Origin: Candidatus Poribacteria bacterium
Lineage (GTDB): Bacteria; Poribacteria; WGA-4E; WGA-3G
Assembly (NCBI GenBank): GCA_022821965.1
Contig: JAJECN010000058.1
Location: 122,902-186,901 of the forward strand
Direction: 5' to 3'
Length of the DNA: 64,000 nt
Shown here one piece after another: positions 1 through 64,000 of the stretch (position 1 is the first letter of the stretch; each line of letters begins with the position of its first letter). The translations under genes and the position numbers were made by a program. The notes under the pieces were generated by a model that was not told where the DNA came from, did not search any database, and saw only the letters and a program-made list of their open reading frames with translations.

Positions 1-2
1 TA

Positions 3-74
3 AATATCGGCGTATTTACAGTGCCGTGTGTCGTCTGGAGCTTACTGACTCTGGCTGCACTGTTTGGGTCTTGA
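3..74 (+). CDS. possible C-terminal fragment of a membrane protein (partial)
   Basis: The third plus-strand frame is open from the window edge for 23 codons and ends at TGA 72-74. It encodes a very hydrophobic stretch (VVWSLLTLAALFG), as at the end of a membrane protein. A second frame is also open to about 171 but runs through a dispersed repeat. The piece is too short to name, so this is only a possible gene end. Confidence 0.2.
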   Translation, partial: NIGVFTVPCVVWSLLTLAALFGS

Positions 75-107
75 TGAATAAGGGTATAGGGGGACTGGGA
101 CATGCAT

Positions 108-179
108 GGTTATCAGTTATCGGTTTTCAGTTAAAAGAGGCTTTTGTTAAACAAAAACTTCTTACCGATAACTGATACC
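108..179. repeat. dispersed ATCAGTTATCGG inverted repeat
   Basis: Arms 108-124 (GGTTATCAGTTATCGGT) and 164-179 (ACCGATAACTGATACC) are inverted copies with one inserted base. An inner TTTTGT-TAA-ACAAAA hairpin lies between them. Related copies occur at about 4395-4483, 30888-30975, 52261-52400 and 54965-55088, always between genes. It looks like a non-coding palindromic repeat family. Confidence 0.7.
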
Positions 180-205
180 TATTCCTATGAAAGCTGATAC
201 GTCAT

Positions 206-2767
206 TTAATGGATAATTTTCGCATTGAGGATAGGACTATCCTGTACAAATTCTTTACCATTGATCGTCGCTGAGCCTCGGAATTTGAACTGATACGTCT
301 TATCTTCTAAAGAACTGAGTACCTGTAGCGGGACCTTGACCTCGGTCTCGTTCACCGGGATAGTAGCCGCTTCCGTGGTGAACCCTTCCGGTAAATCGAG
401 CGGTGTCAACGTGATTTCATCTGTGAAACCACCTTGCCGGACGATTGTTAACGTCAATATCGCCTCTTTTGTAAGAGGAACGTCACTTTCCGTCGTCTCG
501 GTGTCCGCTGTTGGATTCGCCGCAATTGCCACAGTGCCACCGTCTGCCAATGCTGCTGTGTTGCCTTTTGAGGCTGTCTTTGCGGGGAAAACAATGCTGA
601 AGCGCAAAGGCTCAACTGTTACAATAAAGGGTGCCTCAACGATAGTTAGAGGGATAGCAGGGGTCGATTGTTTCACAGTCTCGCCACTGACAGTCGCCGT
701 TCCAGTAACTGAAATATAATTTGTACCGGTTACCGGCAGGACAGAAAACTGCTCCCTGCGCTCAAAGGTCCCCGCTTTAACCGTAATCGTCGCCGCCGTT
801 TCACCTTCAGCAATAGTCACAGCGGCTGCGGAAACGCGATTCGGGAGCCCCGATACCGAGAGCGCGATCGGACCAACGAAGCTGCCATGTCGGTTCGCTG
901 TCACGTGAAGGTCAGCCGTTTTGTTGTGCACAGCACTTAAGCCGATTTCTGCAAGCGTCAGTGTGAACTCCGGTGCGTCCATCACAGTAAGTAGGATCGG
1001 GGACGGGTTGGCGACACGTTCTATCTGGCGATTGCCAACAGCACAAACACCGACGACGGAAAGCGGCAGCAGTCCAAGTGGTGCGTCCCACGGAGCCGTC
1101 ACCGTGAGCAGTGCGCGATTTTGACCCACTCCAATAAGCGTCGGACTCACATCAAACGTTTTCGGGAGGTCTGGACAAAGCAGGCGAATTGGACCCTTGA
1201 ACTGGTCGAGACGAACAACATCAACCTGCATTGTGACACTACCGCCTCTGCTGACGCGCGGGTTATCCATAGCGGACGGACGGTTTCGATTGTCAAGTGC
1301 TACTACACTGAGTTGGCAGTTTGGCTCTAACGGACGGATGTTTAGGCGGTACGGATAGGTCTCACCACCTTGATTGTTCAGATCCCGGATGGTGATAGAA
1401 TACTTTCCGGCTTCCACAAAATTCCAGTCAATGCGTGCATCGGCACTGCTGGCATCGTCATTCACCATCAAGACCTGCTCTTTCTCACCGTCCCACGCCA
1501 TTTCTTTCGAGGCTTCTTCTTCCATCGACTTTTTGGGACCGTAGAGCGTGAGCAGCGCGTCAAGGTTTGATGACAGTTTACGTGCCTCTACCTCGAAAAC
1601 GAGGAGTTGCGGTTCCGCAATCTCAAATGAAAACCGATCCACATCGCCGGACTTGTCAATTTTCCCGTTGAGCGTTATTGGGGTGGTCACAGCAGTCGCT
1701 TTGTCTGCTGTATTGTTCGGCTCAATTTCTGCCATTTCCGCCCAATTTCCGATAGAGAAAGGACGGGCATTGGTTGCCAATCCAGAGGGTGTCTGTACCC
1801 GTAGAGATTGTTCGCCTGCCGGTGTTTCAGTCCCTATTGAAACCTGTATAGATGTTACTGTTTCAAGGTTCGCACCAGTGACGGTGATTGTATTCTCGGT
1901 GCCGCGTCGTCCACCGAGCGGGAAAATCGTCTCAAGATATGGCAGCTCACCGATACTCAACCGATAGTCATACCCATTTCCACCTTTGTAACGAATATCG
2001 CGAATGTGAAGCGTGTACTTCCCAGTTTCAAGTGCCGTGTAATCCAGAATGGAATCAAATCCATCGCCAAGTCCGCTATTGGCTACCTCAGCACCGTCAG
2101 CATCTTGAAGAACAAGGTAGGAATCCAGCAGTGAACCTATTCGCTGCGCTGTCACTTCGCAGATAAGCTGTGCATCTTTTTTCAACGCAAAGGTAAAACT
2201 ATCTTTGTCGTCAATCGACGCAATTGTGCCATTCACGGTAACTGGCAGCGCGAGCCAGTCGGTTTCCATTGTAGGAGGGGTTTCCGACCCCGATTCCTCT
2301 ACCTCCTCCTCCATTACTTCGCGCAGGTTTCCGACGACGAAACTCCGCGCGTTGGAAACACCATACGGAGTAACGATGCGTATCTGTTGGATACCTAATG
2401 GCGCGTCAGGGGCTATCGTTAGCGAAGCGACCAACTGCGCGTCAGTAGGAATACGTCCAGAAATACCTGCGCCATTGAAAAGAACAGCAGCTTGTCCGGT
2501 TTTCTCCTTAATTTCCCCGGTGATACCACTTCCACTGAACCACACCGCTGTTGCCGTGCCGAGATTTGTGCCTTTGAGCGTGACCTCCACATCTCGTCCT
2601 TGTTGACCGCCTTGTGGAAACACTGCTGTCAGGGTAGGTTGCACCTGCGCGTGCGCGAAACTCATCGTTAGGAGAAAGATGGCTATGACGAGAACAAACT
2701 GTTTTGTTAAGGGACGAGAAAGCGACGAATTAATCCATCTCTTCTGCCGAAATAACATGTTAGGCAT
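206..2767 (-). CDS. secreted PPC-domain protein with IPT/TIG-like repeats (853 aa)
   Basis: This is an exported, probably surface or periplasmic protein. The N-terminus has a positively charged region and a hydrophobic core ending in SFAHA, a typical signal peptide. The mature part begins with an IPT/TIG-like segment (LTAVFPQGGQQGRDVEVTLKG), followed by a PPC (bacterial pre-peptidase C-terminal) domain at about 165-270. A second IPT-like piece (FPLGGRRGTENTITVTG) and a second PPC domain at about 345-480 follow, then several beta-sandwich segments. There is no catalytic domain. AAGGTGA lies about nine bases before the ATG. It is the last gene of a minus-strand set with the DUF1501 and DUF1549/1553 genes; PPC proteins commonly accompany that pair in planctomycete-like genomes. 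Its substrate is unknown; a binding role is inferred from the folds. Confidence 0.75.
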   Translation of the reverse strand: MPNMLFRQKRWINSSLSRPLTKQFVLVIAIFLLTMSFAHAQVQPTLTAVFPQGGQQGRDVEVTLKGTNLGTATAVWFSGSGITGEIKEKTGQAAVLFNGAGISGRIPTDAQLVASLTIAPDAPLGIQQIRIVTPYGVSNARSFVVGNLREVMEEEVEESGSETPPTMETDWLALPVTVNGTIASIDDKDSFTFALKKDAQLICEVTAQRIGSLLDSYLVLQDADGAEVANSGLGDGFDSILDYTALETGKYTLHIRDIRYKGGNGYDYRLSIGELPYLETIFPLGGRRGTENTITVTGANLETVTSIQVSIGTETPAGEQSLRVQTPSGLATNARPFSIGNWAEMAEIEPNNTADKATAVTTPITLNGKIDKSGDVDRFSFEIAEPQLLVFEVEARKLSSNLDALLTLYGPKKSMEEEASKEMAWDGEKEQVLMVNDDASSADARIDWNFVEAGKYSITIRDLNNQGGETYPYRLNIRPLEPNCQLSVVALDNRNRPSAMDNPRVSRGGSVTMQVDVVRLDQFKGPIRLLCPDLPKTFDVSPTLIGVGQNRALLTVTAPWDAPLGLLPLSVVGVCAVGNRQIERVANPSPILLTVMDAPEFTLTLAEIGLSAVHNKTADLHVTANRHGSFVGPIALSVSGLPNRVSAAAVTIAEGETAATITVKAGTFERREQFSVLPVTGTNYISVTGTATVSGETVKQSTPAIPLTIVEAPFIVTVEPLRFSIVFPAKTASKGNTAALADGGTVAIAANPTADTETTESDVPLTKEAILTLTIVRQGGFTDEITLTPLDLPEGFTTEAATIPVNETEVKVPLQVLSSLEDKTYQFKFRGSATINGKEFVQDSPILNAKIIH

Positions 2768-2924
2768 TGTCGATCACCTTATGTCTTTAGTAGTGAAAAG
2801 CCTGCTCATCAGTAAGCATCTACCAATTCGATCAATTCGATCAAACTTTCTTGCTTTACATTGAGCAGGCTTAACTAAAATCGGTGTTGATTACGCTATA
2901 TCAGCGACACCGCTGTAAAACTGT

Positions 2925-4370
2925 TTAGAAAATCCCGGCAATCGGCTCGCCTTTCACCAATTCGCGTGGCTGATCCAAATGGTTATACACGATGGTGTGC
3001 GGGTCAATACCGAGTGTATGATAAACTGTTGCGAGGATATCGCGTGGGTGCACGGGGTTCTCAAGCGGCGTTGAGCCTGTTGCATCGGACTTCCCGTAAA
3101 CCTGTCCACCTTGGACACCTGCTCCAGCAATCAAGCCTGTATAGCAATAGGGCCAGTGATCGCGTCCATCAGGCGCGTTGCTGTTACCAGAGGTGCTAAT
3201 ACCCATCCGCGGTGAGCGTCCGAATTCACCGATCGCTAAGACCAGCGTGTCTTCCAACATACCGCGCTGATCCAAGTCTTCCAACAGTGAGGAGACCGCG
3301 CTGTCTAACTTCGGACAGTGAAGGTTCTTCAGCGGACCGAAGTTGGTTGCGTGTGTATCCCACGCTGTCGTATTCGGATCACCGTTCGCAACAGAGGGCC
3401 AGTTCACCTGTACGAAACGGGTACCTGCTTCCACCAAACGGCGAGCGAGAAGCGCGCTCTGTCCGAAGGTGTGTCTACCGTACTTATCTCTCATCTCATC
3501 TGGTTCTTGAGACAAATCGAATGCGTTGCGTGCCCGTTGCGATAGGATGAGATTGTATGCCTTTTCATAATACTCATTCAAGGCGTAGGAATCTGCCACC
3601 TTATCAATTTCGGGCATTCCAGCATTGATTGTTTCAAGAAGATTTTTACGCCGTTTCAAACGCACCGGTGGCACTTCTGGACGCAAACTCAAATCGTCGA
3701 GATTAATCTCCTGATTCGGGTCTTGGAAGAGGAAATACGGATCATAAGCTCTACCAAGGAAGCCTGCGTTTCCACCTTTACCGATGATATTGCTTTCCTG
3801 CATCGGACGCGGGAGTTGCACTGCCGCGAGCATCGGTTCATCAGGTGGACGGTAATTTGCGATATGCGATGCAGCATTCGGATGGTCGGCTGGTGACGGC
3901 GGATCAAGCTGTCCCGAAGGCGCGACCTTGTCTGGTGTTTCACCGGTTACCATTTGATACATCGCAGCGGTGTGGTTGAAAAGTCCCGCTGGTGTGTAAC
4001 TTACGGAACGGATAAGGCAAGCCTTATCCATCTGTTGTGCCAAACGCGGCATTGTCTCAGATAACTGAATCCCCGACACGTTCGTCGGGATTGGATTAAA
4101 TTCACCACGAATGTTTGATGGTGCTTCAGGTTTCGGATCCCAAATGTCAAGGTGGCTAGGACCGCCTTGCAAGAAAAGCAGGATGACCGAGTTGGCTTTT
4201 CCCCAGCCGTTGAGCGGCTTCGCGGGATCAACCGTTGTATTCGCGTTGGCTTGGAGTGACAATACCTGTGGCAAACTAATGCCGAGCATCGCCGCACCAC
4301 CGACACGTAGAAATTCACGACGTGAGAACCCGTCACATAAGCGACCGGGTAGTTGTGGTAACGATAACAT
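2925..4370 (-). CDS. DUF1501 family protein, Tat-exported (481 aa)
   Basis: The N-terminus carries a twin-arginine signal (SRREFLRVGG followed by a hydrophobic stretch ending near LQANA), so the folded protein is probably exported by Tat. The rest matches the DUF1501 family, a sulfatase/alkaline-phosphatase-like fold common in Planctomycetes, Verrucomicrobia and Poribacteria. Typical segments are LFLQGGPSHLDIWDPKP near residue 66 and AIGEFGRSPRMG with GRDHWPYCYTG near the end. The biochemical activity of the family is not established. GGAGG stands nine bases before the ATG. It lies downstream of the DUF1549/1553 gene in the same direction, the usual partnership, and a second such pair sits at 57980-62428. 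Confidence 0.88.
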   Translation of the reverse strand: MLSLPQLPGRLCDGFSRREFLRVGGAAMLGISLPQVLSLQANANTTVDPAKPLNGWGKANSVILLFLQGGPSHLDIWDPKPEAPSNIRGEFNPIPTNVSGIQLSETMPRLAQQMDKACLIRSVSYTPAGLFNHTAAMYQMVTGETPDKVAPSGQLDPPSPADHPNAASHIANYRPPDEPMLAAVQLPRPMQESNIIGKGGNAGFLGRAYDPYFLFQDPNQEINLDDLSLRPEVPPVRLKRRKNLLETINAGMPEIDKVADSYALNEYYEKAYNLILSQRARNAFDLSQEPDEMRDKYGRHTFGQSALLARRLVEAGTRFVQVNWPSVANGDPNTTAWDTHATNFGPLKNLHCPKLDSAVSSLLEDLDQRGMLEDTLVLAIGEFGRSPRMGISTSGNSNAPDGRDHWPYCYTGLIAGAGVQGGQVYGKSDATGSTPLENPVHPRDILATVYHTLGIDPHTIVYNHLDQPRELVKGEPIAGIF

Positions 4371-4394
4371 CTATTGTTTCCTCCGTTGTGGCTT

Positions 4395-4483
4395 TCAGCA
4401 ATCAGCAGTCGTCAGTCCGTAGCACATGTGGCAGTTATGAACGCTTTCCTACCCCAAACCCGGAACTGACAACTGATAACTTC
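4395..4483. repeat. dispersed CAGTTATC/GATAACTG-type repeat
   Basis: The gap between the DUF1501 and DUF1549/1553 genes is filled by AATCAGCAGTCGTCAGTC and, at its other end, ACTGACAACTGATAACT. Both are variants of the repeat at 108-179. It may form a foldback in the operon transcript; no coding potential is seen. Confidence 0.5.
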
Positions 4484-4484
4484 T

Positions 4485-6959
4485 TTAGCGATTGAATAAG
4501 AAAGCGGGACTGTTGATTAACGCCCACAACAAGTCTTGTGCGCCCTCTTCTTTAGATTCCGCATTCGCGAGGTGTTCAATCGCTACTGCATATTCGTTCT
4601 TCTCTGGTAACCGAGAAAACGTTGCGAGATACAGTTCTTCAACGAGAACCCGGTCATCTTGATTCGTTTTAATGAGTTGTGCGATACGTCCTTCTGGATC
4701 GATGAGTGCTTCTGCAACCGTCGGGCCATTAATGAGATTCATTGCATGTGCGAGGCTGACCTCGGTGGTACGTTCACATTCACACGAAGTTTCGCGTTCA
4801 GGTCTACCAAACAGTTTCAAAAATCCATCATCTTTAATCTTACTGTCTGGCAATTGCACCGCTCGGAAGTCTTTCGGGACCTCCTCAAATCGCGGTCGGC
4901 TCCCCGTTGCTATTCCGATAGCATCTAATAACTGCTCTGCCGTCAAACGTCTGGCAACCGCATGTGAAAAGTTAATTTTATCAGCCTTGTTCCACTTGTT
5001 CGTTTTGATGCTCTGCTGATAGGTTCGAGAACGAGTGATTGTCTTCATGACATGCTTCATGTCAAATCCACTGTCCACGAAATCCTTTGTCAACGCATCA
5101 AGCAATTCAGGGTTAGTAGGTGGATTACTCGTCCGGATATCGTCTACAGGTTCGATAATCCCACGCCCCATAAAGTAACTCCAGATACGGTTCACGCCTG
5201 CACGTGCAAACATCGGATTGTCTTCAGAGGTGAGCCAAGCTGCCAACATCTCACGTTTATCCTCAGTTTCGGATGCAATTTCTCCGAAGGGGACTGAGGG
5301 TTCAACAACCGCTAAGGTTCGTGGGTGTTTCACAGGTTCCGCGGTGTAATTGGCATAGACAACCTCATCACCGGGTAGCTGCCCCGGCTTGACCTTGACA
5401 TCCGCGAAGAACGCACCAAATTCATAGTACTGGTTTTGCGTCCATTTTTCAAACGGATGATCGTGACATTTATTACACGAGAATCGGACACCTAAGAAAA
5501 GCTGCGTTGTATTTTCCACTGCAGCCGTATACTCACGGGAGACACGGAAATAGTTTGCGGCAGGATTTGTATAGGTACTTCCGGTCGCTGTAAGCAAATC
5601 CTGTACAAACTCATCATACGGACGATTCTGGGTGATGGATTGGTGAATCCACTGTTGGAAGAGCCATATCCCGCGTTCGCCGAGAAACTTACGGTTAGAC
5701 TGCAACAGATCGCCCCACTTATGGGTCCAGTGATCAACAAACTCCGGTGTCTCAACGAGGGCATCAATAAGCTGCTCCCGTTTTGTCTTCGATGCGGTTT
5801 TGTCGGCAAGAAAGCTCCGAACCTGTGCAGGGGTCGGTGGAATACCTGTTAAATCGAAGTAGATACGCCGCACAAACTCTTCATCTGTACAGAGTTCAGA
5901 AGGCAGAACCTTCATCCGCTTCAGTTTATTGTGGACGTGCGTATCGATGTAGTTGTATTCAGGCGTTTTAACCCACTTGTAGCCACTCCTATCGCCCATA
6001 ACAATGATGCCGTTTGTACTATAGGCACCCTCATAACGGGTGAGAATGGCGGTTTCGCCACGGCGTTCTGCCGTCACCACACCCTCGTCTGTGACTTTTG
6101 CGACTTCATTGACGCTACTTGTGAATTTCGCCTCACGGGTGACATCCCGTGTTGTTCCATCAGGATAGTGAGCAATAACTATCAGCTGCTGCTTCGTACC
6201 GGGCATCGCGAGTTCAGCGGAATCGGGTAAAACCTCTAATCTTTCCACACGCTTAGTGGTCTCAACGTCGGGAATAGCACCTTCCGCTATCCATTGACGG
6301 ATGATTTCATAGTCTCGATTTCCTGGGACAATCACCTGGCCGCCTTTATGTGGTACCTCCGATGTCGGCTTTAGCAACATTAGACTCTGTTCAGGGAACG
6401 CTCGATTGAACCGCCGTCCGGCTATATCCTCAATCAAGAGTTCATAATCAAAATCAGGATCGTAGCCGCGGAGTGAAAGTTTGAACCCATTTTTGCCCTT
6501 TGCTGCACCGTGACACGTGCCATTGTTACATCCAACGTGGCTCAAGACCGGCATGACATCCCTAACAAAGCTGACAGGTGGTGCCTCAACGCTTTTGACA
6601 GTTACAGGCAGTTCGGTGCTTACACCTTTGACACTCACCGCAATTTTTGTTGTGCCAACTGTTACCGGGAAGATATAACCATCTTCATGCACCTTTACAA
6701 GCTGCGAAAGCGGTGTCAGCACAGCCCACGGTGTTACATCTACCCATGCGCCATCTTTTGTCTTACCTGACACGAGCACCCGTCTGCCGTCACGCGCGTG
6801 CTCCAATGTCAGCGACTCCGGATGAACCTTCAGTGCTTGCACCATCGGAACTTCTGCACTCGCAGGCTGCTCCATCTCACTTGATGCTGTCAGGTGGAAC
6901 GTGAAACAGATGGAGAATGCAACAAGGAGTGTTGTTACAACGTTAAACCTGGGTTTCAT
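4485..6959 (-). CDS. DUF1549/DUF1553 secreted protein with Ig-like and cytochrome-type segments (824 aa)
   Basis: A signal peptide (LLVAFSICFTFHLTAS) is followed by a BIG2-like beta domain at about 40-125. Next comes a planctomycete cytochrome-like segment with the unusual CNNGTCHG motif (Cys-x4-Cys-His, around 150). After another Ig-like piece the chain has DUF1549 (YIDTHVHNKLKRMKVLPSEL, then FDLTGIPPTP) and C-terminal DUF1553 (AGVNRIWSYFMGRGIIEPVDD, ending LINSPAFLFNR). NKCHDHPFEKW in the middle is a second cytochrome-like CxxH signature. The family is thought to be extracytoplasmic, but its reaction is unknown. The start is placed at the ATG at 6959, because the codon before it is TTG. It is the first gene of the set with DUF1501 and the PPC protein. 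Confidence 0.87.
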   Translation of the reverse strand: MKPRFNVVTTLLVAFSICFTFHLTASSEMEQPASAEVPMVQALKVHPESLTLEHARDGRRVLVSGKTKDGAWVDVTPWAVLTPLSQLVKVHEDGYIFPVTVGTTKIAVSVKGVSTELPVTVKSVEAPPVSFVRDVMPVLSHVGCNNGTCHGAAKGKNGFKLSLRGYDPDFDYELLIEDIAGRRFNRAFPEQSLMLLKPTSEVPHKGGQVIVPGNRDYEIIRQWIAEGAIPDVETTKRVERLEVLPDSAELAMPGTKQQLIVIAHYPDGTTRDVTREAKFTSSVNEVAKVTDEGVVTAERRGETAILTRYEGAYSTNGIIVMGDRSGYKWVKTPEYNYIDTHVHNKLKRMKVLPSELCTDEEFVRRIYFDLTGIPPTPAQVRSFLADKTASKTKREQLIDALVETPEFVDHWTHKWGDLLQSNRKFLGERGIWLFQQWIHQSITQNRPYDEFVQDLLTATGSTYTNPAANYFRVSREYTAAVENTTQLFLGVRFSCNKCHDHPFEKWTQNQYYEFGAFFADVKVKPGQLPGDEVVYANYTAEPVKHPRTLAVVEPSVPFGEIASETEDKREMLAAWLTSEDNPMFARAGVNRIWSYFMGRGIIEPVDDIRTSNPPTNPELLDALTKDFVDSGFDMKHVMKTITRSRTYQQSIKTNKWNKADKINFSHAVARRLTAEQLLDAIGIATGSRPRFEEVPKDFRAVQLPDSKIKDDGFLKLFGRPERETSCECERTTEVSLAHAMNLINGPTVAEALIDPEGRIAQLIKTNQDDRVLVEELYLATFSRLPEKNEYAVAIEHLANAESKEEGAQDLLWALINSPAFLFNR

Positions 6960-7022
6960 CAAAAAACTCGGCGTGAAACCTCCGACCGTAGTTGACGGAG
7001 GAAATGCCGTCCTCCTTAAATC

Positions 7023-7080
7023 TTGTAGGGACGGGGTGTCCCCGTCCGATGCGTGGGCGAGAGAACCTCGCCCCTACAAA
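7023..7080. repeat. GTAGGGG double-hairpin intergenic repeat
   Basis: Outer inverted ends TTGTAGGG and CCCTACAA enclose two perfect hairpins: GGACGGGG-tgt-CCCCGTCC at 7029-7047 and GGGCGAG-agaac-CTCGCCC at 7055-7073. The last 32 bases are repeated almost exactly at 7152-7183. It is a compact mobile-looking palindromic element in front of the DUF1549/1553 gene. Confidence 0.75.
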
Positions 7081-7151
7081 TAATGAAAATCTTTGCCAAA
7101 CGGAATTTCCGTTGGCACTGAATGTCATATCCTATGTCGTGAATTTTCCCA

Positions 7152-7183
7152 ATGCGCGGGCGAGAGAACCTCACCCCTACAAA
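7152..7183. repeat. partial copy of the GTAGGGG repeat
   Basis: This 32-base stretch matches 7049-7080 with two differences (GCGCGGGCGAG for GCGTGGGCGAG and CTCACCCC for CTCGCCCC). The left hairpin is absent. It lies just beyond the stop codon of the WD40 gene. Confidence 0.65.
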
Positions 7184-7207
7184 CCGCGTTCGTTCTGTAT
7201 TAATGAT

Positions 7208-8119
7208 TTACGTAAGATCCCAGAGCAGGACAGTGTGGTCATCACTTCCGCTGGCGAGGACACTGCCATTCGCTGCATACGCGACACTCCGAACACTGCT
7301 CGTATGCCCCGTGAGTGTTCCTTTAGGCTCTCCTGTCTCGGCATCCCAGAAACGGATGGTGTTGTCATTCCCACCGCTTGCGACGGTTTTACCGTCAGGT
7401 GCGTAAGCGACGCTCCAGACATAGCCTGAATGCCCTGTGAGTGTCGTTATTAAACTTCTTTCATCTGTATTCCACAACCGAACCGTGCCATCAATACTTC
7501 CACTCGCGAGGATTTCTCCATCGGGCGAATAGGCAACTGAATCGACGATATGCGTATGTCCTTTGAGTGTGGCTCTGTGCTTTCCAGTAGCGGCATCCCA
7601 CAAGACTATATCATCGTCTCCGGTTCCGGCGGCGAGCATTCGCCCATCAGGAGAATATCTAACACATCGGATAGAGTCTGCGCGCCCTTTGAGTGTGTCT
7701 TCCGCCTCTCCTGTGTTGGCATCCCACAACCGTACTGTACCATCAGTGCTTCCACTCGCGACGGTCGCCCCATCTGCGGAATAGGCGACACTCCTAACAG
7801 CGTCTGTATGTCCTGTAAGCGTCGCCGTCGGAGATCCACCGATCGCGTCCCACAGGACGACTGTATTGTCTATACTTCCACTGGCAATCGCACTGCCATC
7901 AGGCGAATAGGCGACACATCTGACGTATTCCCTATGCTCAACGAGGAGGTTCAGTCCCATTCCACTGTCCACATCGTAGACCCAAACGCCAATGTCACAT
8001 GCGACAGCGAGCTGCGTACCATCCGATGAGAAGGCTATATCTCCAGTTAAATTGCCTTGGTCAAGACGTGCCCTCGCCCCTGCCGGCAAACCCGATTGTG
8101 TATCTTTCTGATCGTTCAT
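7208..8119 (-). CDS. seven-blade WD40 repeat protein (303 aa)
   Basis: The whole protein is one beta-propeller. After a short lead, seven WD40 units follow, each ending in a variant of VRLWD and opening with a GH-xx-VxSVAYSPDG pattern (for example TGHTDAVRSVAYSADG near 105). Seven units make a closed ring. No signal peptide or catalytic domain is seen, so a cytoplasmic scaffold or sensor role is likely, but no partner can be named. The repeats are very regular, which suggests recent internal duplication. No good ribosome site precedes the ATG; AAGGA lies 17 bases upstream. Confidence 0.85.
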   Translation of the reverse strand: MNDQKDTQSGLPAGARARLDQGNLTGDIAFSSDGTQLAVACDIGVWVYDVDSGMGLNLLVEHREYVRCVAYSPDGSAIASGSIDNTVVLWDAIGGSPTATLTGHTDAVRSVAYSADGATVASGSTDGTVRLWDANTGEAEDTLKGRADSIRCVRYSPDGRMLAAGTGDDDIVLWDAATGKHRATLKGHTHIVDSVAYSPDGEILASGSIDGTVRLWNTDERSLITTLTGHSGYVWSVAYAPDGKTVASGGNDNTIRFWDAETGEPKGTLTGHTSSVRSVAYAANGSVLASGSDDHTVLLWDLT

Positions 8120-8218
8120 AGTTTCTAATGAAAAATATCCTTCTTTGCGTAACTTGTAAAGTCAAAATTTAGTTGCTATAAAGTCCGAGTCATCAGGTTC
8201 ACAGGAACTCATCTCGCG

Positions 8219-9073
8219 TTACTTCTGGTTTTTCAATTCTCCCCATACTACCGGCAGCTTATCACCTGGAGAAACATCCGCAAATTCCGATTCACTTGCT
8301 AACCAATTGATAACGTTTTCGGTAAGTTTCTCTATGTGATCAATACTCTTGTTATTTTTATGAAAATTCGGGAGCCGCCAGTTCATATTGAACACTTTTC
8401 CGTCCCCAGCTTCCCAATAACCGAACGCTGCAATCCTATCCGTGTAATTGGTACCACCCTCCCAAGCATGCGCAAGCGTCGTAAAATTCTTCCAAATCGT
8501 GTCGAAATAGTCCCCACTTACTGGATACCCAGTTGAATTGATCCGAATCCAATCCTCGACTTTTGGTGTCTTCCCGTCAACATTTTCGAGTCCATCTACT
8601 AACCCGAGTTCCAGCGTCTCTTTGAGGACGATAATACCGACATTACTTCCATCGTCTGCAACGGGTCCAAATTTTCGCGGTTGCGCGGCTTCTAATCCCA
8701 ACGGCGTAGCATACCGGATAGCCGCGCCCGTCAGAAGCACTGCACCACCGCTTTCAGCGTAGTCCATGAACGCATCAATTTCTGCGTTGGACAATCCGCC
8801 CGGATCGGCATCGCCATCATGCCACCAGACCACACCGTACTGCTTGAATGTGTCGCTCTTCAAATCCGCTTTTGCGAGTTGTTTCGTTTTGAACGTCTTT
8901 TCAGCAAATTCCAATGCGGGTTTAGTAAAGTCCCCTTTGTCACCGAGATAAACAAATCCGACTTCTACCGCAGCATTACCAATAGTTATACCAAAAAAGA
9001 GAAGAAATGTCAAACAAATTACGATTTGGTAAAATTTGTTAGCCAAATCTTGCCATTTAAAAGTCCGTTCCAT
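8219..9073 (-). CDS. secreted ThuA/glutamine-amidotransferase-like protein (284 aa)
   Basis: A charged start is followed by a hydrophobic stretch (IVICLTFLLFFGITIG) and NAA, a likely signal peptide. The mature region has a Rossmann-like opening (VEVGFVYLGDKGDFT) and the segment YGVVWWHDGDADPGGLSNAEI, then AESGGAVLLTGAAIRYATP. This resembles ThuA-like class I glutamine-amidotransferase folds found in secreted Planctomycete and Poribacteria proteins. The usual nucleophilic Cys is not apparent, so a binding rather than amidotransferase role is likely. AAGGAG stands six bases before the ATG and a clear sigma-70-type promoter lies upstream. Function is unproven. Confidence 0.55.
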   Translation of the reverse strand: MERTFKWQDLANKFYQIVICLTFLLFFGITIGNAAVEVGFVYLGDKGDFTKPALEFAEKTFKTKQLAKADLKSDTFKQYGVVWWHDGDADPGGLSNAEIDAFMDYAESGGAVLLTGAAIRYATPLGLEAAQPRKFGPVADDGSNVGIIVLKETLELGLVDGLENVDGKTPKVEDWIRINSTGYPVSGDYFDTIWKNFTTLAHAWEGGTNYTDRIAAFGYWEAGDGKVFNMNWRLPNFHKNNKSIDHIEKLTENVINWLASESEFADVSPGDKLPVVWGELKNQK

Positions 9074-9148
9074 GGTTGCTCCTTACGCATTTACAATGCT
9101 TGTTCAAGAATACGGTTCAGTTCACATATCAGACTTTTCTCTCACAAA

Positions 9149-9177
9149 ATAGTATCATGGAATAATGTTTTTGTCAA
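9149..9177 (-). promoter_or_regulatory. sigma-70-type promoter for the ThuA-like gene
   Basis: On the minus strand TTGACA (9177-9172) and TACTAT (9154-9149) are separated by 17 bases. The transcript would start near 9142, about 70 bases before the ATG at 9073. Confidence 0.6.
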
Positions 9178-9207
9178 GTTTTGCCACGGAATTCGCTAAA
9201 CTTACCC

Positions 9208-9999
9208 TTATAGGACTAAGTCTGTTCTGTTGTAACATTCGTGAAGTCGTTCGTTACCTATTTTCACGAAACTCGGTTCAATCTCAAACCCTATGAAATT
9301 TCGCTGGTGTCGTTTACATACCACAGGACAGGTCCCTACACCTGCAAAGGGATCCAAAACAAGATCCCCCGGTGATGAACTCGCTAACACAATTCTTTCA
9401 ATTAACCTCTCCGGTTTCTGGATTGTATTGAGCGTTTCCCTGCTTACTAACTCCTTAGATTTGTAAGTCAGTTGTTTTATGTCACCCCAGACATCGCCCG
9501 GATTCTTCCCTTTCGGATTATATTTCGTTTTACCAAACTTACCGTTCGTTACGGATGGCACATTTTCACACCGATTCCGATGCTCTAATTCAACGAGTTG
9601 ATTGACTCTGATAGCATCTAAGTTATAGCACTGTGGCTTCTTACCCTTGATGAAATAACAGATGATGTCGTAGTTGTTGGTGTAACTGATTCGTCCTTGT
9701 GCAAGTCTGCTCGGTTGATACCATACAATCTTTGAACGGAGGTTCAGAAATTGCCGGTAGTCTATAAAGTCGATGCAGTCAGGTTTCCCAAACAGATAGA
9801 GTGCGCCACCGTCCTTCAATTTTGGGGCGAAACTTTCGATAAGCGCAAGGTTAAATTCCTGAATTGAGGCAATCTCGTCCCACGACTCATCCGTCACACC
9901 ATAAGGTCCATCACACACAATCAGATCCACTGAGGCATCCTCTACCTCTTTGATCAGTGTAAACGTGTCGCCGCAATAGATAGTGTTGTGCACAAGCAT
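9208..9999 (-). CDS. orphan DNA methyltransferase, N4/N6 amino class (263 aa)
   Basis: This is a site-specific DNA methyltransferase. The catalytic motif IV reads DGPYG at residues 30-33, near the N-terminus. The AdoMet-binding motif I (DPFAGVGTCPVVCKRHQRNF) is near the C-terminus, an order typical of beta-class enzymes. DGPY is a variant of the usual DPPY/SPPY. No restriction nuclease lies nearby, so it is an orphan enzyme that may regulate genes or protect DNA. An upstream TTG at 10038 would add 13 residues, but the ATG at 9999 has AAGGA 12 bases ahead and starts just before the conserved NTIYCGD segment, so I chose it. Confidence 0.85.
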   Translation of the reverse strand: MLVHNTIYCGDTFTLIKEVEDASVDLIVCDGPYGVTDESWDEIASIQEFNLALIESFAPKLKDGGALYLFGKPDCIDFIDYRQFLNLRSKIVWYQPSRLAQGRISYTNNYDIICYFIKGKKPQCYNLDAIRVNQLVELEHRNRCENVPSVTNGKFGKTKYNPKGKNPGDVWGDIKQLTYKSKELVSRETLNTIQKPERLIERIVLASSSPGDLVLDPFAGVGTCPVVCKRHQRNFIGFEIEPSFVKIGNERLHECYNRTDLVL

Positions 10000-10070
10000 A
10001 CTACAGTAAAATCCTTGCGAAATATAGAATAAAGACAAGGATATTATTGCGTCACCGCCGCAATAAGGTT

Positions 10071-11519
10071 TTACATCGGTCCCACTCGCCGTGGTCCTCT
10101 GTCCATAGCGAACATAGAGGCATCAAAACTCTGTTTCAGCAATTCCAATTTGATGTCTTGTTTCGCAGGAACATGCCAGAGATTGTCAAACTCGTCGGGG
10201 TCCTCGATTAAGTCGTAGAGTTCACCCTCCTCATGCCCGTGATAGACTACCAATTTGTAACGTTCATTCCGGTACATTGTTGCGAAAGAATGGTCTGGTA
10301 GATCAACAGCGTCATAATACTCACACCGGACGAAATCACGATGATGGTTTGCATCCGCTTCACCTCGGAGGATAGGCAGAAGTGATTTGCCGTGCATCCC
10401 TTCGGGCACCGTTAAACCTGCTACTTCCAAGAGTGTCGGTGCTTTATCGACGAGTTCAACAAGTGCGTCGCTTTTGAGACCACTCGCAAACTGTCCTCGC
10501 CACGAAAAAATCAGTGGCACTCTAACCAAGCCCTCGTAAAATCTGCAGCCCTTCTGGATTAGCCCGTGGTCGCCAAGTGTTTCTCCATGGTCGCTGGTGA
10601 AAATAATAACGGTGTTTTCGCGTTGTCCTGTTTCATCAAGTGTTTCAAGAATCCTGCCAAACTGCTCGTCAATCAGTTGAATCATCGCGTAATAGGCAGC
10701 TTTGAGTGTCTTGGCATCTCTCGCTCCGACTGCGTCGGCTTCTTGACGCGGTGTTTGGGGTAAGATCGGACTCCGAATGTCCAACTCGTTTGGTGTGCGC
10801 ACTTTGGATTGAAAATCAACCGCTTGTAACCGGGTCTGTTGTTCTACATCACTGTCCCGGAAGAGCGGTGCTGGCATTTCCGCTGGATCAAACTGATCCC
10901 GGTGTGTCTGTGGTGGATTGAATGGCGGATGCGGATCGTAGATATTGACACTCGCGAGCCACGGACAGTCTCGCTTTTCACGAATGAATTCAATCGTCTT
11001 TTCTGCACACCATGTCGTCTGATGCAGCTCGGCTGGCACGCCTTCTGGATTCCGATTCAACTCGCCTAAAATATAGCCTTTCGTGCGAACCCAATCAGCA
11101 TAGTCGTGTCCCTCTTCCCAATCGTCACGTGGCGCATGGCTGTATTGCCAGTAGCGATAACCGTCGTTTACACGCGGTTCCACTCGGCGGTAGGCACTCG
11201 CCAGATGAAGCTTGCCAATCAGTCCGCAGTCATAGCCTTCGTCTGCAAGGGTGCGTGTCACAAGCGGGTACGCCTCTGGAAAGAAATCGTTTCCGTTGCG
11301 AATCGCGTGTGTCGCGCTCGGATACATACCTGTAAGAAAACTCGCTCGACTCGGCGTACAGATAGGACTTTGACAGTAGGCATGCGTGAACGCGACCCCT
11401 TCCGAAACTAAGCCATCAACATAGGGTGTGGACACATACGGATTGCCCAATGCACCGATTGTGTCGTAACGCTGCTGATCTGTGCAAACCCAGAGGACAT
11501 TGGGAGCCTTAACAGCCAT
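10071..11519 (-). CDS. sulfatase family hydrolase (482 aa)
   Basis: This is a type I sulfatase, expected to hydrolyse sulfate esters. The signature CTPSRASFLTG places the formylglycine-forming Cys at residue 54. Metal-binding residues appear in NVLWVCTDQQR near the start and TSDHGETLGDHGLIQKG in the middle. The C-terminal part (LYDLIEDPDEFDNLW) is typical of choline-sulfatase/arylsulfatase-like members of Planctomycetes and Poribacteria. There is no signal peptide, so it would act in the cytoplasm unless exported otherwise. AGAGG lies ten bases before the ATG. Just upstream, in the same direction, ends the HMA selenoprotein (stop at 11543). The natural substrate is unknown; a sulfated polysaccharide fragment or a small ester is plausible in a marine setting. 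Confidence 0.9.
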   Translation of the reverse strand: MAVKAPNVLWVCTDQQRYDTIGALGNPYVSTPYVDGLVSEGVAFTHAYCQSPICTPSRASFLTGMYPSATHAIRNGNDFFPEAYPLVTRTLADEGYDCGLIGKLHLASAYRRVEPRVNDGYRYWQYSHAPRDDWEEGHDYADWVRTKGYILGELNRNPEGVPAELHQTTWCAEKTIEFIREKRDCPWLASVNIYDPHPPFNPPQTHRDQFDPAEMPAPLFRDSDVEQQTRLQAVDFQSKVRTPNELDIRSPILPQTPRQEADAVGARDAKTLKAAYYAMIQLIDEQFGRILETLDETGQRENTVIIFTSDHGETLGDHGLIQKGCRFYEGLVRVPLIFSWRGQFASGLKSDALVELVDKAPTLLEVAGLTVPEGMHGKSLLPILRGEADANHHRDFVRCEYYDAVDLPDHSFATMYRNERYKLVVYHGHEEGELYDLIEDPDEFDNLWHVPAKQDIKLELLKQSFDASMFAMDRGPRRVGPM

Positions 11520-11542
11520 ACGTTATAGCCTCTTCACGTGTG

Positions 11543-13141
11543 CTATTTAACCTTCGCGCTAAACCCAGTCTCTTTAACGAGGTCTGCGAGATCAGTTGCA
11601 GAAGTGGTGTTTTTCCGAACTTTAATGACGGCTTGATCAGGTAAAGAAACCTCGACACTGATAACGTTTTGATGTTGTGTAAGTGCATCCTGCACTTTTG
11701 CGACACACGCACCTCACGTCATACCTGTCACTACCAAAGCGACATCTTCACTTCCCGCAGGCTCAATCGGGACAGACATAAAGGCGTTCAATAACTTACC
11801 AGAGGAAGCATCAAATATACGAATTTTTCCATCAAAGCCGCCTGTAGCGAGCTGTGTACCATTAGGATGGAATGAGACCGCGAAAACACCAACTGCATCG
11901 CCTTGCATGCTTGCTATACGTTTTCCGTCTTCCACGTTATAGATACGTGCTTCACCACCTGCGCTGCCAGTAGCAAACCGACTGCCGTCCGCTGAAAATG
12001 CGACACCTTCAATCGTACCTGACTGTGCTTCGTAAGCTTGAATGAGGTTAAAGTCCGTGTTACCAACGTCTCTTCGTATTTCACGGAAGATTTTGTAAAG
12101 TCTTGGAATCCGGTCTTCGCCAGCACTCAAAACTTGGTCTTTACTTGGATGTCGTGCGATCGTGTTGATCTCGCCGTAGCCCTTGTTGCTGGAGTTGATG
12201 TCGTCAACGAAAGAACCTGTATCTACCTCAACCAATTTGAGAGCAGTATCACGTCCACAACTCACAAAGTGCGAACCATCAACAGAAAAAATTGTGCCGA
12301 AAACCCAATCGCTGTGGTTGTCGAATTTAATCAGTTCTTTTTCATCTTCAACGGACAATACACGTACCGTCTGATCTGAGCATCCGAAAGCGACGCGACT
12401 TGCGTCTGGTGAGAAGGAGAGTCCGTACACGGTATCATAACTGGCACGCATCGCCTTGATGAGTGTATTCGTTTCGGTGTCCCAGAGTTGTACTTCGCCG
12501 AATTGCGCGGGGGAGCCACCGGCGACACCTAAGACTTTGCCATCTGTCGTGTACGTCAGCGATTCTATTCGATGTGATTTACCGACTAATCGCGCTTTAA
12601 GTTCAAAATTTACTGTGTCATACAACAAAACTTCGCGGAAACCTGATACTGTGAGTGTGCTGCCATCGGGTGAGTATGCCAGAGCAGTAACCACTGGAGG
12701 CACTGTGTAAGTCGGATAGTTCCCCTCACCCATATCATCGACTTCAACGGGGGTGTCGTCGCGCGCACCTTCAAGGATCCACCGTCGAAACATCTCGACC
12801 TCTTCAGCAGAGAGCGGTTCTTGGTTCTGCGGCATTGCCGGTTCATCACCAGAGATGAGTTCAATAAGGAGACTGTCATCCGGTTTCCCAGGAATGATTG
12901 ACTCGCCTGCCATTCCGCCCCGCGTCAGATCAGCGTAGGTTGTTACAATCAGGTCGCCGTTCGGATCACCAGGGTGATGGCATCCTTGACAACTCCGTTT
13001 GAGAATCGGGACGATCTGTGAGTGGTAACTGACTGATGAATCTCCGCCGTGATTGTCTGCCGCTACAAGCGGGATCCACGCGGCAAGACAGAGCAGATAC
13101 ACCCCAAAATGAATCATAAATCTTGATAGCGATATTTTCAT
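11543..13141 (-). CDS. selenoprotein: secreted cytochrome c - WD40 - Sec-HMA fusion (532 aa)
   Basis: The reading frame runs from ATG 13141 to TAG 11543-11545 with one in-frame TGA at 11714-11716, codon 476. Domains: signal peptide (1-29, ending PLVAADN), a planctomycete-type cytochrome c with CQGCH (Cys51, Cys54, His55), a seven-blade WD40 propeller (about 145-455), then an HMA domain (468-532). The HMA metal motif normally reads GMTCxxC; here it is GMT-Sec-GAC, with Sec476 and Cys479. The downstream sequence (VAKVQDALTQHQNVISVEV, then LADLVKETGFSAKV) is an intact HMA fold, so the TGA is not a real end. A SECIS-like hairpin follows it. GGAGG lies 13 bases before the start. The protein should bind a soft metal such as copper or mercury in the periplasm and may pass electrons. 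A stop-codon reading would give a 475-aa protein ending GMT. Confidence 0.85.
11676..11707 (-). promoter_or_regulatory. bacterial SECIS-like hairpin after the HMA TGA
   Basis: Counting T of TGA as 1, bases 20-26 and 30-36 form a perfect 7-bp stem (AAGTGCA / TGCACTT) around a GGA loop at 27-29. A lower stem TGTGT (10-14) pairs with ACACA (37-41), leaving a one-sided bulge at 15-19. Bacterial SECIS elements lie within the coding region just downstream of UGA and usually have a G at the start of a small apical loop; SelB reads them. Confidence 0.75.
11714..11716 (-). other. in-frame TGA decoded as selenocysteine (Sec476)
   Basis: This TGA stands exactly where HMA domains carry the first metal-binding Cys of GMTCxxC. 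It is the only stop between ATG 13141 and TAG 11543, and the protein on both sides belongs to one domain. Confidence 0.85.
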
Positions 13142-13234
13142 GTTCGTTGAAAATCCTCCGTCTCATGACACCATTTTTCCGTGGCTGTCGTAAGTTACGC
13201 CAAAAAGGTCCCTGTTGACACACTTTACTTAACA

Positions 13235-13264
13235 ATTATACTATAATTTCATAGTAAAATTCAA
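13235..13264 (-). promoter_or_regulatory. sigma-70-type promoter for the Sec-HMA gene
   Basis: On the minus strand TTGAAT (13264-13259) and TATAAT (13240-13235) are 18 bases apart, about 95 bases before the ATG at 13141. On the plus strand the same DNA carries TTGACA at 13215 and a TATACT about 16 bases on, so opposing promoters overlap here. Confidence 0.5.
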
Positions 13265-13349
13265 GAAAAATTGCGTCAGAGCCAAGTACTTATTGGGAAA
13301 ACTTGGAAAATGGAAGACAATTATGAACTTTACCGCAGGCTATTTTCCA

Positions 13350-13378
13350 TTGACACGGTTTGAAATATAGGGTATACT
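13350..13378 (+). promoter_or_regulatory. sigma-70-type promoter for the YceI gene
   Basis: TTGACA (13350-13355) and TATACT (13373-13378) have the ideal 17-base spacing. Transcription would begin near 13385, leaving a leader of about 60 bases with AAGGAG before the ATG. The whole gap 13142-13446 holds only this and the promoters near 13215-13264. Confidence 0.75.
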
Positions 13379-13446
13379 TCTTTTGCCTAAAAAAGGCAAT
13401 ACACATTTATGAAACTCAACTACTACAATAAGGAGATTTTTCTTCA

Positions 13447-14064
13447 ATGAAAACAGATTTAGGACGCACCAGACAGATTTCCCATATTGGAGGTCTCGTT
13501 TTAACGCTACTCATCATCTGCTTCACCGGAAGCATACAACTTGCAGATGCAGCGGATACGTACGAAATTGATACAGCACATTCAATGATACTTTTCCGAG
13601 CAAAACATAGTGGCGTTAGTTACAATTACGGCAGATTTAATGAATTTACCGGCAAACTCATGATCGATGAAACGGATATATCCAAGAGTATGGTAGAGTT
13701 TGAGGTAAAAACAGCGAGTGTTGATACTGCCAATGAAAAACGCGATCAGCATCTCAGAAGTTCCGACTTTTTTAGTGCAAAACAGTTTCCCGTTATTACC
13801 TTCAAAAGCACAAAGGTGAGTATGAAGGATGGGAAAGAAGACATGTTGGAAATCACAGGTGACCTTGAGTTGCTCGGTGTTAAGAAATCTATCACCGTGG
13901 ATGTCGAAATTACCGGGAAAGCTAAAGGGAGACAGGGTGAACCCCTTATAGGATTTGAGAGCATATTTACGATTAAGCGGAGCGAATTTGGCATGACTTA
14001 CGGCGCAGGTGCTGTCAGCGATGATATTCGCCTTATCGTTACGATTGAAGCGAAGGGAAAATAA
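13447..14064 (+). CDS. YceI family periplasmic protein (205 aa)
   Basis: A signal peptide (LVLTLLIICFTGSIQLADA) precedes a complete YceI lipocalin-like domain. Hallmarks are YEIDTAHSMILFRAKHSG at the start, then TGKLMIDETDISKS, LRSSDFFSAKQFPVITFKST and, near the end, IKRSEFGM. YceI proteins bind long polyisoprenoids such as quinone precursors in a hydrophobic barrel and are exported to the periplasm. The gene has its own strong promoter. It is divergent from the cytochrome/HMA selenoprotein, which may share a redox-related setting, but this is only context. Confidence 0.92.
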   Translation: MKTDLGRTRQISHIGGLVLTLLIICFTGSIQLADAADTYEIDTAHSMILFRAKHSGVSYNYGRFNEFTGKLMIDETDISKSMVEFEVKTASVDTANEKRDQHLRSSDFFSAKQFPVITFKSTKVSMKDGKEDMLEITGDLELLGVKKSITVDVEITGKAKGRQGEPLIGFESIFTIKRSEFGMTYGAGAVSDDIRLIVTIEAKGK

Positions 14065-14083
14065 TCCGCCTCAATTTTCTGTT

Positions 14084-14104
14084 GGTGCGCTCTGCAAGCG
14101 CACC
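14084..14104. other. 8-bp perfect hairpin after yceI
   Basis: GGTGCGCT and AGCGCACC pair around a CTGCA loop, 20 bases after the YceI stop. There is no T tract, so it is either a processing/stability hairpin or a small repeat rather than a standard terminator. Confidence 0.5.
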
Positions 14105-14143
14105 CATCTCCGCACAATAAACAACACAAATGGACATTCAGCG

Positions 14144-15055
14144 ATGCTAATACTCAAGCAACTTTTCTTCGGTTTACTCCTACCGGCTGTTGTCACCGGC
14201 GGAATTCTTGTATTCGCGAGATCTTTGACTTCTAAGAAAGAGGGAGAAAACACCGGAAAGAAAACCGATATATCACGGGGATGGCTCATTGCGGGTGCAT
14301 TGAGTGCTGGCTACATCGTTGGATATTTCGGTTTGGAGGGTTTCTCCACCCTACCTTTTCCGCCGCGTCAGGGAATCCATTGGCTTTGCTGTCTGGCTAT
14401 CATCGGATTTATCGTTGGATGCTTTTGGCATTTTTCTTTTTCGGGACGTTTGATAGCACAGATAGTCCTGTCAATTGCTATACCGCGACTCCTTCTGAAT
14501 TCAACATTTAAGTATACATGGGGACAACTTGAAGGGATTATCTGGTGGGTGTGCCTCGCCGCTGCGATATTTATTTTTTGGAATCTGGTACAACAGAGTT
14601 TCACCATCTTGCCGTCCGGTGCCTCTGTTCCGTTTGTCTACTTCGGGCTTTCTGGCGGTACTGCCTTGGTTCTCGCGCTTTCTGGGAGTTTACGGTTAGC
14701 GCAGCACAGCGGCATTCTGGTAGCACTTTTCGCGGTAAGTTGGATTATCACAATCGCGCTACAACGCGATGGCAATCGGCAAGTCTTTCCACCCAGTGTA
14801 TCGCCGGCCGTGGCACTCCTACTTGCCGGCATCTGGATGAACGGTTATTTTTATGAAGAAGTCCCAGCGGTGAGTGCTATTTTGTTAGCAGTTTCGCTGC
14901 TCTTAGCACAGGTTGGGCAAATAGAGGCAATTCGGAGACGTGGCACACGACAGTCTGCCCTTATCCAAATAGCAGCGATTGCGTTGCCAGTTATTATCGC
15001 AATAGGTATTGCTGTCGCACGTTCGGGTCTTTTCGGTGAAAGCAGCGGGTATTAA
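14144..15055 (+). CDS. multi-pass membrane protein of unknown function (303 aa)
   Basis: About eight to nine hydrophobic segments fill the protein, for example LFFGLLLPAVVTGGILVFA at the N-terminus and PVIIAIGIAVARSGLF at the end. Short charged loops include SLTSKKEGENTGKK and EAIRRRGTRQS. No motif was recognised. An in-frame ATG at 14009 lies inside the YceI gene, so the ATG at 14144, directly before a membrane helix, is the better start, although its ribosome site is weak. It follows yceI by 79 bases and may be co-transcribed. It could be a transporter or a permease-like subunit. Confidence 0.6.
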   Translation: MLILKQLFFGLLLPAVVTGGILVFARSLTSKKEGENTGKKTDISRGWLIAGALSAGYIVGYFGLEGFSTLPFPPRQGIHWLCCLAIIGFIVGCFWHFSFSGRLIAQIVLSIAIPRLLLNSTFKYTWGQLEGIIWWVCLAAAIFIFWNLVQQSFTILPSGASVPFVYFGLSGGTALVLALSGSLRLAQHSGILVALFAVSWIITIALQRDGNRQVFPPSVSPAVALLLAGIWMNGYFYEEVPAVSAILLAVSLLLAQVGQIEAIRRRGTRQSALIQIAAIALPVIIAIGIAVARSGLFGESSGY

Positions 15056-15115
15056 AACCCGAACATAACGACTGGAAGCGTTGTCTAAATATGTAAGGTG
15101 CTTACTTATCAAATT

Positions 15116-15162
15116 TGCCCCATTTCGTGCAACTTCGGACAAGGCATGCCCGATTTTGTGCG
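15116..15162 (+). promoter_or_regulatory. twin activator-binding sites upstream of the sigma-54 promoter (copy 1)
   Basis: Two 16-base sites, TGCCCCATTTCGTGCA (15116-15131) and TGCCCGATTTTGTGCG (15147-15162), start 31 bases apart, about three helical turns. Each has a TGC...GCA-like dyad resembling NtrC-family enhancer sites. The same pair with the same 31-base spacing stands at 22898-22944. Confidence 0.7.
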
Positions 15163-15214
15163 ATTCTTTATCAAATAACTCGCAATGATCCGTCCTATGC
15201 TGAATTTCTCAGAA

Positions 15215-15230
15215 TGGCACAGAATTTGCT
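15215..15230 (+). promoter_or_regulatory. sigma-54 (RpoN) promoter for the Ycf48-like operon
   Basis: TGGCAC-AGAAT-TTGCT matches the -24/-12 consensus (TGGCAC, five bases, TTGCW). It begins 68 bases after the start of the second upstream site, as in the copy at 22997-23012. Transcription would start near 15241, about 95 bases before the ATG at 15335. Confidence 0.75.
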
Positions 15231-15270
15231 AAATAGTTGCATAGAAACATCTCACGGGAAAGGGATTCGT

Positions 15271-15304
15271 AAAGGATTTAATAACTTAAAGGATTTAATA
15301 ACTT
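15271..15304 (+). repeat. perfect tandem 17-base repeat in the leader
   Basis: AAAGGATTTAATAACTT occurs twice head to tail (15271-15287 and 15288-15304), in the untranslated leader of the Ycf48-like gene and 31 bases before its ATG. A recent duplication or a regulatory target are both possible. Confidence 0.7.
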
Positions 15305-15334
15305 TTAGAAGAGAACAAACAATCGGAGGAAAAA

Positions 15335-18300
15335 ATGAGTGTGCTACATAATCTGGATTTTGGTGTCCGTCGTACGCCAAAACTCGTTGTAAAAAGTCTT
15401 GTCATAGCGTTCTTGCTTGGCATCCCGTTCCTTTTTATTAACGGCTGCGTCAAGATGGAGGCAACTCGGAAAGCGGATTGGGAGACACACTTCACAGATC
15501 TCCATTTTGTCAACCACAGACAGGGATGGATTGTTGGAGATCAAGCTCTGATTATCCATACAACAGATGGCGGAAAAACGTGGAAACAACAAGAAGTTGA
15601 TACGACAAGCCCAGGATTTCGTTTGCCGGATGCCTCCTTAGACTTTAAAGCGGTTTACTTTACCAACGCGAATTACGGATGGGCAGTCGGCGATGAAGGA
15701 TTAGTCGCAGCAACCGACGATGGTGGTAGACACTGGACATTGCAAAAGAGCGGCACCTCCGCGATGCTTGTTGATGTTTTTTTCGCGAATTCAAAAGAGG
15801 GCTGGATTGTGGGGGAAGATTCGGATGTTCTCTACACCAAGAACGGTGGAAAAGCGTGGAAACGTTACGAATACGTCAGTGAATTCCCACTCAACGGGGT
15901 TTGGTTTGCCAACAAGTCAAAGGGATGGGTTGTCGGCACACACGATAGGATTTTCCATACCCAGAGTGGTGGTGAATCATGGCGAGAGCAGAGCAATCGC
16001 TTTGCAGGTGAACGTGATCGGATGATTAACGACAATAAAAAAGTCTTCTTCATCAACGAGAATGAAGGCTGGATTGTTGGCAGTGACGGCTCTATTTTCC
16101 ACACAATGAACAGCGGTATCAACTGGCAGCGTCAAGATAGCCGTATCCCTCTGATTAATGGACACGTCCGAGATACCATCAATAATATCCATTTCACAGA
16201 TGAAAACTACGGGATTGCCGTGGCAGATGTCGGTTTTATCACCCGTACCCAAGACGGTGGGGATAATTGGCAATTGATGGACAGCAGCACAGAGAACAAT
16301 TTGACGGGCATCCAATTTACGACCCCCACAGAGGCATGGGCGGTTGGATGGTATGGTACTATCCTACACACGACGGATGCCGGAGCAACATGGGAAATGA
16401 CCAGCGGCGTTACCGCGAATGATTTGCAAAACGTTCAGTTCACCGATGCCAACCGCGCAATCGCTGTCGGTAGACGAGGCACAATGGCAATGAGCAACGA
16501 TGGTGGACAAACATGGAATGAAATTGACACAGACATCTGGGACGGCATCTGGAACATCTATTTCGCGACAGATAAGCACGGCTGGGCGGTTGGTGATCGC
16601 GGCTTGATCGTCCATACCAACGATGGCGGTGCGAATTGGGAACGGCAGCGCGGACCTTCCTCCTTTACACTCCGTGCTGTGCACTTTGTTAGCCCCGAAG
16701 TCGGTTGGATTGTTGGCGATCTCGGCAGCATTCTACATACGATTGACGGGGGCACAACATGGCTCCCACAAACCGCAACCGGTGATTTCCTATCGTTGAT
16801 GCTAAAGGGTGTATTTTTCCTTGATGAAAAGAAAGGTTGGGCGATCGGATGGCCCGGCGTTTGCCTTGCAACAGAAGACGGTGGTTTGACATGGAACCAA
16901 CAGACCACTGGCACCTTCAATGAACTCTATGCTGTTTATTTTGCAGATGAAAACACCGGATGGATCGTCGGTCAATTTGGTGAGATTCTACATACGAAAA
17001 ACGGTGGAAAAAAATGGAACTTCCAGCGGAGCGGAACGCAAGCAAATTTGAATAAACTCTATTTTGCCGACACACAGCACGGATTAATCGTCGGTGATGA
17101 CGGTATGATGCTCACCACCGTCAATGGTGGGAAAAAATGGGAAACGCAGGAGAGCGGCACCGACAATGACCTTTATGGACTCGCACTCTCTCCCGATGGA
17201 GTCGTCGCTGTTGGTAAGGGTGGAATTGCGATGCGTTATTCCATCGAAGAGGCTGAATTGCCAGCTAAATTACCGCCTGTCGCTGAAGAGCCGACAATTG
17301 TCACAGCTGAAGAAGAGACCTCTGTTGAACCTGTTACCTATCATTGGGATATTATCCGTCAAGCAACATGGCGGACCAACTTTTCGGATACGCACTTCGT
17401 AGATGCGCAAAACGGATGGGCAGTCGGTTCAGGTGGCGTAATCGCGCATACCACAGATGGCGGCAAAACGTGGTTACCCCAGCACAGCGGGGTTGATGAA
17501 GATTTACGCCAAGTAGAATTTTCTGACGAAAAACATGGACGAGTTCTCGGTTCCGGTATCCTACTTCAGACCGAAAATGGTGGTGAAACGTGGCAGCCGA
17601 TTCTTCAAGCAACTAAGCAGAATCTGCCACGTGTTAGCACAATGCACTTCCTAAATGCCCAAGAGGGATGGCTCGGTGCGAGGATCGGTCAAACCTTACA
17701 CACAACCGATGGTGGTAAAACCTGGAAAGTTCAGAAAACCGGAACGACAACAGCGAACATAACCGATCTCCACTTTATCAATAGTCAAAAAGGGTGGGCA
17801 GTAACGCCGCAACGTCGAGATGGCGGGTTTATCCTCCACACCGTTGACGGTGGTGATTATTGGAAGATTCAGGCGAAAACCAATCAAGCCGGTATTGCCA
17901 TCCATTTTGCTGACGAAAATCACGGTTGGGTGATTCTCGGCAACGGGAATTCCTTATTGACTGAAGATGGTGGTGAAACATGGAAATTACAAACCACGGC
18001 ACAGAGCACACGCGGCTTACAACGTATCACCTTCCGTTCTCACACCAACGCGTGGGGACTCGGTGGTGGTGGTGTATATATTACCGAAAATCAGGGGTTG
18101 ACTTGGAAAGCAGTTTCTGTCGCTACGGGTGATGATAACGATAACATGTTTGCAAACATGTTTGCCATGCGAGAAACCGATCCGGAGATGCTCGAAGAAT
18201 CTGAATTAGAATCGGAAGAAGCGGACGATGTGGAAGAAGAGGTCTCGGAGGGACCGACGTTAACATACGACGAAACACCGGAGGAAATTCAAAATCAGCT

Positions 18301-19459
18301 CCGAACACAGAGACAACGTCCGGGACGCTTCGCACCTGAAGGCGAGGTCCCACCGAACACTGAACGGACGGCACCGGCACCAAGACAGCAACGACCGCCG
18401 CCACCACCGGAACCTCAAAGACGCCGTAGGCGCGGGGCACGCCGAATCGCCAGTGTGTACTTCTTAGATGCAGAACGCGCATGGGCTGTTGGGAGTGCTG
18501 GTAGTATCTATCACACTGCAGATGGCGGAGAGACGTGGGAACGGCAGCTCGGTGAACAGCAACGCAATGACTTCCGAGAAGTGCTCTTCTATGATGATAA
18601 AAACGGTTGGATAGGCGGTGACGGTGGGGTCCTATTGGAAACCCAAGATGGTGGACAGACATGGGAGACACTCGAAAGCCAAACGCGGCAACGCCTCATC
18701 GGTGTCCACTTCGCCAGCCTCGAACCCGAAAAATGGGGTTGGGCAATGCAACGCGACGGAACTGTCCTTTATACCACAGACGGTAGCATTTGGACAGCCG
18801 GAGACACACCGGAACGTCCGCCGTTCATGGAAGGCGATGCACCGGGTACATTCTCACTGAACGACGTTGCTTTTGGCAAATTTTCTGAAGGCTGGGCAGT
18901 GGGTCAATTCGGCGACATCATCCACAATAAAGACGGCGGTCCAACATGGACACCCCAGCGCACCACCGCGAACGACAGACTTACGAGTATAGATATGAAA
19001 TTCGCACCCCTCGGTTGGGCAGTCGGACAAAGTGGTGTCACCCAACGGACTATCAACGGCGGTGAGTATTGGCGGATGCACGAAACCAAGACAAACTATG
19101 ATCTTAACTCAGTTTCATTTATCACTAAACGGAAGGGCTGGGCAGCTGGCGAGGCAGGCATCGTCCTGCGGACAATCGATGGTGGATTTACATGGGAACC
19201 TACATTGACCGGTGTCCCCAAGGAACTTCACGGCATCGTTGCAATCTCCGAACAGGAGGTCTACGCGGTCGGTGAAGAGGGGACGATCGTTCGCTCAACC
19301 GATGGCGGTGAAACATGGGAACAGGAACACACCGATATCGACAACAACCTTTACGTTATTACCCGTTCCAAAGACGGCAAAGCCTTGTGGGTTGTTGGGC
19401 AGTGGGGGGTCGTGTTGCGTCGGAAATTGGAAACCCCCGTGCGAATGTCAATGCGTTAA
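15335..19459 (+). CDS. giant Ycf48/BNR-like repeat protein, probable lipoprotein (1374 aa)
   Basis: The protein is built of about 27 repeats of the type GWAVGDxGxIxHTxDGGxTW, the Ycf48-like/BNR (Asp-box) beta-propeller unit: roughly 13 in the first block, six in the second (from about 680) and eight in the third (from about 1037). An acidic linker and a proline/arginine-rich linker (APRQQRPPPPPEPQRRRRR) separate the last two blocks. A hydrophobic N-terminal segment ends LFINGC, a possible lipobox. Ycf48 itself helps assemble photosystem II, but no photosynthesis genes are here, so a binding or surface role is inferred. GGAGG lies six bases before the ATG. It heads a probable operon with the Uma2, VWA and SNF2 genes, driven by a sigma-54-type promoter. 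Confidence 0.85.
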   Translation: MSVLHNLDFGVRRTPKLVVKSLVIAFLLGIPFLFINGCVKMEATRKADWETHFTDLHFVNHRQGWIVGDQALIIHTTDGGKTWKQQEVDTTSPGFRLPDASLDFKAVYFTNANYGWAVGDEGLVAATDDGGRHWTLQKSGTSAMLVDVFFANSKEGWIVGEDSDVLYTKNGGKAWKRYEYVSEFPLNGVWFANKSKGWVVGTHDRIFHTQSGGESWREQSNRFAGERDRMINDNKKVFFINENEGWIVGSDGSIFHTMNSGINWQRQDSRIPLINGHVRDTINNIHFTDENYGIAVADVGFITRTQDGGDNWQLMDSSTENNLTGIQFTTPTEAWAVGWYGTILHTTDAGATWEMTSGVTANDLQNVQFTDANRAIAVGRRGTMAMSNDGGQTWNEIDTDIWDGIWNIYFATDKHGWAVGDRGLIVHTNDGGANWERQRGPSSFTLRAVHFVSPEVGWIVGDLGSILHTIDGGTTWLPQTATGDFLSLMLKGVFFLDEKKGWAIGWPGVCLATEDGGLTWNQQTTGTFNELYAVYFADENTGWIVGQFGEILHTKNGGKKWNFQRSGTQANLNKLYFADTQHGLIVGDDGMMLTTVNGGKKWETQESGTDNDLYGLALSPDGVVAVGKGGIAMRYSIEEAELPAKLPPVAEEPTIVTAEEETSVEPVTYHWDIIRQATWRTNFSDTHFVDAQNGWAVGSGGVIAHTTDGGKTWLPQHSGVDEDLRQVEFSDEKHGRVLGSGILLQTENGGETWQPILQATKQNLPRVSTMHFLNAQEGWLGARIGQTLHTTDGGKTWKVQKTGTTTANITDLHFINSQKGWAVTPQRRDGGFILHTVDGGDYWKIQAKTNQAGIAIHFADENHGWVILGNGNSLLTEDGGETWKLQTTAQSTRGLQRITFRSHTNAWGLGGGGVYITENQGLTWKAVSVATGDDNDNMFANMFAMRETDPEMLEESELESEEADDVEEEVSEGPTLTYDETPEEIQNQLRTQRQRPGRFAPEGEVPPNTERTAPAPRQQRPPPPPEPQRRRRRGARRIASVYFLDAERAWAVGSAGSIYHTADGGETWERQLGEQQRNDFREVLFYDDKNGWIGGDGGVLLETQDGGQTWETLESQTRQRLIGVHFASLEPEKWGWAMQRDGTVLYTTDGSIWTAGDTPERPPFMEGDAPGTFSLNDVAFGKFSEGWAVGQFGDIIHNKDGGPTWTPQRTTANDRLTSIDMKFAPLGWAVGQSGVTQRTINGGEYWRMHETKTNYDLNSVSFITKRKGWAAGEAGIVLRTIDGGFTWEPTLTGVPKELHGIVAISEQEVYAVGEEGTIVRSTDGGETWEQEHTDIDNNLYVITRSKDGKALWVVGQWGVVLRRKLETPVRMSMR

Positions 19460-19472
19460 CATGGAGGCACTC

Positions 19473-20048
19473 ATGTCATCTATTGCAGCACGAACTTACC
19501 TAACGCCCGAAGAATACCTCGCTTTTGAACGCAAGGCGACAACGAAACATGAGTACTTCGCAGGAGAGATAGTCGCAATGTCCGGGGCAAGCAATGCACA
19601 TAATCTCATCACTGGAGATGTCTTTGCTGAACTCCACAATCAATTGAAAGGCGGGAAATGTTTGGTCTATATGGGTGATATGCGCGTGAAAACTGGCCCC
19701 ACAACTTCTTACTTCTACCCTGATATTACCGTTGTCTGTGATAAACCTCGCTTTGAGGATTACACCTTTGATACACTCCTTAACCCGATTGTCGTGATAG
19801 AGGTGCTTTCTCCATCAACCGAAGCTTATGATAAAGGTGAGAAATTTGCGCGTTATCAGCAGCTTGCCTCGCTGCAAGAATACATCCTTGTTTCCCAAGA
19901 TCAGGTCCGGGTACAACATTATTTGCGTAGGGAAACACAGTGGTTGCAAACCGAATTTCAGGAACTTGACAATATAATGCCTCTCAACTCAATTGAATGC
20001 GAGTTACGTTTGCGAGACATCTATAGCCGCGTTGATCTGAGCGATTGA
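19473..20048 (+). CDS. Uma2 family endonuclease-like protein (191 aa)
   Basis: This is a Uma2-type protein with a restriction-endonuclease-like (PD-(D/E)xK) fold. It has the usual opening TPEEYLAFERKATTKHEYFAGE, the catalytic-type Asp84 in FYPDITVV and Glu110 in VVIEVLSPSTEAYDKGEKF. Uma2 proteins are very numerous in cyanobacteria and some marine phyla; their role is unclear. The ATG at 19473 has GGAGG six bases ahead. It starts 13 bases after the stop of the giant repeat protein, so it is probably in the same transcript. Confidence 0.85.
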   Translation: MSSIAARTYLTPEEYLAFERKATTKHEYFAGEIVAMSGASNAHNLITGDVFAELHNQLKGGKCLVYMGDMRVKTGPTTSYFYPDITVVCDKPRFEDYTFDTLLNPIVVIEVLSPSTEAYDKGEKFARYQQLASLQEYILVSQDQVRVQHYLRRETQWLQTEFQELDNIMPLNSIECELRLRDIYSRVDLSD

Positions 20049-20077
20049 AAGAATTCCATATTAAAGAGAGAACACAG

Positions 20078-21061
20078 ATGAGATCAAAATCCAGTAAAGC
20101 CTTACTTGTTTCAGTCCTACTACACCTCGGTGTTGGAGTGCTCGGACTCTTCTACTGGTTCGGTACGAACCCACAGCGAGATACCGCCAGTATCAACGCC
20201 ATATTCATCACGGAAGAAAAACCGAAGGTCAGACGCATACCACGACGCAAACGTGTCCAAGCCACGCAGAAAAGGACCCGCGATGTCAGTCAACCACGAC
20301 TGAAAATCCTCACGAGCAACCAACCTGCCAGCACTCGGGGTGTTGTCTCGGCAGCGGAACCTGCGCCCTTCCAGCCCTTCGACACCGACAATTTGGGTGA
20401 ACCCGTTGGACCCACGACGACAAATGTTGAATTTGACAACATCCCACAGGTCGAAAGAAAGGTCATCGATCGTCCTTTCAGAAAGCAGAAGAAAACCGAA
20501 ACTCGGCACAAGAGTCGGTTAGTGAAGTTCATTGAAGCACAAGAAGGACCGCAACGTATCGTCTACTGTGTTGATTTGTCCACCAGCATGCAAAACCTTC
20601 CGCCGCGCAAACTCAAGCGGATTATAGATCTCATGCGGGATTCACTCACCTTCCTTGAACGCCACGATAGTTTCAACATCGTGGCGTTCAGCGCGGAACT
20701 CATTGTCTATCAAGAAGACTTTGTTCCCGTAACAGAGCAGACAGTTGCTTCATCGTCAAACTACCTCGCCGACATCCAGTCCCAAATCCACACAGACGGG
20801 ACGGACCACGATATGCTAACGACGTTGACGGAAATCTCCAAAACCTCACCTACCATTGTTGTCCTTTTTAGCGATGGCATTCCGACCTCAATTGAGGGAC
20901 CGGATCTCACACTTGTTGGCGAACACGCTGCGGGCAACGGACGGATCTTCGCTATGGGAACCGGGATGGCACCCAATTTCCCCGGTGCCGTGATGTTGAA
21001 ACGTCTCGCCACTGTGAGTGAGGGAGACCTGTGGCTCGTTGATAGAGCCAGGATCAGATAA
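20078..21061 (+). CDS. membrane-anchored VWA-domain protein (327 aa)
   Basis: An N-terminal membrane helix (LLVSVLLHLGVGVLGLFYW) resembles the anchor of TonB-like proteins. A basic and proline-rich linker (about 45-150) follows, then a von Willebrand factor A domain. The metal-ion site reads DLSTS at residues 166-170, and VVLFSDGIPTS completes the fold. VWA proteins bind partners through Mg2+; here the domain would face the periplasm. The ATG at 20078 follows the Uma2 stop by 29 bases; a TTG at 20045 in the same frame overlaps Uma2 and is less likely. The SNF2 gene begins 11 bases after its stop. Confidence 0.8.
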   Translation: MRSKSSKALLVSVLLHLGVGVLGLFYWFGTNPQRDTASINAIFITEEKPKVRRIPRRKRVQATQKRTRDVSQPRLKILTSNQPASTRGVVSAAEPAPFQPFDTDNLGEPVGPTTTNVEFDNIPQVERKVIDRPFRKQKKTETRHKSRLVKFIEAQEGPQRIVYCVDLSTSMQNLPPRKLKRIIDLMRDSLTFLERHDSFNIVAFSAELIVYQEDFVPVTEQTVASSSNYLADIQSQIHTDGTDHDMLTTLTEISKTSPTIVVLFSDGIPTSIEGPDLTLVGEHAAGNGRIFAMGTGMAPNFPGAVMLKRLATVSEGDLWLVDRARIR

Positions 21062-21072
21062 GGGGAAACTGC

Positions 21073-22857
21073 ATGCAGCAATCCAGTCTCACGCGTGCAG
21101 AAGAGATAGCCGAAGGTCTCTATCCACACCAAATAGAAGGTATTGCTTTTCTGCTCGGTCGCCGTCGGGCACTCCTCGCTGACGATATGGGACTCGGTAA
21201 GACCCGACAATCCGTCATCGCGATGGTTGAAGCAGAAGCCGAAGGTCCTTACCTTGTGATCTGTCCCGCTTCTGTCAAACGGAATTGGGCACGTGAAATC
21301 CAACTTGTTCTCCCAGATGCCGAACCTATCATTGTCGGACCTGCCCCGCTCCCTTCGACCAATTTCCAAGACTGGGTTATCATCAATTACGAGATTCTCG
21401 GCAAGCATCTGGAAGGGCTGCTTGCGTTTGATTGGAAGGGTGTTGTCTTTGACGAGGCGCACTACCTAAAAAACCATCAGAGTCAACGCAGTCGGAACGC
21501 CGCTAAATTGGTGAAGGCAATTCAGGATGAACCGATCGTCCATGCGTTAACCGGCACCCCGATGACAAACCGCCCTCGCGACCTTTTCCCAATTTTGCGA
21601 TTGGTGAACCATCCGCTTGGCAAAAGTTTCCTCAGTTTCGCTAAACGTTATTGTGATGCCTATCAGGGAGATTTCGGGGTGGTTGCGGACGGCGCAAGCA
21701 ACATTGAGGAACTAACCGTTCAGCTCCACGGTGTAATGCTACGACGCACCAAAAACGAAGTGTTAGACCTGCCACCCAAGGTGCGCACGTGGTTGGACAT
21801 CGAATTACACCCATACGCAATTCAGCACTTCAATAACGCCGTCCGCGAATTCTTAACGAAATTCGATGCCCCGGAACCCATTGAGGCAGTTGAAGATGAA
21901 CCAGAGAATACAGAGCGGCGGCGAGCCGTCGGTAGATTAACCACGGCACGCCGAAAACTCGCTTTTGCAAAGTGCCGCCAGACGATCAAGTTCGTCGAAA
22001 ACGCACTGGAGCAGGGAGAGAAGGTTATTCTCTTCACTACATTCCTCAACACATTGGAGCGTTTCCACAAGCATTTCGGAGATCAAGCCGTTTACGTCTT
22101 TGGCGAAGTTCCGGCAGAGGAACGGCAGAATCGGGTCGATCAATTTCAGAACGATGAAAACGTCAGACTCTTCATCGCCAACATGCACGTTGCTGGTGTG
22201 GGCATCAATCTAACTGCCGGACGACAGATTGTCTTCAACGATTTAGATTGGGTGCCAGCGAACCATTGGCAAGCAGAGGATCGCGCCTATCGCATTGGGC
22301 AGACGGGGACTGTTAACGTTACCTATATGATTGCACGCGGCACAGTCGATGAGTTTGTCAAAACGGTGTTGGAAACGAAAGCAGCGTTGATGGATGCCCT
22401 CGTTGAAGGCACGTTGCTGATAGCTGACGAGGATGGCGAAGTGCAAGCCGATGTCCTCAGCGAACTCAAGCGGATGATGAACGCTCTCTCTGTACATGCC
22501 GATGAGGTCGAAGAAACGCAGTTACTCAATGTCCTTCAAAAAGCGAGTGATGCCTATCTTGAAGAGAATGCATCCCACCTCCGAGAAGCGACGCGTGCAC
22601 AGCTGCGTCCATATTCCGAAGAAGCCATCCGCACTTTAGCGCAAGTTCTCACCGGTCCCGAGCGGGCTGTCTACCACGTTGAGAGTTCATCACAGAAGGG
22701 CAAATTTTACACATTGGAGGTTGTCGGTGTCGATGTAACATGCGATTGTCCGGGTTTTACGCACCGCGGCAGCTGCCGACACGTCCGTCCTCTGAAATCC
22801 GCCCTCGCCTCAGAGAAACCGTTGCCGAAAGGATATAAGAAAGTCTCATCGGATTAG
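21073..22857 (+). CDS. SNF2-family helicase with C-terminal SWIM zinc finger (594 aa)
   Basis: This is a compact SNF2/SMARCAL1-like DNA translocase. Walker A is GLGKT (40-44), the DEAH box is at 127-130 and motif VI is QAEDRAYRIGQ. A loop of about 45 residues separates the two RecA-like halves. The C-terminus carries a SWIM zinc finger, CDC-x8-CRH (Cys557, Cys559, Cys568, His570), which binds DNA or protein. The pair SNF2+SWIM is known in bacterial helicases, usually with SWIM at the N-terminus. Likely roles are DNA repair or fork remodelling. AGGGGA stands before the ATG. It is the fourth gene of the sigma-54-type operon. Confidence 0.88.
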   Translation: MQQSSLTRAEEIAEGLYPHQIEGIAFLLGRRRALLADDMGLGKTRQSVIAMVEAEAEGPYLVICPASVKRNWAREIQLVLPDAEPIIVGPAPLPSTNFQDWVIINYEILGKHLEGLLAFDWKGVVFDEAHYLKNHQSQRSRNAAKLVKAIQDEPIVHALTGTPMTNRPRDLFPILRLVNHPLGKSFLSFAKRYCDAYQGDFGVVADGASNIEELTVQLHGVMLRRTKNEVLDLPPKVRTWLDIELHPYAIQHFNNAVREFLTKFDAPEPIEAVEDEPENTERRRAVGRLTTARRKLAFAKCRQTIKFVENALEQGEKVILFTTFLNTLERFHKHFGDQAVYVFGEVPAEERQNRVDQFQNDENVRLFIANMHVAGVGINLTAGRQIVFNDLDWVPANHWQAEDRAYRIGQTGTVNVTYMIARGTVDEFVKTVLETKAALMDALVEGTLLIADEDGEVQADVLSELKRMMNALSVHADEVEETQLLNVLQKASDAYLEENASHLREATRAQLRPYSEEAIRTLAQVLTGPERAVYHVESSSQKGKFYTLEVVGVDVTCDCPGFTHRGSCRHVRPLKSALASEKPLPKGYKKVSSD

Positions 22858-22897
22858 TTTGGATTGCTCGGTTTCGCTATGAACGATTCGCCAAATC

Positions 22898-22944
22898 TGC
22901 CCCATTTCGTGCAATTGGATATAAGGTATGCCCTGTTTCGTGCA
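22898..22944 (+). promoter_or_regulatory. twin activator-binding sites (copy 2)
   Basis: TGCCCCATTTCGTGCA (22898-22913) is identical to the first site at 15116, and TGCCCTGTTTCGTGCA (22929-22944) is a close variant. The 31-base spacing is the same as at 15116-15162. Confidence 0.7.
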
Positions 22945-22996
22945 GTGTTTGCTGGATATTTCGCAGAAAATCCAATGGATTGGATATTATTGAAAT

Positions 22997-23012
22997 AGGC
23001 ATGAAATTTGCT
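22997..23012 (+). promoter_or_regulatory. sigma-54-type promoter for the TPR gene
   Basis: AGGCAT-GAAAT-TTGCT keeps the -24 GG and -12 GC at the right distance. It starts 68 bases after the start of the second upstream site, exactly as at 15215. The -24 box is weaker than the first copy. Confidence 0.6.
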
Positions 23013-23035
23013 ATGTTTTCAAAGCAGGGTCGCGA

Positions 23036-23090
23036 GCTGGTGCTCGTCCTACAACAAGATGTCGGGATCGGAGATTCCCGTATAAGAGCA
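23036..23090. repeat. two-hairpin intergenic repeat
   Basis: CGAGC-tggt-GCTCG and, further on, CGGGA...TCCCG form two small hairpins between the sigma-54 and sigma-70 promoters of the TPR gene. The layout resembles other GC-rich double hairpins in this window. Confidence 0.4.
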
Positions 23091-23091
23091 C

Positions 23092-23120
23092 TTGACATAT
23101 TTTGGAAACCTTGTTAGCAT
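23092..23120 (+). promoter_or_regulatory. sigma-70-type promoter for the TPR gene
   Basis: TTGACA (23092-23097) and TAGCAT (23115-23120) are 17 bases apart, with a start near 23127 and the ATG at 23154. The gene therefore seems to have two promoters of different classes. Confidence 0.6.
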
Positions 23121-23153
23121 ATTTAGAATTAATACTTGCCAAGGAGAGAAAAG

Positions 23154-24392
23154 ATGAAGAAGTTCATAATCGCAGAAATTTGCGTTGTAGTTGCGCTCAT
23201 TGTTGGGTTTTGGTTAGGGCGCATTACGGGTAACGACACGAGTCACGAAAACTATTATGACAACGCCGACAAAGCATGGGCGGCAGCACAAGCAATTGAC
23301 AATCCACCGATAACACTTGATGAACCCGAAAAAAACCGTTTACGCAAAGTCCGAGCCGCATACCGTAAAGTTTTCGACAAATATCCTGAGAGCCTATGGG
23401 CAGACGATGCGCTCTACCAACTCGCTTCACGTATTCCACGTACCGATGAGGAGGCTTTCGCGCTCTTTCGTCGACTCATCAGCAATTATCCAGACAGTGA
23501 ATGGGCAGATGATTCAATGTACGCCATTGCCTTCGCCTCTTATCAGATCGCTGAGCAGATAAAAAAGACGAACACACTTGAATCCGTGGATGCCTATTAT
23601 GACCGCGCACTTGCACTTTACCATCAATTAGTTGCGACATATCCGGGCAGTCAATTGACGGATCAAGCGCAGTTTAACATAGCGATGTGCCACTATGGGA
23701 AAGATGAATTGAATCTTGCACTCGCACAGTTTGATGCGCTTAGAGAACCATTCAGCGATAGTCCGCTGCTCTATCAGATTCTATACGTTACCGGCGAAAT
23801 TTATCTCAAGAAGCAGGAGTTTGAAAACGCACGAGTGGAATTCACAAACGTCGTCGATTCGGGAGATCCAGACCTCTCACCATTAGCAAATTTTGGCATC
23901 GCACAGGCTTATTTTGCGGAGGGGAAATTTCAGGAAGCAATTGATGAATACCAGAAAGTTATAGATCTCCATCCAGATGCCAAAGTCGGGCAGGACGCTT
24001 ACTTCTACATGGGATGGGCGTATGAACGACTCGGCAAGTATGATGAAGCCATTGCTCGACTTGAGGAAGGTATCGATCTATATCCGCGCAACGAAAATGC
24101 AGCGAACTCGCAAGTCTACATTGGGCAAATTGCCTATTACAATAACGATATGGCAAGCGCAGTTGACGCATACCAAAAGGTTGCGGATAACAGCACTTAC
24201 GATTACGATACTCGACGGGCAGCACAATATTCGGTTGGCAAAATCCATGAAGAGAGTGGCGATACAGACCTCGCAGTAGAGGCGTATCAGAAACTGATCG
24301 CAGAATTCCCAGAACCCCATAAAGAAGCGACCCATCAGTCAAACAATATCAACGAGAATTACATTCAAAACCTAAGAGGTATGGGATTGTAA
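23154..24392 (+). CDS. TPR-repeat protein with N-terminal membrane anchor (412 aa)
   Basis: One membrane helix (FIIAEICVVVALIVGFWLG) is followed by TPR units over the whole length, such as QFNIAMCHYGKDELNLALAQ and AYFYMGWAYERLGKYDEAIA. The arrangement of paired repeats resembles BamD/YbgF/outer-membrane assembly lipoproteins, but there is no lipobox Cys. It probably faces the periplasm as a scaffold. The ATG at 23154 has AAGGAG; an upstream in-frame TTG is ignored. It shares a sigma-54-type promoter module with the Ycf48-like operon. Its end overlaps the stop region of the convergent PLP-enzyme gene by 21 bases. Confidence 0.8.
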   Translation: MKKFIIAEICVVVALIVGFWLGRITGNDTSHENYYDNADKAWAAAQAIDNPPITLDEPEKNRLRKVRAAYRKVFDKYPESLWADDALYQLASRIPRTDEEAFALFRRLISNYPDSEWADDSMYAIAFASYQIAEQIKKTNTLESVDAYYDRALALYHQLVATYPGSQLTDQAQFNIAMCHYGKDELNLALAQFDALREPFSDSPLLYQILYVTGEIYLKKQEFENARVEFTNVVDSGDPDLSPLANFGIAQAYFAEGKFQEAIDEYQKVIDLHPDAKVGQDAYFYMGWAYERLGKYDEAIARLEEGIDLYPRNENAANSQVYIGQIAYYNNDMASAVDAYQKVADNSTYDYDTRRAAQYSVGKIHEESGDTDLAVEAYQKLIAEFPEPHKEATHQSNNINENYIQNLRGMGL

Positions 24393-25577
24393 CGCCTGTT
24401 CGAGGTCAGCGATAATATCGTCGGTATCCTCTAACCCGACAGAGATTCTAACCAAACCATCTGTAACGCCGATCTGCTGACGGATTTCTGCTGGAACGTG
24501 TGAATGGGTTGTTGACGCAGGATGGCAGATGAGGGTCCGCACATCTCCTAAACTGACAGCGAGTGAACAGAGCTGGAGACGATCAACGAGGTGCTCGCCT
24601 GCGGTGCGTCCACCCTTCAGTTCCAATGTTATCATGCCGCCGAACGCTTCCATCTGGTGTTCGGCAAGTTCATGTTGCGGGTGGCTCGGCAAACCAGGAT
24701 AGCGAACCCACGCTATCGCAGGATGTGTTTCGAGAAAGGCTGCGATGCGTGCCGCGTTTTCACAGTGTCGTGTGAACCGCAGCGGCAGTGTGGTGAGTCC
24801 ATGCAGCGTCAGCCATGCATTGAACGGACTGATGACCGCACCGAAATTACGCAACGCCCCCTCCTTAGCGCGCGTAACGAATTCCTTCTCCCCGATAATC
24901 GCGCCAGCGATGACCGCACCGGTCCCACTCAAATATTTCGTCATACTATGGACGACCACATCAATACCGAGGGCAATCGGTTGCTGACCGCACGGTGTCG
25001 CGAAGGTATTGTCAATAATTGAGGTTAATCCGTGTGCTTTTGCAATCTCGGCTGATGCCCGCAAGTCTATCAGTTTTAGGAGCGGATTCGTCGGGCTTTC
25101 AAGGTAAAGCACCTTGGTATCATCTCTGATCGCACGTTCAATTTGTGCGGTGTCTGTGGCATCAACGAACGTTGTCTCAATTCCGAATCGCTGGAGTTCC
25201 TCATTGAGGATTTGGAACGTAGCGGAATAGAGATTTTCCATCGCGACGACATGTCCACCCTCAGCTAAGGCAGTGAGCAAGGCAGTACTGACGGCTCCCA
25301 TCCCGGATGCAGTCGCGAGTGCATCCTCGCCTGCCTCAAGCACGGCAAGTTTCTTTTCCAATACCTCTTGGGTCGGATTGCCCCAGCGGGTATAGACATA
25401 GCCGCTCTCTTCGTCTCGGAAGGCTTCGGCGCATTCGGCAGCCGTTGTGAAACGGAACGTACTGTTCTGATAGATAGGCGGCAGCAGCGGGATTCCACTC
25501 TTTTCGGTTGTGGACGTTCGCGCTTCGCCTGCATGAATGGCTTGCGTATTTTTACCTAAATTTCTTTGAGATGTCAT
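24372..25577 (-). CDS. trans-sulfuration PLP enzyme, Cys/Met metabolism family (401 aa)
   Basis: This belongs to the cystathionine gamma-synthase / methionine gamma-lyase / O-acetylhomoserine sulfhydrylase family. The PLP lysine is Lys214 in HSMTKYLSGTG. Other hallmarks are YTRWGNPT near 62, LYLESPTNP near 158, TSIIDNTFATP near 186 and ICHPASTTHS near the C-terminus. Family members move sulfur between cysteine, homocysteine and homoserine esters; sequence alone does not separate the activities. It is a cytoplasmic tetramer in known cases. It stands alone on this strand, converging with the TPR gene. Confidence 0.9.
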   Translation of the reverse strand: MTSQRNLGKNTQAIHAGEARTSTTEKSGIPLLPPIYQNSTFRFTTAAECAEAFRDEESGYVYTRWGNPTQEVLEKKLAVLEAGEDALATASGMGAVSTALLTALAEGGHVVAMENLYSATFQILNEELQRFGIETTFVDATDTAQIERAIRDDTKVLYLESPTNPLLKLIDLRASAEIAKAHGLTSIIDNTFATPCGQQPIALGIDVVVHSMTKYLSGTGAVIAGAIIGEKEFVTRAKEGALRNFGAVISPFNAWLTLHGLTTLPLRFTRHCENAARIAAFLETHPAIAWVRYPGLPSHPQHELAEHQMEAFGGMITLELKGGRTAGEHLVDRLQLCSLAVSLGDVRTLICHPASTTHSHVPAEIRQQIGVTDGLVRISVGLEDTDDIIADLEQALQSHTS

Positions 25578-25650
25578 TTTCGCCTAAAAACTCCTATCGG
25601 TATTTCCCTGGTGTACTTTTAAGTCTCGCGATGTACCGATGTTGCGGGAT

Positions 25651-26220
25651 TTACTTCAATTTTTCAACGGGGTAACCTTCCAATGCTAACAATTGACGTT
25701 TCCGTTCCACTCCACCGCCGTAGCCCCCTAAGCCACCATTACTCCTAATAACACGATGGCACGGAATGAGAATTGATACCGGATTCGCCCCGACTGCGTT
25801 TCCAATAGAACGCGCGGATTTTGGTCTCCCGATCTGATCGGCGATCCATTGATACGTCCGTACTTCTCCATAAGGAATCTGCCGAATGACGTTCCAGACT
25901 TGCTGCTGGAATTCTGTAGTATATGCTAATTGTACCGATATCTCGATAAAATCAATCGGTCCGCCAGCAAAATAGAGGTCCAACAATTTAATCGTTCTGG
26001 TGAGAACAGGGAGATTTGGGGGGAAAGTAGGTCCAGACAAAGGTGCTTCTTCACTAAAGGACGTACGCAAAATTTGGTTCCCCTCCGCGATGATGTCTAT
26101 CCATCCTATAGGGGACTCATAGCCGAAACTGGGGATGCCGAAGGCATTTCTTAACCGCCTCAAGCCTTGCTCACCGCCTAATGCCTCAGAGAGGCGTTCT
26201 AAAGGATTCAATTTTTTCAT
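25651..26220 (-). CDS. ogt: methylated-DNA--protein-cysteine methyltransferase (189 aa)
   Basis: This is a DNA repair protein that takes the methyl group from O6-methylguanine onto its own cysteine. The active site PCHRV has Cys154, followed by RSNGGLGGYGGGVERKRQLL. The recognition helix region RTYQWIADQIGRPKSARSIG precedes it. The N-terminal domain is divergent. AGGAG is seven bases before the ATG. It is 73 bases upstream-side of the PLP gene in the same direction and may be co-transcribed. Confidence 0.93.
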   Translation of the reverse strand: MKKLNPLERLSEALGGEQGLRRLRNAFGIPSFGYESPIGWIDIIAEGNQILRTSFSEEAPLSGPTFPPNLPVLTRTIKLLDLYFAGGPIDFIEISVQLAYTTEFQQQVWNVIRQIPYGEVRTYQWIADQIGRPKSARSIGNAVGANPVSILIPCHRVIRSNGGLGGYGGGVERKRQLLALEGYPVEKLK

Positions 26221-26243
26221 TTCACGTCTCCTAAAATTTTCTT

Positions 26244-26282
26244 AAAAGTTACTTGACTTCATAAGTGTTACTACGGTATGCT
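26244..26282 (+). promoter_or_regulatory. possible promoter giving a near-leaderless SCP2 mRNA
   Basis: TTGACT and TATGCT (26277-26282) lie about 18 bases apart. The start of transcription would be near 26289, only a few bases before the ATG at 26295, which has no ribosome site. Confidence 0.4.
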
Positions 26283-26294
26283 ATATCGCAAACC

Positions 26295-26693
26295 ATGGCT
26301 ATATTTGAAACATCCGATCAACTCTATAGTTACATCAGCGAACTATTTGAAGAAATCGCCACGCTACCGGAAGCGAAAGAAGCACTGAAATCACTGACGT
26401 TGAACGTTCAATTCAACTACAGCGCGCCCGATTGCGAGATGACGCTAACGGCAGCAGATGGCGAATATTCTATCGCCCGCGGTACCTGTGACGAGACCAC
26501 CCCCGACGTTGAACTGACGATGACAGGCGATATCGCCTACAAATTCTGGACAGGCGAACTCAACGTCATGGGCGCGATAACGACGCGCCAGATCGGTGTC
26601 GTTGGTTCCCTCGGCAAGGTGATGCGACTCGCTCCGCTCATCAAGACAGCAGTCCGTCACAACCGTGAGCGAGAAGTCGGTTCCAATTCCTAA
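26295..26693 (+). CDS. SCP2 sterol-carrier-like domain protein (132 aa)
   Basis: A single SCP2-like fold: LTLNVQFNYSAPDCEMTLTA, DGEYSIARG, VELTMTGDIAYKFWTGELN and a C-terminal hydrophobic helix region. SCP2 domains hold lipids or other hydrophobic ligands. The first in-frame start is GTG 26265, but ATG 26295 agrees with the usual start of the fold. The PhyH dioxygenase gene follows after 17 bases, so they probably share a transcript. Confidence 0.8.
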   Translation: MAIFETSDQLYSYISELFEEIATLPEAKEALKSLTLNVQFNYSAPDCEMTLTAADGEYSIARGTCDETTPDVELTMTGDIAYKFWTGELNVMGAITTRQIGVVGSLGKVMRLAPLIKTAVRHNREREVGSNS

Positions 26694-26710
26694 GATTCAA
26701 GGAGGCTTCA

Positions 26711-27499
26711 ATGGCAGACAATCTATTAGAATCAGTTGAACCTTACGTTACGCAGCTACGAGAAGAAGGCTGGTGCGTCTTAGAGAACGCGATTCCAGCC
26801 GACGTAGTTGATGAGGTTCGCGAAGAGGTCGAAACCTCGGAAGCAGACTACAATGAATTCAGAAAAGAGCACGGCGTATGGGAACGCAACGTTATCAGTT
26901 TCATGCCGAAATTCGCCGTGCATCTCGCAAATGAGCGACTCCTCGCCACCCTTCAGCAGCTACTGGGACCACAAGTGCGTATCTCGCAGACCGAATATAA
27001 GATCCGTCCCCCGCACTACGAATTGGTCCGTGCATATCACTCCGATTTCCCTTACGATCTGAACCAGAAGTGGCACATCACACAACCGTTTCCGACCGCT
27101 GTCATCGGCATTACCACCCTCTGGATGCTTTCGGAGTTTACGACGGAAAACGGCGGCACCTGGATCGTTCCTAAGAGTCATGTAGATCTCCGAAACCCCA
27201 GAGGCAAAGAAGATAACATTGGAGACCGAAACCCACTTGACGGCGAAATGCAGGCGATAGGAAGCGCAGGTAGCGTGCTCATCATGGACAGCCGGATTTG
27301 GCATTCCAACGCAGAAAATCCGAGCGATGGCAAACGGACTGCGGTCGTTGTCAGATACGCCCCGTGGTGGCTGAATTTAGAACTCTTTGGTGCCAACACC
27401 GCTACAATTCCCGGAGAGACATTTGATCAGTTACCGGACGATGTCAAATTGCTCTATGAGCACCGCGCAGAAAATCGGGAACCGACTGTTTGGATTTAA
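26711..27499 (+). CDS. phytanoyl-CoA dioxygenase (PhyH) family protein (262 aa)
   Basis: This is a non-heme Fe(II)/2-oxoglutarate oxygenase. The iron triad is His110 and Asp112 (YHSDFP) with His198 (RIWHSN); Arg209 would hold 2-oxoglutarate. GGTWIVPKSH in the middle is typical of the family. Such enzymes hydroxylate a wide range of small molecules, and Poribacteria and other marine bacteria have many of them. The substrate is unknown. AAGGAGG lies six bases before the ATG. It follows the SCP2 gene closely, which may deliver a lipid-like substrate (inference). Confidence 0.9.
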   Translation: MADNLLESVEPYVTQLREEGWCVLENAIPADVVDEVREEVETSEADYNEFRKEHGVWERNVISFMPKFAVHLANERLLATLQQLLGPQVRISQTEYKIRPPHYELVRAYHSDFPYDLNQKWHITQPFPTAVIGITTLWMLSEFTTENGGTWIVPKSHVDLRNPRGKEDNIGDRNPLDGEMQAIGSAGSVLIMDSRIWHSNAENPSDGKRTAVVVRYAPWWLNLELFGANTATIPGETFDQLPDDVKLLYEHRAENREPTVWI

Positions 27500-27510
27500 A
27501 GACAGTAGAC

Positions 27511-27572
27511 AAAGTAGCAGGCATACTCCGTATGCCGTAAAAAAGTAGTAGGCACACGCCGTGTGCCGTAAA
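27511..27572. repeat. two tandem 31-base hairpin units with compensatory change
   Basis: Units 27511-27541 and 27542-27572 share AAAGTAG-AGGCA-AC-CCGT-TGCCGTAAA. Their stems are GGCATAC/GTATGCC and GGCACAC/GTGTGCC, so a T-A pair in one is C-G in the other and pairing is kept. The second unit ends 15 bases before the glyoxalase ATG, just ahead of its ribosome site. Confidence 0.8.
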
Positions 27573-27587
27573 AAAAGGAAATCTCCC

Positions 27588-28016
27588 ATGTCAACAACAC
27601 TTGTACACATCGGCGTTCGCACGACCGATTTAGAAAAAAGCATCCGTTTCTGGCGCGATGCGCTTGGGCTGCGTGTCTTCTCAACGATGAACGGCTGCTA
27701 CGATCTCACGGATGGCTATCACAACTTCCGCGTGTTTCAACACGGGGGTCCCGACCGTCCGAAACATGTCGGCGGGATGTTAGATTACCTCCACATCGGC
27801 GTTCGCGTCCCAAATTTGCGAGAAGCGGCACAAAGGTGTGAGGACCTCGGCTTTGAAATCACCTGGGAAGGCTTAGACGGAAGTACACCTTACGATCCAA
27901 ATTCGGACGAACTCCCCTCAGTCGCTTTCAAGGTGGAAGACCCGGACGGTATTGTCGTTGACATCACCGAACAAGACGATCAGTGGCCCGGTGTGGACAT
28001 TGACAGCAAAAATTGA
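27588..28016 (+). CDS. glyoxalase/VOC family protein (142 aa)
   Basis: A vicinal-oxygen-chelate fold of two beta-alpha-beta-beta-beta units: LVHIGVRTTDLEKSIRFWRD at the start and YLHIGVRVPNLREAAQRCED at about 65, ending DPDGIVVDITEQ. Metal ligands would be the His of each HIGV and the late Glu. The reaction is not defined by sequence (glyoxalase I, dioxygenase or resistance type). The ATG at 27588 is preceded by AAGGAA; the GTG at 27561 lies inside the hairpin repeat and is not the start. It ends 57 bases before a convergent metalloprotease. Confidence 0.85.
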   Translation: MSTTLVHIGVRTTDLEKSIRFWRDALGLRVFSTMNGCYDLTDGYHNFRVFQHGGPDRPKHVGGMLDYLHIGVRVPNLREAAQRCEDLGFEITWEGLDGSTPYDPNSDELPSVAFKVEDPDGIVVDITEQDDQWPGVDIDSKN

Positions 28017-28042
28017 GTCGGTAATTTGCAGCAACATCAGTA

Positions 28043-28063
28043 GGCGCGGTTCCGTGCCGCGCC
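28043..28063. terminator. GC-rich hairpin between convergent genes
   Basis: GGCGCGG (28043-28049) pairs with CCGCGCC (28057-28063) in the 57-base gap between the glyoxalase and metalloprotease genes. It has no T tract. Its AGTAGGC start resembles the 31-base units at 27511, so it may be another repeat acting as a two-way terminator. Confidence 0.4.
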
Positions 28064-28073
28064 ACCGACACAC

Positions 28074-28769
28074 TTACTCATCGCCACCGCCCAATAGTCC
28101 CAACCGGAACAGATAGTAGAGCAGTGTGAGCAGAGCCGTTACCGCTGCGGCGAGATACGTTAAAAACGCCGCGTTAAGCACCTTGCTGGCATGTCGATTT
28201 TCTTCTGGTGAGAGCATCCCGGCTTCATCCATTGCGACCTTGGCACGTTTGCTTGCATCCCATTCAACGGGAAGTGTTATCAAGGAAAAAACAACGCCTA
28301 CCGCAAAAAGTCCTACACCGAGCAGTAGGAAAGGTTGAATAAAGAAACCTACCATTATCAGGATATACGAAAACATCGAACTAAAATTCGTCGCGGGGAC
28401 AAGGGCGGTACGCAGATTTAGCATGGCATAGCCGTGTGCGTCCTGCATCGCATGTCCCGCTTCGTGGCAGGCAACCCCTATTGCGGAAAGCGATTGACTT
28501 GAATAAACATCGTCAGACAACCTGAGTGCCTTTTTGCTTGGATCATAGTGGTCACTTAACCATCCACCTGAACGTTCAATCCGCACACCGCTAACACCGT
28601 GCCTCTTTAGCATCAGATCGGCGGCTTGTGCCCCCGTCAGTCCGCTACGTGACCCGACTTTTGAATATTTTGAGAACGTCGATTTTGTGCGAAACGTCGC
28701 GTAAAGGGACAGGGCAAATCCCGGTGCGAGAAATACGAAGTAGAGTGGATCAAAGAAACCCAAAAACAT
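28074..28769 (-). CDS. YugP-like membrane zinc metallopeptidase (231 aa)
   Basis: The zinc site HEAGH is at residues 102-106 (GVACHEAGHAMQDAHGY) with Glu103 as the catalytic base. Three or four membrane helices surround it, including a short N-terminal one and YILIMVGFFIQPFLLLGVGLF. LSDDVYSSQSLSAIG before the site is a family signature. It is a membrane protease of the YugP/DUF2268-like group; targets are unknown. The ATG at 28769 has GGAGG seven bases ahead; the GTG at 28778 lies too close to it. Confidence 0.88.
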   Translation of the reverse strand: MFLGFFDPLYFVFLAPGFALSLYATFRTKSTFSKYSKVGSRSGLTGAQAADLMLKRHGVSGVRIERSGGWLSDHYDPSKKALRLSDDVYSSQSLSAIGVACHEAGHAMQDAHGYAMLNLRTALVPATNFSSMFSYILIMVGFFIQPFLLLGVGLFAVGVVFSLITLPVEWDASKRAKVAMDEAGMLSPEENRHASKVLNAAFLTYLAAAVTALLTLLYYLFRLGLLGGGDE

Positions 28770-28887
28770 GATTGACACCTCCGAGTTAATGTATTTTTAT
28801 TGCTAAAACAATTTGTATCTATTAGGTTAAGAAATTATACAGGATATCTCCACTAAATTCAAATCATTTTCAAGTGAGGAGAAACGG

Positions 28888-29727
28888 ATGCTTAAAATAC
28901 TTGATACCCACCAACACCTCTGGGATACCTCTAATTTAGAATATCCTTGGTTAGAAGGATTCGACCTACTGTGGAAACGATATACAGCGGAAGATTATCG
29001 TGGAGCGATTGGAGATCTTAATGTTCTCAGATCGGTCCATGTTGAAGGGGATCCAGCTGAAGCGGATGTGGTTAAGGAGGTTGAGTGGTTAACACAGATC
29101 TCGGAAGAAGATGGCATGATAGGTGCAATCGCAGCGGCGGCACCACTTGAAAAACCGAACGCCGAGGTGATTCTTGAGCAGCTCACAGGGTTCGGGCTTG
29201 TCGTCGGGGTACGTCGGATGGCGTGGCATCATCCCGATCCGCAGTTCTACGCGAGTCCTGAACTGATTAATGGCGTGAAATTGCTAAAGAAGTTCGATCT
29301 CTCTTTTGAACTCTGTGCGAATCACGCACAGCTTCCTGCGGCGATTGAACTTGTTAAAGCGACACCGGACGTACGGCACGCCCTCAACCACTGTGGGGGA
29401 CCCGACATAAAAGGTGGTCAATTTGAGCCGTGGGCAACGCATGTCCGTGAACTCGCTGCCTTTGAGAATGTCCATTGCAAAATATCAGGGATTGTGACAA
29501 CAGCGAGCGAGAATTGGACGCGTGCGGAACTGAAGCCGTATATCCAGCATCTGGTAGAGGTATTCGGTTACGATCGGGTCATGTTTGGCAGTGATTGGCC
29601 CGTGTGTACCTTAGCTGCGACATATCAGGAGTGGGTCGCGGCACTCTCATGGGCTGTTGAGGACGCATCGGATGCCGAGAAGCATAAATTCTTTTATGAA
29701 AATGCCTCGGAATTTTATTCAATATAG
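28888..29727 (+). CDS. amidohydrolase-2 family TIM-barrel hydrolase (279 aa)
   Basis: This is a metal-dependent hydrolase of the L-fuconolactonase-like group. The N-terminal metal motif is DTHQHLWD (His8, His10) and the last ligand is the Asp in MFGSDWPVC near 233. HALNHCGGPD in the middle is typical. Known relatives open sugar lactones, but the substrate cannot be told here. GAGGAG stands before the ATG. It has no close partner gene. Confidence 0.88.
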   Translation: MLKILDTHQHLWDTSNLEYPWLEGFDLLWKRYTAEDYRGAIGDLNVLRSVHVEGDPAEADVVKEVEWLTQISEEDGMIGAIAAAAPLEKPNAEVILEQLTGFGLVVGVRRMAWHHPDPQFYASPELINGVKLLKKFDLSFELCANHAQLPAAIELVKATPDVRHALNHCGGPDIKGGQFEPWATHVRELAAFENVHCKISGIVTTASENWTRAELKPYIQHLVEVFGYDRVMFGSDWPVCTLAATYQEWVAALSWAVEDASDAEKHKFFYENASEFYSI

Positions 29728-29807
29728 GATGGGGGTGTGTAAAGTTTTTGGCACAAGTTCAGAGATTCCCGCTCAAATCAGTCTTGCAGGTGCCGCTATC
29801 GTTCAGT

Positions 29808-29870
29808 GTACCGCAAACTTTCCAGTTTGCAACTCCAGGTGCCCCCGCACAAACTAAAAGTTTATGCTAC
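29808..29870. repeat. foldback repeat, second copy of the GTAGCATAAACTTTTAG family
   Basis: The left arm GCAAACTTTCCAGTTTGC and right arm CACAAACTAAAAGTTT...GCTAC match the inner part of the foldback at 57736-57791, in the same order and with a similar CAGG centre. Confidence 0.5.
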
Positions 29871-29989
29871 ATGAACCCCGCAAATCCTGATCCTGACAAG
29901 CTGCTGCCAAAATATTTACACATCCTTGCCTACCAAGCGTCGTCCTCCGGCCTCCGCAGTGGGTTCTCAAAAGGTTTTTATGATTTAAC

Positions 29990-30019
29990 TTGACACGTTT
30001 AGGCGAAAAGTAGTATCTT
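29990..30019 (+). promoter_or_regulatory. sigma-70-type promoter for the GIY-YIG-like gene
   Basis: TTGACA (29990-29995) and TATCTT (30014-30019) are 18 bases apart, leaving a leader of about 60 bases before the ATG at 30090. Confidence 0.5.
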
Positions 30020-30089
30020 TTTTGCACCCAATACCTTAAGTGAACGTAACGTTTGCCTTTCTGTTAAGTTCACGAAAGCAGGTACAAAC

Positions 30090-30572
30090 ATGGCTGTAGA
30101 CATAGAAAAAATTCTTAAACGAATTGATGGTGATGAATTCAACGTTAATCTGGATGAGGTTGATTTTAATAATTACATTATACCGGAAGTGCAACCCTCT
30201 TTATTTGGTTCAGAGGCAGTGCAACCCTCTTTATCATCTAGTCCAGAGCCAGAGGAAGAAGAAGAATTGCCTGAAGGTGAACACCGTCATTTTGTATATG
30301 CATGGAGATGGCATGGTGATGAGAGATTCGCAAAAATTGGTCGAACACGTAATGGTTTGAAGGGTGTGGAGAAGCGGATGGTTACAACCTATCACCCTAC
30401 AGATAACCCAGTTCGACTTGGTGTCAGGAAGTGCACTGATATAGAAGAATCTCACAAAACTGAGCAATATATCCTAAATGGGCTTAGGCGGACGCGCTCT
30501 GATCGTGAATGGGTAGAAATTGACGAGGCGTTTAGTGAAATGATTGAAAAATCGTTTTATGACCCCGATTGA
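30090..30572 (+). CDS. GIY-YIG/T5orf172-like nuclease domain protein (160 aa)
   Basis: The C-terminal part has VYAWRWHGDERFAKIGRT and a later TEQYILNGLRRTRSDREWVEI, which resembles T5orf172/MUG113-type GIY-YIG domains, often seen in phage and mobile DNA. The N-terminal 60 residues are acidic and include a short internal duplication (EVQPSLFGSE, AVQPSLSSSP) encoded by a direct DNA repeat of AGTGCAACCCTCTTTAT at about 30188 and 30215. It is unpaired with any restriction gene and its AT-rich codons differ somewhat from its neighbours, hinting at transfer. The family call is tentative. Confidence 0.55.
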   Translation: MAVDIEKILKRIDGDEFNVNLDEVDFNNYIIPEVQPSLFGSEAVQPSLSSSPEPEEEEELPEGEHRHFVYAWRWHGDERFAKIGRTRNGLKGVEKRMVTTYHPTDNPVRLGVRKCTDIEESHKTEQYILNGLRRTRSDREWVEIDEAFSEMIEKSFYDPD

Positions 30573-30982
30573 AATATTTTCACTCGACATTCTCATAATT
30601 CTCGTAGTCGCCATTCCTCTCACACTGACTCCCAGTCTGTTCGTCGTAACAGAGTCTCGGCAAATCTGTCATCTGCTCACAGGCTTATGGGCGCAAAAGG
30701 ATTGACCACTCCTGAAAATCCTCGAATCTTGTAAATCCTGCTTCAGACACAGATATAAACAGGTTTCCGCCCCTACGGGGCTAAAGAGCAGTCAGTATAA
30801 GACCTACTTCTTCAATCCGCGCAATCCGCGTAATCCCTGATAATCCTCGATTCAGGGAAAAGAAACCGTACCTACCGTAAATAGCAGTCAGCGGTCAACC
30901 ATCAACAAGAACACTTTGTGGCAGCTATGTCCATTTTGCATGCCATATACCGACAACCGAGTGCTGAAAACCGAGAGCCATG
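30573..30982. other. intergenic region with degenerate repeats
   Basis: This 410-base gap has no convincing gene. It contains CCGC-, AATCC- and CAATCCGC-rich repeated words near 30815-30860 and, at 30888-30975, a variant of the CAGTCAGC/CCGACAACCGA repeat family. An open frame after the preceding TGA is Ser/Arg/His-rich and looks non-coding. Confidence 0.5.
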
Positions 30983-32923
30983 TTATTGAAGCGTAATCAA
31001 TACCGGTTCAACCCCTTGTGTCTCCTGAATGTGCTGCTTGAGGCTGTCTGCCTCCTCCCGTGCTGCAAACTCCCCAATCGTTACCCGGTGCACTGTTCTT
31101 GTGTCAACCACAGCTGTATAGATTTGTACCTTCTCGTCTGGATTCATACGCTGCAGATTTGCCGCCATCATTTCGGCATTATCGGGTTGCGCAAAAGAGC
31201 CAACCATCAATGTGAGTCGTGCTGCTGATACTGTCGCCGATTGACTACCAGCACCGAGTTGCAGCTGCGCTTCTTGTATGCTTTGATTCCCCGCGATGTC
31301 CTGAACGTGCAGCTTGCAAATGTACGTAGCAGCTGGCTGTGCCTGAACCTTGTTCAAAAAGACTTCGGCGGGCGGCGAACCGTTTCCTTCCATCTGTTCG
31401 ACGAGCACATTTTCCGTATCGAACAGTTCAAGTTTCCAATGCGCAAGCGGATTGAGGTCCCATGCCTTCACAGCGACGGTCGCGGGTATTTTCCCAGAAA
31501 TCTCTAACGTCGTCGGAATAAGGTCAATCGTGAGATCCTTGATATCTTTCAGGTACGGCGTGCCCTGTGCGTCAACAACGTGGAGTTGCACCTCATAGTC
31601 GCCATCGGGGACTAAATTGCCAGTATCCGCAATCCCATCCCAGACAATACCCGTTGCTGGAATATCGGTTCCAGATTTTTTCCAAACACTTTCGGTATAC
31701 GCATCAGTGATGTTCAACTGCCACTGTAGGGGTGCAATGCTATCTTCAAAACTCAGGCGAAATGTGGTGCTATCCGAAACACCATCGCCATTCGGCGAAA
31801 TCGCGTGCTCGGAGAGATTTAATTCTCCGTTAATGGTTTCAGGGTCCACTATGAGTGCTTCCGGCATTAAAATCGGCGCAGCATCAGCGGTATCCGATGC
31901 CTCAGTGCGCGTCGCTACCGATACCGGGGCTGTGCCGTTTCCACCCCAGCGCAATGTTGCAGAAATCCAATGAATGCCCCGTTCCAATTCACTACCACTG
32001 ACATAAGCATAATCAAGCTGTCCTGCTGAGTTTCGGAAACTGACACCCCGCGCTAACTCGCCATTCCAGAATCTTTCAGAAGCAGTTAAAGCGGTATAAC
32101 CGAGTCGCAGCCCGACGTGCCCATCAATGAACCAGTGTTCGGCACCCATGTGTAATCGGAACCGTTCTCCGCCAACAGCATCGTTCGATCCTCGGACAGC
32201 AAAATCGGCAGAAAAAAGCGTATCATCACCCAATTCATAACTTGTGCCGAAACGTGCGGCTAAAGGCGCGCTCTCAAGAAGCACACCGTTCTCTCGAATA
32301 CCGCTGCTCAATTCGGAGAAATTCACGCCCACTGTCAGTTCATCACCCCATCGTTCCAATGGATAGGCGAATTGCATCCCCAAATCCACACTCCATAAGA
32401 AATTCGTTCTGATAGGTGTGTTATTCTGATAGTAGCGGAGGTTAGCACCCGCCGATGCCCTCTGTCCGAGTGCACGCCCGTATCCTAAAAGGACGATCTG
32501 TGTAGACTCCGTCGTGTCATTTTTCCAACCATCGAGCCAGGTCGCTAAGGAAATATTTCCCAGATTCCTATCCGTCAAACCGAAGGTATGAGGATTCGCG
32601 GCGACCGAAAACGCCTGATCGCGACTTGACACATTCCCGGGAAGCGGCATCCCACCCATATTGACTTCCACACCATCCATAAATCCTAACGAAGATGGAT
32701 TCCATAGAAAACCGTTGGTCGCGGATGGACCGGCGGTGAAAGCACTTCCCATACCAACTGCGCGGGCACTTGCACCGACAAAAACATCCCGCTGGCTTAT
32801 ACCGGAATCCGCAGCGGAAGCGGAAAAGGATACAACCACCAACATCATTCCGAAAATACAGGCTGTTTGTACGATTCGCAGCAGCAAGCGTTGTCTACTA
32901 TGTCGAATAAAATTAAATTGCAT
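30983..32923 (-). CDS. PorV/PorQ-like beta-barrel protein with SPOR domain (646 aa)
   Basis: A signal peptide ends near FSASAADSG. The mature part begins with VFVGASARAVGMGSAFTAG and NGFLWNPSSLGFMDG, the mark of PorV/PorQ/UPF0164-type outer membrane barrels (to about 330). An Ig/FlgD-like segment follows (LSEHAISPNGDGVSDSTTF, then DGDYEVQLHVVDAQGT). The C-terminus (about 565-646) is a SPOR domain (LMVGSFAQPDNAEMMAANLQ, VHRVTIGEFAAREEADSLK), which binds denuded peptidoglycan. The protein therefore links the outer membrane and cell wall. The ATG at 32923 is preferred to a GTG nine bases earlier because GGGGTG lies seven bases before it. Confidence 0.75.
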   Translation of the reverse strand: MQFNFIRHSRQRLLLRIVQTACIFGMMLVVVSFSASAADSGISQRDVFVGASARAVGMGSAFTAGPSATNGFLWNPSSLGFMDGVEVNMGGMPLPGNVSSRDQAFSVAANPHTFGLTDRNLGNISLATWLDGWKNDTTESTQIVLLGYGRALGQRASAGANLRYYQNNTPIRTNFLWSVDLGMQFAYPLERWGDELTVGVNFSELSSGIRENGVLLESAPLAARFGTSYELGDDTLFSADFAVRGSNDAVGGERFRLHMGAEHWFIDGHVGLRLGYTALTASERFWNGELARGVSFRNSAGQLDYAYVSGSELERGIHWISATLRWGGNGTAPVSVATRTEASDTADAAPILMPEALIVDPETINGELNLSEHAISPNGDGVSDSTTFRLSFEDSIAPLQWQLNITDAYTESVWKKSGTDIPATGIVWDGIADTGNLVPDGDYEVQLHVVDAQGTPYLKDIKDLTIDLIPTTLEISGKIPATVAVKAWDLNPLAHWKLELFDTENVLVEQMEGNGSPPAEVFLNKVQAQPAATYICKLHVQDIAGNQSIQEAQLQLGAGSQSATVSAARLTLMVGSFAQPDNAEMMAANLQRMNPDEKVQIYTAVVDTRTVHRVTIGEFAAREEADSLKQHIQETQGVEPVLITLQ

Positions 32924-33107
32924 CGGATACACCCCATTGCTGTTTTTTTGCTTAATGATATATTTACCTACGATGCTTAACGTTGAATTTATGAAAATGG
33001 GTACAGATGGAGAGGGAAGACCTTCTTCTATAGATATGGAGGTTTGATGAATCTAAAGAACAGAAGAGGCAAGGATCGGTTGGAAAGAGCGACTTTGAGG
33101 CTTTTCT

Positions 33108-34868
33108 CTATTCTGCTGGTTGGGTGGCATATCTGAGAATTCCATCTGCATCTGTGAACCGTAAATAGAGTCCCCAGGACCAGCCGTTATCGACTTTCTG
33201 GCACAAAACCGTATTCCATCCCGCTTTCAGTTGACATGGAACCGCATTTGCATCTGCTGTTGCGCCAGCGTCAATATTCTTCCGGTGGATTTCAGTTCCG
33301 TTTAACCAAACAGCGATCTCGTCATCGCTCCCGATCAACATCATAGAATCAGTTACTTTCGCCGCGTGGACATACACCAAGGCGTACCCAGCAGTCATTG
33401 GCGTAGGACTCAAGTCTCTGCGCAAATCAAGGTAGCCATCTGTTCTGGTAGTTGCTTCTCGCCAATGGACGGCTTTGCCATCAATACCCGTGTAAGTCTT
33501 CTTCAGGTCTAATTGACCTTGGGTGCGCAGCAGCTCATTAACTGTGTTAACATCTGTCTTGGGAAACGGACCTAAAACCATGTAACGCTTGACATAAGGG
33601 GAGGCATTTAACACCTGATAGGAATCAACACCGATTTTATAGCCTGTGGCTTCGGATGATTTCCCGACAGGACTAAGCGTTATCCGGTTTTCACCAGCAT
33701 TCAACGGAGCAGTTCCAAATGAAACCAGCGTCCCCGCTATCGGCTCAGAAGAATAGCAATCGTAGGGTGTACCGACTGCAGTGCCGTTGACGGACAATTG
33801 GACCTGTCCATATTCCTGCCCACGCGTTAAAACGGCACGAATCTCATAAACATCTCTATAACGGACTTCAACTGGAACGGTTAAAGACGCAGTCTCTCCA
33901 ACACCCTCTGGTGTGAAAGCGATATGGCTTCCACCGATAGCAATGCCCGCCGTACGATAATCTTCTATCTGAACCGTTACGCCGTGCGTCGCTGTCTTAG
34001 GTAGTAGATCAATTGCTGATCGGGTATCCTTTGGTGGTAATGCCCATTCCCTCTCATACCAAAACTGTGGGAGATGATAGATGTCCCGAGCTTCGTTTGT
34101 TAAGATAAGATCGTCGCCATCAAAGCAGACCGCCTCGCCATAAAACCTGTGTGGCAAGGACCACGGCGTGTCTTGAATCATTTGTGCTAAATTACCCGCT
34201 GCGCCGTGATAAACCCAGAGCGCATCGTAAGTGCAAACAGCAAGCCGCGTCCCGTCTTCTGAGACTCCCGCGCCTGTAATGAATTTCGCTTCAACGAATT
34301 CGCCAACCCTTTCTAACACCTGCTTTGTATCGGCTTTCAGGGCTGGGAACCGGTAAAGCACTGCACGCTCTCTTTCTTTCGAGACGATATAAGGAATGTC
34401 TTCAACAATAAAGAGCCCTTCCGCATCCACATTTTCGTTTGGGTACCGATACGGATAACTCGCTATGACCTTTGCCTCCGTTTCAGTGAAAGGGTTCGGT
34501 TCCGCGATAACAACGACTTTCAGATCGAATCGCAGTCTGCTGTTATTCCCAATTTCGCCAATCCAGAGTTGATTTTTGTCGTCAATACCGAGTGCCTCCC
34601 AATCGAAGTTCCCAGAACCCTTTATTGCGACCTCTTGGATCAATTCACCATTGAGTTTTGTGGCGTAAAGTGTCGCCGGGTTGCCAGAGTCGTTGAGGGT
34701 CCAATAGACACCTTCAAACTGCCGACTCGTGACAATGCCGGAACTCTCCCGGATATTGGGATGTGTATATTGTCCTATAGGTTGCCAAGGGGGAGTGTCA
34801 GGTGCTGCTGCAGCGGTGGAAAGTCCGATGCCAAGCATAAAAATCAGTAGATGGGATAACAGCTTCAT
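33108..34868 (-). CDS. secreted beta-propeller protein with C-terminal sugar-binding-like domain (586 aa)
   Basis: A signal peptide (LLIFMLGIGLSTAAAA) precedes a propeller-like region that starts HPNIRESSGIVTSRQFEGVY and includes FDWEALGIDDKNQLWIGEIG and GLFIVEDIPYIVSKERERAV, much like SdiA-regulated/esterase-like propellers. Beta-sandwich segments follow at about 290-400. The last part (SDDEIAVWLNGTEIHRKNI, CQKVDNGWSWGLYLRF) resembles a glycosidase accessory or carbohydrate-binding fold. No catalytic residues are evident. The ATG at 34868 has AAGGAG; an upstream start would add ten residues. Confidence 0.6.
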   Translation of the reverse strand: MKLLSHLLIFMLGIGLSTAAAAPDTPPWQPIGQYTHPNIRESSGIVTSRQFEGVYWTLNDSGNPATLYATKLNGELIQEVAIKGSGNFDWEALGIDDKNQLWIGEIGNNSRLRFDLKVVVIAEPNPFTETEAKVIASYPYRYPNENVDAEGLFIVEDIPYIVSKERERAVLYRFPALKADTKQVLERVGEFVEAKFITGAGVSEDGTRLAVCTYDALWVYHGAAGNLAQMIQDTPWSLPHRFYGEAVCFDGDDLILTNEARDIYHLPQFWYEREWALPPKDTRSAIDLLPKTATHGVTVQIEDYRTAGIAIGGSHIAFTPEGVGETASLTVPVEVRYRDVYEIRAVLTRGQEYGQVQLSVNGTAVGTPYDCYSSEPIAGTLVSFGTAPLNAGENRITLSPVGKSSEATGYKIGVDSYQVLNASPYVKRYMVLGPFPKTDVNTVNELLRTQGQLDLKKTYTGIDGKAVHWREATTRTDGYLDLRRDLSPTPMTAGYALVYVHAAKVTDSMMLIGSDDEIAVWLNGTEIHRKNIDAGATADANAVPCQLKAGWNTVLCQKVDNGWSWGLYLRFTDADGILRYATQPAE

Positions 34869-34947
34869 CAAGTCTTCTCCTTCAAGATATTTTACCACTC
34901 TTCTGAAAATAAATCAAGATAAAGAAATTAGTACAACAGCGGAATAA

Positions 34948-35034
34948 CCTCTAAAAAATCCAGCTTTTTCATTTTTTGTCCATAATGCACGTTTTCTGAT
35001 CGAGTTTTCGTCTTTAGTAATAGAGAGCATAAAC
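34948..35034 (+). promoter_or_regulatory. conserved sigma-gene upstream block (copy A)
   Basis: Starting CCTCTAAAAAATCCAG, this block has AATGCA (34984) and CGTCTTTA (35009-35016), 25 bases between their starts. The same block precedes the other two sigma-factor genes (36128-36218 and 41437-41520). The rest of the 344-base gap 34869-35212 holds no gene. Confidence 0.65.
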
Positions 35035-35212
35035 GAACCATGTGTACGTTTGTATATTCTGAAAATTTTAAATGGAAAAAATGCAACTGTTTTACAACTT
35101 GTTTGTAGTAACAACAACTGACAAATTTTTTACTATCTTTTTTACCTGAACGAAACTCTATATAAGCAAAAGAACGAAAGCACTCTCTTTATTTTTCTGT
35201 TTGGAGTAAAAT

Positions 35213-35593
35213 ATGTCCGTTGCAACCCATACAGCTACCATAGAAACCTATTCGGCGATCAGTCAGATGGAAGAATTAGATCTTGCAGAGGAACGTGAGA
35301 TCGTTTTGCGCTGTCAAAATGGCGATGCCGACGCGATGGGAACCCTTATGATCCGTTATCAACATTGGGTTTACAACATCGCTTACGGTATGCTCAGTCA
35401 CCATCAAGATGCGCGAGATATCGGACAGGATGCGTTTCTTTCTGCATGGGAAAACATCGGAAAATTTCAATTCCGTTCCCGATTTTCCACATGGCTCCAC
35501 CGGATTGTCAAAAACAAGTGCCTCAATCAGATGGATCAGTATCAACGTAGGAAAACTGAGCCAATGGAGATTGAGGAAAAATGCAAAGACTGA
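35213..35593 (+). CDS. region-2-only ECF-type sigma factor (126 aa)
   Basis: The protein has sigma-70 region 2 (ADAMGTLMIRYQHWVYNIAY, ARDIGQDAFLSAWENIGKFQ, FSTWLHRIVKNKCLNQM), which binds core polymerase and the -10 element. It ends with TGA right after region 2 and lacks region 4, the -35-binding part. No region 4 remains are found in any frame downstream, and GGAG stands eight bases before the ATG, so it seems to be a deliberate short protein rather than an obvious frameshift. It shares its upstream block with the two longer sigma genes. A small membrane protein gene follows. Confidence 0.75.
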   Translation: MSVATHTATIETYSAISQMEELDLAEEREIVLRCQNGDADAMGTLMIRYQHWVYNIAYGMLSHHQDARDIGQDAFLSAWENIGKFQFRSRFSTWLHRIVKNKCLNQMDQYQRRKTEPMEIEEKCKD

Positions 35594-35786
35594 AGGGTTC
35601 TGAGAATGCATCTTCTATCTCTCCATTCTTTCAAATTGAGTTCATTTGGTTTCAACACCCTTTTTCAAAATAATGCACCCTTTTGACATCTAAGATACGT
35701 CACTTAAATCAACGGATGTAAAATTTTAGCAAAAGTGCCATTTGCAAATTCAAATGCAAGTCCCATTCTAATAAGGAGAGAAAAAA

Positions 35787-35981
35787 ATGCGTTTCCTAAT
35801 GATTAATCTACTCCTCGTCTGTTTGCTCCTCTTCGGCATCGGTTACCTTGCTTTCGGCTATGATGAGACTGTCGTGCCTGCTGAACAGCGCGATCATCAT
35901 ACAGAGGAGAGGCCCTGGGGAGCGTCTTTTGAAACACTCCATAAACGCCTCAAAACGGACGTAGACTTGGATTTGAATTAA
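35787..35981 (+). CDS. small single-pass membrane or secreted protein (64 aa)
   Basis: A hydrophobic N-terminal segment (INLLLVCLLLFGIGYLAFG) is followed by a charged tail of about 40 residues (TEERPWGASFETLHKRLKTD). AAGGAG stands eight bases before the ATG, supporting translation. It lies between the short sigma factor and a strong terminator, so it could be a membrane partner of that sigma factor; this is inferred only from position. Confidence 0.6.
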   Translation: MRFLMINLLLVCLLLFGIGYLAFGYDETVVPAEQRDHHTEERPWGASFETLHKRLKTDVDLDLN

Positions 35982-36075
35982 AAAGAAGGTTTTTTAGTTT
36001 GAACATTTCGACAGTGAGGACGCTGCTGTTGCTGGATTGTCAGCTTAGCTTCCGAAGTTCAATAGAAGGTCCACA

Positions 36076-36106
36076 GGGAACTGGTTTTTTACCGGTTCCC
36101 TTTTTT
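36076..36106 (+). terminator. Rho-independent terminator
   Basis: GGGAACTGG (36076-36084) pairs with CCGGTTCCC (36092-36100), including one G-T pair, around a seven-base loop, and six T follow. It closes the transcript of the short sigma factor and the 64-aa protein. The remaining part of the gap 35982-36309 is the conserved sigma upstream block and leader. Confidence 0.9.
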
Positions 36107-36127
36107 GTTGCCTGACACTCACAAACA

Positions 36128-36218
36128 CCTCCTAAAAAATTCAGATTTTTTTCATTTTTTTTGTCAAAATGCAAGATTTCTGCCCAAAATTTCGTCTTTA
36201 ATAATAAAGGGTATAAAC
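36128..36218 (+). promoter_or_regulatory. conserved sigma-gene upstream block (copy B)
   Basis: CCTCCTAAAAAATTCAG, then AATGCA at 36168 and CGTCTTTA at 36193-36200: again 25 bases between starts. The last bases before the gene, TTCATTAGGGGGAA, also match the third sigma gene. Confidence 0.65.
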
Positions 36219-36309
36219 TGCTCTACATTGTTTAATTGCATAAAACTTGATTTATGATTAAACTTTTTGGCGAAGGCATACACGATTCTGTTCATTAGGG
36301 GGAAATTTC

Positions 36310-38028
36310 GTGGAAAAAGAAGGCGATGTTCAACTGATCCGCAAAATTTTATCGGGCGACGACGCTGCGTTTGGTATTTTGGTCGAGAAGTACCAAAAAA
36401 GCATTCATACCCTTGTATGGCGGAAGATCGGCGATTATCACTATGCTGAAGAGATTATGCAAGATGTCTTTCTTAAGGCATACAAAAAACTTCCGACCCT
36501 CAAGAATCCCAATCAATTTGCCGGGTGGCTCCATGTCACCGCAAATCGGCTTTGCATTGATTGGATACGAAAGCAAACGCGGATACGGAAGCAACAGCCC
36601 ACCATGCAATCACTGGGGGGTACACGGTTGGAAGAAATCGAGGAATCCTCTTATACACACCATATGTCAGAACAGCGAATGACAGAGAGAACAGAGTATT
36701 GCCGTGATCTTGTCGAACAGCTTTTAGAAAAACTGCCAGAAAATGAACGCACGGTTGTGACACTCTACTATCTTGACGAAATGCCGACGAAAGAGATCGG
36801 CAAATTTTTGGGCGTGCCGGTAAACACAATTGCGAGTCGGCTCCACCGGGCGCGCAAACGTTTACAAACAAATCCGGAACTCTTGGATCAAGAATTCTTT
36901 GGTCATTTACCGTTATCAGATAATCTGGAGGAGAATATTATGAATCAATTAGAGCAACTTCACAGCAAATTCGATGCATTCATGGAAAAAGTGAAATCTG
37001 ATCCTGCATCAAGGGAGGATATTCTTAAGGAAGCAGCCGATGAGATTGAAGATGCACTTAAGGGTGAAATTACGCCTGAATTGGTGCGTCTTGTGGTTGA
37101 TAAGATATACCCGTATATGGGCAGTCTCGGCATGGAAAGACGGCTCCCGCTACTCCGTAAGTATATGGATGACACCCCAGATGATACGGAGCGTTCCTGG
37201 GCACATGACAGGTTAGTCAAAAGCCTCGCTTTTCTTCGGAGAAATCGAGAAGCTATTCAGGAACAGACGCGTCTTTACCGTTGGGCATGCAAGCACTCAG
37301 AAAAATATGTGTTGCGGATTGTTTCTAATCCGAACACTGCTGGATGTTGGAAAGCGGAAGGCCGTATTGAGGACTGGATTCAACTTTACAATGAGGCATC
37401 TGAACGTTTAGAGAACCCTAAAGTGAGTCAGTACAGTCGTTGCGATTTCCTGCAATTCGGATCAGATATCTTAATAAGGAACGGTAGGTTAGATGCGGCA
37501 CTTCTTGAGATAGAAAAGTTGGAACGTGCCAATGGTAAACCGGGTTGGCGGACTTATTTTAGATTCTGGTTGGCGATAAGAGAGAATCGACTTCGGGTGT
37601 ATAGCAAACAGGAAGATTGGGATCGTTTCGATCAAGTCTTGGTGGATACAAGGACGTTTATCGAAGGGGAGGTTGAAAAACGGGATGCCGGTTATCCCGT
37701 AAATATCTACGAGCTTGTTTGTACTGCTCACAATATCGGTTGTTGTTTGGTATGGGCAAAGAAGTATGATGAAGCGAAACGTTTGCTACAACTCGCCATT
37801 GATTTGGGAAACTACAACGATTATAATCACTTCATGCTTGCTGTGAGCATCTGGGCATCTGAGAAAAACCGAGAGAAGACTTTACACCATTTGAAGGTCG
37901 CTCAGGGCGAGTATGTGGTTAGTTCCTATAATTACCTGGATAGCTACTATCCGGAATTTCTTGAGACTCCCGAATTTTCAGATGTAAAGGATGATCCGGA
38001 GTTTCTGAAGGTTCTGGGGCAGAAGTAA
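36310..38028 (+). CDS. sigma-70 family factor with long helical C-terminal domain, copy 1 (572 aa)
   Basis: Residues 1-100 form sigma region 2 (DAAFGILVEKYQKSIHTLVW, YAEEIMQDVFLKAYKKLPTL, FAGWLHVTANRLCIDWIRKQ). Region 4 is at about 135-195 (LPENERTVVTLYYLDEMPTK, EIGKFLGVPVNTIASRLHRA). From about 205 a helical, TPR-like tail of over 350 residues follows, ending EFLKVLGQK; it may sense a signal or hold the factor inactive. The start is GTG with GGGGG seven bases ahead. A paralogue of identical length is at 41620-43338. Two ABC-2 permease genes follow directly, suggesting shared control. Confidence 0.88.
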   Translation: MEKEGDVQLIRKILSGDDAAFGILVEKYQKSIHTLVWRKIGDYHYAEEIMQDVFLKAYKKLPTLKNPNQFAGWLHVTANRLCIDWIRKQTRIRKQQPTMQSLGGTRLEEIEESSYTHHMSEQRMTERTEYCRDLVEQLLEKLPENERTVVTLYYLDEMPTKEIGKFLGVPVNTIASRLHRARKRLQTNPELLDQEFFGHLPLSDNLEENIMNQLEQLHSKFDAFMEKVKSDPASREDILKEAADEIEDALKGEITPELVRLVVDKIYPYMGSLGMERRLPLLRKYMDDTPDDTERSWAHDRLVKSLAFLRRNREAIQEQTRLYRWACKHSEKYVLRIVSNPNTAGCWKAEGRIEDWIQLYNEASERLENPKVSQYSRCDFLQFGSDILIRNGRLDAALLEIEKLERANGKPGWRTYFRFWLAIRENRLRVYSKQEDWDRFDQVLVDTRTFIEGEVEKRDAGYPVNIYELVCTAHNIGCCLVWAKKYDEAKRLLQLAIDLGNYNDYNHFMLAVSIWASEKNREKTLHHLKVAQGEYVVSSYNYLDSYYPEFLETPEFSDVKDDPEFLKVLGQK

Positions 38029-38124
38029 GATGACAATAATTCAGGTGATTATAGTAAAGCCTGAAAGTATATAGACATCTGAAATTCCACTTCATAGGTT
38101 TCATCCCAACAGAAGGAAGACCTC

Positions 38125-39660
38125 ATGTTAACAGTGCTTATCCGCCGAGAACTCCTCGACAATCTGATGACGTTCCGTTTCGCCGCAGCCGTTCTCATTA
38201 TGTTGTTGCTCGTCGTTGCCAATACCTTTGTGCTTATCAAGGATTATGAGCGACGGTTGGAAGCTTACAACACTGTTCTCAAAACAGAGCATCAGCGATC
38301 GCGGGACATGAAAACCTATTCGAGCGGAAGATATAGTGTTGCCCGCCCCCCAAATCCGTTGAGTATTTTCAATGTCGGGTTGGATAAACGGCTGGGCAAC
38401 GAGAGTCAGATATCTCACGGTTTTGTGCCGACGCTATGGGATACTGGGACGTATAAATTGACAAATCCACTTCTCAACCTCTTCACTTCGATTGACATTG
38501 TTTTTATCTTTGAGGTCGTTCTGAGTCTCATAGCACTGATTTTCGCCTACGATGCCATTGCGGGGGAACGTGAGCGCGGCACATTGCGTTTGGTCGTAAC
38601 GCATCCGGTGCGTCGCGGTCAAATCCTGCTTGCGAAATATATCAGTGCGATGCTCTGCTTGCTTGTACCGTTGCTGATGAGTCTGCTCCTCGCGGTAATT
38701 TTGTTGACAACATCCACTGCTATTTCTCTAAGTATTGGTGATTTCCTCCGTATCGGCGGGATTATCTTGAGTTCAATTGTCTACCTGTCGGTATTCTACC
38801 TCATCGGCATGCTAATCTCAACAGTAACCCGCAGAACCGGTACCGCGCTGATGCTTGCTATGTTTGTCTGGGGGTTTTGGGTGTTGGTGTATCCAAACGC
38901 GGTTCTCGCCGCGATTGCACCGCCTCAGTCTTCTCAACCCCGCATGGTATCCGCTTACGAGGAAATTAAACAGATATGGGAGACATTCGACAGAGAGCGA
39001 AAGCAGTTCCTTGCGAATGATGCCGTTCCAGGAGAAGATCCGCATCTTGGTATGGTAGGCGCAGATCCGAATTTCAACCAGATATGGGGATCAGGTTACC
39101 ACTACGAATACTTTCATAAAGATTCATCAACACTTAGGTATGACTACCACGCTGTTTCAAACATTGAGGAACTTCACGAAGCATCCAAACCTCAAGTACC
39201 ACACGCACAGGATTATTACCGCTTCCTCGGACCGCAGGTCGTTAACACGGCAGAACGCGCGTGGCTTGTCCGAAAACAGGCACTCGAAACTATCTTCGTT
39301 CAACCAGCGATAGTTGATCGCCTCCTTTTGAGGGGTTCGCCAGTCGGGATGTACGACGCGGCGACGCAAGCGTGGGCAGGGACAGACCTGCGCGGACTCA
39401 GAGATTTTTTTGAAGCGGCGCGAAGGTATCGACGTACCTTAATTGATTATTACTATGACAAGAACGCTTTCGGATCTCAACAATGGTTTTCGGCAGATAA
39501 AGGCGCGGTAGATTGGGATAGTTTGCCTCAGTTTTCTTTTCAGAGAAGCGATATCCAAATAAATGCAGCGCGTGCTTTCCCAGATATTTGTCTACTGCTG
39601 ACAATCAACCTCGTCCTATTCATCGGGATATTTCTGGTTTTCCAAAGAAGTGAAGTGTAG
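38125..39660 (+). CDS. ABC-2 type permease (511 aa)
   Basis: This is an ABC-2-family membrane subunit. An N-terminal helix (FAAAVLIMLLLVVANTFVLI) precedes a large outside domain, then a cluster of helices that includes LALIF...AYDAIAGERERGTLRL; the ERERGTLRL motif is typical of this group. Another outside domain lies before the last helix. No ATPase gene adjoins it. AAGGAAG is close before the ATG. A second permease of the same kind lies 205 bases downstream, so the two may form one transporter. Confidence 0.85.
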   Translation: MLTVLIRRELLDNLMTFRFAAAVLIMLLLVVANTFVLIKDYERRLEAYNTVLKTEHQRSRDMKTYSSGRYSVARPPNPLSIFNVGLDKRLGNESQISHGFVPTLWDTGTYKLTNPLLNLFTSIDIVFIFEVVLSLIALIFAYDAIAGERERGTLRLVVTHPVRRGQILLAKYISAMLCLLVPLLMSLLLAVILLTTSTAISLSIGDFLRIGGIILSSIVYLSVFYLIGMLISTVTRRTGTALMLAMFVWGFWVLVYPNAVLAAIAPPQSSQPRMVSAYEEIKQIWETFDRERKQFLANDAVPGEDPHLGMVGADPNFNQIWGSGYHYEYFHKDSSTLRYDYHAVSNIEELHEASKPQVPHAQDYYRFLGPQVVNTAERAWLVRKQALETIFVQPAIVDRLLLRGSPVGMYDAATQAWAGTDLRGLRDFFEAARRYRRTLIDYYYDKNAFGSQQWFSADKGAVDWDSLPQFSFQRSDIQINAARAFPDICLLLTINLVLFIGIFLVFQRSEV

Positions 39661-39865
39661 AATGGCTATCGGAGACCGTCAGCAGTCATTTAAAGAAAGA
39701 GGTATTGATGGACCTAAACTATTTCCTAACTGACTGCTCAGAATTTATGCAGAAACCCCAAATGCGACATGCATTGCTGTAAGCCCAACCATCGGGCGGG
39801 CTGGATATACGGAAAGAATCGTGTTTCTAAAGAAGGACTGAACGAACCGCAAGGAAAATTAAAAA

Positions 39866-41269
39866 GTGTGGCATATTGCGAAACGAGAAATTTACGACAA
39901 TCTGAATAGTCTCCGATTTGCGTTGACAACCATATTGCTTCTCGGCTTGATGCTGATCAATGCGATTGTGCATCTCCAAGAACACCCTGTGCGGATGCAG
40001 AAATATCACGATGCCGTCACAGAATCGTTGAATCGCTTAAGATCTCGAACAAACTTGTATAATATTGCACAAGGGGGTCCCGGATACCTTTACAAAAAAC
40101 CGTCATCTCTCCATTTCTGTGCAGATGGCGGTGAGGAATTTTTAGCAGATAATATCCACGGCGGATTTTACGCTTGGGCCACCGATGGCTTAGCAGGTTT
40201 CTGGCAATTAGATTATATGCCTGCGACTCTCAATTCAAAAAATATTCGTCCAGACACTATCAAAATAGATTGGGGGTTTGTAATCGGGTACGTCTTGAGT
40301 CTCATCGCGATTCTATTCACCTTTGATTCAATTTCTGGCGAACGAGAGCACGGTACACTACGTCTAACGTTGGCAAACTCGATCCCGCGTCATACCGTGT
40401 TGATTGGTAAATTTTTAGGCGCGTTGGTCAGTATTAGTGTCCCATTTACGCTGGCGATTTTGATGAACCTGTTGGTAATTTCCACCTCCAGCGAGGTTCA
40501 ACTTGGTCCCGGTGCGTGGAGCCGTTTAGGTATTATTTTTTCAGTTGCGATCCTGTACCTGTGTCTGTTTCTTGCGTTAGGTTTGTTGGTGTCGTCGCGT
40601 GTACGGCAGAGTGCAGCCAGTCTTGTGATACTTCTATTGATGTGGGTCACCTTCGTGGTTTTTATGCCGAGCACTGTCGCCTCTATTGCAAGCGGATTTT
40701 CAGCATCGATGACTTATGATCAATTCGACCAACGCGCCAGACAACTCGTAAATGAACTTAGGGGCGAATACGACACTCGTTTGGAAGGCACGCGTGAGGA
40801 TGCAGCAAAAAAAATGGAGTTAGCGGGTGAATATGTCATCAAAGACGTAACAGAGCGGGAACGTTTGAGCCAAGAATACTTAACGCAGCAGCATGCCCAA
40901 ATTCAACTGGCGCGTTCTGTCACTCGCATCTCACCGGTCGTGCTTGTCCAGCATCTTCTTGAGGTTTTCGCTGGAACTGGGTTTGAACGGCACCAACAAT
41001 TTGTGGAGAACGTGCAGCGTTACGCCCGTGAATACCGAGGATTTGTCTCGGATATGGATAGAGCAGATCCCGATAGTCTCCATATCATTGGGACGTATGA
41101 GGGTATGTCGAAAAAGCCCATCAGCCCAGAATCAATTCCGACGTTTGAAGATACGCTCAGTCTTAGCCGTGATTTCAACGCTGCAGCGATAGATTTGCTG
41201 TTGCTAATGCTATTTTTCGTTGTTTTTCTCTCCGGGGCATTCCTTGCCTTTGTACGCGTTGAAATTTAG
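39866..41269 (+). CDS. ABC-2 type permease, paralogue (467 aa)
   Basis: The sequence follows the same plan as its neighbour: WHIAKREIYDNLNSLRFALT at the start, FDSISGEREHGTLRLTLANS in the middle, several membrane helices and a last helix LLLLMLFFVVFLSGAFLAFV. A Gln/Glu-rich outside segment lies at about 285-370. The start is GTG with AAGGA 11 bases ahead. The ATP-binding partner must be encoded elsewhere. Confidence 0.83.
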   Translation: MWHIAKREIYDNLNSLRFALTTILLLGLMLINAIVHLQEHPVRMQKYHDAVTESLNRLRSRTNLYNIAQGGPGYLYKKPSSLHFCADGGEEFLADNIHGGFYAWATDGLAGFWQLDYMPATLNSKNIRPDTIKIDWGFVIGYVLSLIAILFTFDSISGEREHGTLRLTLANSIPRHTVLIGKFLGALVSISVPFTLAILMNLLVISTSSEVQLGPGAWSRLGIIFSVAILYLCLFLALGLLVSSRVRQSAASLVILLLMWVTFVVFMPSTVASIASGFSASMTYDQFDQRARQLVNELRGEYDTRLEGTREDAAKKMELAGEYVIKDVTERERLSQEYLTQQHAQIQLARSVTRISPVVLVQHLLEVFAGTGFERHQQFVENVQRYAREYRGFVSDMDRADPDSLHIIGTYEGMSKKPISPESIPTFEDTLSLSRDFNAAAIDLLLLMLFFVVFLSGAFLAFVRVEI

Positions 41270-41619
41270 AATATGGCTGTGTTCGCCATCTTCCCAGCGG
41301 AAACCCCTAAGCAAAAACACTTCCATACTTTCAACCTTCCAACTCATCTCAGGATCAAAAGCATAAATTTAATATTCAAACTTGCTTAAACCCCCGAAAT
41401 TCCCTTATCAGTCAGACTTACGAACACGCTGCGTAAATCCTAAAAAATTCAGTTTTTTCATCTTTTTTCACCCAATGCACGTTTTTTGATCAAACTTTCG
41501 TCTTTAAATTATAGAACGTGCGAACCGCATCAGACCGTTTAATTTTACAAAACCCGAATTTCATTAACCATTTTGGCGAACATAGACACGATCCAATCCG
41601 TTCATTAGGGGGAAGCTCC
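41270..41619. promoter_or_regulatory. gap with conserved sigma-gene upstream block (copy C)
   Basis: From 41437 the block ATCCTAAAAAATTCAG is followed by AATGCA at 41474 and CGTCTTTA at 41499-41506, 25 bases between starts. The 350-base gap holds no other feature that I can support. Confidence 0.65.
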
Positions 41620-43338
41620 ATGGAAAGAGAAGACGACGTTCAACTGATCCGCAAGATTTTATCAGGCGACGACGCTGCGTTTGGTATCTTGGTCGAAAAG
41701 TACCAAAAGAGCATCCATGCCCTTGCATGGCGAAAGATCAACGATTTCCACTATGCGGAAGAGATCATGCAAGACACCTTCCTTAAGGCATACAAAAAAC
41801 TTCCGACTCTCAAGAATCCAAATCAATTCGCTGGGTGGCTTCATGTCACCGCAAATCGGCTTTGCATCGATTGGTTACGAAAGCAACAGCGGAAGCAAGC
41901 ACAAAAACTTGTGATGCAATCGCTGGAGGATACACGTCCAGAAGAAATCGAGGAATCCTCCTACACACATCATATATCGGAACAGCGGATGACAGAGAGC
42001 ACCGAACGTTACCATGGACTTGTCCAAAAACTTTTGGAAAAACTGCCCGAGAATGAACGCGCAGTTGTAACACTCTACTATCTCGACGAAATGTCAACGA
42101 AAGAGATTGGCAAATTCATGGGAGTGTCGGTGAATACAATCACGAGCCGACTCCAACGCGCGCGAAAGCGTTTACAAACAGACCAAGAACTCTTAGGGCA
42201 CGAATTCTTTGGTCATTTACAACTATCAGATAATCTGAAGGAGAATATTATGAGTCAATTAGAGCAACTTCGCAGCAAGTTCGATGCATTCATGGAGAAA
42301 GTGAAATCTGATCCCGCATCAAGAGGCGATATTCTTACAGAAGCCTGTAACGAGATTGAAGATGCACTTAAGGGGGAGATCACGCCCGAATTGGTGCATC
42401 TCGCTGCCGATGAGATATACCCCTATATGGGCAAACTTGGCATGGAAAAACGGATACCTCTACTCCGTAAGTATATGGAGAACGCACCAGATGATACGGA
42501 GCGTTTCTGGTCGCATGAGGGGTTAGTCTATAGTCTCGCTTCTCTTGAAAGAAATCAAGAAGCTATTGAGGAACACGCTCGGCTTTACCGTTGGACGTAC
42601 CAGCACTTGCCAGATAAATATGTGTTGGAGGCTGCCTCCAACTCGAAGGTGGCTGGATGTTGGACGGCGGAAGATCGTATTGATGGTTGGATTCAACTTT
42701 ATAATGAAGCCTCTGAACGCTTAGAGAACCCTGAAGTGAGTTATTTCAGCCGTTGTGAGTTCATGCAAACCGGAATAGATATACTACAAGGCAACGACAG
42801 GTTCGATGAAGCACTCCTTGAAATAGAAAAGTTGGAACGTGCTAACAACGAACCCGATTCAGAGCATTATTTTCAATTCTGGTTGATTGCGAAAGAAAAT
42901 CGACTTCTCATGTACGGTAAACAGGGAGATTGGGATCGTTTCGATCAAATTTTTATGGAAGTGAGTGCATATCTGGAAGGAGAGTTGAAAAAACGGGACG
43001 CGGGTCAACCTGTAAATCTCAGCAACCTTATGTGGCTAGCTCACGATATCGGTTGTTGTCTGTTGTGGTCGAAGAAGTATAACGAGGCGAGACGTTTCCT
43101 ACAAATCGCCATTGATTTGGAAGATAACAACGATTATGGTCATTTCCAACTTGCCGTAAGTATCTGGGTTTCTGAGAAGGACAGAGAAAAGACTTTACAT
43201 CATTTAAAGGCCGCTCAGGACTACTATGTGAGAATTCCTTATAATCAGGATACATACTACCCGACTTTCCTTGAGACACCCGAATTTTCAGATGTAAAGG
43301 ATGATGAAGCGTTTCTGAAGGTTCTCGGACAGAAGTAG
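41620..43338 (+). CDS. sigma-70 family factor with long helical C-terminal domain, copy 2 (572 aa)
   Basis: This is a close paralogue of 36310-38028, with the same length and most residues alike along the whole chain. Region 2 (YQKSIHALAWRKINDFHYAE), region 4 (LYYLDEMSTKEIGKFMGVSV) and the helical tail (KFDAFMEKVKSDPASRGDIL, ending AFLKVLGQK) are intact. The ATG at 41620 has GGGGGA eight bases ahead; an upstream in-frame ATG at 41518 lies in the promoter block and is not the start. A MacB/FtsX-like permease and an ABC exporter pair follow. Confidence 0.88.
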   Translation: MEREDDVQLIRKILSGDDAAFGILVEKYQKSIHALAWRKINDFHYAEEIMQDTFLKAYKKLPTLKNPNQFAGWLHVTANRLCIDWLRKQQRKQAQKLVMQSLEDTRPEEIEESSYTHHISEQRMTESTERYHGLVQKLLEKLPENERAVVTLYYLDEMSTKEIGKFMGVSVNTITSRLQRARKRLQTDQELLGHEFFGHLQLSDNLKENIMSQLEQLRSKFDAFMEKVKSDPASRGDILTEACNEIEDALKGEITPELVHLAADEIYPYMGKLGMEKRIPLLRKYMENAPDDTERFWSHEGLVYSLASLERNQEAIEEHARLYRWTYQHLPDKYVLEAASNSKVAGCWTAEDRIDGWIQLYNEASERLENPEVSYFSRCEFMQTGIDILQGNDRFDEALLEIEKLERANNEPDSEHYFQFWLIAKENRLLMYGKQGDWDRFDQIFMEVSAYLEGELKKRDAGQPVNLSNLMWLAHDIGCCLLWSKKYNEARRFLQIAIDLEDNNDYGHFQLAVSIWVSEKDREKTLHHLKAAQDYYVRIPYNQDTYYPTFLETPEFSDVKDDEAFLKVLGQK

Positions 43339-43437
43339 GGCAACACGAATTCAAGTGGTTGATAACGTCTGAAGACCTATCGGATTTCGATTACATCGGT
43401 GGGGCTTTTGGGATTTGATACAGGAGAAGGTGCGGCA

Positions 43438-44703
43438 ATGAAACTTGGTGATGCTATCATAGCGGGTGTGAAACCCCTCGCGGAAAATAAACTCCGGGCA
43501 GGATTGTCCATTCTCGGCATCTTCATTGGAATTGCAGGTGTGCTGTGCATGATCGCTATCGGTGATGGTGCGAAACGTATCATCGCCGAAGATATCGAAA
43601 AACTTGGTGGGGCAAATCAGTTCACAATCTTTACACTCCCATCCAGTTTCAAACGTCAACGGCTCGTCCGACCTCCTACTGAGCGATATACCTTTGAAGA
43701 CGCTTCTACGATTGAGGCAGAATGCCCCGAGGTACTATACGTTTTGCCCAATTATGAAGATTTTGAAATCTTGGTTACCAACCGAAATGGGAATCAAACG
43801 AGGGTCCTTTTAGAAGCTGCGACTGCAGACTATGCACTCGGCATGGGTTGGGAGTTACAAGACGGCAGATTTCTCACCGAAAACGATATAGAAACCGCAG
43901 CACAAGTCTGTGTCTTGGGGGCAGACGCCGCTATGGAACTGTTCGGAGAAGCGTCTCCACTCGGGCAAGAGGTAAAGGTCCGCCATCATTGGCCACAAAA
44001 GACAGTACGGATGCGTGTTGTAGGGGTGATGAAACCGAAGGGCCGTAGCCTCACCTGGTCCTATTCCTTGGATGATGCCTTATGTATCCCACTGACAACA
44101 TATCAACAACGGCTTACAGGCAAGCGCGACATTGAGTACTTGATTGTCTTTTTTCAAAAGGGGGCTGATATTAACAGTATCAGTGCTTCTGTTAAGGATA
44201 TCGTGCGTAAAAGACACCCGAGACTGGATAGCTTTATCGAGGCTTATATCCCGAAACTGACCTTCAAGCGGCTGGATCATATTCAAAAGGTGATAAAGAT
44301 CGCCTTGGGCAGTATTGCGGGTTTCTCACTGTTCGTCAGTGGCATCGGCATCATGAATATCTGCCTCGTCTCTGTCGGTGAAAAGACGCGAGAAATAGGT
44401 TTACGGAAATCGGTGGGTGCGAAATGGATTCACATTTTTTGCCAATTTTTGACGGAATCAATCTGCCTCTGTTTGTGCGGTGCGGTGCTCGGCATCGCGG
44501 GAGGTTGGGGTGCGGCACACGGAATGGCATGGCTTGCGGTGCGGATTGTGCCAGTCGTGGAGGCGTGGCCAGTTGTGTTATCCGTGCCATGGATACTGAC
44601 TTCTGTTATTTTCTCAATTGTCATGGGCGTGGGTTTCGGTACCTATCCTGCGATGCGGGCGGCGCAGCTTTCACCCGCTGACGCGCTCCACACCGAGAAT
44701 TAA
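43438..44703 (+). CDS. FtsX/MacB-like ABC transporter permease (421 aa)
   Basis: One N-terminal helix (AGLSILGIFIGIAGVLCMIAI) leads into a MacB-type periplasmic core domain. Three C-terminal helices follow (SIAGFSLFVSGIGIMNICLV, LCGAVLGIAGGWGAAHGMAW, then VIFSIVMGVGFG), ending FGTYPAMRAAQLSPADAL. Such proteins act with a LolD/MacB-like ATPase in peptide export or lipoprotein transfer, but none adjoins it. AGGAGAAGG lies before the ATG. Confidence 0.87.
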   Translation: MKLGDAIIAGVKPLAENKLRAGLSILGIFIGIAGVLCMIAIGDGAKRIIAEDIEKLGGANQFTIFTLPSSFKRQRLVRPPTERYTFEDASTIEAECPEVLYVLPNYEDFEILVTNRNGNQTRVLLEAATADYALGMGWELQDGRFLTENDIETAAQVCVLGADAAMELFGEASPLGQEVKVRHHWPQKTVRMRVVGVMKPKGRSLTWSYSLDDALCIPLTTYQQRLTGKRDIEYLIVFFQKGADINSISASVKDIVRKRHPRLDSFIEAYIPKLTFKRLDHIQKVIKIALGSIAGFSLFVSGIGIMNICLVSVGEKTREIGLRKSVGAKWIHIFCQFLTESICLCLCGAVLGIAGGWGAAHGMAWLAVRIVPVVEAWPVVLSVPWILTSVIFSIVMGVGFGTYPAMRAAQLSPADALHTEN

Positions 44704-44775
44704 CATTTACAAAGGGATGGAACCTGTAACCCATCAATCTTCTGGCATATAAATGATTGTAGGTTTTACAATAAC

Positions 44776-46626
44776 ATGGAACAACACAAAGAACCTGATA
44801 TCCAACTTGAACAGTGGAATCCTCCCGTAAAAGAATGGGGTCCAGTATACAAAGCGATTTTCCGCGCCTTCAGCATGATATGGCGCGCAGGAAAAGTTGA
44901 GACAGTAGTCCTGTTTTTCTTAATGCTCATCCAAGGTGTGTTACCGGTCTTCATCCTTTACCTAAGCAAGGATGCTATTAATATGGTCATCGCCATCGCT
45001 GATACGAACGATCAGAGTTTTTGGGACGCGGCTCCACTCTTGCTTGCATTAGCACTCGCTACAGTCGTCATGCAAATAATGGAACCGATTTTCCTTCTGG
45101 TGAAAAGCGTCCTTGGTGATAAGATGCGTCGGTATGTGGCACTCCTCGTTATGGAAACTGCTAACCAACATCCAGGCATCGCACACTTTGAAGATCCAAA
45201 ACTGCATGACCAACTCCAACGGGTTCGGCATGTCGAAGGAAGTAGTGCCGATTTAGTTATCTACGCTTTTCAGGCAGGAAGTGATTTTTGGGCGTTGATT
45301 TCCGTAGCCATCTTCCTATCCCTGTTTCATCCACTGGCACCCCTCCTTCTAATGCTTTGTGCACTACCCTACGCCTTGGCACACTATAAATACGCAAACC
45401 TCTTTGGAATCGCGCTTCAATTTCAAGCACCCGAAGCCCGAAAACTCGATTACTTCAGAAATCAGTTCCTCTCTCACGATACCGCTAAAGATGTGCGTAT
45501 TTTTGGGCTACACGATTTCTTTTTCGGAAAGTATCGGCGCATCTTTACTCGGATTCTCGGTGTCCTCTGGTCTGTCCGAAAGCGTGAGTTTCGTACGCTT
45601 TCACTTTATGCCTTATTAGGCGGTGCTGCTGTGTGTGCCGTTTATGTCACCCTTTTTCGACAGACGATCGGTGGCGAGTTAAGTGTCGGTGAACTCACCG
45701 CTTACGCGGGTGCTGTCCTTGTCATCTGGACGAGCATGAGCACTTCCCTCTTCAACTTCGCCTTTATGCACCACACCGGAAGTTTTTTAACCCACCTTTA
45801 TGACTTTTTAAAAAGAAAGCCGATCATTAAAATGGTCCCCAAAGAATTCGCCAAACCGGCACCCCGTCCCTTTCAAAAAGGCATTGAATTGAGAAACGTC
45901 TCCTTTACTTACCCCAACACAGACCGAAAGATTTTGGACGGGATATCCTTGAACATTTACCCTGGGGAAACCGTTGCCATTGTTGGAAAAAACGGTGCCG
46001 GAAAAACAACCTTAGTCAAATTAATCACACGAATGTATGACCCGAGTGACGGAGACATTCATCTCGATAATACTCCTATCCACCACTATGATTTGGACGA
46101 TTTACGTTCACAAATGAGTGTCGTCGATCAGGGGTTTCTCAAATATCAACTCAGCGTACAGGAAAATATCGGACTCGGCAATGTTGACCGACTTTCTGAA
46201 TTAGACGACATCAAAGCAGCGGCTGAAAAAGCAGGTGCCGATTTTATTAACCAACTTCCAAACGGATATGAAACTGTCCTCTCGCGTCAGTTTGAAGACG
46301 GCACAGAACTCTCAGGTGGACAATGGCAAAAAATCGCGCTCGCTCGCGCCCTCACCCGCAACGCACAGCTCCTCATCTTGGATGAACCCACCGCAGCCCT
46401 TGATGTCCGCAGTGAGCACGACATCTATACCCGATTTCAGGAATTAACAAAAGAGAAAACAACCGTCCTGATTTCTCATCGCATGTCAACTGTTCGTATG
46501 GCAGAACGAATCCTTGTCCTTGATGACGGAAAAGTGATCGAAGAAGGGACTCACGAGAAATTGATGAAGGACAACGGGTTATATGCCCGACTCTACACCC
46601 TCCAGGCGGAACATTACGATGTTTAA
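44776..46626 (+). CDS. ABC exporter half-transporter, first of a pair (616 aa)
   Basis: An N-terminal membrane domain of about six helices (to about 340) is joined to an ATPase domain. Walker A is GKNGAGKTT, the signature is LSGGQWQKIA, Walker B is LLILDEPTAALD and the switch is SHRMST. Type IV exporters of this kind move lipids, peptides or drugs. The second half-transporter overlaps its end, so a heterodimer is likely. The ribosome site is weak. Confidence 0.9.
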   Translation: MEQHKEPDIQLEQWNPPVKEWGPVYKAIFRAFSMIWRAGKVETVVLFFLMLIQGVLPVFILYLSKDAINMVIAIADTNDQSFWDAAPLLLALALATVVMQIMEPIFLLVKSVLGDKMRRYVALLVMETANQHPGIAHFEDPKLHDQLQRVRHVEGSSADLVIYAFQAGSDFWALISVAIFLSLFHPLAPLLLMLCALPYALAHYKYANLFGIALQFQAPEARKLDYFRNQFLSHDTAKDVRIFGLHDFFFGKYRRIFTRILGVLWSVRKREFRTLSLYALLGGAAVCAVYVTLFRQTIGGELSVGELTAYAGAVLVIWTSMSTSLFNFAFMHHTGSFLTHLYDFLKRKPIIKMVPKEFAKPAPRPFQKGIELRNVSFTYPNTDRKILDGISLNIYPGETVAIVGKNGAGKTTLVKLITRMYDPSDGDIHLDNTPIHHYDLDDLRSQMSVVDQGFLKYQLSVQENIGLGNVDRLSELDDIKAAAEKAGADFINQLPNGYETVLSRQFEDGTELSGGQWQKIALARALTRNAQLLILDEPTAALDVRSEHDIYTRFQELTKEKTTVLISHRMSTVRMAERILVLDDGKVIEEGTHEKLMKDNGLYARLYTLQAEHYDV

Positions 46627-48433
46627 AAAACTACTTTCTTGGCAAACACTGGTCGTCGATACTGTGAAAATGAGTCTGAAGGTCCTTGCCTTCGCTTGGC
46701 AGACTTCAGCCAAACGCACCTCTTTACTTTTGGTGTTTCTTGTTATTTCCAGCAGCCTTCCCGCGACTTCCGCGTTGCTGCTCAATCACCTCGTCAATGA
46801 TGTCGTAGCGATCGTAAAGACTGGAACCCCACTGGAGATGGTAACCATCCTTCTGGGTATCGGTTGTATCCTCTGTAACATCCTCCCCTTCGTTATGAAT
46901 CCAGCAGCAGAGGTTGTCCGCTCTACGCTTTCAGACCTGCTCATTGCCGATATAGACGAGCAGGTCATGAAAAAAGCATCGCAACTCACCGGACTATCAT
47001 ACTTTGATGAAAGCGAATTTTACGATAAACTCCGCTTCCTCAGAGAAAACTCAACGCTCCTTGAAGGCATGCTCTGGGTGCTGTCATTCACGATTAGCAA
47101 CGGCATTACGCTCATCTCCCTCTTAAGTTTGACGATAACCATCAGCCCCTTCATCCCAATTGCGATGGTTCTTGTTGCTTTACCCCACCTCTTCGCAGAA
47201 TATCGCCATCACCAATACGCCTTTGATACCCGTTGGGAGCAGTTGCCAGAATCCCGTCAATTGGGATACTTCCACGGACTCCTTTTTAATATTGAGTCCG
47301 TAAAAGAGATAAAACTCTTTAATCTGGGTGCCTACTTTACCAACCGGTATCGCGAACTTTTTGACACGCTTTTCAAACGATTCCTATCTGTGAGAATCTC
47401 ACACACCAAAATTACTTTGCTTTTTACACTTTTACACGGCATCGGACTCACACTTCTCTACATCTACGTTGTGCTGATCGCGTTTCAAGGGAAGATTACC
47501 GTCGGCGAGGTAGCAATGTATTTTTCGATTGTGAGTGGCTTGCAAGCGACGTTCTGGGACTTAACTCTGAAAGTTGGGAATCTGACCGGTTCCACAATAG
47601 AATTTCATACGTTATCGTCCTTCTTCGAGCTGGCACCTACCCTGAAAACCACCGAGGCACCTCAGGCGTTTTCTCACATTAACCGATCCGTTGAGTTTCG
47701 GAACGTCTCTTTCCGGTATCCGGGACGTGAGAACACCATATTCAATGATATCTCCTTCTCAATAAAAACTGGAGAGACGCTCGCCATCGTTGGTGAAAAT
47801 GGTGCTGGCAAAACTACGCTTATAAAACTCCTCTGCCGTTTTTATGACCCAACATCGGGGCAGATATTCATTGATGATGTCCCCTTACATCAGTATCACC
47901 TTGAGAGTTTACGCCAGAAAATTGCCCCAGTCTTTCAGGATTTCTCACACTTTTTCCTGAGCGCGGGGGAAAACATCGGTATCGGAAATGTAGAGCAGGT
48001 CCACAACGAAGCAGCGGTAATTCAGGCAGCAGCGCAAGGTCAAGCAGATACCGTCGTTTCGCAACTGTCTGACGGCTACGAGACCTTACTCGGACGGCAT
48101 TTTGATGGCGGTACCGATTTATCCGGTGGGGAGTGGCAGAAAATCGCCATCTCGCGTGCCTTTATGAGAGACGCACAAATTTTAATCTTGGATGAGCCTA
48201 CAGCTGCACTCGATGCAGAATCCGAATACGCCCTCTTCCAACGCTTCAAAACGCTTACACAGGGCGTGACAACGTTGTTAATCTCCCACCGCTTCTCGAC
48301 AGTCCGTATGGCAGATAGGATTCTGGTCATTGACGAAGGGAAAATTCTTGAGGAAGGCACCCATGAACAACTGATGAACAAAGGCGGTAGGTATGCAACA
48401 CTCTATCGAATGCAGTCAGAAAAATATCAATAA
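46619..48433 (+). CDS. ABC exporter half-transporter, second of a pair (604 aa)
   Basis: Same plan as its neighbour: six-helix domain, then Walker A GENGAGKTT, signature LSGGEWQKIA, Walker B ILILDEPTAALD and switch SHRFST. All ATPase motifs are intact in both halves. The ATG at 46619 overlaps the stop of the first gene by eight bases, a sign of coupled translation; the earlier ATG at 46583 would overlap by 44. The cargo is unknown. The pair lies in the sigma-factor island. Confidence 0.9.
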   Translation: MFKKLLSWQTLVVDTVKMSLKVLAFAWQTSAKRTSLLLVFLVISSSLPATSALLLNHLVNDVVAIVKTGTPLEMVTILLGIGCILCNILPFVMNPAAEVVRSTLSDLLIADIDEQVMKKASQLTGLSYFDESEFYDKLRFLRENSTLLEGMLWVLSFTISNGITLISLLSLTITISPFIPIAMVLVALPHLFAEYRHHQYAFDTRWEQLPESRQLGYFHGLLFNIESVKEIKLFNLGAYFTNRYRELFDTLFKRFLSVRISHTKITLLFTLLHGIGLTLLYIYVVLIAFQGKITVGEVAMYFSIVSGLQATFWDLTLKVGNLTGSTIEFHTLSSFFELAPTLKTTEAPQAFSHINRSVEFRNVSFRYPGRENTIFNDISFSIKTGETLAIVGENGAGKTTLIKLLCRFYDPTSGQIFIDDVPLHQYHLESLRQKIAPVFQDFSHFFLSAGENIGIGNVEQVHNEAAVIQAAAQGQADTVVSQLSDGYETLLGRHFDGGTDLSGGEWQKIAISRAFMRDAQILILDEPTAALDAESEYALFQRFKTLTQGVTTLLISHRFSTVRMADRILVIDEGKILEEGTHEQLMNKGGRYATLYRMQSEKYQ

Positions 48434-48509
48434 CAAGATTTGCGGACCTTCCACGGAGTCAGATGGAAGAACAAAAATAGAACGGCTCTGGGATTCACTA
48501 CAAAAATTG

Positions 48510-48538
48510 TGGACAAACCCGATATTTTGTGGTATCAT
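48510..48538 (+). promoter_or_regulatory. sigma-70-type promoter for rpsT
   Basis: TGGACA (48510-48515) and TATCAT (48533-48538) are 17 bases apart, with a leader of about 65 bases before the S20 start. Confidence 0.6.
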
Positions 48539-48611
48539 TAAGTACATATATCATAAAAGATGTTCAAAGACCCGATTATCGGGAACATGTTCTTAACAAG
48601 GAGTATGAGTT

Positions 48612-48884
48612 TTGCATCGACAATCTGCAAAGAAACACGCACGTGCGGATAACAAGAAACGGATACGCAACCGACACCGCAAAGTGACACTGCGGACAGT
48701 GCTGAAACAAACAGAAACCGCGCTTGAGGCAGGCAACATTGAGACAGCACAAGAATTGTGCCAGACCATGACAAGTCTCTTGGACAGAGCTGCCGGCAAA
48801 GGTGTTATCAAAAAAGGGACAGCGAATCGTCAAAAGTCCCGACTTGCCCGTAAACTGAATGCCCTCACTGCAGAAGCAGCGTAA
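48612..48884 (+). CDS. rpsT: 30S ribosomal protein S20 (90 aa)
   Basis: The protein is short and very basic. It has the S20 pattern: QSAKKHARADNKKRIRNRHR at the start, the middle LEAGNIETAQELCQTMTSLL, and LDRAAGKGVIKKGTANRQKS near the end. It binds 16S rRNA early in small-subunit assembly. The start is TTG at 48612 with AAGGAG ten bases ahead; the nearby ATG at 48605 is out of frame. E. coli rpsT also uses UUG, tied there to self-control of translation, so the rare start may be kept for the same reason. Confidence 0.95.
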   Translation: MHRQSAKKHARADNKKRIRNRHRKVTLRTVLKQTETALEAGNIETAQELCQTMTSLLDRAAGKGVIKKGTANRQKSRLARKLNALTAEAA

Positions 48885-48927
48885 TTTTGACGCTCTATTG
48901 GATGACTTGGTGCTAACAAAGGGAGTT

Positions 48928-48964
48928 CGCGAGGAACCGGAACCGTGAATGGCGAAACCTCGCG
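48928..48964. other. hairpin between rpsT and rsmB
   Basis: CGCGAGG (48928-48934) and CCTCGCG (48958-48964) form a perfect 7-bp stem just before the rsmB start. There is no T tract. It may process or attenuate the transcript, or be a repeat. Confidence 0.4.
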
Positions 48965-48976
48965 TTATCGTGAATT

Positions 48977-50362
48977 ATGAACGCACGCACAGTCGCCTTA
49001 GAGTGCTTACTCACCCTTTCGCACAGCAGTGCCCCCATAGCATCTGTCGTTGACAAGGCATTTGCACGCTACCCTATCGAAGGACGCGAACGCCGATTGG
49101 TAAACGGACTTGTCTACGGCGTTACCCGATGGCAAAAGCAGCTGGACTGGGTGCTGGATCAATTTATCAATCCTCGATTTCAATTAGACGCGCGGCATCG
49201 CAATATCTTGCGACTTGGCGCGTTTCAACTGTTACATCTCGATGGGATACCTGCACACGCAGCGATCTTTGAAACCGTCCAACTCGCTACCCCCCATCCA
49301 CGCAAATCCTCCAATAGACGGAAAGCAGCCGGATTCATCAACGCAGTACTCCGTTCTGTGCAACGCAACGGCACAACATTCACCTATCCATCGCTCAATG
49401 AAAACCCGACCGAACACATTGCGTTTTCGTTGTCCTATCCGACGTGGTTGGTGGAGCGATGGCTTCAGACGCGTGGTGTTTCGTGGACGTTGGCATTCTG
49501 TCGCGCGAGCAATCAGATCGCGCCACTTTCGCTCCGCGTGAATACCCTCCTGACACAACGTGAAGAAGTTTGTCAATCGTTAGAGATGAGCGGTATTGCC
49601 GCCACCGCCTCCAAAATCGCGCCCGACGGAATAACGCTCGAAAACCGTGCCATCACCGCTTTTGATACTACCAACGAACAGACGTTAAAGGATATTCTCA
49701 ACCGAGAGAACATCTATGTCCAAGACGAGAGCGCGATGTTAGTGGCACCGCTGCTTTCACCGGAGACATCGGAATTCATAGTGGATTTATGTGCTGCACC
49801 GGGTGGCAAAACGACACACCTCGCGCATCTCATGCGTAATGCGGGAAAAATTATCGCTGTGGATGTGTCGGAGAAAAAATTAGCACGCTTGCAAGAGAAC
49901 TGCCGACGTGTTGGTGCACGCAACGTAGAAACCCGAATGATGGACGCGACAAAAGCCGATCTCGGTTTTGTCGAAATCGCAGATGCCGTGCTTATCGACG
50001 CGCCGTGCTCAGGGTTCGGAACCCTTCGGCGACATCCTGATATCCGGTGGAACAAGACTTCCAAACAGGTTCAGGCTCTCAGTGATATGCAATACAGCCT
50101 GTTGAAGAATGCAGCACAACACATCAAACCTGGTGGCATCTTAGTCTACAGCACCTGCAGCGTAGAACCGATAGAAAACGAGAACGTCATCGAACGATTC
50201 TTAGCAGATTTCCCGATGTATCAAGTAGAAAATGCCCGAAGCTTTCTGCCCGATGTCCCATCAAATGTAATAACACCAGAAGGCTTTGTTCAGACATTTC
50301 CACATGAACACGGCGTTGATGGCACGTTCGCGGCACGCCTCCGACGGATTTCGGCGAAATGA
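48977..50362 (+). CDS. rsmB: 16S rRNA (cytosine-C5) methyltransferase RsmB (461 aa)
   Basis: An N-terminal NusB-like RNA-binding domain (1-145; YGVTRWQKQLDWVLDQFI) precedes a Rossmann methyltransferase. Motif I is DLCAAPGGKTTHLAHLM. The two catalytic cysteines are in APCSGFGTLRRHPDIRW and STCSVEPIENE. It methylates C967 of 16S rRNA in E. coli. The stop overlaps the ThiE start (ATGA), so translation is coupled. Confidence 0.95.
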   Translation: MNARTVALECLLTLSHSSAPIASVVDKAFARYPIEGRERRLVNGLVYGVTRWQKQLDWVLDQFINPRFQLDARHRNILRLGAFQLLHLDGIPAHAAIFETVQLATPHPRKSSNRRKAAGFINAVLRSVQRNGTTFTYPSLNENPTEHIAFSLSYPTWLVERWLQTRGVSWTLAFCRASNQIAPLSLRVNTLLTQREEVCQSLEMSGIAATASKIAPDGITLENRAITAFDTTNEQTLKDILNRENIYVQDESAMLVAPLLSPETSEFIVDLCAAPGGKTTHLAHLMRNAGKIIAVDVSEKKLARLQENCRRVGARNVETRMMDATKADLGFVEIADAVLIDAPCSGFGTLRRHPDIRWNKTSKQVQALSDMQYSLLKNAAQHIKPGGILVYSTCSVEPIENENVIERFLADFPMYQVENARSFLPDVPSNVITPEGFVQTFPHEHGVDGTFAARLRRISAK

Positions 50363-50991
50363 TCGATTTTAAACTGTACGCCATTACAGACAGACACCAA
50401 TGCGCACCTACCCCGTTAGTGGATGTCGTCTCAGAACTGTTAGATGCCGGCGTCACCGCTATTCAATTGCGTGAAAAGGACTTAGACGATACCGAGTTGC
50501 TTCAATTGGCACAACCGATCGCTGAGTTGTGCAGGAATTACGAGGCGAAACTTTTCATCAACACATCCGATAAAGTGCTTCAGCGGAGCACCATGTCTAT
50601 AGAGGGTGCGGCAGGGGTTCATCTCCCAGCAGATGCAGAGTCTGCAAGGATAGTGAAGGCACAAGCGGAAGACAATTTGTGTGTCGGTTGTTCAGTGCAC
50701 AGTCTTAATGCAGCAGAAAAAAGGGAAACAGAGGGTGCTGATTTCGTTACTTATAGTCCGATTTATCCCACAGCGAGTAAACCCGGATACGGTCCCGCGG
50801 TCGGTATAGAGGGACTCGCGAAGGTGGTAGAAAATGTTAGACTACCTGTCTTTGCGTTAGGTGGGGTTACACCAGCACGGGTTACGGAATGTTTAGCTGC
50901 GGGGGCTTTCGGTGTCGCTGTAATGTCAGGCGTTATGGTTTCCACAAACGCTAAAAAACAGGCGAGACGCTATCTCGATACTTTGCGTTAA
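50359..50991 (+). CDS. thiE: thiamine phosphate synthase (ThiE/TenI family, 210 aa)
   Basis: A TIM-barrel protein of the ThiE/TenI group that joins the HMP pyrophosphate and thiazole phosphate. YAITDRHQC at the start, AIQLREKDLDD, GCSVHSLNAA, YSPIYPTASKPGYGPAVG and ALGGVTPARV mark the family. In place of the usual GVHLGQ the chain has GVHLPAD, a variant also found in TenI-like members, so activity should not be taken as certain. ThiD follows after 23 bases, supporting a thiamine role. Confidence 0.85.
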   Translation: MIDFKLYAITDRHQCAPTPLVDVVSELLDAGVTAIQLREKDLDDTELLQLAQPIAELCRNYEAKLFINTSDKVLQRSTMSIEGAAGVHLPADAESARIVKAQAEDNLCVGCSVHSLNAAEKRETEGADFVTYSPIYPTASKPGYGPAVGIEGLAKVVENVRLPVFALGGVTPARVTECLAAGAFGVAVMSGVMVSTNAKKQARRYLDTLR

Positions 50992-51014
50992 GCACGCTTA
51001 CATACGAAAAAATA

Positions 51015-51797
51015 ATGAAACAGATTTTAACGATTGCAGGTTCAGATTCAGGTGGTGGAGCTGGCATACAAGCAGATATCAAGGCGATTTCCGCAAATGG
51101 CGGTTTTGCTATGTCGGCGATTACCTCTGTTACGGCACAGAACACGGTGGCAGTAACCGACGCATTCGATTTACCTATTTCGCTGATTGAAGCGCAATTG
51201 GACGCAGTCTTCACAGATTTTGAGGTAGCCAGCGTTAAAACGGGAATGCTCTCCTCGTCGGCAATTGTTGAAGCAGTCGCTGGAAAGTTGAGAGAATATA
51301 CACCGCCTGCCATCGTCATCGATCCAGTGATGATTTCCAAAAGCAAATTCCCACTGTTGAAAGACGAGGCGATTGATAGCCTCAAAACGTCGTTGATTCC
51401 ACTTGCGACGGTGATTACACCTAACGTCTATGAGGCGGAGTTGCTCGCACAACAGGACATCCGAAACACAGATGAGGCAAAAAGTGCTGCAAAAACCATC
51501 GCTGAATTCGGTTGTCACGCTGTTCTCGTCAAGGGTGGACATCTTATCGGAAATAACGCAATTGATGTGCTCTATTGCAACGGTGAGTGGACTTTCTTTG
51601 AGGCAGAACGGATTGAAACAGAAAATACACACGGCACGGGCTGCACCTACTCGGCGGCGATTGCGACCCAACTCGCGCACGGTAAAGATTTAATTGATGC
51701 TGTGAATACGGCAAAGGCGTATATTACGGGTGCGATCCAGCACGCCTTGGACATAGGACATGGACACGGACCGACGAACCATTTTTTCCAGACGTAG
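51015..51797 (+). CDS. thiD: hydroxymethylpyrimidine/phosphomethylpyrimidine kinase ThiD (260 aa)
   Basis: A ribokinase-fold enzyme that phosphorylates HMP twice in thiamine synthesis. Signatures are AGSDSGGGAGIQADIKAI at the N-terminus, SVTAQNTVAV, VIDPVMISKS and the anion hole/catalytic Cys region HGTGCTYSAA. It sits directly after ThiE. The stop codon lies inside a palindromic repeat (51794-51823). Confidence 0.94.
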   Translation: MKQILTIAGSDSGGGAGIQADIKAISANGGFAMSAITSVTAQNTVAVTDAFDLPISLIEAQLDAVFTDFEVASVKTGMLSSSAIVEAVAGKLREYTPPAIVIDPVMISKSKFPLLKDEAIDSLKTSLIPLATVITPNVYEAELLAQQDIRNTDEAKSAAKTIAEFGCHAVLVKGGHLIGNNAIDVLYCNGEWTFFEAERIETENTHGTGCTYSAAIATQLAHGKDLIDAVNTAKAYITGAIQHALDIGHGHGPTNHFFQT

Positions 51798-51823
51798 GGG
51801 AAACCGGGTAACCCAGCCCCTAC
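51794..51823. repeat. GTAGGGG palindromic repeat overlapping the thiD stop
   Basis: GTAGGGG and CCCCTAC enclose a small CCGGGTAACCC centre. The ends match the element at 7023-7080. The TAG of GTAGGGG is the thiD stop codon, so the repeat forms the gene end. Confidence 0.65.
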
Positions 51824-52200
51824 AACGGTTGTCGTCCCTCAAATCCGTCTTCAATTTCATGCCAATAGCGGATCTGCTTTTCACCCATCCGCCAACAGAG
51901 ATAGACCTCCCTACCGTCGCGGAGGTGCGGGAAGTCAACTAATCCTGGATCAAGCCCTTTCAGATGACACCCACGTTGCTCAATCTGTTCCAGAACTTCC
52001 CGAAAGCTTGCAGTTGCTTTGAGGAGTGCGAGTGTGTGTTTACTACCACCGTTAGAGGAAACCACCTCTAAGGCTGGTGTAATTTCTGCATGAAGCCCTG
52101 CGAGTAGGTTTCTTATGGCTCTTAACTGTGAAATCTCATCAACTAATTGGGGAATACATTCGTTGGCTTCTTCGAGCGTAAAATATCGTTTTTCCTGCAT
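51820..52200 (-). CDS. DUF2203 family protein (126 aa)
   Basis: The opening KRYFTLEEANECIPQLVDEI and the closing YLCWRMGEKQIRYWHEIEDG are the DUF2203 signature; GLDPGLVDFPHLRDGREVYL is in between. The function of this widespread small family is not known. The ATG at 52200 has AAAGGAAA before it; a longer frame upstream is not supported. It is convergent with thiD, and its stop codon is at the edge of the repeat. Confidence 0.85.
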   Translation of the reverse strand: MQEKRYFTLEEANECIPQLVDEISQLRAIRNLLAGLHAEITPALEVVSSNGGSKHTLALLKATASFREVLEQIEQRGCHLKGLDPGLVDFPHLRDGREVYLCWRMGEKQIRYWHEIEDGFEGRQPL

Positions 52201-52260
52201 CTTGCGTTTCCTTTCTTCTATCGTTTCTCTAAATTTACACGATTTTATGTAAAATGTCAA

Positions 52261-52400
52261 TTTATTAGTTTTCAGTTAAGGCGGGTTTTGATAGTTGAAA
52301 ATCCTCTTTAAAACTGTTAACATATCTGAAAAACTAACGCACTGAAAAAAAATTGCGCGCCTATCAGAAACCCAAAACCCAAAACTGAAGACTGATAACT
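52261..52400. repeat. dispersed TTTTCAGTT / GATAACT repeat
   Basis: TTAGTTTTCAGTTAAGGC at one end and AAACTGAAGACTGATAACT at the other make another copy of the family at 108-179. It fills the gap before murJ. Confidence 0.55.
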
Positions 52401-52408
52401 CATAAAAA

Positions 52409-54046
52409 ATGGAAAATGAAACGAAATCCACAGCGCAACAGAATCAGAACGTCACCCGTGCAGCCGGAGTTGTCAGCATTGCTGTGATGGTGTCCCGATT
52501 ATTGGGTCTCGCTCGCGAAACGGCGATAGGTTACTACTTCCCTTCAAAAACCAGTGCCGACCCTTTCTACCTTGCCTTCCGTATACCGAACTTTCTACGC
52601 GATATGTTCGGGGAAGGCATCTTAAGTAAGGCGTTCATTACGACATTCCTCGCGACAGAAGCTGAAGATGGTGAAGAGGCAGCGTGGAATCTTACGAACC
52701 GCATCTTTAGTCTGGCATTCCTTGTTTTAATAGGTATCATAGTACTCGGTATCATTCTCGCACCCGTTGTCGTCGATGTATTGGCACGAGATAATTTCGA
52801 CAGGAATTTAGACAATGTGGAACACTTCGGATTTGATAGCAAGATTGAACTGGCAGTCTATCTTACGCAGTTGATGTTTCCGTATCTACTGTTTGTATCA
52901 TTCGCGGCAATTGCCATGGGATTATTGAACAGCAAAGGACGGTTCGGTATTCCAGCATGCGCGTCCACCTTCTTTAACGTGAGCTCCGTTGCTGTCGGCA
53001 TAGGCGGCTACTATTTGTTTCCACTAATAGAGATTCACCCTGTAACAGGCATGGCTATCGGTGTAATTGTCGGGGGCATCGCCCAATTCCTGATTCAGGT
53101 GCCGTCTATGTATCGCGTCGGCTATCGGTACCGTCCATTATTGAGTCTGCGAGATCCGAGAGTGCTTCAAGTCCTTCATCTCATTGGACCCGCCGTATTA
53201 GGGGTCGCAGCGGTGCAGGTGAATCTACTGACGAATACGTTCTTTATTACCTCAGATTCCGGATGGTTGACGTGGATTACCAGAGCGTATCGCGTTATGC
53301 ATCTCCCGATCGGGATATTCGGTGTCGCGATTTCAACGGTGGCACTGCCACAACTCGCGAAACTCGTAGCAGCAGGAGAAACAGAGAATTTTCGGAACGC
53401 GCTCTCATACTCCCTCCGTTTAATGCTTGTTTTGACAATTCCCGCTGGAATCGGACTCATGGTTCTGTCAGAACCGATTTGTCGTTTGCTTTACGAATGG
53501 GGTGCAACTCTCGAAGAGGACACAATCGAAACGGCAGGACTCCTATTCGTCTATGCGTTTGGTCTGTGCGGGTTTTCAATGCTCAAGATTGTGACAGACG
53601 GGTTTTACGCCTACAAAGATATTCGCGCTCCTGTTATTGTCAGTATATGTGCCGTTGTACTCAACATCTGCCTCAACTATCTGTTTATCTATCGCGAATT
53701 CTTCTTGGACCCACGTGCTGTGGTATTCTCAACGGTTCTGACCGTAACGCTAAATTGTGTCGTTTTACTCTTATTGCTCCGCCGCAAGGTTGGAAGATTA
53801 GGGTTGCGATCAGTCGTCCCACTAACGCTCAAAACCTTGACTGCTTCAGCAGTGATGGGGTTTGTCTGCTGGTTGACAAACGGCGTTATTGAAGCTGATT
53901 GGCTCGGCACGGTAGGCATTATTCCACGCATCGTCGCGGTATTTGCCCCAATCGGATTGAGTCTGCTGATACTTGCGGGAATGTACAAGCTTCTGAAAGT
54001 CTCGGAATTCGACGATATTTTGAATATATTCAAACAGCCTCTCTGA
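52409..54046 (+). CDS. murJ: lipid II flippase MurJ (545 aa)
   Basis: A MATE-like protein with about 14 membrane helices. The N-terminal MVSRLLGLARETAIGYYFP and the following DPFYLAFRIPNFLRDMFGEG, LSKAFITTFL are the MurJ signature; PYLLFVSFAAIAMGLLNSKG also fits. It flips the peptidoglycan precursor lipid II to the periplasm, so the organism makes a peptidoglycan wall. The gene starts within a repeat-rich region; its promoter is not clear. Confidence 0.94.
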   Translation: MENETKSTAQQNQNVTRAAGVVSIAVMVSRLLGLARETAIGYYFPSKTSADPFYLAFRIPNFLRDMFGEGILSKAFITTFLATEAEDGEEAAWNLTNRIFSLAFLVLIGIIVLGIILAPVVVDVLARDNFDRNLDNVEHFGFDSKIELAVYLTQLMFPYLLFVSFAAIAMGLLNSKGRFGIPACASTFFNVSSVAVGIGGYYLFPLIEIHPVTGMAIGVIVGGIAQFLIQVPSMYRVGYRYRPLLSLRDPRVLQVLHLIGPAVLGVAAVQVNLLTNTFFITSDSGWLTWITRAYRVMHLPIGIFGVAISTVALPQLAKLVAAGETENFRNALSYSLRLMLVLTIPAGIGLMVLSEPICRLLYEWGATLEEDTIETAGLLFVYAFGLCGFSMLKIVTDGFYAYKDIRAPVIVSICAVVLNICLNYLFIYREFFLDPRAVVFSTVLTVTLNCVVLLLLLRRKVGRLGLRSVVPLTLKTLTASAVMGFVCWLTNGVIEADWLGTVGIIPRIVAVFAPIGLSLLILAGMYKLLKVSEFDDILNIFKQPL

Positions 54047-54182
54047 GGATTTTAAGGAAAACTCGCAAATTTTACAATCTTTGTAGTATCAAGTACATAG
54101 CCCGTAACATAGTGGAGGGCGGATTTAAGAAAAGGACGCTAAAGTCCAAACCAACGACTTTAACCGCAAGGAATAATTAAAA

Positions 54183-54962
54183 ATGCTAACGAAACGAATA
54201 ATCCCATGTTTAGACGTGCGTGCCGGAAAAGTCACGAAAGGCATCGCTTTTCAAGGCAATGTCGATGTCGGCGACCCGGTTGAAATGGCACGGTTTTATT
54301 ATGAAGGCGGTGCCGATGAACTCGTCTTTTACGACATCACGGCGAGCAATGAACGCCGCGATATTATGATTGATGTCGTCTCTGCTGTTGCCGCTGAAAT
54401 CTTTATCCCTTTTTCTGTCGGCGGTGGGTTGCGAACGCTTGATGATATGCGTCGTGCCCTTCTCGCGGGCGCAGAGAAGGTGAGTATAGATTCCGGTGCC
54501 GTGCGGAACCCTGAAATCATAGCAGAAGGCGCACGGGCATTTGGCAGTCAGTGCGTCGTGTTGAGCATGCAAGTAAAGCAAGTTCCCAAAAGTGAACAGA
54601 TTCCAAGCGGTTATGAAATTTACATAGACGGTGGGAGAACACCCGTCGGTTGGGATGCACTGGAGTGGTCAGCGCGAGGTGTTGACCTCGGCGCAGGTGA
54701 AATTGTCGTCAATAGCATCGATGCAGATGGCACGAAAGCCGGATATGAACTCGAATTGACAGGTGCGATCGCTGAACTGGTGCCGGTGCCAGTAATCGCC
54801 TCCGGTGGGGCAGGAAACCCACAGCATCTACGAGATGTCTTTGTCGAAAGCAATGCCGATGCCGCGATTGTCGCCTCTATCACACACTACGGCGAATTCA
54901 CCATTGAGAGCATCAAAACCTATCTGACGGATGAAGGTGTGAGCGTCCGGGATACATGGTAA
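54183..54962 (+). CDS. hisF: imidazole glycerol phosphate synthase subunit HisF, Asp130 to Gln (259 aa)
   Basis: A clear HisF barrel: [17 protein letters not shown] at the start, [37 protein letters not shown] and [17 protein letters not shown]. Asp11 of the catalytic pair is kept. The second catalytic Asp, 130 in the Thermotoga enzyme (IDAKR), is Gln130 here (SMQVKQ; codon CAA at 54570). No HisH gene is near. The change may lower or alter cyclase activity, or this may be a HisF paralogue with another role. Confidence 0.9.
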
Positions 54963-54964
54963 AT

Positions 54965-55088
54965 AGTTATCGGTCATCGGTTATCGGTTTTCAGTTAAAG
55001 AGGTTGCTGTGGCCTGAACAATAAACTGAACTGCCACAGTATATTAACTGATAACTGAAAGCGAAGCGAACTGACAACTGATAACTAT
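54965..55088. repeat. large foldback of the ATCAGTTATCGG family
   Basis: Outer arms ATAGTTATC and GATAACTAT, with TTATCGGTTTTCAGTTAA and TTAACTGATAACTGAAA further in, and a central CTGTGGC/GCCACAG pair. It fills the gap between hisF and the aminotransferase gene and could form a cruciform of about 120 bases. Confidence 0.7.
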
Positions 55089-55103
55089 CAAAATGGAGGA
55101 AAG

Positions 55104-56006
55104 ATGAAACCCAAATTGCCTGATTCAAGAAATGAAAACATTTTAATCCACGTTAACGGTGAACTCCTACCGCGTGAAGATGCGAAGATCTCTGTCTTCG
55201 ATAGCCTCGTCCAAGGCGGGGACGGTGTATGGGAAGGCTTGCGTGTCTATAACGGAAAAATCTTCGCGCTGGATGAGCACCTTGATCGGCTCATAGATTC
55301 TGCGCACGCCATGGCATTCGCAAACATTCCGACGCGCGATGAAGTGAAAAAAGCAATCTTTGAGACGCTTGAAGTCAACAGTATGCGAGACGGTGTTCAT
55401 ATCCGCTTGACACTCAGTCGAGGAAAAAAAGTCACCTCCAGCATGGACGCACGTGTTAATCAGTACGGCACTACCCTGATTGTACTCGCGGAGTGGAAGC
55501 CACCCATCTACGCCAAGAGCGGTATCCGATTAATCACTTCAGCGATCCGGCGGAATCCGCCGCAGTGTGTTGACTCCAAGATTCACCACAACAACCTAAT
55601 CAATAACATCCTTGCCAAAATTGAAGCAAACGTCGCTGGCGTGGACGATGCGGTTATGCTCGATATCCACGGATACGTTTCAGAGACAAACGCGACAAAT
55701 ATCTTTGCCATAAAGCGTGGGCATGTGTTGACACCACACGCCGATAGCTGCCTACCGGGGATTACACGGGGCATGGTCATCCGAATCGCTCGCGAGGCGA
55801 GTATCCCACTAACGGAACGGAACGTTTCATTGACTGAAGTCTACACCGCGGACGAGGTCTTCACGACAGGTACTGTCGGTGAATTGAGTCCTGTTTTAGA
55901 GGTTGACGGCAGAAAAATTGGCGACGAAGGCATCGGTCCCGTAACGACTCGGCTACAAGCACTTTACGCCGAGCGGACGACTAACGAAGGTGAACCTTTA
56001 CCATAG
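55104..56006 (+). CDS. class IV PLP aminotransferase, branched-chain type (300 aa)
   Basis: The PLP lysine is Lys159 in VDSKIHHNNLINNIL, and Glu194 is in GYVSETNATNIF. DSLVQGGDGVWEGLRVYNGK at about 33-52 and LPGITRGMVIRIA also fit. Class IV includes branched-chain aminotransferases, D-amino-acid aminotransferase and aminodeoxychorismate lyase; the overall match is best to the IlvE-like group. GGAGG lies six bases before the ATG. Confidence 0.88.
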   Translation: MKPKLPDSRNENILIHVNGELLPREDAKISVFDSLVQGGDGVWEGLRVYNGKIFALDEHLDRLIDSAHAMAFANIPTRDEVKKAIFETLEVNSMRDGVHIRLTLSRGKKVTSSMDARVNQYGTTLIVLAEWKPPIYAKSGIRLITSAIRRNPPQCVDSKIHHNNLINNILAKIEANVAGVDDAVMLDIHGYVSETNATNIFAIKRGHVLTPHADSCLPGITRGMVIRIAREASIPLTERNVSLTEVYTADEVFTTGTVGELSPVLEVDGRKIGDEGIGPVTTRLQALYAERTTNEGEPLP

Positions 56007-56071
56007 GTGTAGTTTAGCAATTTAAGGTCGTTCGTTGTTTGAAAGTGGCAAAAAGTGCATCCAAGAATGCT

Positions 56072-56077
56072 TATAAT
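56072..56077 (+). promoter_or_regulatory. possible -10 element for the SelN gene
   Basis: A perfect TATAAT, with a TG two bases upstream, lies 26 bases before the GTG start. No good -35 is visible, so this is only a likely promoter. Confidence 0.35.
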
Positions 56078-56102
56078 TGAATTACACAACGGAGGAAAAC
56101 CA

Positions 56103-57632
56103 GTGATAGATCTCAATAACGTTCTGAATAATTCAGCATTCTTAGAAGTACATGCACATTGGGCACCGATTGCCGATACAACTTACAATCTACACAGAAA
56201 ATCACCAGAAAACATTGAACTCTTCGACCTGTCGCCACATGAGGCTACCAGGGAATACATGGGTGAAGCTTTCAATGCTTTTCTCCCCGTGTCAACTGTA
56301 GCGGTAGGTGATGTTTGGGAACTCAATCTGGATAGCGTGATTCCATTTCTTTCGCAGTTCCACCCGGGTGCTACAGGGAAGTTACGCCACGGACAGAAAG
56401 GGGCTTTTGCCTGTTTACGCGCACTTTCGCCGGATTACGCCGACATCACGTTCCGAATTCATGCGGAGTTCACCTTGGCGACCCGCCGCAAACCCGGATG
56501 GAAACCGGGCACCCATGAGCATTTGATAGACGAAGTCCGCTTTATCCCATCGCAATTTACAGGGCAATTACTCATTGATTTGAAGACAGGCGTTATTTGC
56601 GACTTTTCGCTTGCACTTCCGCCACGCAATAGCAATGTGGATATCAATGACTTTGGGTATGCTGATATGGTTTTCGTGCCACGCATGGAACTTCATACTA
56701 TGCCAACAGAAGCACGTGATGACATCAAGTGGGAAAGCACCATCACACCCGAAGAAGCACGTAAGGCGTTGGAATTAAAGTTCTATAAATTCGCTGAAAT
56801 TAACTGGGTGCCAATCGAAGAAGCAGTCGCAGAATCGGAAACGACACAGCGTCCGATTCATGTGATCATTGCCTGGGGTCCTTTAGACGACGAATCCTGC
56901 TGAGCGAACGGTAAAAACTTGAGAGCGGGTCCGCTCTCGAATTCAGAAGTGATACAAACACTCAACGAGAAGTTCATAAACACTTGGGTAACGCTTCGCG
57001 AATTGCCAGAACTGATAGAAGGAGCAAAAGGGGAACGCGTTAGCCTTTTCGCGAGGTCCACCAAAGATTATTACGTCTATCCAGTAGATATTCAGGTCCT
57101 GAGTCCCGAAGCCGTCGTTATCATGCACCAACCAGAGAGCAAATTTCCTGACCAAAATCGGGCGCAAGGATATCTAATGTTGTTAGAATATACATTAGCA
57201 GAGAAGCCTTTATTGGAATCAGACGATCTCAGCAGTCTGCGTAAGCAGTTGATGGAAGTTTCAAACACCTTCCGCACGCCCAGAGCCGGCTATCAGGATT
57301 ATACACCCATTGAGATTGATACAACGCCCTTTGAACACGGTGGAACCCTTATCATTGATATAGAGGTAGGTGAGGGTGAAGCAACAGGTTCGTTCGATCT
57401 GTATGACGCTGACGTTGAACTGCCGACAGAGGGGTTTCCGCATGATGCACTGGCTTCAGTATGGGACATTCCGCCCAGGGTCACCGGGCAAATCATTTAC
57501 CGATTCAAGCATGGACAGCGGTTTAAGTTAGGAGCAACAGGTAACTGGTTCTGTAAGGAAGGGAGTACCAATACTTTTATCGCACGCGTTTCTGTTGTGC
57601 CAGCGGAAACAGAAGAAGGAGAAGCATCGTAA
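56103..57632 (+). CDS. bacterial selenoprotein N (SelN/SELENON) homologue (509 aa, Sec267)
   Basis: The frame runs from GTG 56103 (GGAGG seven bases ahead) to TAA 57630-57632 with one in-frame TGA at 56901-56903, codon 267. Around it the protein reads AWGPLDDESC-Sec-ANGKNLRAGPL; vertebrate selenoprotein N has WGALDDQSC-Sec-GSGRTLRE there. Matches continue on both sides: NVDINDFGYADMVFVPRMEL and IKWESTITPEEARKALEL before, LNEKFINTWVTLRELPEL and YPVDIQVLSPEAVVIMHQ after. The Cys-Sec pair is the presumed redox site. A C-terminal extension of about 110 residues (from YTPIEIDTTPFEHGG) is not in the animal protein as I recall it. There is no signal peptide or EF-hand. A SECIS-like hairpin follows the TGA. 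Animal SelN is a calcium-linked reductase in the endoplasmic reticulum; the bacterial role is unknown. Confidence 0.93.
56901..56903 (+). other. in-frame TGA decoded as selenocysteine (Sec267)
   Basis: The TGA follows TGC (Cys266), forming the SCU motif of selenoprotein N. Homology to that family continues without a gap across it. Confidence 0.92.
56919..56940 (+). promoter_or_regulatory. bacterial SECIS-like hairpin after the SelN TGA
   Basis: TTGAGAGCG (bases 19-27 from TGA) pairs with CGCTCTCGA (32-40), including one T-G pair, around loop GGTC (28-31). The loop sequence GGUC resembles that of the E. coli fdhF SECIS, and its position agrees with the hairpin in the HMA gene (loop 27-29). 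Confidence 0.8.
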
Positions 57633-57979
57633 TAAAATCGCCATGGAATATATTAACCCAAGTTGCTACTTATAAGATTTTGGGCATGCAGAGACGGTTT
57701 TTCAGTGAAAATGATTGAGCCTCTACGGGATTTTGTAGCGTAAACTTTTAGTTTGCGCATTCACAGGCACAATCTAAAAGATTATGCTACGAAAGTGGCA
57801 ACTTAGGTTATATTAGTAGGATCAAACGTAAAAAAGAAATCAATCTGTGGTAGAGTCGAATTCCTTTAAACTCTTAAGTCAAACTTACGTCAAATAAGTT
57901 ATCATTTCTTTAAAATTGATGGCTCGGTTTTTCGCCCGCTCAAAACGTTCTGAAGCGTCATTTTTGAACGGAGAAAACT
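57633..57979. other. gap holding a nested foldback and a conserved leader hairpin
   Basis: No gene is supported. The first half is the foldback at 57647-57815. At 57871-57915 the element CTTAAGTCAAACTTACG with hairpin AACTTA-cgtcaaa-TAAGTT (57882-57900) resembles one before the F5/8 gene (62572-62604). Confidence 0.6.
57647..57815. repeat. nested foldback (MITE-like) element, 169 bases
   Basis: The outer arms (57647-57669 with AACCCAAGTTGCTAC; 57796-57815 with GTGGCAACTTAGGTT) are inverted copies. A second inverted repeat, GTAGCGTAAACTTTTAG to CTAAAAGATTATGCTAC (57736-57791), lies inside. Its inner part recurs at 29808-29870. Confidence 0.65.
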
Positions 57980-60880
57980 ATGCGATATTATTTTTATCGT
58001 TCCTATTTCCTTGCCACCGTTTTTCTGTGCCTGCTGACCTTTCTCAATAGTGGTCATGCGAACAATCTGAGTGACGCGGAAAAGGTTGAGTTCTTCAATT
58101 CCCAAGTAAAGCCTATTCTCCAACAGAACTGTTTCCAATGCCATGGTAGCGGATCTGAAGTGGAGGGCGGACTCCAACTGACGAGTCGAGAAAAGATTCT
58201 CGAAGGCGGAAATTACGGTGCTGCGGTATCACTTGAAAGTCCTGTTGATAGTTTCCTCCTTGAGATGGTCGGCTACCGTCAAGAAACAGCACAAATGCCA
58301 CCAGACGGCAGGTTGGATGATGCCTCTCTTGACATTCTTGCCAAGTGGATCGACATAGGGCTTCCCTATCCCGTTCAAGATACCAACGTTCAACCTGAAT
58401 CTAAAACTTCATCGGATTATTGGGCATATCGCCCGCTTAAACGATCACAAGTGCCATCGGTACAAGCAGCCGATTGGGTCAGCAACCCAATCGACGCGTT
58501 TATTCTCGCAAGACTGGAGGCACACGGTTTAACGCCCGCCGCATCCGCCAGCAAACTAACGCTTATTCGCCGGGTATACTACGACCTCACAGGATTACCC
58601 CCTTCACCAGAAGCAGTCGAAGCGTTCTTGAACGACACATCCCCAGACGCTTATGAGAAACGCATTGATAAACTCCTGAAGTCGCCACGATATGGTGAGA
58701 AGTGGGGACGACACTGGCTCGACCTTGTTCGGTACGCAGAGACCAACGGCTATGAAAACGATTCGGACAAGCCGTACGTGTGGCGATACCGCGATTACGT
58801 TATCAACGCCTTCAACAAAGACAAACCGTATGATGAATTCATCAAAGAACAGCTGGCAGGTGATGAACTTGATACCGTAACCACAGAGACTATCATTGCG
58901 ACTGGGTATCACCGACTTGGTGTTTGGGACGATAGCCCTGCTGATCGGAAACTCGCGCGGTATGATTATCTTGATGATATTGTTTCAACAACAGGGCAGG
59001 TGCTGCTCGGTATGACAATCGGTTGCGCCCGATGCCACGACCATAAAATCGACCCGATTTCAACGCGGGATTACTACAGCCTGCTCGCATTTTTCCATGA
59101 TATTACGCCCAACAACCGAGGACCGCTCACCGACATCGGTACGCCTGAGCAGCAGGCAGTGCGAGATAAACGACTCGCTGAAAAACGACTCGCTGAACAA
59201 GAAGCGCAAGATAAATTTTTCGAGATACAAGAAATTATCAAAATTGAACTCGCTAAAAATATTTCAGAGGCGATAGTGCCTGATGCGCCAGTGTCTCCGA
59301 TGCGTGATCTGACATATCGCTTCTACCGCGACATCTTTGAGCAGTTTCCTGATAATTTCGATGCCTTGGAACCTGCCGCCGAAGGCAGACTGTTTAGCAA
59401 TCTATTCTCACTCACACCTGCCAGTAGAAAAAAAGACATCGGCTTGGTTTTTGAAGGAACGTTACCGGTACCGGAAGAGGCGACTTATACATTCCATATT
59501 AATCTGCAAGGCACCTGTAGATTAATTCTCAATGGTTATAAAGTCGCTGAATTGATCGGGGCGCGAGATGTAGAAGTTGCACTCACAAATGGTGAGGTGT
59601 CGATTCGCCTTGAATACTTCAACAAAGATGTAGATAAACCGCAGCTGGAAGTTTCATGGTCTGGTACGAACTTTGAGAAACAGCCACTCTCAACAAACGC
59701 TACAATTAATTTTAATGAGTTACTAAAAACACATGCGGAACTGATTGAAACGAACGAATCGTTGAAGGCGTTAGTGGATCAACAGAAGGAGTTGAAAAAA
59801 CAGCGAGATCAGCGGCGGCGACAGCGCGTGCCTTACGATCATCAAGCTTTAGCGGTTTCAGAGGGAAAGCAGACACCGACACACATCTTGCGACGCGGGA
59901 ACCCGCACCTTGTCGGACGCGAGGTTAAACCGGCATTTCCTGAAGTGTTGAATCCCCCTACTGTGGAGGTGCCACCTGTTCCAGAGGACGCAAAGCCGTC
60001 TGGGAAACGGCGTATCCTCGCGGAGTGGGTGACGAATGCTGACAACCCATTGACAGCACGCGTAATGGTCAATCGCATCTGGCAACACCACTTCGGACGA
60101 GGGATTGTCCGATCAACGAACGATTTTGGACAACTTGGCACATCGCCGACACATCCGGAACTCCTCGACTGGCTGGCATCTGAATTCATCGCGACGGGTT
60201 GGCGGTTAAAAGCGATGCACAAACTGATAATGACCTCAAACGCATATCGGATGTCAGCACAGAGCAATTCGAGATGTGTTCAACAGGACGCAAACAACGA
60301 CCTCTTTTGGCGATTCGATATGCGTCGCTTGACTGCAGAAGAGATCCGGGATACAGTACTCTGGATCACTGGAAAATTGAACTTCAAAATGGGAGGACCG
60401 AGTATTTTCCCTGAACTACCGAAAGAAGTGTTGGCGACTTCCTCAAGACCGAGGAGTGTTTGGGGGCAATCACCACCGGAGGAAGCAAACCGCCGAAGCG
60501 TTTATGTAAAGGTGAAACGCTCGTTGCTCGTCCCAATTCTGAACCAATTCGATCAAGCAAACACCGATTCGACCTGCCCAGTCCGTTTTTCGACAACGGT
60601 GCCGACACAATCGCTGACTATGCTCAACGGGAAATTTATCAACGACCAAGCACTCGCTTTCGCCAATAGGATGCGGTGGGAAGGCGGTGTGACAGTCGAA
60701 GACCGTGTGCGATTTGGACTTCGGCTTGTGCTGTGCCGTGAACCGGAGTCCTCCGAAGTGCAACAAGCATTGACCTTCATGCAAGAACTTCAACAACACG
60801 AAGGCGTGAGTTCAGAGGTTGCACTGGACCGATTTGCGTTATTGGCGTTAAATCTAAATGAATTTATCTTTTTGGATTGA
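57980..60880 (+). CDS. PSD1/DUF1549/DUF1553 planctomycete-cytochrome protein (966 aa)
   Basis: A signal peptide (FLATVFLCLLTFLNSGHA) leads to a cytochrome c domain with QNCFQCHG. DUF1549 follows (NPIDAFILARLEAHGLTPAA, YYDLTGLPPSP; CARCHDHKIDP is a second heme-like motif). A PA14-like beta domain (about 480-560; GLVFEGTLPVPEEATYTFHI) is inserted, then a coiled coil (KELKKQRDQRRRQR). DUF1553 closes the chain (RVMVNRIWQHHFGRGIVRST, ending LALNLNEFIFLD). GGAGA stands six bases before the ATG. The DUF1501 gene lies 54 bases downstream. Function unknown; probably exported and electron-linked. Confidence 0.9.
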   Translation: MRYYFYRSYFLATVFLCLLTFLNSGHANNLSDAEKVEFFNSQVKPILQQNCFQCHGSGSEVEGGLQLTSREKILEGGNYGAAVSLESPVDSFLLEMVGYRQETAQMPPDGRLDDASLDILAKWIDIGLPYPVQDTNVQPESKTSSDYWAYRPLKRSQVPSVQAADWVSNPIDAFILARLEAHGLTPAASASKLTLIRRVYYDLTGLPPSPEAVEAFLNDTSPDAYEKRIDKLLKSPRYGEKWGRHWLDLVRYAETNGYENDSDKPYVWRYRDYVINAFNKDKPYDEFIKEQLAGDELDTVTTETIIATGYHRLGVWDDSPADRKLARYDYLDDIVSTTGQVLLGMTIGCARCHDHKIDPISTRDYYSLLAFFHDITPNNRGPLTDIGTPEQQAVRDKRLAEKRLAEQEAQDKFFEIQEIIKIELAKNISEAIVPDAPVSPMRDLTYRFYRDIFEQFPDNFDALEPAAEGRLFSNLFSLTPASRKKDIGLVFEGTLPVPEEATYTFHINLQGTCRLILNGYKVAELIGARDVEVALTNGEVSIRLEYFNKDVDKPQLEVSWSGTNFEKQPLSTNATINFNELLKTHAELIETNESLKALVDQQKELKKQRDQRRRQRVPYDHQALAVSEGKQTPTHILRRGNPHLVGREVKPAFPEVLNPPTVEVPPVPEDAKPSGKRRILAEWVTNADNPLTARVMVNRIWQHHFGRGIVRSTNDFGQLGTSPTHPELLDWLASEFIATGWRLKAMHKLIMTSNAYRMSAQSNSRCVQQDANNDLFWRFDMRRLTAEEIRDTVLWITGKLNFKMGGPSIFPELPKEVLATSSRPRSVWGQSPPEEANRRSVYVKVKRSLLVPILNQFDQANTDSTCPVRFSTTVPTQSLTMLNGKFINDQALAFANRMRWEGGVTVEDRVRFGLRLVLCREPESSEVQQALTFMQELQQHEGVSSEVALDRFALLALNLNEFIFLD

Positions 60881-60934
60881 TACAACCCGTTTTCGTTTCT
60901 ACACAATAGAAACACTAAAATTGGAGATACGGTA

Positions 60935-62428
60935 ATGGACAATCTATCTAAGACCAAGAGAAAAACAAATTCAAAAGGGGATTTCTGTGGTCAAACCCGC
61001 CGAGAATTTATCGGTAACATCGCGGGTGGGTTCGCATCGCTTGCGCTGACGGGACTCTTATCCGCAGACGGCTTTCTCGATGCACAAGCCGTCGCGGCAG
61101 ACGGTGTAACGCCCTATCTCAATCCACTTACGCCGAAACCGACGCACTTCACGCCGAAGGCAAAGCGCGTGATTTTCCTGTTCATGTATGGCGGTCCAAG
61201 CCACGTGGATACCTTCGACTACAAACCAACGCTGTCCAAACTCAACGACAAGACCGTTCAGGTCAAAACGAAAGGACGGGGCGGTGATAGGTCGGAGGGA
61301 CGTATCGTCAGTCCAAAGTGGGATTTCAAACAGTATGGCGAATCGGGGCAATGGGTGTCAGGGCTTTTCCCGCACGTTGCAACCTGCGTTGATGACATCG
61401 CCTTTATCAAGTCAATGACTGCAGACTCACCACTGCACGGTTCAGCGATGCTGATGATGAACGCAGGTCGTGTGTTAAGCGGTCATCCGTCACTTGGGTC
61501 TTGGGTGAATTACGGGCTTGGCAGTGAAAACGAAAATCTTCCGGGATACGTTGTAATGCTTGACCGGACGGGGGGTCCCATCAGCGGCGCGAAGAATTGG
61601 AGTAGTGGATATATGCCCGCCGTTTATCAGGGCACGGTTTTCCGATCGGAAGGCGCACCGATTCTGAATCTGGAGCGTCCGAGTGATGTGAGTGAAAACG
61701 AACAGCGTAGACTCCTCGACTATTTGCGCCAATTCAATGCAACCCATCTCTCCAAACGCACCGATAATACCGATCTCGCCGCTCGCATTTCGAGTTATGA
61801 ACTGGCATACAAGATGCAGTCTACCGCGCCGGAAGCGGTCGATTTGGATAGCGAGCCAGAGCACATCAAAGCACTTTACGGGGTCAACGAAAAAGAGACA
61901 GAGGAGTTTGGCACGAAATGCCTTTTGGCGAGGCGATTGGTTGAGCGTGGGGTCCGGTTCATTCAGATTTACTCCGGCGGTGCCCATGGTGACGATAATT
62001 GGGACGCACACAACGACATCGAGAAAAACCACAACAAGCACGCCAAAGCGACTGATAAACCGATTGCCGGGCTGCTGAAAGACCTCAAACAACGCGGGCT
62101 ACTCGATGAAACACTCGTTGTCTGGGGTGGTGAGTTCGGTCGCCAACCGACGGCAGAGTACGCCAAGGGGACAGGTCGTGACCACAACTCCTACGGCTTC
62201 ACGATGTGGATGGCAGGTGGCGGAATCAAAGGGGGTATCAGCGTTGGTGAGACCGATGAACTCGGTAGCGCGGCAGTCACAGATCCCTTTCATGTCAGGC
62301 ATCTGCACGCAACGATTCTCCATCAACTCGGAATTGACCCGAATCGACTCACTTACTTTCACAGCGGATTAGATCAAAAACTCGTCGGCGTTGAAGGCGC
62401 AGAACCAATTTGGCAGGTCATGAGTTAA
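60935..62428 (+). CDS. DUF1501 family protein, Tat-exported (497 aa)
   Basis: A Tat signal (TRREFIGNIAGGFASLALTG) comes first. The main segments are IFLFMYGGPSHVDTFDYKP, FPHVATCVDDIAFIKSMTAD, VVWGGEFGRQPTAEYAKG and GRDHNSYGFTMWMAGGGIKG, as in DUF1501 proteins. It is a distant paralogue of 2925-4370 and partners the DUF1549/1553 gene before it. GGAG stands nine bases before the ATG. Confidence 0.9.
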   Translation: MDNLSKTKRKTNSKGDFCGQTRREFIGNIAGGFASLALTGLLSADGFLDAQAVAADGVTPYLNPLTPKPTHFTPKAKRVIFLFMYGGPSHVDTFDYKPTLSKLNDKTVQVKTKGRGGDRSEGRIVSPKWDFKQYGESGQWVSGLFPHVATCVDDIAFIKSMTADSPLHGSAMLMMNAGRVLSGHPSLGSWVNYGLGSENENLPGYVVMLDRTGGPISGAKNWSSGYMPAVYQGTVFRSEGAPILNLERPSDVSENEQRRLLDYLRQFNATHLSKRTDNTDLAARISSYELAYKMQSTAPEAVDLDSEPEHIKALYGVNEKETEEFGTKCLLARRLVERGVRFIQIYSGGAHGDDNWDAHNDIEKNHNKHAKATDKPIAGLLKDLKQRGLLDETLVVWGGEFGRQPTAEYAKGTGRDHNSYGFTMWMAGGGIKGGISVGETDELGSAAVTDPFHVRHLHATILHQLGIDPNRLTYFHSGLDQKLVGVEGAEPIWQVMS

Positions 62429-62466
62429 TTGTTAGAATCTAATTCTTTGCGTTGTTTTCTATGTTT

Positions 62467-62511
62467 TTGAAAAATGATATTGAATCCTCTATAATAATAT
62501 GTTATTATAGA
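62467..62511 (+). promoter_or_regulatory. promoter with palindromic operator-like site
   Basis: TTGAAA (62467-62472) and a perfect TATAAT (62490-62495) are 17 bases apart. The -10 lies in a perfect 10-bp inverted repeat, TCTATAATAA-tatg-TTATTATAGA (62488-62511), an attractive repressor site. It would drive the F5/8-domain gene. Confidence 0.6.
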
Positions 62512-62571
62512 ATAGAGATTAGTAAAGATTGGCATAGTAAAATGGGTGCAGTTTATTCAAACTCACCTACT

Positions 62572-62604
62572 TAACGCGAAACTCACGTCCAAGTGAGATT
62601 CATT
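62572..62604 (+). promoter_or_regulatory. conserved leader hairpin before the F5/8 gene
   Basis: CTCAC-gtccaa-GTGAG (62582-62597) with flanking ACTTAACGCGAAA and TTCATTTTTCT mirrors the element at 57871-57915, with different stem bases but the same shape. Confidence 0.4.
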
Positions 62605-62624
62605 TTTCTAAGAGGTTGAACGGT

Positions 62625-63320
62625 ATGAAAATTATATTGGTATTAGCAGGATTTGTGTTGATGATAGCCTTTTGCGTTATCGGCACAAGCGACATAGCAC
62701 AGGCGGAGGAAGTCTTGGGAACAGGAACAGATTCCCTGCTCGGAGGAGACCTAACCGACCCAGAAGACGATGGTGAACCTGAAGCAGATAAAGGTTACAA
62801 CGCCACTTTCACAGCCAACGATGAACCCGGATTCGCGGGCGGTGAATTTGCGTTTAACGTCTTCGATAACCGCCTTGGTCCCAGCAATGACAAATGGTGC
62901 TGCGGACGTGGGGGCGGCATTCCGAAAGAAGGTCTACACGTGACAGCTGAGTTTGAGGAGCAGTACGCATTGACACACTTCACCATGTCTTCAGCGAACG
63001 ATGTTCCTCCGAGGGACCCTACAGTGTGGGAGGTTCAGGGGTCTAACGACGGCAAGAAGTTTACGACCATCTTTGCTCACGACGGGAAAAGCTTTTGGGA
63101 TCAGCGACTGCAAGTCGTCCTTTTTGAGGCAGGAGAAGATTACGACGTTCAAAAAGTCGGGTATAAGTTTTTTCGGCATGTTACTTTTGACACCGCATCG
63201 AACCCGGCTGGGGCGTACTTTCAAATTGGCGAAATTGAGTTCTTCGGCGATGATAGTTTTCCCGTAGACCCCAGAGCCAAGCTCGCCACTACATGGGGAA
63301 GCATCAAAAAGGGCCGATAA
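62625..63320 (+). CDS. secreted F5/8-type C (discoidin)-like protein (231 aa)
   Basis: A signal peptide (IILVLAGFVLMIAFCVIGTS, then AQAEE) precedes a discoidin-like beta domain: FAFNVFDNRLGPSNDKWCCG, FTMSSANDVPPRDPTVWEVQ, GSNDGKKFTTIFAHDGKSFW and IGEIEFFGD. Such domains bind carbohydrate or surface lipids. The tail LATTWGSIKKGR resembles a conserved end of Poribacteria-type secreted proteins and could be a sorting tag (inference). The ATG at 62625 is used; a TTG nine bases before is less likely. Confidence 0.75.
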   Translation: MKIILVLAGFVLMIAFCVIGTSDIAQAEEVLGTGTDSLLGGDLTDPEDDGEPEADKGYNATFTANDEPGFAGGEFAFNVFDNRLGPSNDKWCCGRGGGIPKEGLHVTAEFEEQYALTHFTMSSANDVPPRDPTVWEVQGSNDGKKFTTIFAHDGKSFWDQRLQVVLFEAGEDYDVQKVGYKFFRHVTFDTASNPAGAYFQIGEIEFFGDDSFPVDPRAKLATTWGSIKKGR

Positions 63321-63346
63321 GGGCAAATATCAGACATTTTCTAAAT

Positions 63347-63391
63347 CGGAAACCTGAATCCAGTAATAGCTTGGTTTGGGTTTCCGTTTTT
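63347..63391 (+). terminator. Rho-independent terminator
   Basis: CGGAAACC (63347-63354) and GGTTTCCG (63379-63386) pair perfectly and are followed by five T. It ends the F5/8 transcript. Confidence 0.8.
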
Positions 63392-63537
63392 CATATCCGC
63401 AATGAAACCACAGGTGCGGTGCTACGAACCCTGAAAAACATTAGCAACTTGCTAATGTGCCGTATTGCTCGGCTGACACCTGTCTATGGGAAAATGGAAG
63501 AACAGAAGGGTGAAAAAAAGAGCCTTTAATTAGTTTA

Positions 63538-63771
63538 CTAATATTCCTTGTAAACAACGGTCTGCGATTTTTTCAAGTTGGCGGCATACGCAAAACAGGC
63601 GCGAATGTCCGTTTCAGTTAAATAAGGAAAATCATCAAGGATTTCTGCCACCGTCATACCAGATGCAAGATATTCAAAGATATCGTAAACGGTGATCCGC
63701 ATGCCCCGAATGCAGGGCTGCCCACTGCGTTTCCCTGGTTCAACAGTAATAATGCCTGTATAGTCGTTCAT
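63538..63771 (-). CDS. DUF433 family protein (77 aa)
   Basis: A full DUF433 domain: ITVEPGKRSGQPCIRGMRIT, VYDIFEYLASGMTVAEILDD, FPYLTETDIRACFAYAAN. It is a small helix-turn-helix-like protein often found as the antitoxin side of a pair with a DUF5615 (PIN-like) toxin. No such partner is found in the 217 bases downstream, so it is single here. The ATG at 63771 has AAGGGA seven bases ahead; a longer frame upstream is ignored. Confidence 0.85.
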   Translation of the reverse strand: MNDYTGIITVEPGKRSGQPCIRGMRITVYDIFEYLASGMTVAEILDDFPYLTETDIRACFAYAANLKKSQTVVYKEY

Positions 63772-63870
63772 CGCTGTTCCCTTGTTAGTAAGTTTCAATT
63801 TTACTTGCTCTAAAGTATACACGAAAAATTTTGAAAAAGCAAGAGATTCAGTTTTTCCTATCAGAGGCAT

Positions 63871-63999
63871 TCAATTGTCGAGTATTGGGTTTTGAATGAT
63901 TTTGAGTGCTTCAGTGGGACGTGCGGCGAAAAATCGGAATGCCTGTGCTATTTTTGTATACCCTGATATGCGGAGCAGCGTTAGCACAGTATTACGCAG
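63871..63999 (-). CDS. C-terminal fragment of a transposase (partial at window edge)
   Basis: The minus strand is open from the window edge to TGA 63871-63873 (42 codons). It reads LRNTVLTLLRISGYTKIAQA, then FFAARPTEALKII, which is like the C-terminal end of ISAs1/H-repeat-type DDE transposases. The body lies outside the window. The DUF433 gene follows 99 bases downstream of this end. Confidence 0.55.
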   Translation of the reverse strand: MRNTVLTLLRISGYTKIAQAFRFFAARPTEALKIIQNPILDN

Positions 64000-64000
64000 G

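What the first reader, a model, noticed from the sequence alone, without database searches (positions are those of the whole stretch)
56103..57632. Bacterial selenoprotein N homologue with an in-frame UGA at the SCU site
Two open frames in the same register are separated only by TGA 56901-56903. The upstream half ends WGPLDDESC and the downstream half starts ANGKNLRAGPL, the two sides of the vertebrate SelN motif DDQSC-Sec-GSGRTLRE. Similarity extends far on both sides. A 9-bp stem with a GGTC loop begins 19 bases from the TGA, fitting a bacterial SECIS. The bacterial form also has an extra C-terminal domain of about 110 residues and no EF-hand or membrane anchor. It could show the ancestral redox function of SelN without the animal calcium role. 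I believe SelN-like bacterial genes have been mentioned before, but I cannot verify that here.
Basis: partly seen in the sequence, partly recalled or inferred. Interest (0 to 1): 0.95.

Follow-up and report, generated by a model that had tools for sequence, protein, structure and literature searches.

The report
Bacterial selenoprotein N gene family
A bacterium of the phylum Poribacteria carries eleven copies of a gene related to selenoprotein N, whose loss causes a human muscle disease, each with an in-frame UGA codon predicted to be read as selenocysteine, so the likely redox core of this poorly understood protein could be studied apart from its animal calcium role.

Summary
Frame 56103-57632 is one gene interrupted only by TGA 56901-56903. 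Read through, it aligns with vertebrate selenoprotein N over residues 10-369, across the Sec (hhalign probability 100, E 7e-54; 31% identity to bonobo SelN). The genome (Poribacteria) has selA, selB, selD and a tRNA-Sec with anticodon tca and 11 TGA-bearing copies. Homologues occur in 64 of 84 genomes of the phylum. Of six single-contig genomes five have the family, and 38 of 38 core-length copies hold a TGA. The hairpin 24 nt after the TGA meets the published bacterial SECIS rules; 116 of 124 family sites do, against 103 of 2480 synonymous-codon controls. The Sec lies in a predicted thioredoxin fold of the AGR/DsbH type. Sister copies are fused to TlpA-like redoxins or an ECF sigma factor. 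A 2026 review table of 119 prokaryotic selenoprotein families has no SelN. Sec insertion and redox activity remain predictions. By its core it belongs to the selenoprotein N family, in a multi-copy bacterial form without EF-hand or membrane anchor.

The parts
56103..57632 (+). SelN-like selenoprotein gene (GTG start, in-frame TGA, TAA stop), 509 residues
   Evidence: 11 TGA-bearing homologous places in the same genome, this one included
56091..56095 (+). GGAGG, likely ribosome-binding site 7 nt before GTG 56103
   Evidence: sequence; function inferred
56103..56786 (+). SelN N-terminal domain, residues 1-228, mostly antiparallel strands; contains FRIHAEF
56787..57200 (+). predicted thioredoxin-fold domain, residues 229-366, holding Cys266-Sec267 just before helix 268-275
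56901..56903 (+). TGA predicted to be read as selenocysteine (residue 267)
   Evidence: TGA in 125 of 126 distinct aligned contexts
56919..56940 (+). bacterial SECIS hairpin, 9-bp stem and loop GGUC
57240..57602 (+). C-terminal beta-sandwich domain, residues 380-500, absent from vertebrate SelN

Best explanation
The gene at 56103-57632 is a bacterial homologue of animal selenoprotein N whose in-frame UGA (56901-56903) is predicted to be read as selenocysteine under the likely direction of the hairpin 24 nt downstream, giving a predicted 509-residue protein that likely works as a thiol/disulfide oxidoreductase. Shown by the calls: the homology on both sides of the UGA, the conservation of the UGA, the SECIS-type hairpin conserved beyond what the protein sequence requires, and the complete bacterial Sec machinery in the genome. 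Predicted: Cys266-Sec267 sits at the N-terminal end of a helix in a thioredoxin fold. Inferred: the adjacent Cys-Sec pair cycles between selenol/thiol and selenenylsulfide (chemistry recalled from thioredoxin reductases) and is re-reduced by a thioredoxin- or TlpA-like partner such as the one fused to sister copies. The N-terminal domain and the C-terminal beta-sandwich would choose the client. This copy lacks the EF-hand and the membrane anchor and is probably cytoplasmic; sister copies with leader peptides, or with an ECF sigma factor and membrane segment in front, would place the same module outside the membrane.
Against: No experiment. 8 of 124 sites fail the bSECIS rules as I coded them: 7 by energy alone (-5.4 to -7.4 kcal/mol), L117 also lacks the usual stem. 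Thioredoxin-type Pfam matches of relatives' Sec domain are below the curated cut-off, and the window protein has no Pfam or NCBIfam match up to E 1. Rfam gives no SECIS match. Seven SelN-bearing draft genomes (G029, G032, G035, G049, G060, G061, G077) show no tRNA-Sec over cut-off. Six copies fetched because no in-frame TGA was listed carry Gly (5, two of them alike) or Ser (1); P0007 has Trp and P0008/P0009 Gly, so some copies may work without Sec or be decaying. No electron donor or client was identified. The neighbours (MurJ, a His_biosynth-domain protein and an aminotransferase upstream; PSCyt/PSD1 and DUF1501 genes downstream) do not point to a pathway.
Confidence: 0.85

Rival explanations
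1. The TGA is an ordinary stop: a 266-residue protein followed by a decaying or separate downstream frame.
For: TGA ends 5 of 28 stop-to-stop frames of 300 codons or more in the window, so TGA appears to stop translation here; many listed database homologues cover only the 52% of the query before the site.
Against: Same codon in 125 of 126 distinct contexts; the downstream half is conserved (54 to 92% identity in 8 pairs) with third-position bias and aligns with vertebrate SelN; the hairpin is conserved at synonymous sites; Sec machinery is present.
Confidence: 0.02
2. The UGA is read through, but with another amino acid (Cys, Trp or Gly by suppression or a changed code) rather than selenocysteine.
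For: A few relatives encode Gly, Ser, Trp or Cys at the site.
Against: TGA is used as a stop elsewhere in the window; complete Sec machinery with a UCA-anticodon tRNA-Sec; SECIS-type hairpin with the model's loop rule; only one Cys form was seen (P0011).
Confidence: 0.02
3. It is a selenoprotein, but its main role is not general thiol-disulfide exchange: it is a sensor whose oxidised Cys-Sec pair, or whose selenium-dependent truncation at UGA, signals redox or selenium state.
For: In four loci a SelN domain follows an ECF-sigma-like region and a membrane segment (L084, L086, L087, L091 by length and hydrophobicity; sigma domains shown by Pfam and NCBIfam for L087); the N-terminal domain ends 38 residues before the UGA and is predicted to fold alone; vertebrate SelN is described as a calcium/redox sensor (PMC12839072, passages).
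Against: The window gene itself has no sigma factor, membrane segment or regulator beside it; other sister copies are fused to TlpA-like redoxins, which favours catalysis.
Confidence: 0.2

Closest known systems
SELENON / SEPN1 (vertebrate selenoprotein N)
   Same: Luminal region aligned, Sec motif DDxSC-U-xxG(K/R)xLR, FRIHAEF, QFTG and NVD blocks. Patient missense sites (Arg291, Sec462, Arg466 in PMC8967691, passages; codon 315 from c.943G>A in PMC12839072, passages) fall on R118, U267, K271 and G154 here; R118 and G154 are invariant in the 39 rows, K271 is 90% or more and a Lys, not Arg.
   Different: No EF-hand, no membrane anchor, SECIS inside the gene, extra C-terminal beta-sandwich, 3 to 12 core-length TGA copies in each of the five single-contig genomes that have any instead of the single human gene (recalled).
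AGR2/AGR3, ERp19 (1sen; TXNDC12 by recall), DsbH and DsbH-domain thioredoxins
   Different: Cys-Sec with Gly at U+3 instead of CxxC; no sequence match above cut-off.
Thioredoxin reductase GCUG motif
   Same: Adjacent Cys and Sec as the redox pair (comparison made for SelN in PMC12839072, passages).
   Different: Different fold and position: start of an internal helix here, C-terminal tail there (the latter recalled).
Known prokaryotic selenoprotein families (Table 1 of PMC13188914, 119 families)
   Same: UGA plus in-gene SECIS; many with a thioredoxin fold.
   Different: No SELENON family in that table (read).

Membership tests
selenoprotein N family (core) | Alignable over the SelN luminal region, on both sides of the Sec | tested here: met
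   hhalign probability 100, E 7.1e-54, window residues 10-369; BLASTP E 1e-41
selenoprotein N family (core) | Cys-Sec motif followed by xxG(K/R)xLR | tested here: met
   codon level: Cys before TGA 124 of 124, Gly at U+3 124 of 124, Lys/Arg at U+4 124 of 124; that Sec is actually inserted is not tested
animal form of SELENON | EF-hand and membrane anchor | tested here: not met
   no Pfam match for the window protein, while EF-hand models hit bonobo SelN weakly (E 0.0013, below cut-off); no hydrophobic segment in the window gene. It is therefore not filed as the animal form
bacterial SECIS model (PMC13188914 Fig 2 legend) | loop 3-9 nt, stem 4-16 bp, G in the first two loop positions, 16-37 nt from UGA, energy at most -7.5 kcal/mol | tested here: met
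   window gene: loop GGUC, 9 bp, 24 nt, -12.9 kcal/mol (my own coding of the rules); family 116 of 124
bacterial Sec-decoding trait | selA, selB, selC, selD in the genome | tested here: met
   all four over the families' cut-offs, tRNA-Sec anticodon tca
thioredoxin superfamily | thioredoxin fold around the redox residue | tested here: met
thioredoxin superfamily | redox activity | not testable with these tools
   needs purified protein

The most novel reading that the evidence does not exclude
Selenoprotein N crossed between animals and Poribacteria (a phylum with many sponge symbionts, as recalled), swapping one kind of selenocysteine signal for the other, and in the bacteria it was multiplied into a whole redox and signalling system: cytoplasmic, secreted, TlpA-coupled and, most strikingly, membrane-spanning ECF sigma factors whose sensor is a selenoprotein N domain.
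Probability: 0.35. Interest if true: 0.92.

Novelty: new variant of a known kind. Interest (0 to 1): 0.78.

Why it matters
SELENON is the selenoprotein behind a group of human myopathies, and no solved structure of it was found by sequence here. A probably soluble bacterial SelN without EF-hand or membrane anchor, with the four patient-mutation sites checked conserved or nearly so, makes the structure and chemistry of the SelN core directly testable. The many copies and their fusions (TlpA-like redoxin, ECF sigma factor, leader peptides) give independent clues to what the core does. It would also add a family to the bacterial selenoproteome, with only one Cys form seen, a kind that methods relying on Cys homologues can miss (the deep-Sep paper states such a limit; passages).

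Tried and rejected

Literature: ten searches of open PMC papers. 'poribacteria' with 'selenoprotein' gave 0 papers; with 'selenocysteine' 2 papers, not opened. Subscription papers and preprints are not held; mentions there cannot be excluded.

Full report
WHAT IS THERE. The window is C19:122902-186901 of a 5.69 Mb genome in 62 contigs. Frame 56103-57632 reads as 509 residues with one in-frame TGA at 56901-56903. GGAGG at 56091-56095 precedes GTG 56103; an upstream GTG at 56055 is also possible.

The window protein against the bonobo record gives 94 of 304 identities, E 1e-41, on both sides of the Sec. Profile against profile (39 poribacterial rows, 8 vertebrate rows) gives probability 100, E 7.1e-54, 345 columns, window residues 10-369. 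The EF-hand of the vertebrate protein lies before the aligned part. The vertebrate database models skip or garble the Sec itself, so the letter-by-letter Sec match rests on the SCUG motif given in PMC8584023 and PMC12839072 (passages) and on the recalled human sequence.

CONSERVATION OF THE UGA. In 117 loci, 148 sites gave 126 distinct 105-nt contexts; 125 have TGA, and the single TGT (L072) is a deletion-broken copy, seen again as L143. These loci were chosen by similarity to this protein or by a pattern upstream of the TGA, not by the TGA. Among six single-contig genomes, all 38 core-length matches hold one TGA: 12 in G081, 9 in G083, 8 in G082, 6 in G079, 3 in G046, none in G023; five of the 38 also list a TAA or TAG, and three short fragments have no TGA. 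Results against: of ten matches fetched because they were listed with no TGA or with another stop, six have no TGA at the site (Gly in L133, L134, L135, L137, L138, the last two alike; Ser in L136) and four do have it. Among database proteins, P0007 has Trp, P0008 and P0009 Gly, P0011 Cys.

SECIS. One of the 125 TGA contexts was too short and was dropped, leaving 124. Stems of at least 6 bp occur in 123 of 124 against 7.4% of versions with synonymous codons redrawn from family codon usage. There are two main stem registers, two bases apart (61 and 60 sequences; 3 others), yet the loop bases G27 and U29 counted from the UGA stay fixed in 124 of 124 (null 30%). The Leu codon at +11 is CTC in 121 of 124 (19% elsewhere in the family), and Arg at +7 is AGA/AGG in all 123 Arg cases (26% elsewhere). 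Folding energy is shifted by a mean z of -1.76 in the SECIS window and +0.20 in a following window; singly, 41% of sites reach p of 0.05 or less. The published bSECIS rules (PMC13188914, passages), as I coded them, are met by 116 of 124 against 103 of 2480 controls; 7 of the 8 failures miss only the energy limit, and L117 lacks the usual stem. In two Gly copies (L134, L135) the loop codon has become ACT, losing the G, as expected if Sec insertion is no longer needed. Taken alone, the window hairpin has z -1.90 against dinucleotide shuffles.

MACHINERY AND DISTRIBUTION. selB and tRNA-Sec (anticodon tca) are neighbours on C20; selA is on C54 and selD on C15 with one in-frame TGA. All are over the families' cut-offs. 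tRNA-Sec is over cut-off in 74 of 84 genomes of the phylum; of the ten without, seven carry SelN homologues (G029, G032, G035, G049, G060, G061, G077), all drafts of 140 or more contigs, so a missing piece of assembly is possible but not shown. SelN homologues occur in 64 of 84: by my count of its table 58 of 58 in family f1, 2 of 2 in f2, 4 of 9 in f3, 0 of 3 in f4 and 0 of 12 outside this order. So in this sample SelN is confined to one order of a mostly Sec-decoding phylum. The scan of genome contigs with one pattern gave 151 relatives, the 80 shown all Poribacteria.

COPIES AND ARCHITECTURES. This genome has 11 TGA-bearing places, several in tandem on C10, C42 and C34; the copy on C37 is short and may be broken. 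Of 114 family members with a complete start, classified by simple sequence rules, 15 carry a TlpA-like tail, 4 a long N-terminal extension with a membrane segment (ECF type), 9 others a leader by a crude rule that misses weak leaders, 18 are the SelN core alone, and 68 have other tails, 35 of them with a motif of the beta-sandwich domain of the window gene. Pfam supports AhpC-TSA/Redoxin in L005 and L080 and sigma-70 regions 2 and 4 in L087.

LINK TO DISEASE SITES. Patient missense sites read in passages of PMC8967691 (Arg291, Sec462, Arg466) and c.943G>A, codon 315, in PMC12839072 map through the motif blocks (numbering on the recalled human sequence) to R118, U267, K271 and G154; R118 and G154 are invariant in 39 rows and K271 is at least 90% conserved. 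These are the sites in the passages I saw, not a full list.

LITERATURE. The 2026 review's table of 119 prokaryotic selenoprotein families has no SELENON entry (table read). The deep-Sep paper reports SelO, not SelN, in bacteria (passages). The algal survey reports SELENON in algae, almost only in the Sec form (passages), and the metazoan survey lists it in a sponge (passages). No held paper joins 'poribacteria' and 'selenoprotein'.

VERDICT. A genuine, multi-copy bacterial selenoprotein N family. The sequence evidence is strong; Sec insertion and chemistry are predictions. The tree (41 rows: 32 after thinning 115 poribacterial cores at 72% identity, 8 vertebrates, P0011) separates vertebrates and bacteria at 100/100 but cannot say who gave the gene to whom.

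Noticed in passing
L084, L086, L087, L091 (e.g. L087:1505-3601) and P0011: An ECF sigma factor (shown by Pfam for L087 and precomputed for P0011), a membrane segment and a selenoprotein N domain in one frame with an in-frame TGA (P0011 has Cys): a possible selenoprotein-sensing transmembrane sigma factor.
   Followed up: partly
L005:1498-3513, L080:2450-4120 and 13 further members: SelN core followed by a TlpA/AhpC-like redoxin domain, in L005 with weak TPR matches between: a possible built-in electron partner.
   Followed up: partly
L133, L134, L135, L137, L138 (Gly), L136 (Ser), P0007 (Trp): Sec replaced by Gly, Ser or Trp rather than Cys in a few copies; in L134 and L135 the SECIS loop G is lost as well.
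   Followed up: partly
56919-56940 and the equivalent place in 124 family members: Two stem registers two bases apart keep the same loop bases at a fixed distance from the UGA; Ala-to-Thr changes in L003, L075, L106 and L116 put an A-U pair where most relatives have G-C or G-U.
   Followed up: yes
G000:C15:4585-5508: SelD of this genome is itself a predicted selenoprotein (one in-frame TGA).
   Followed up: no
G029, G032, G035, G049, G060, G061, G077: Draft genomes with SelN homologues but no tRNA-Sec over the family's cut-off; assembly gap or loss not resolved.
   Followed up: no
57980-62428: PSCyt1/PSCyt2/PSD1 protein followed by a DUF1501 protein directly downstream of the selenoprotein gene; no evident link.
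   Followed up: no
residues 1-228 of the window protein: The SelN N-terminal domain is predicted with high confidence but has no clear match among the solved structures compared.
   Followed up: partly
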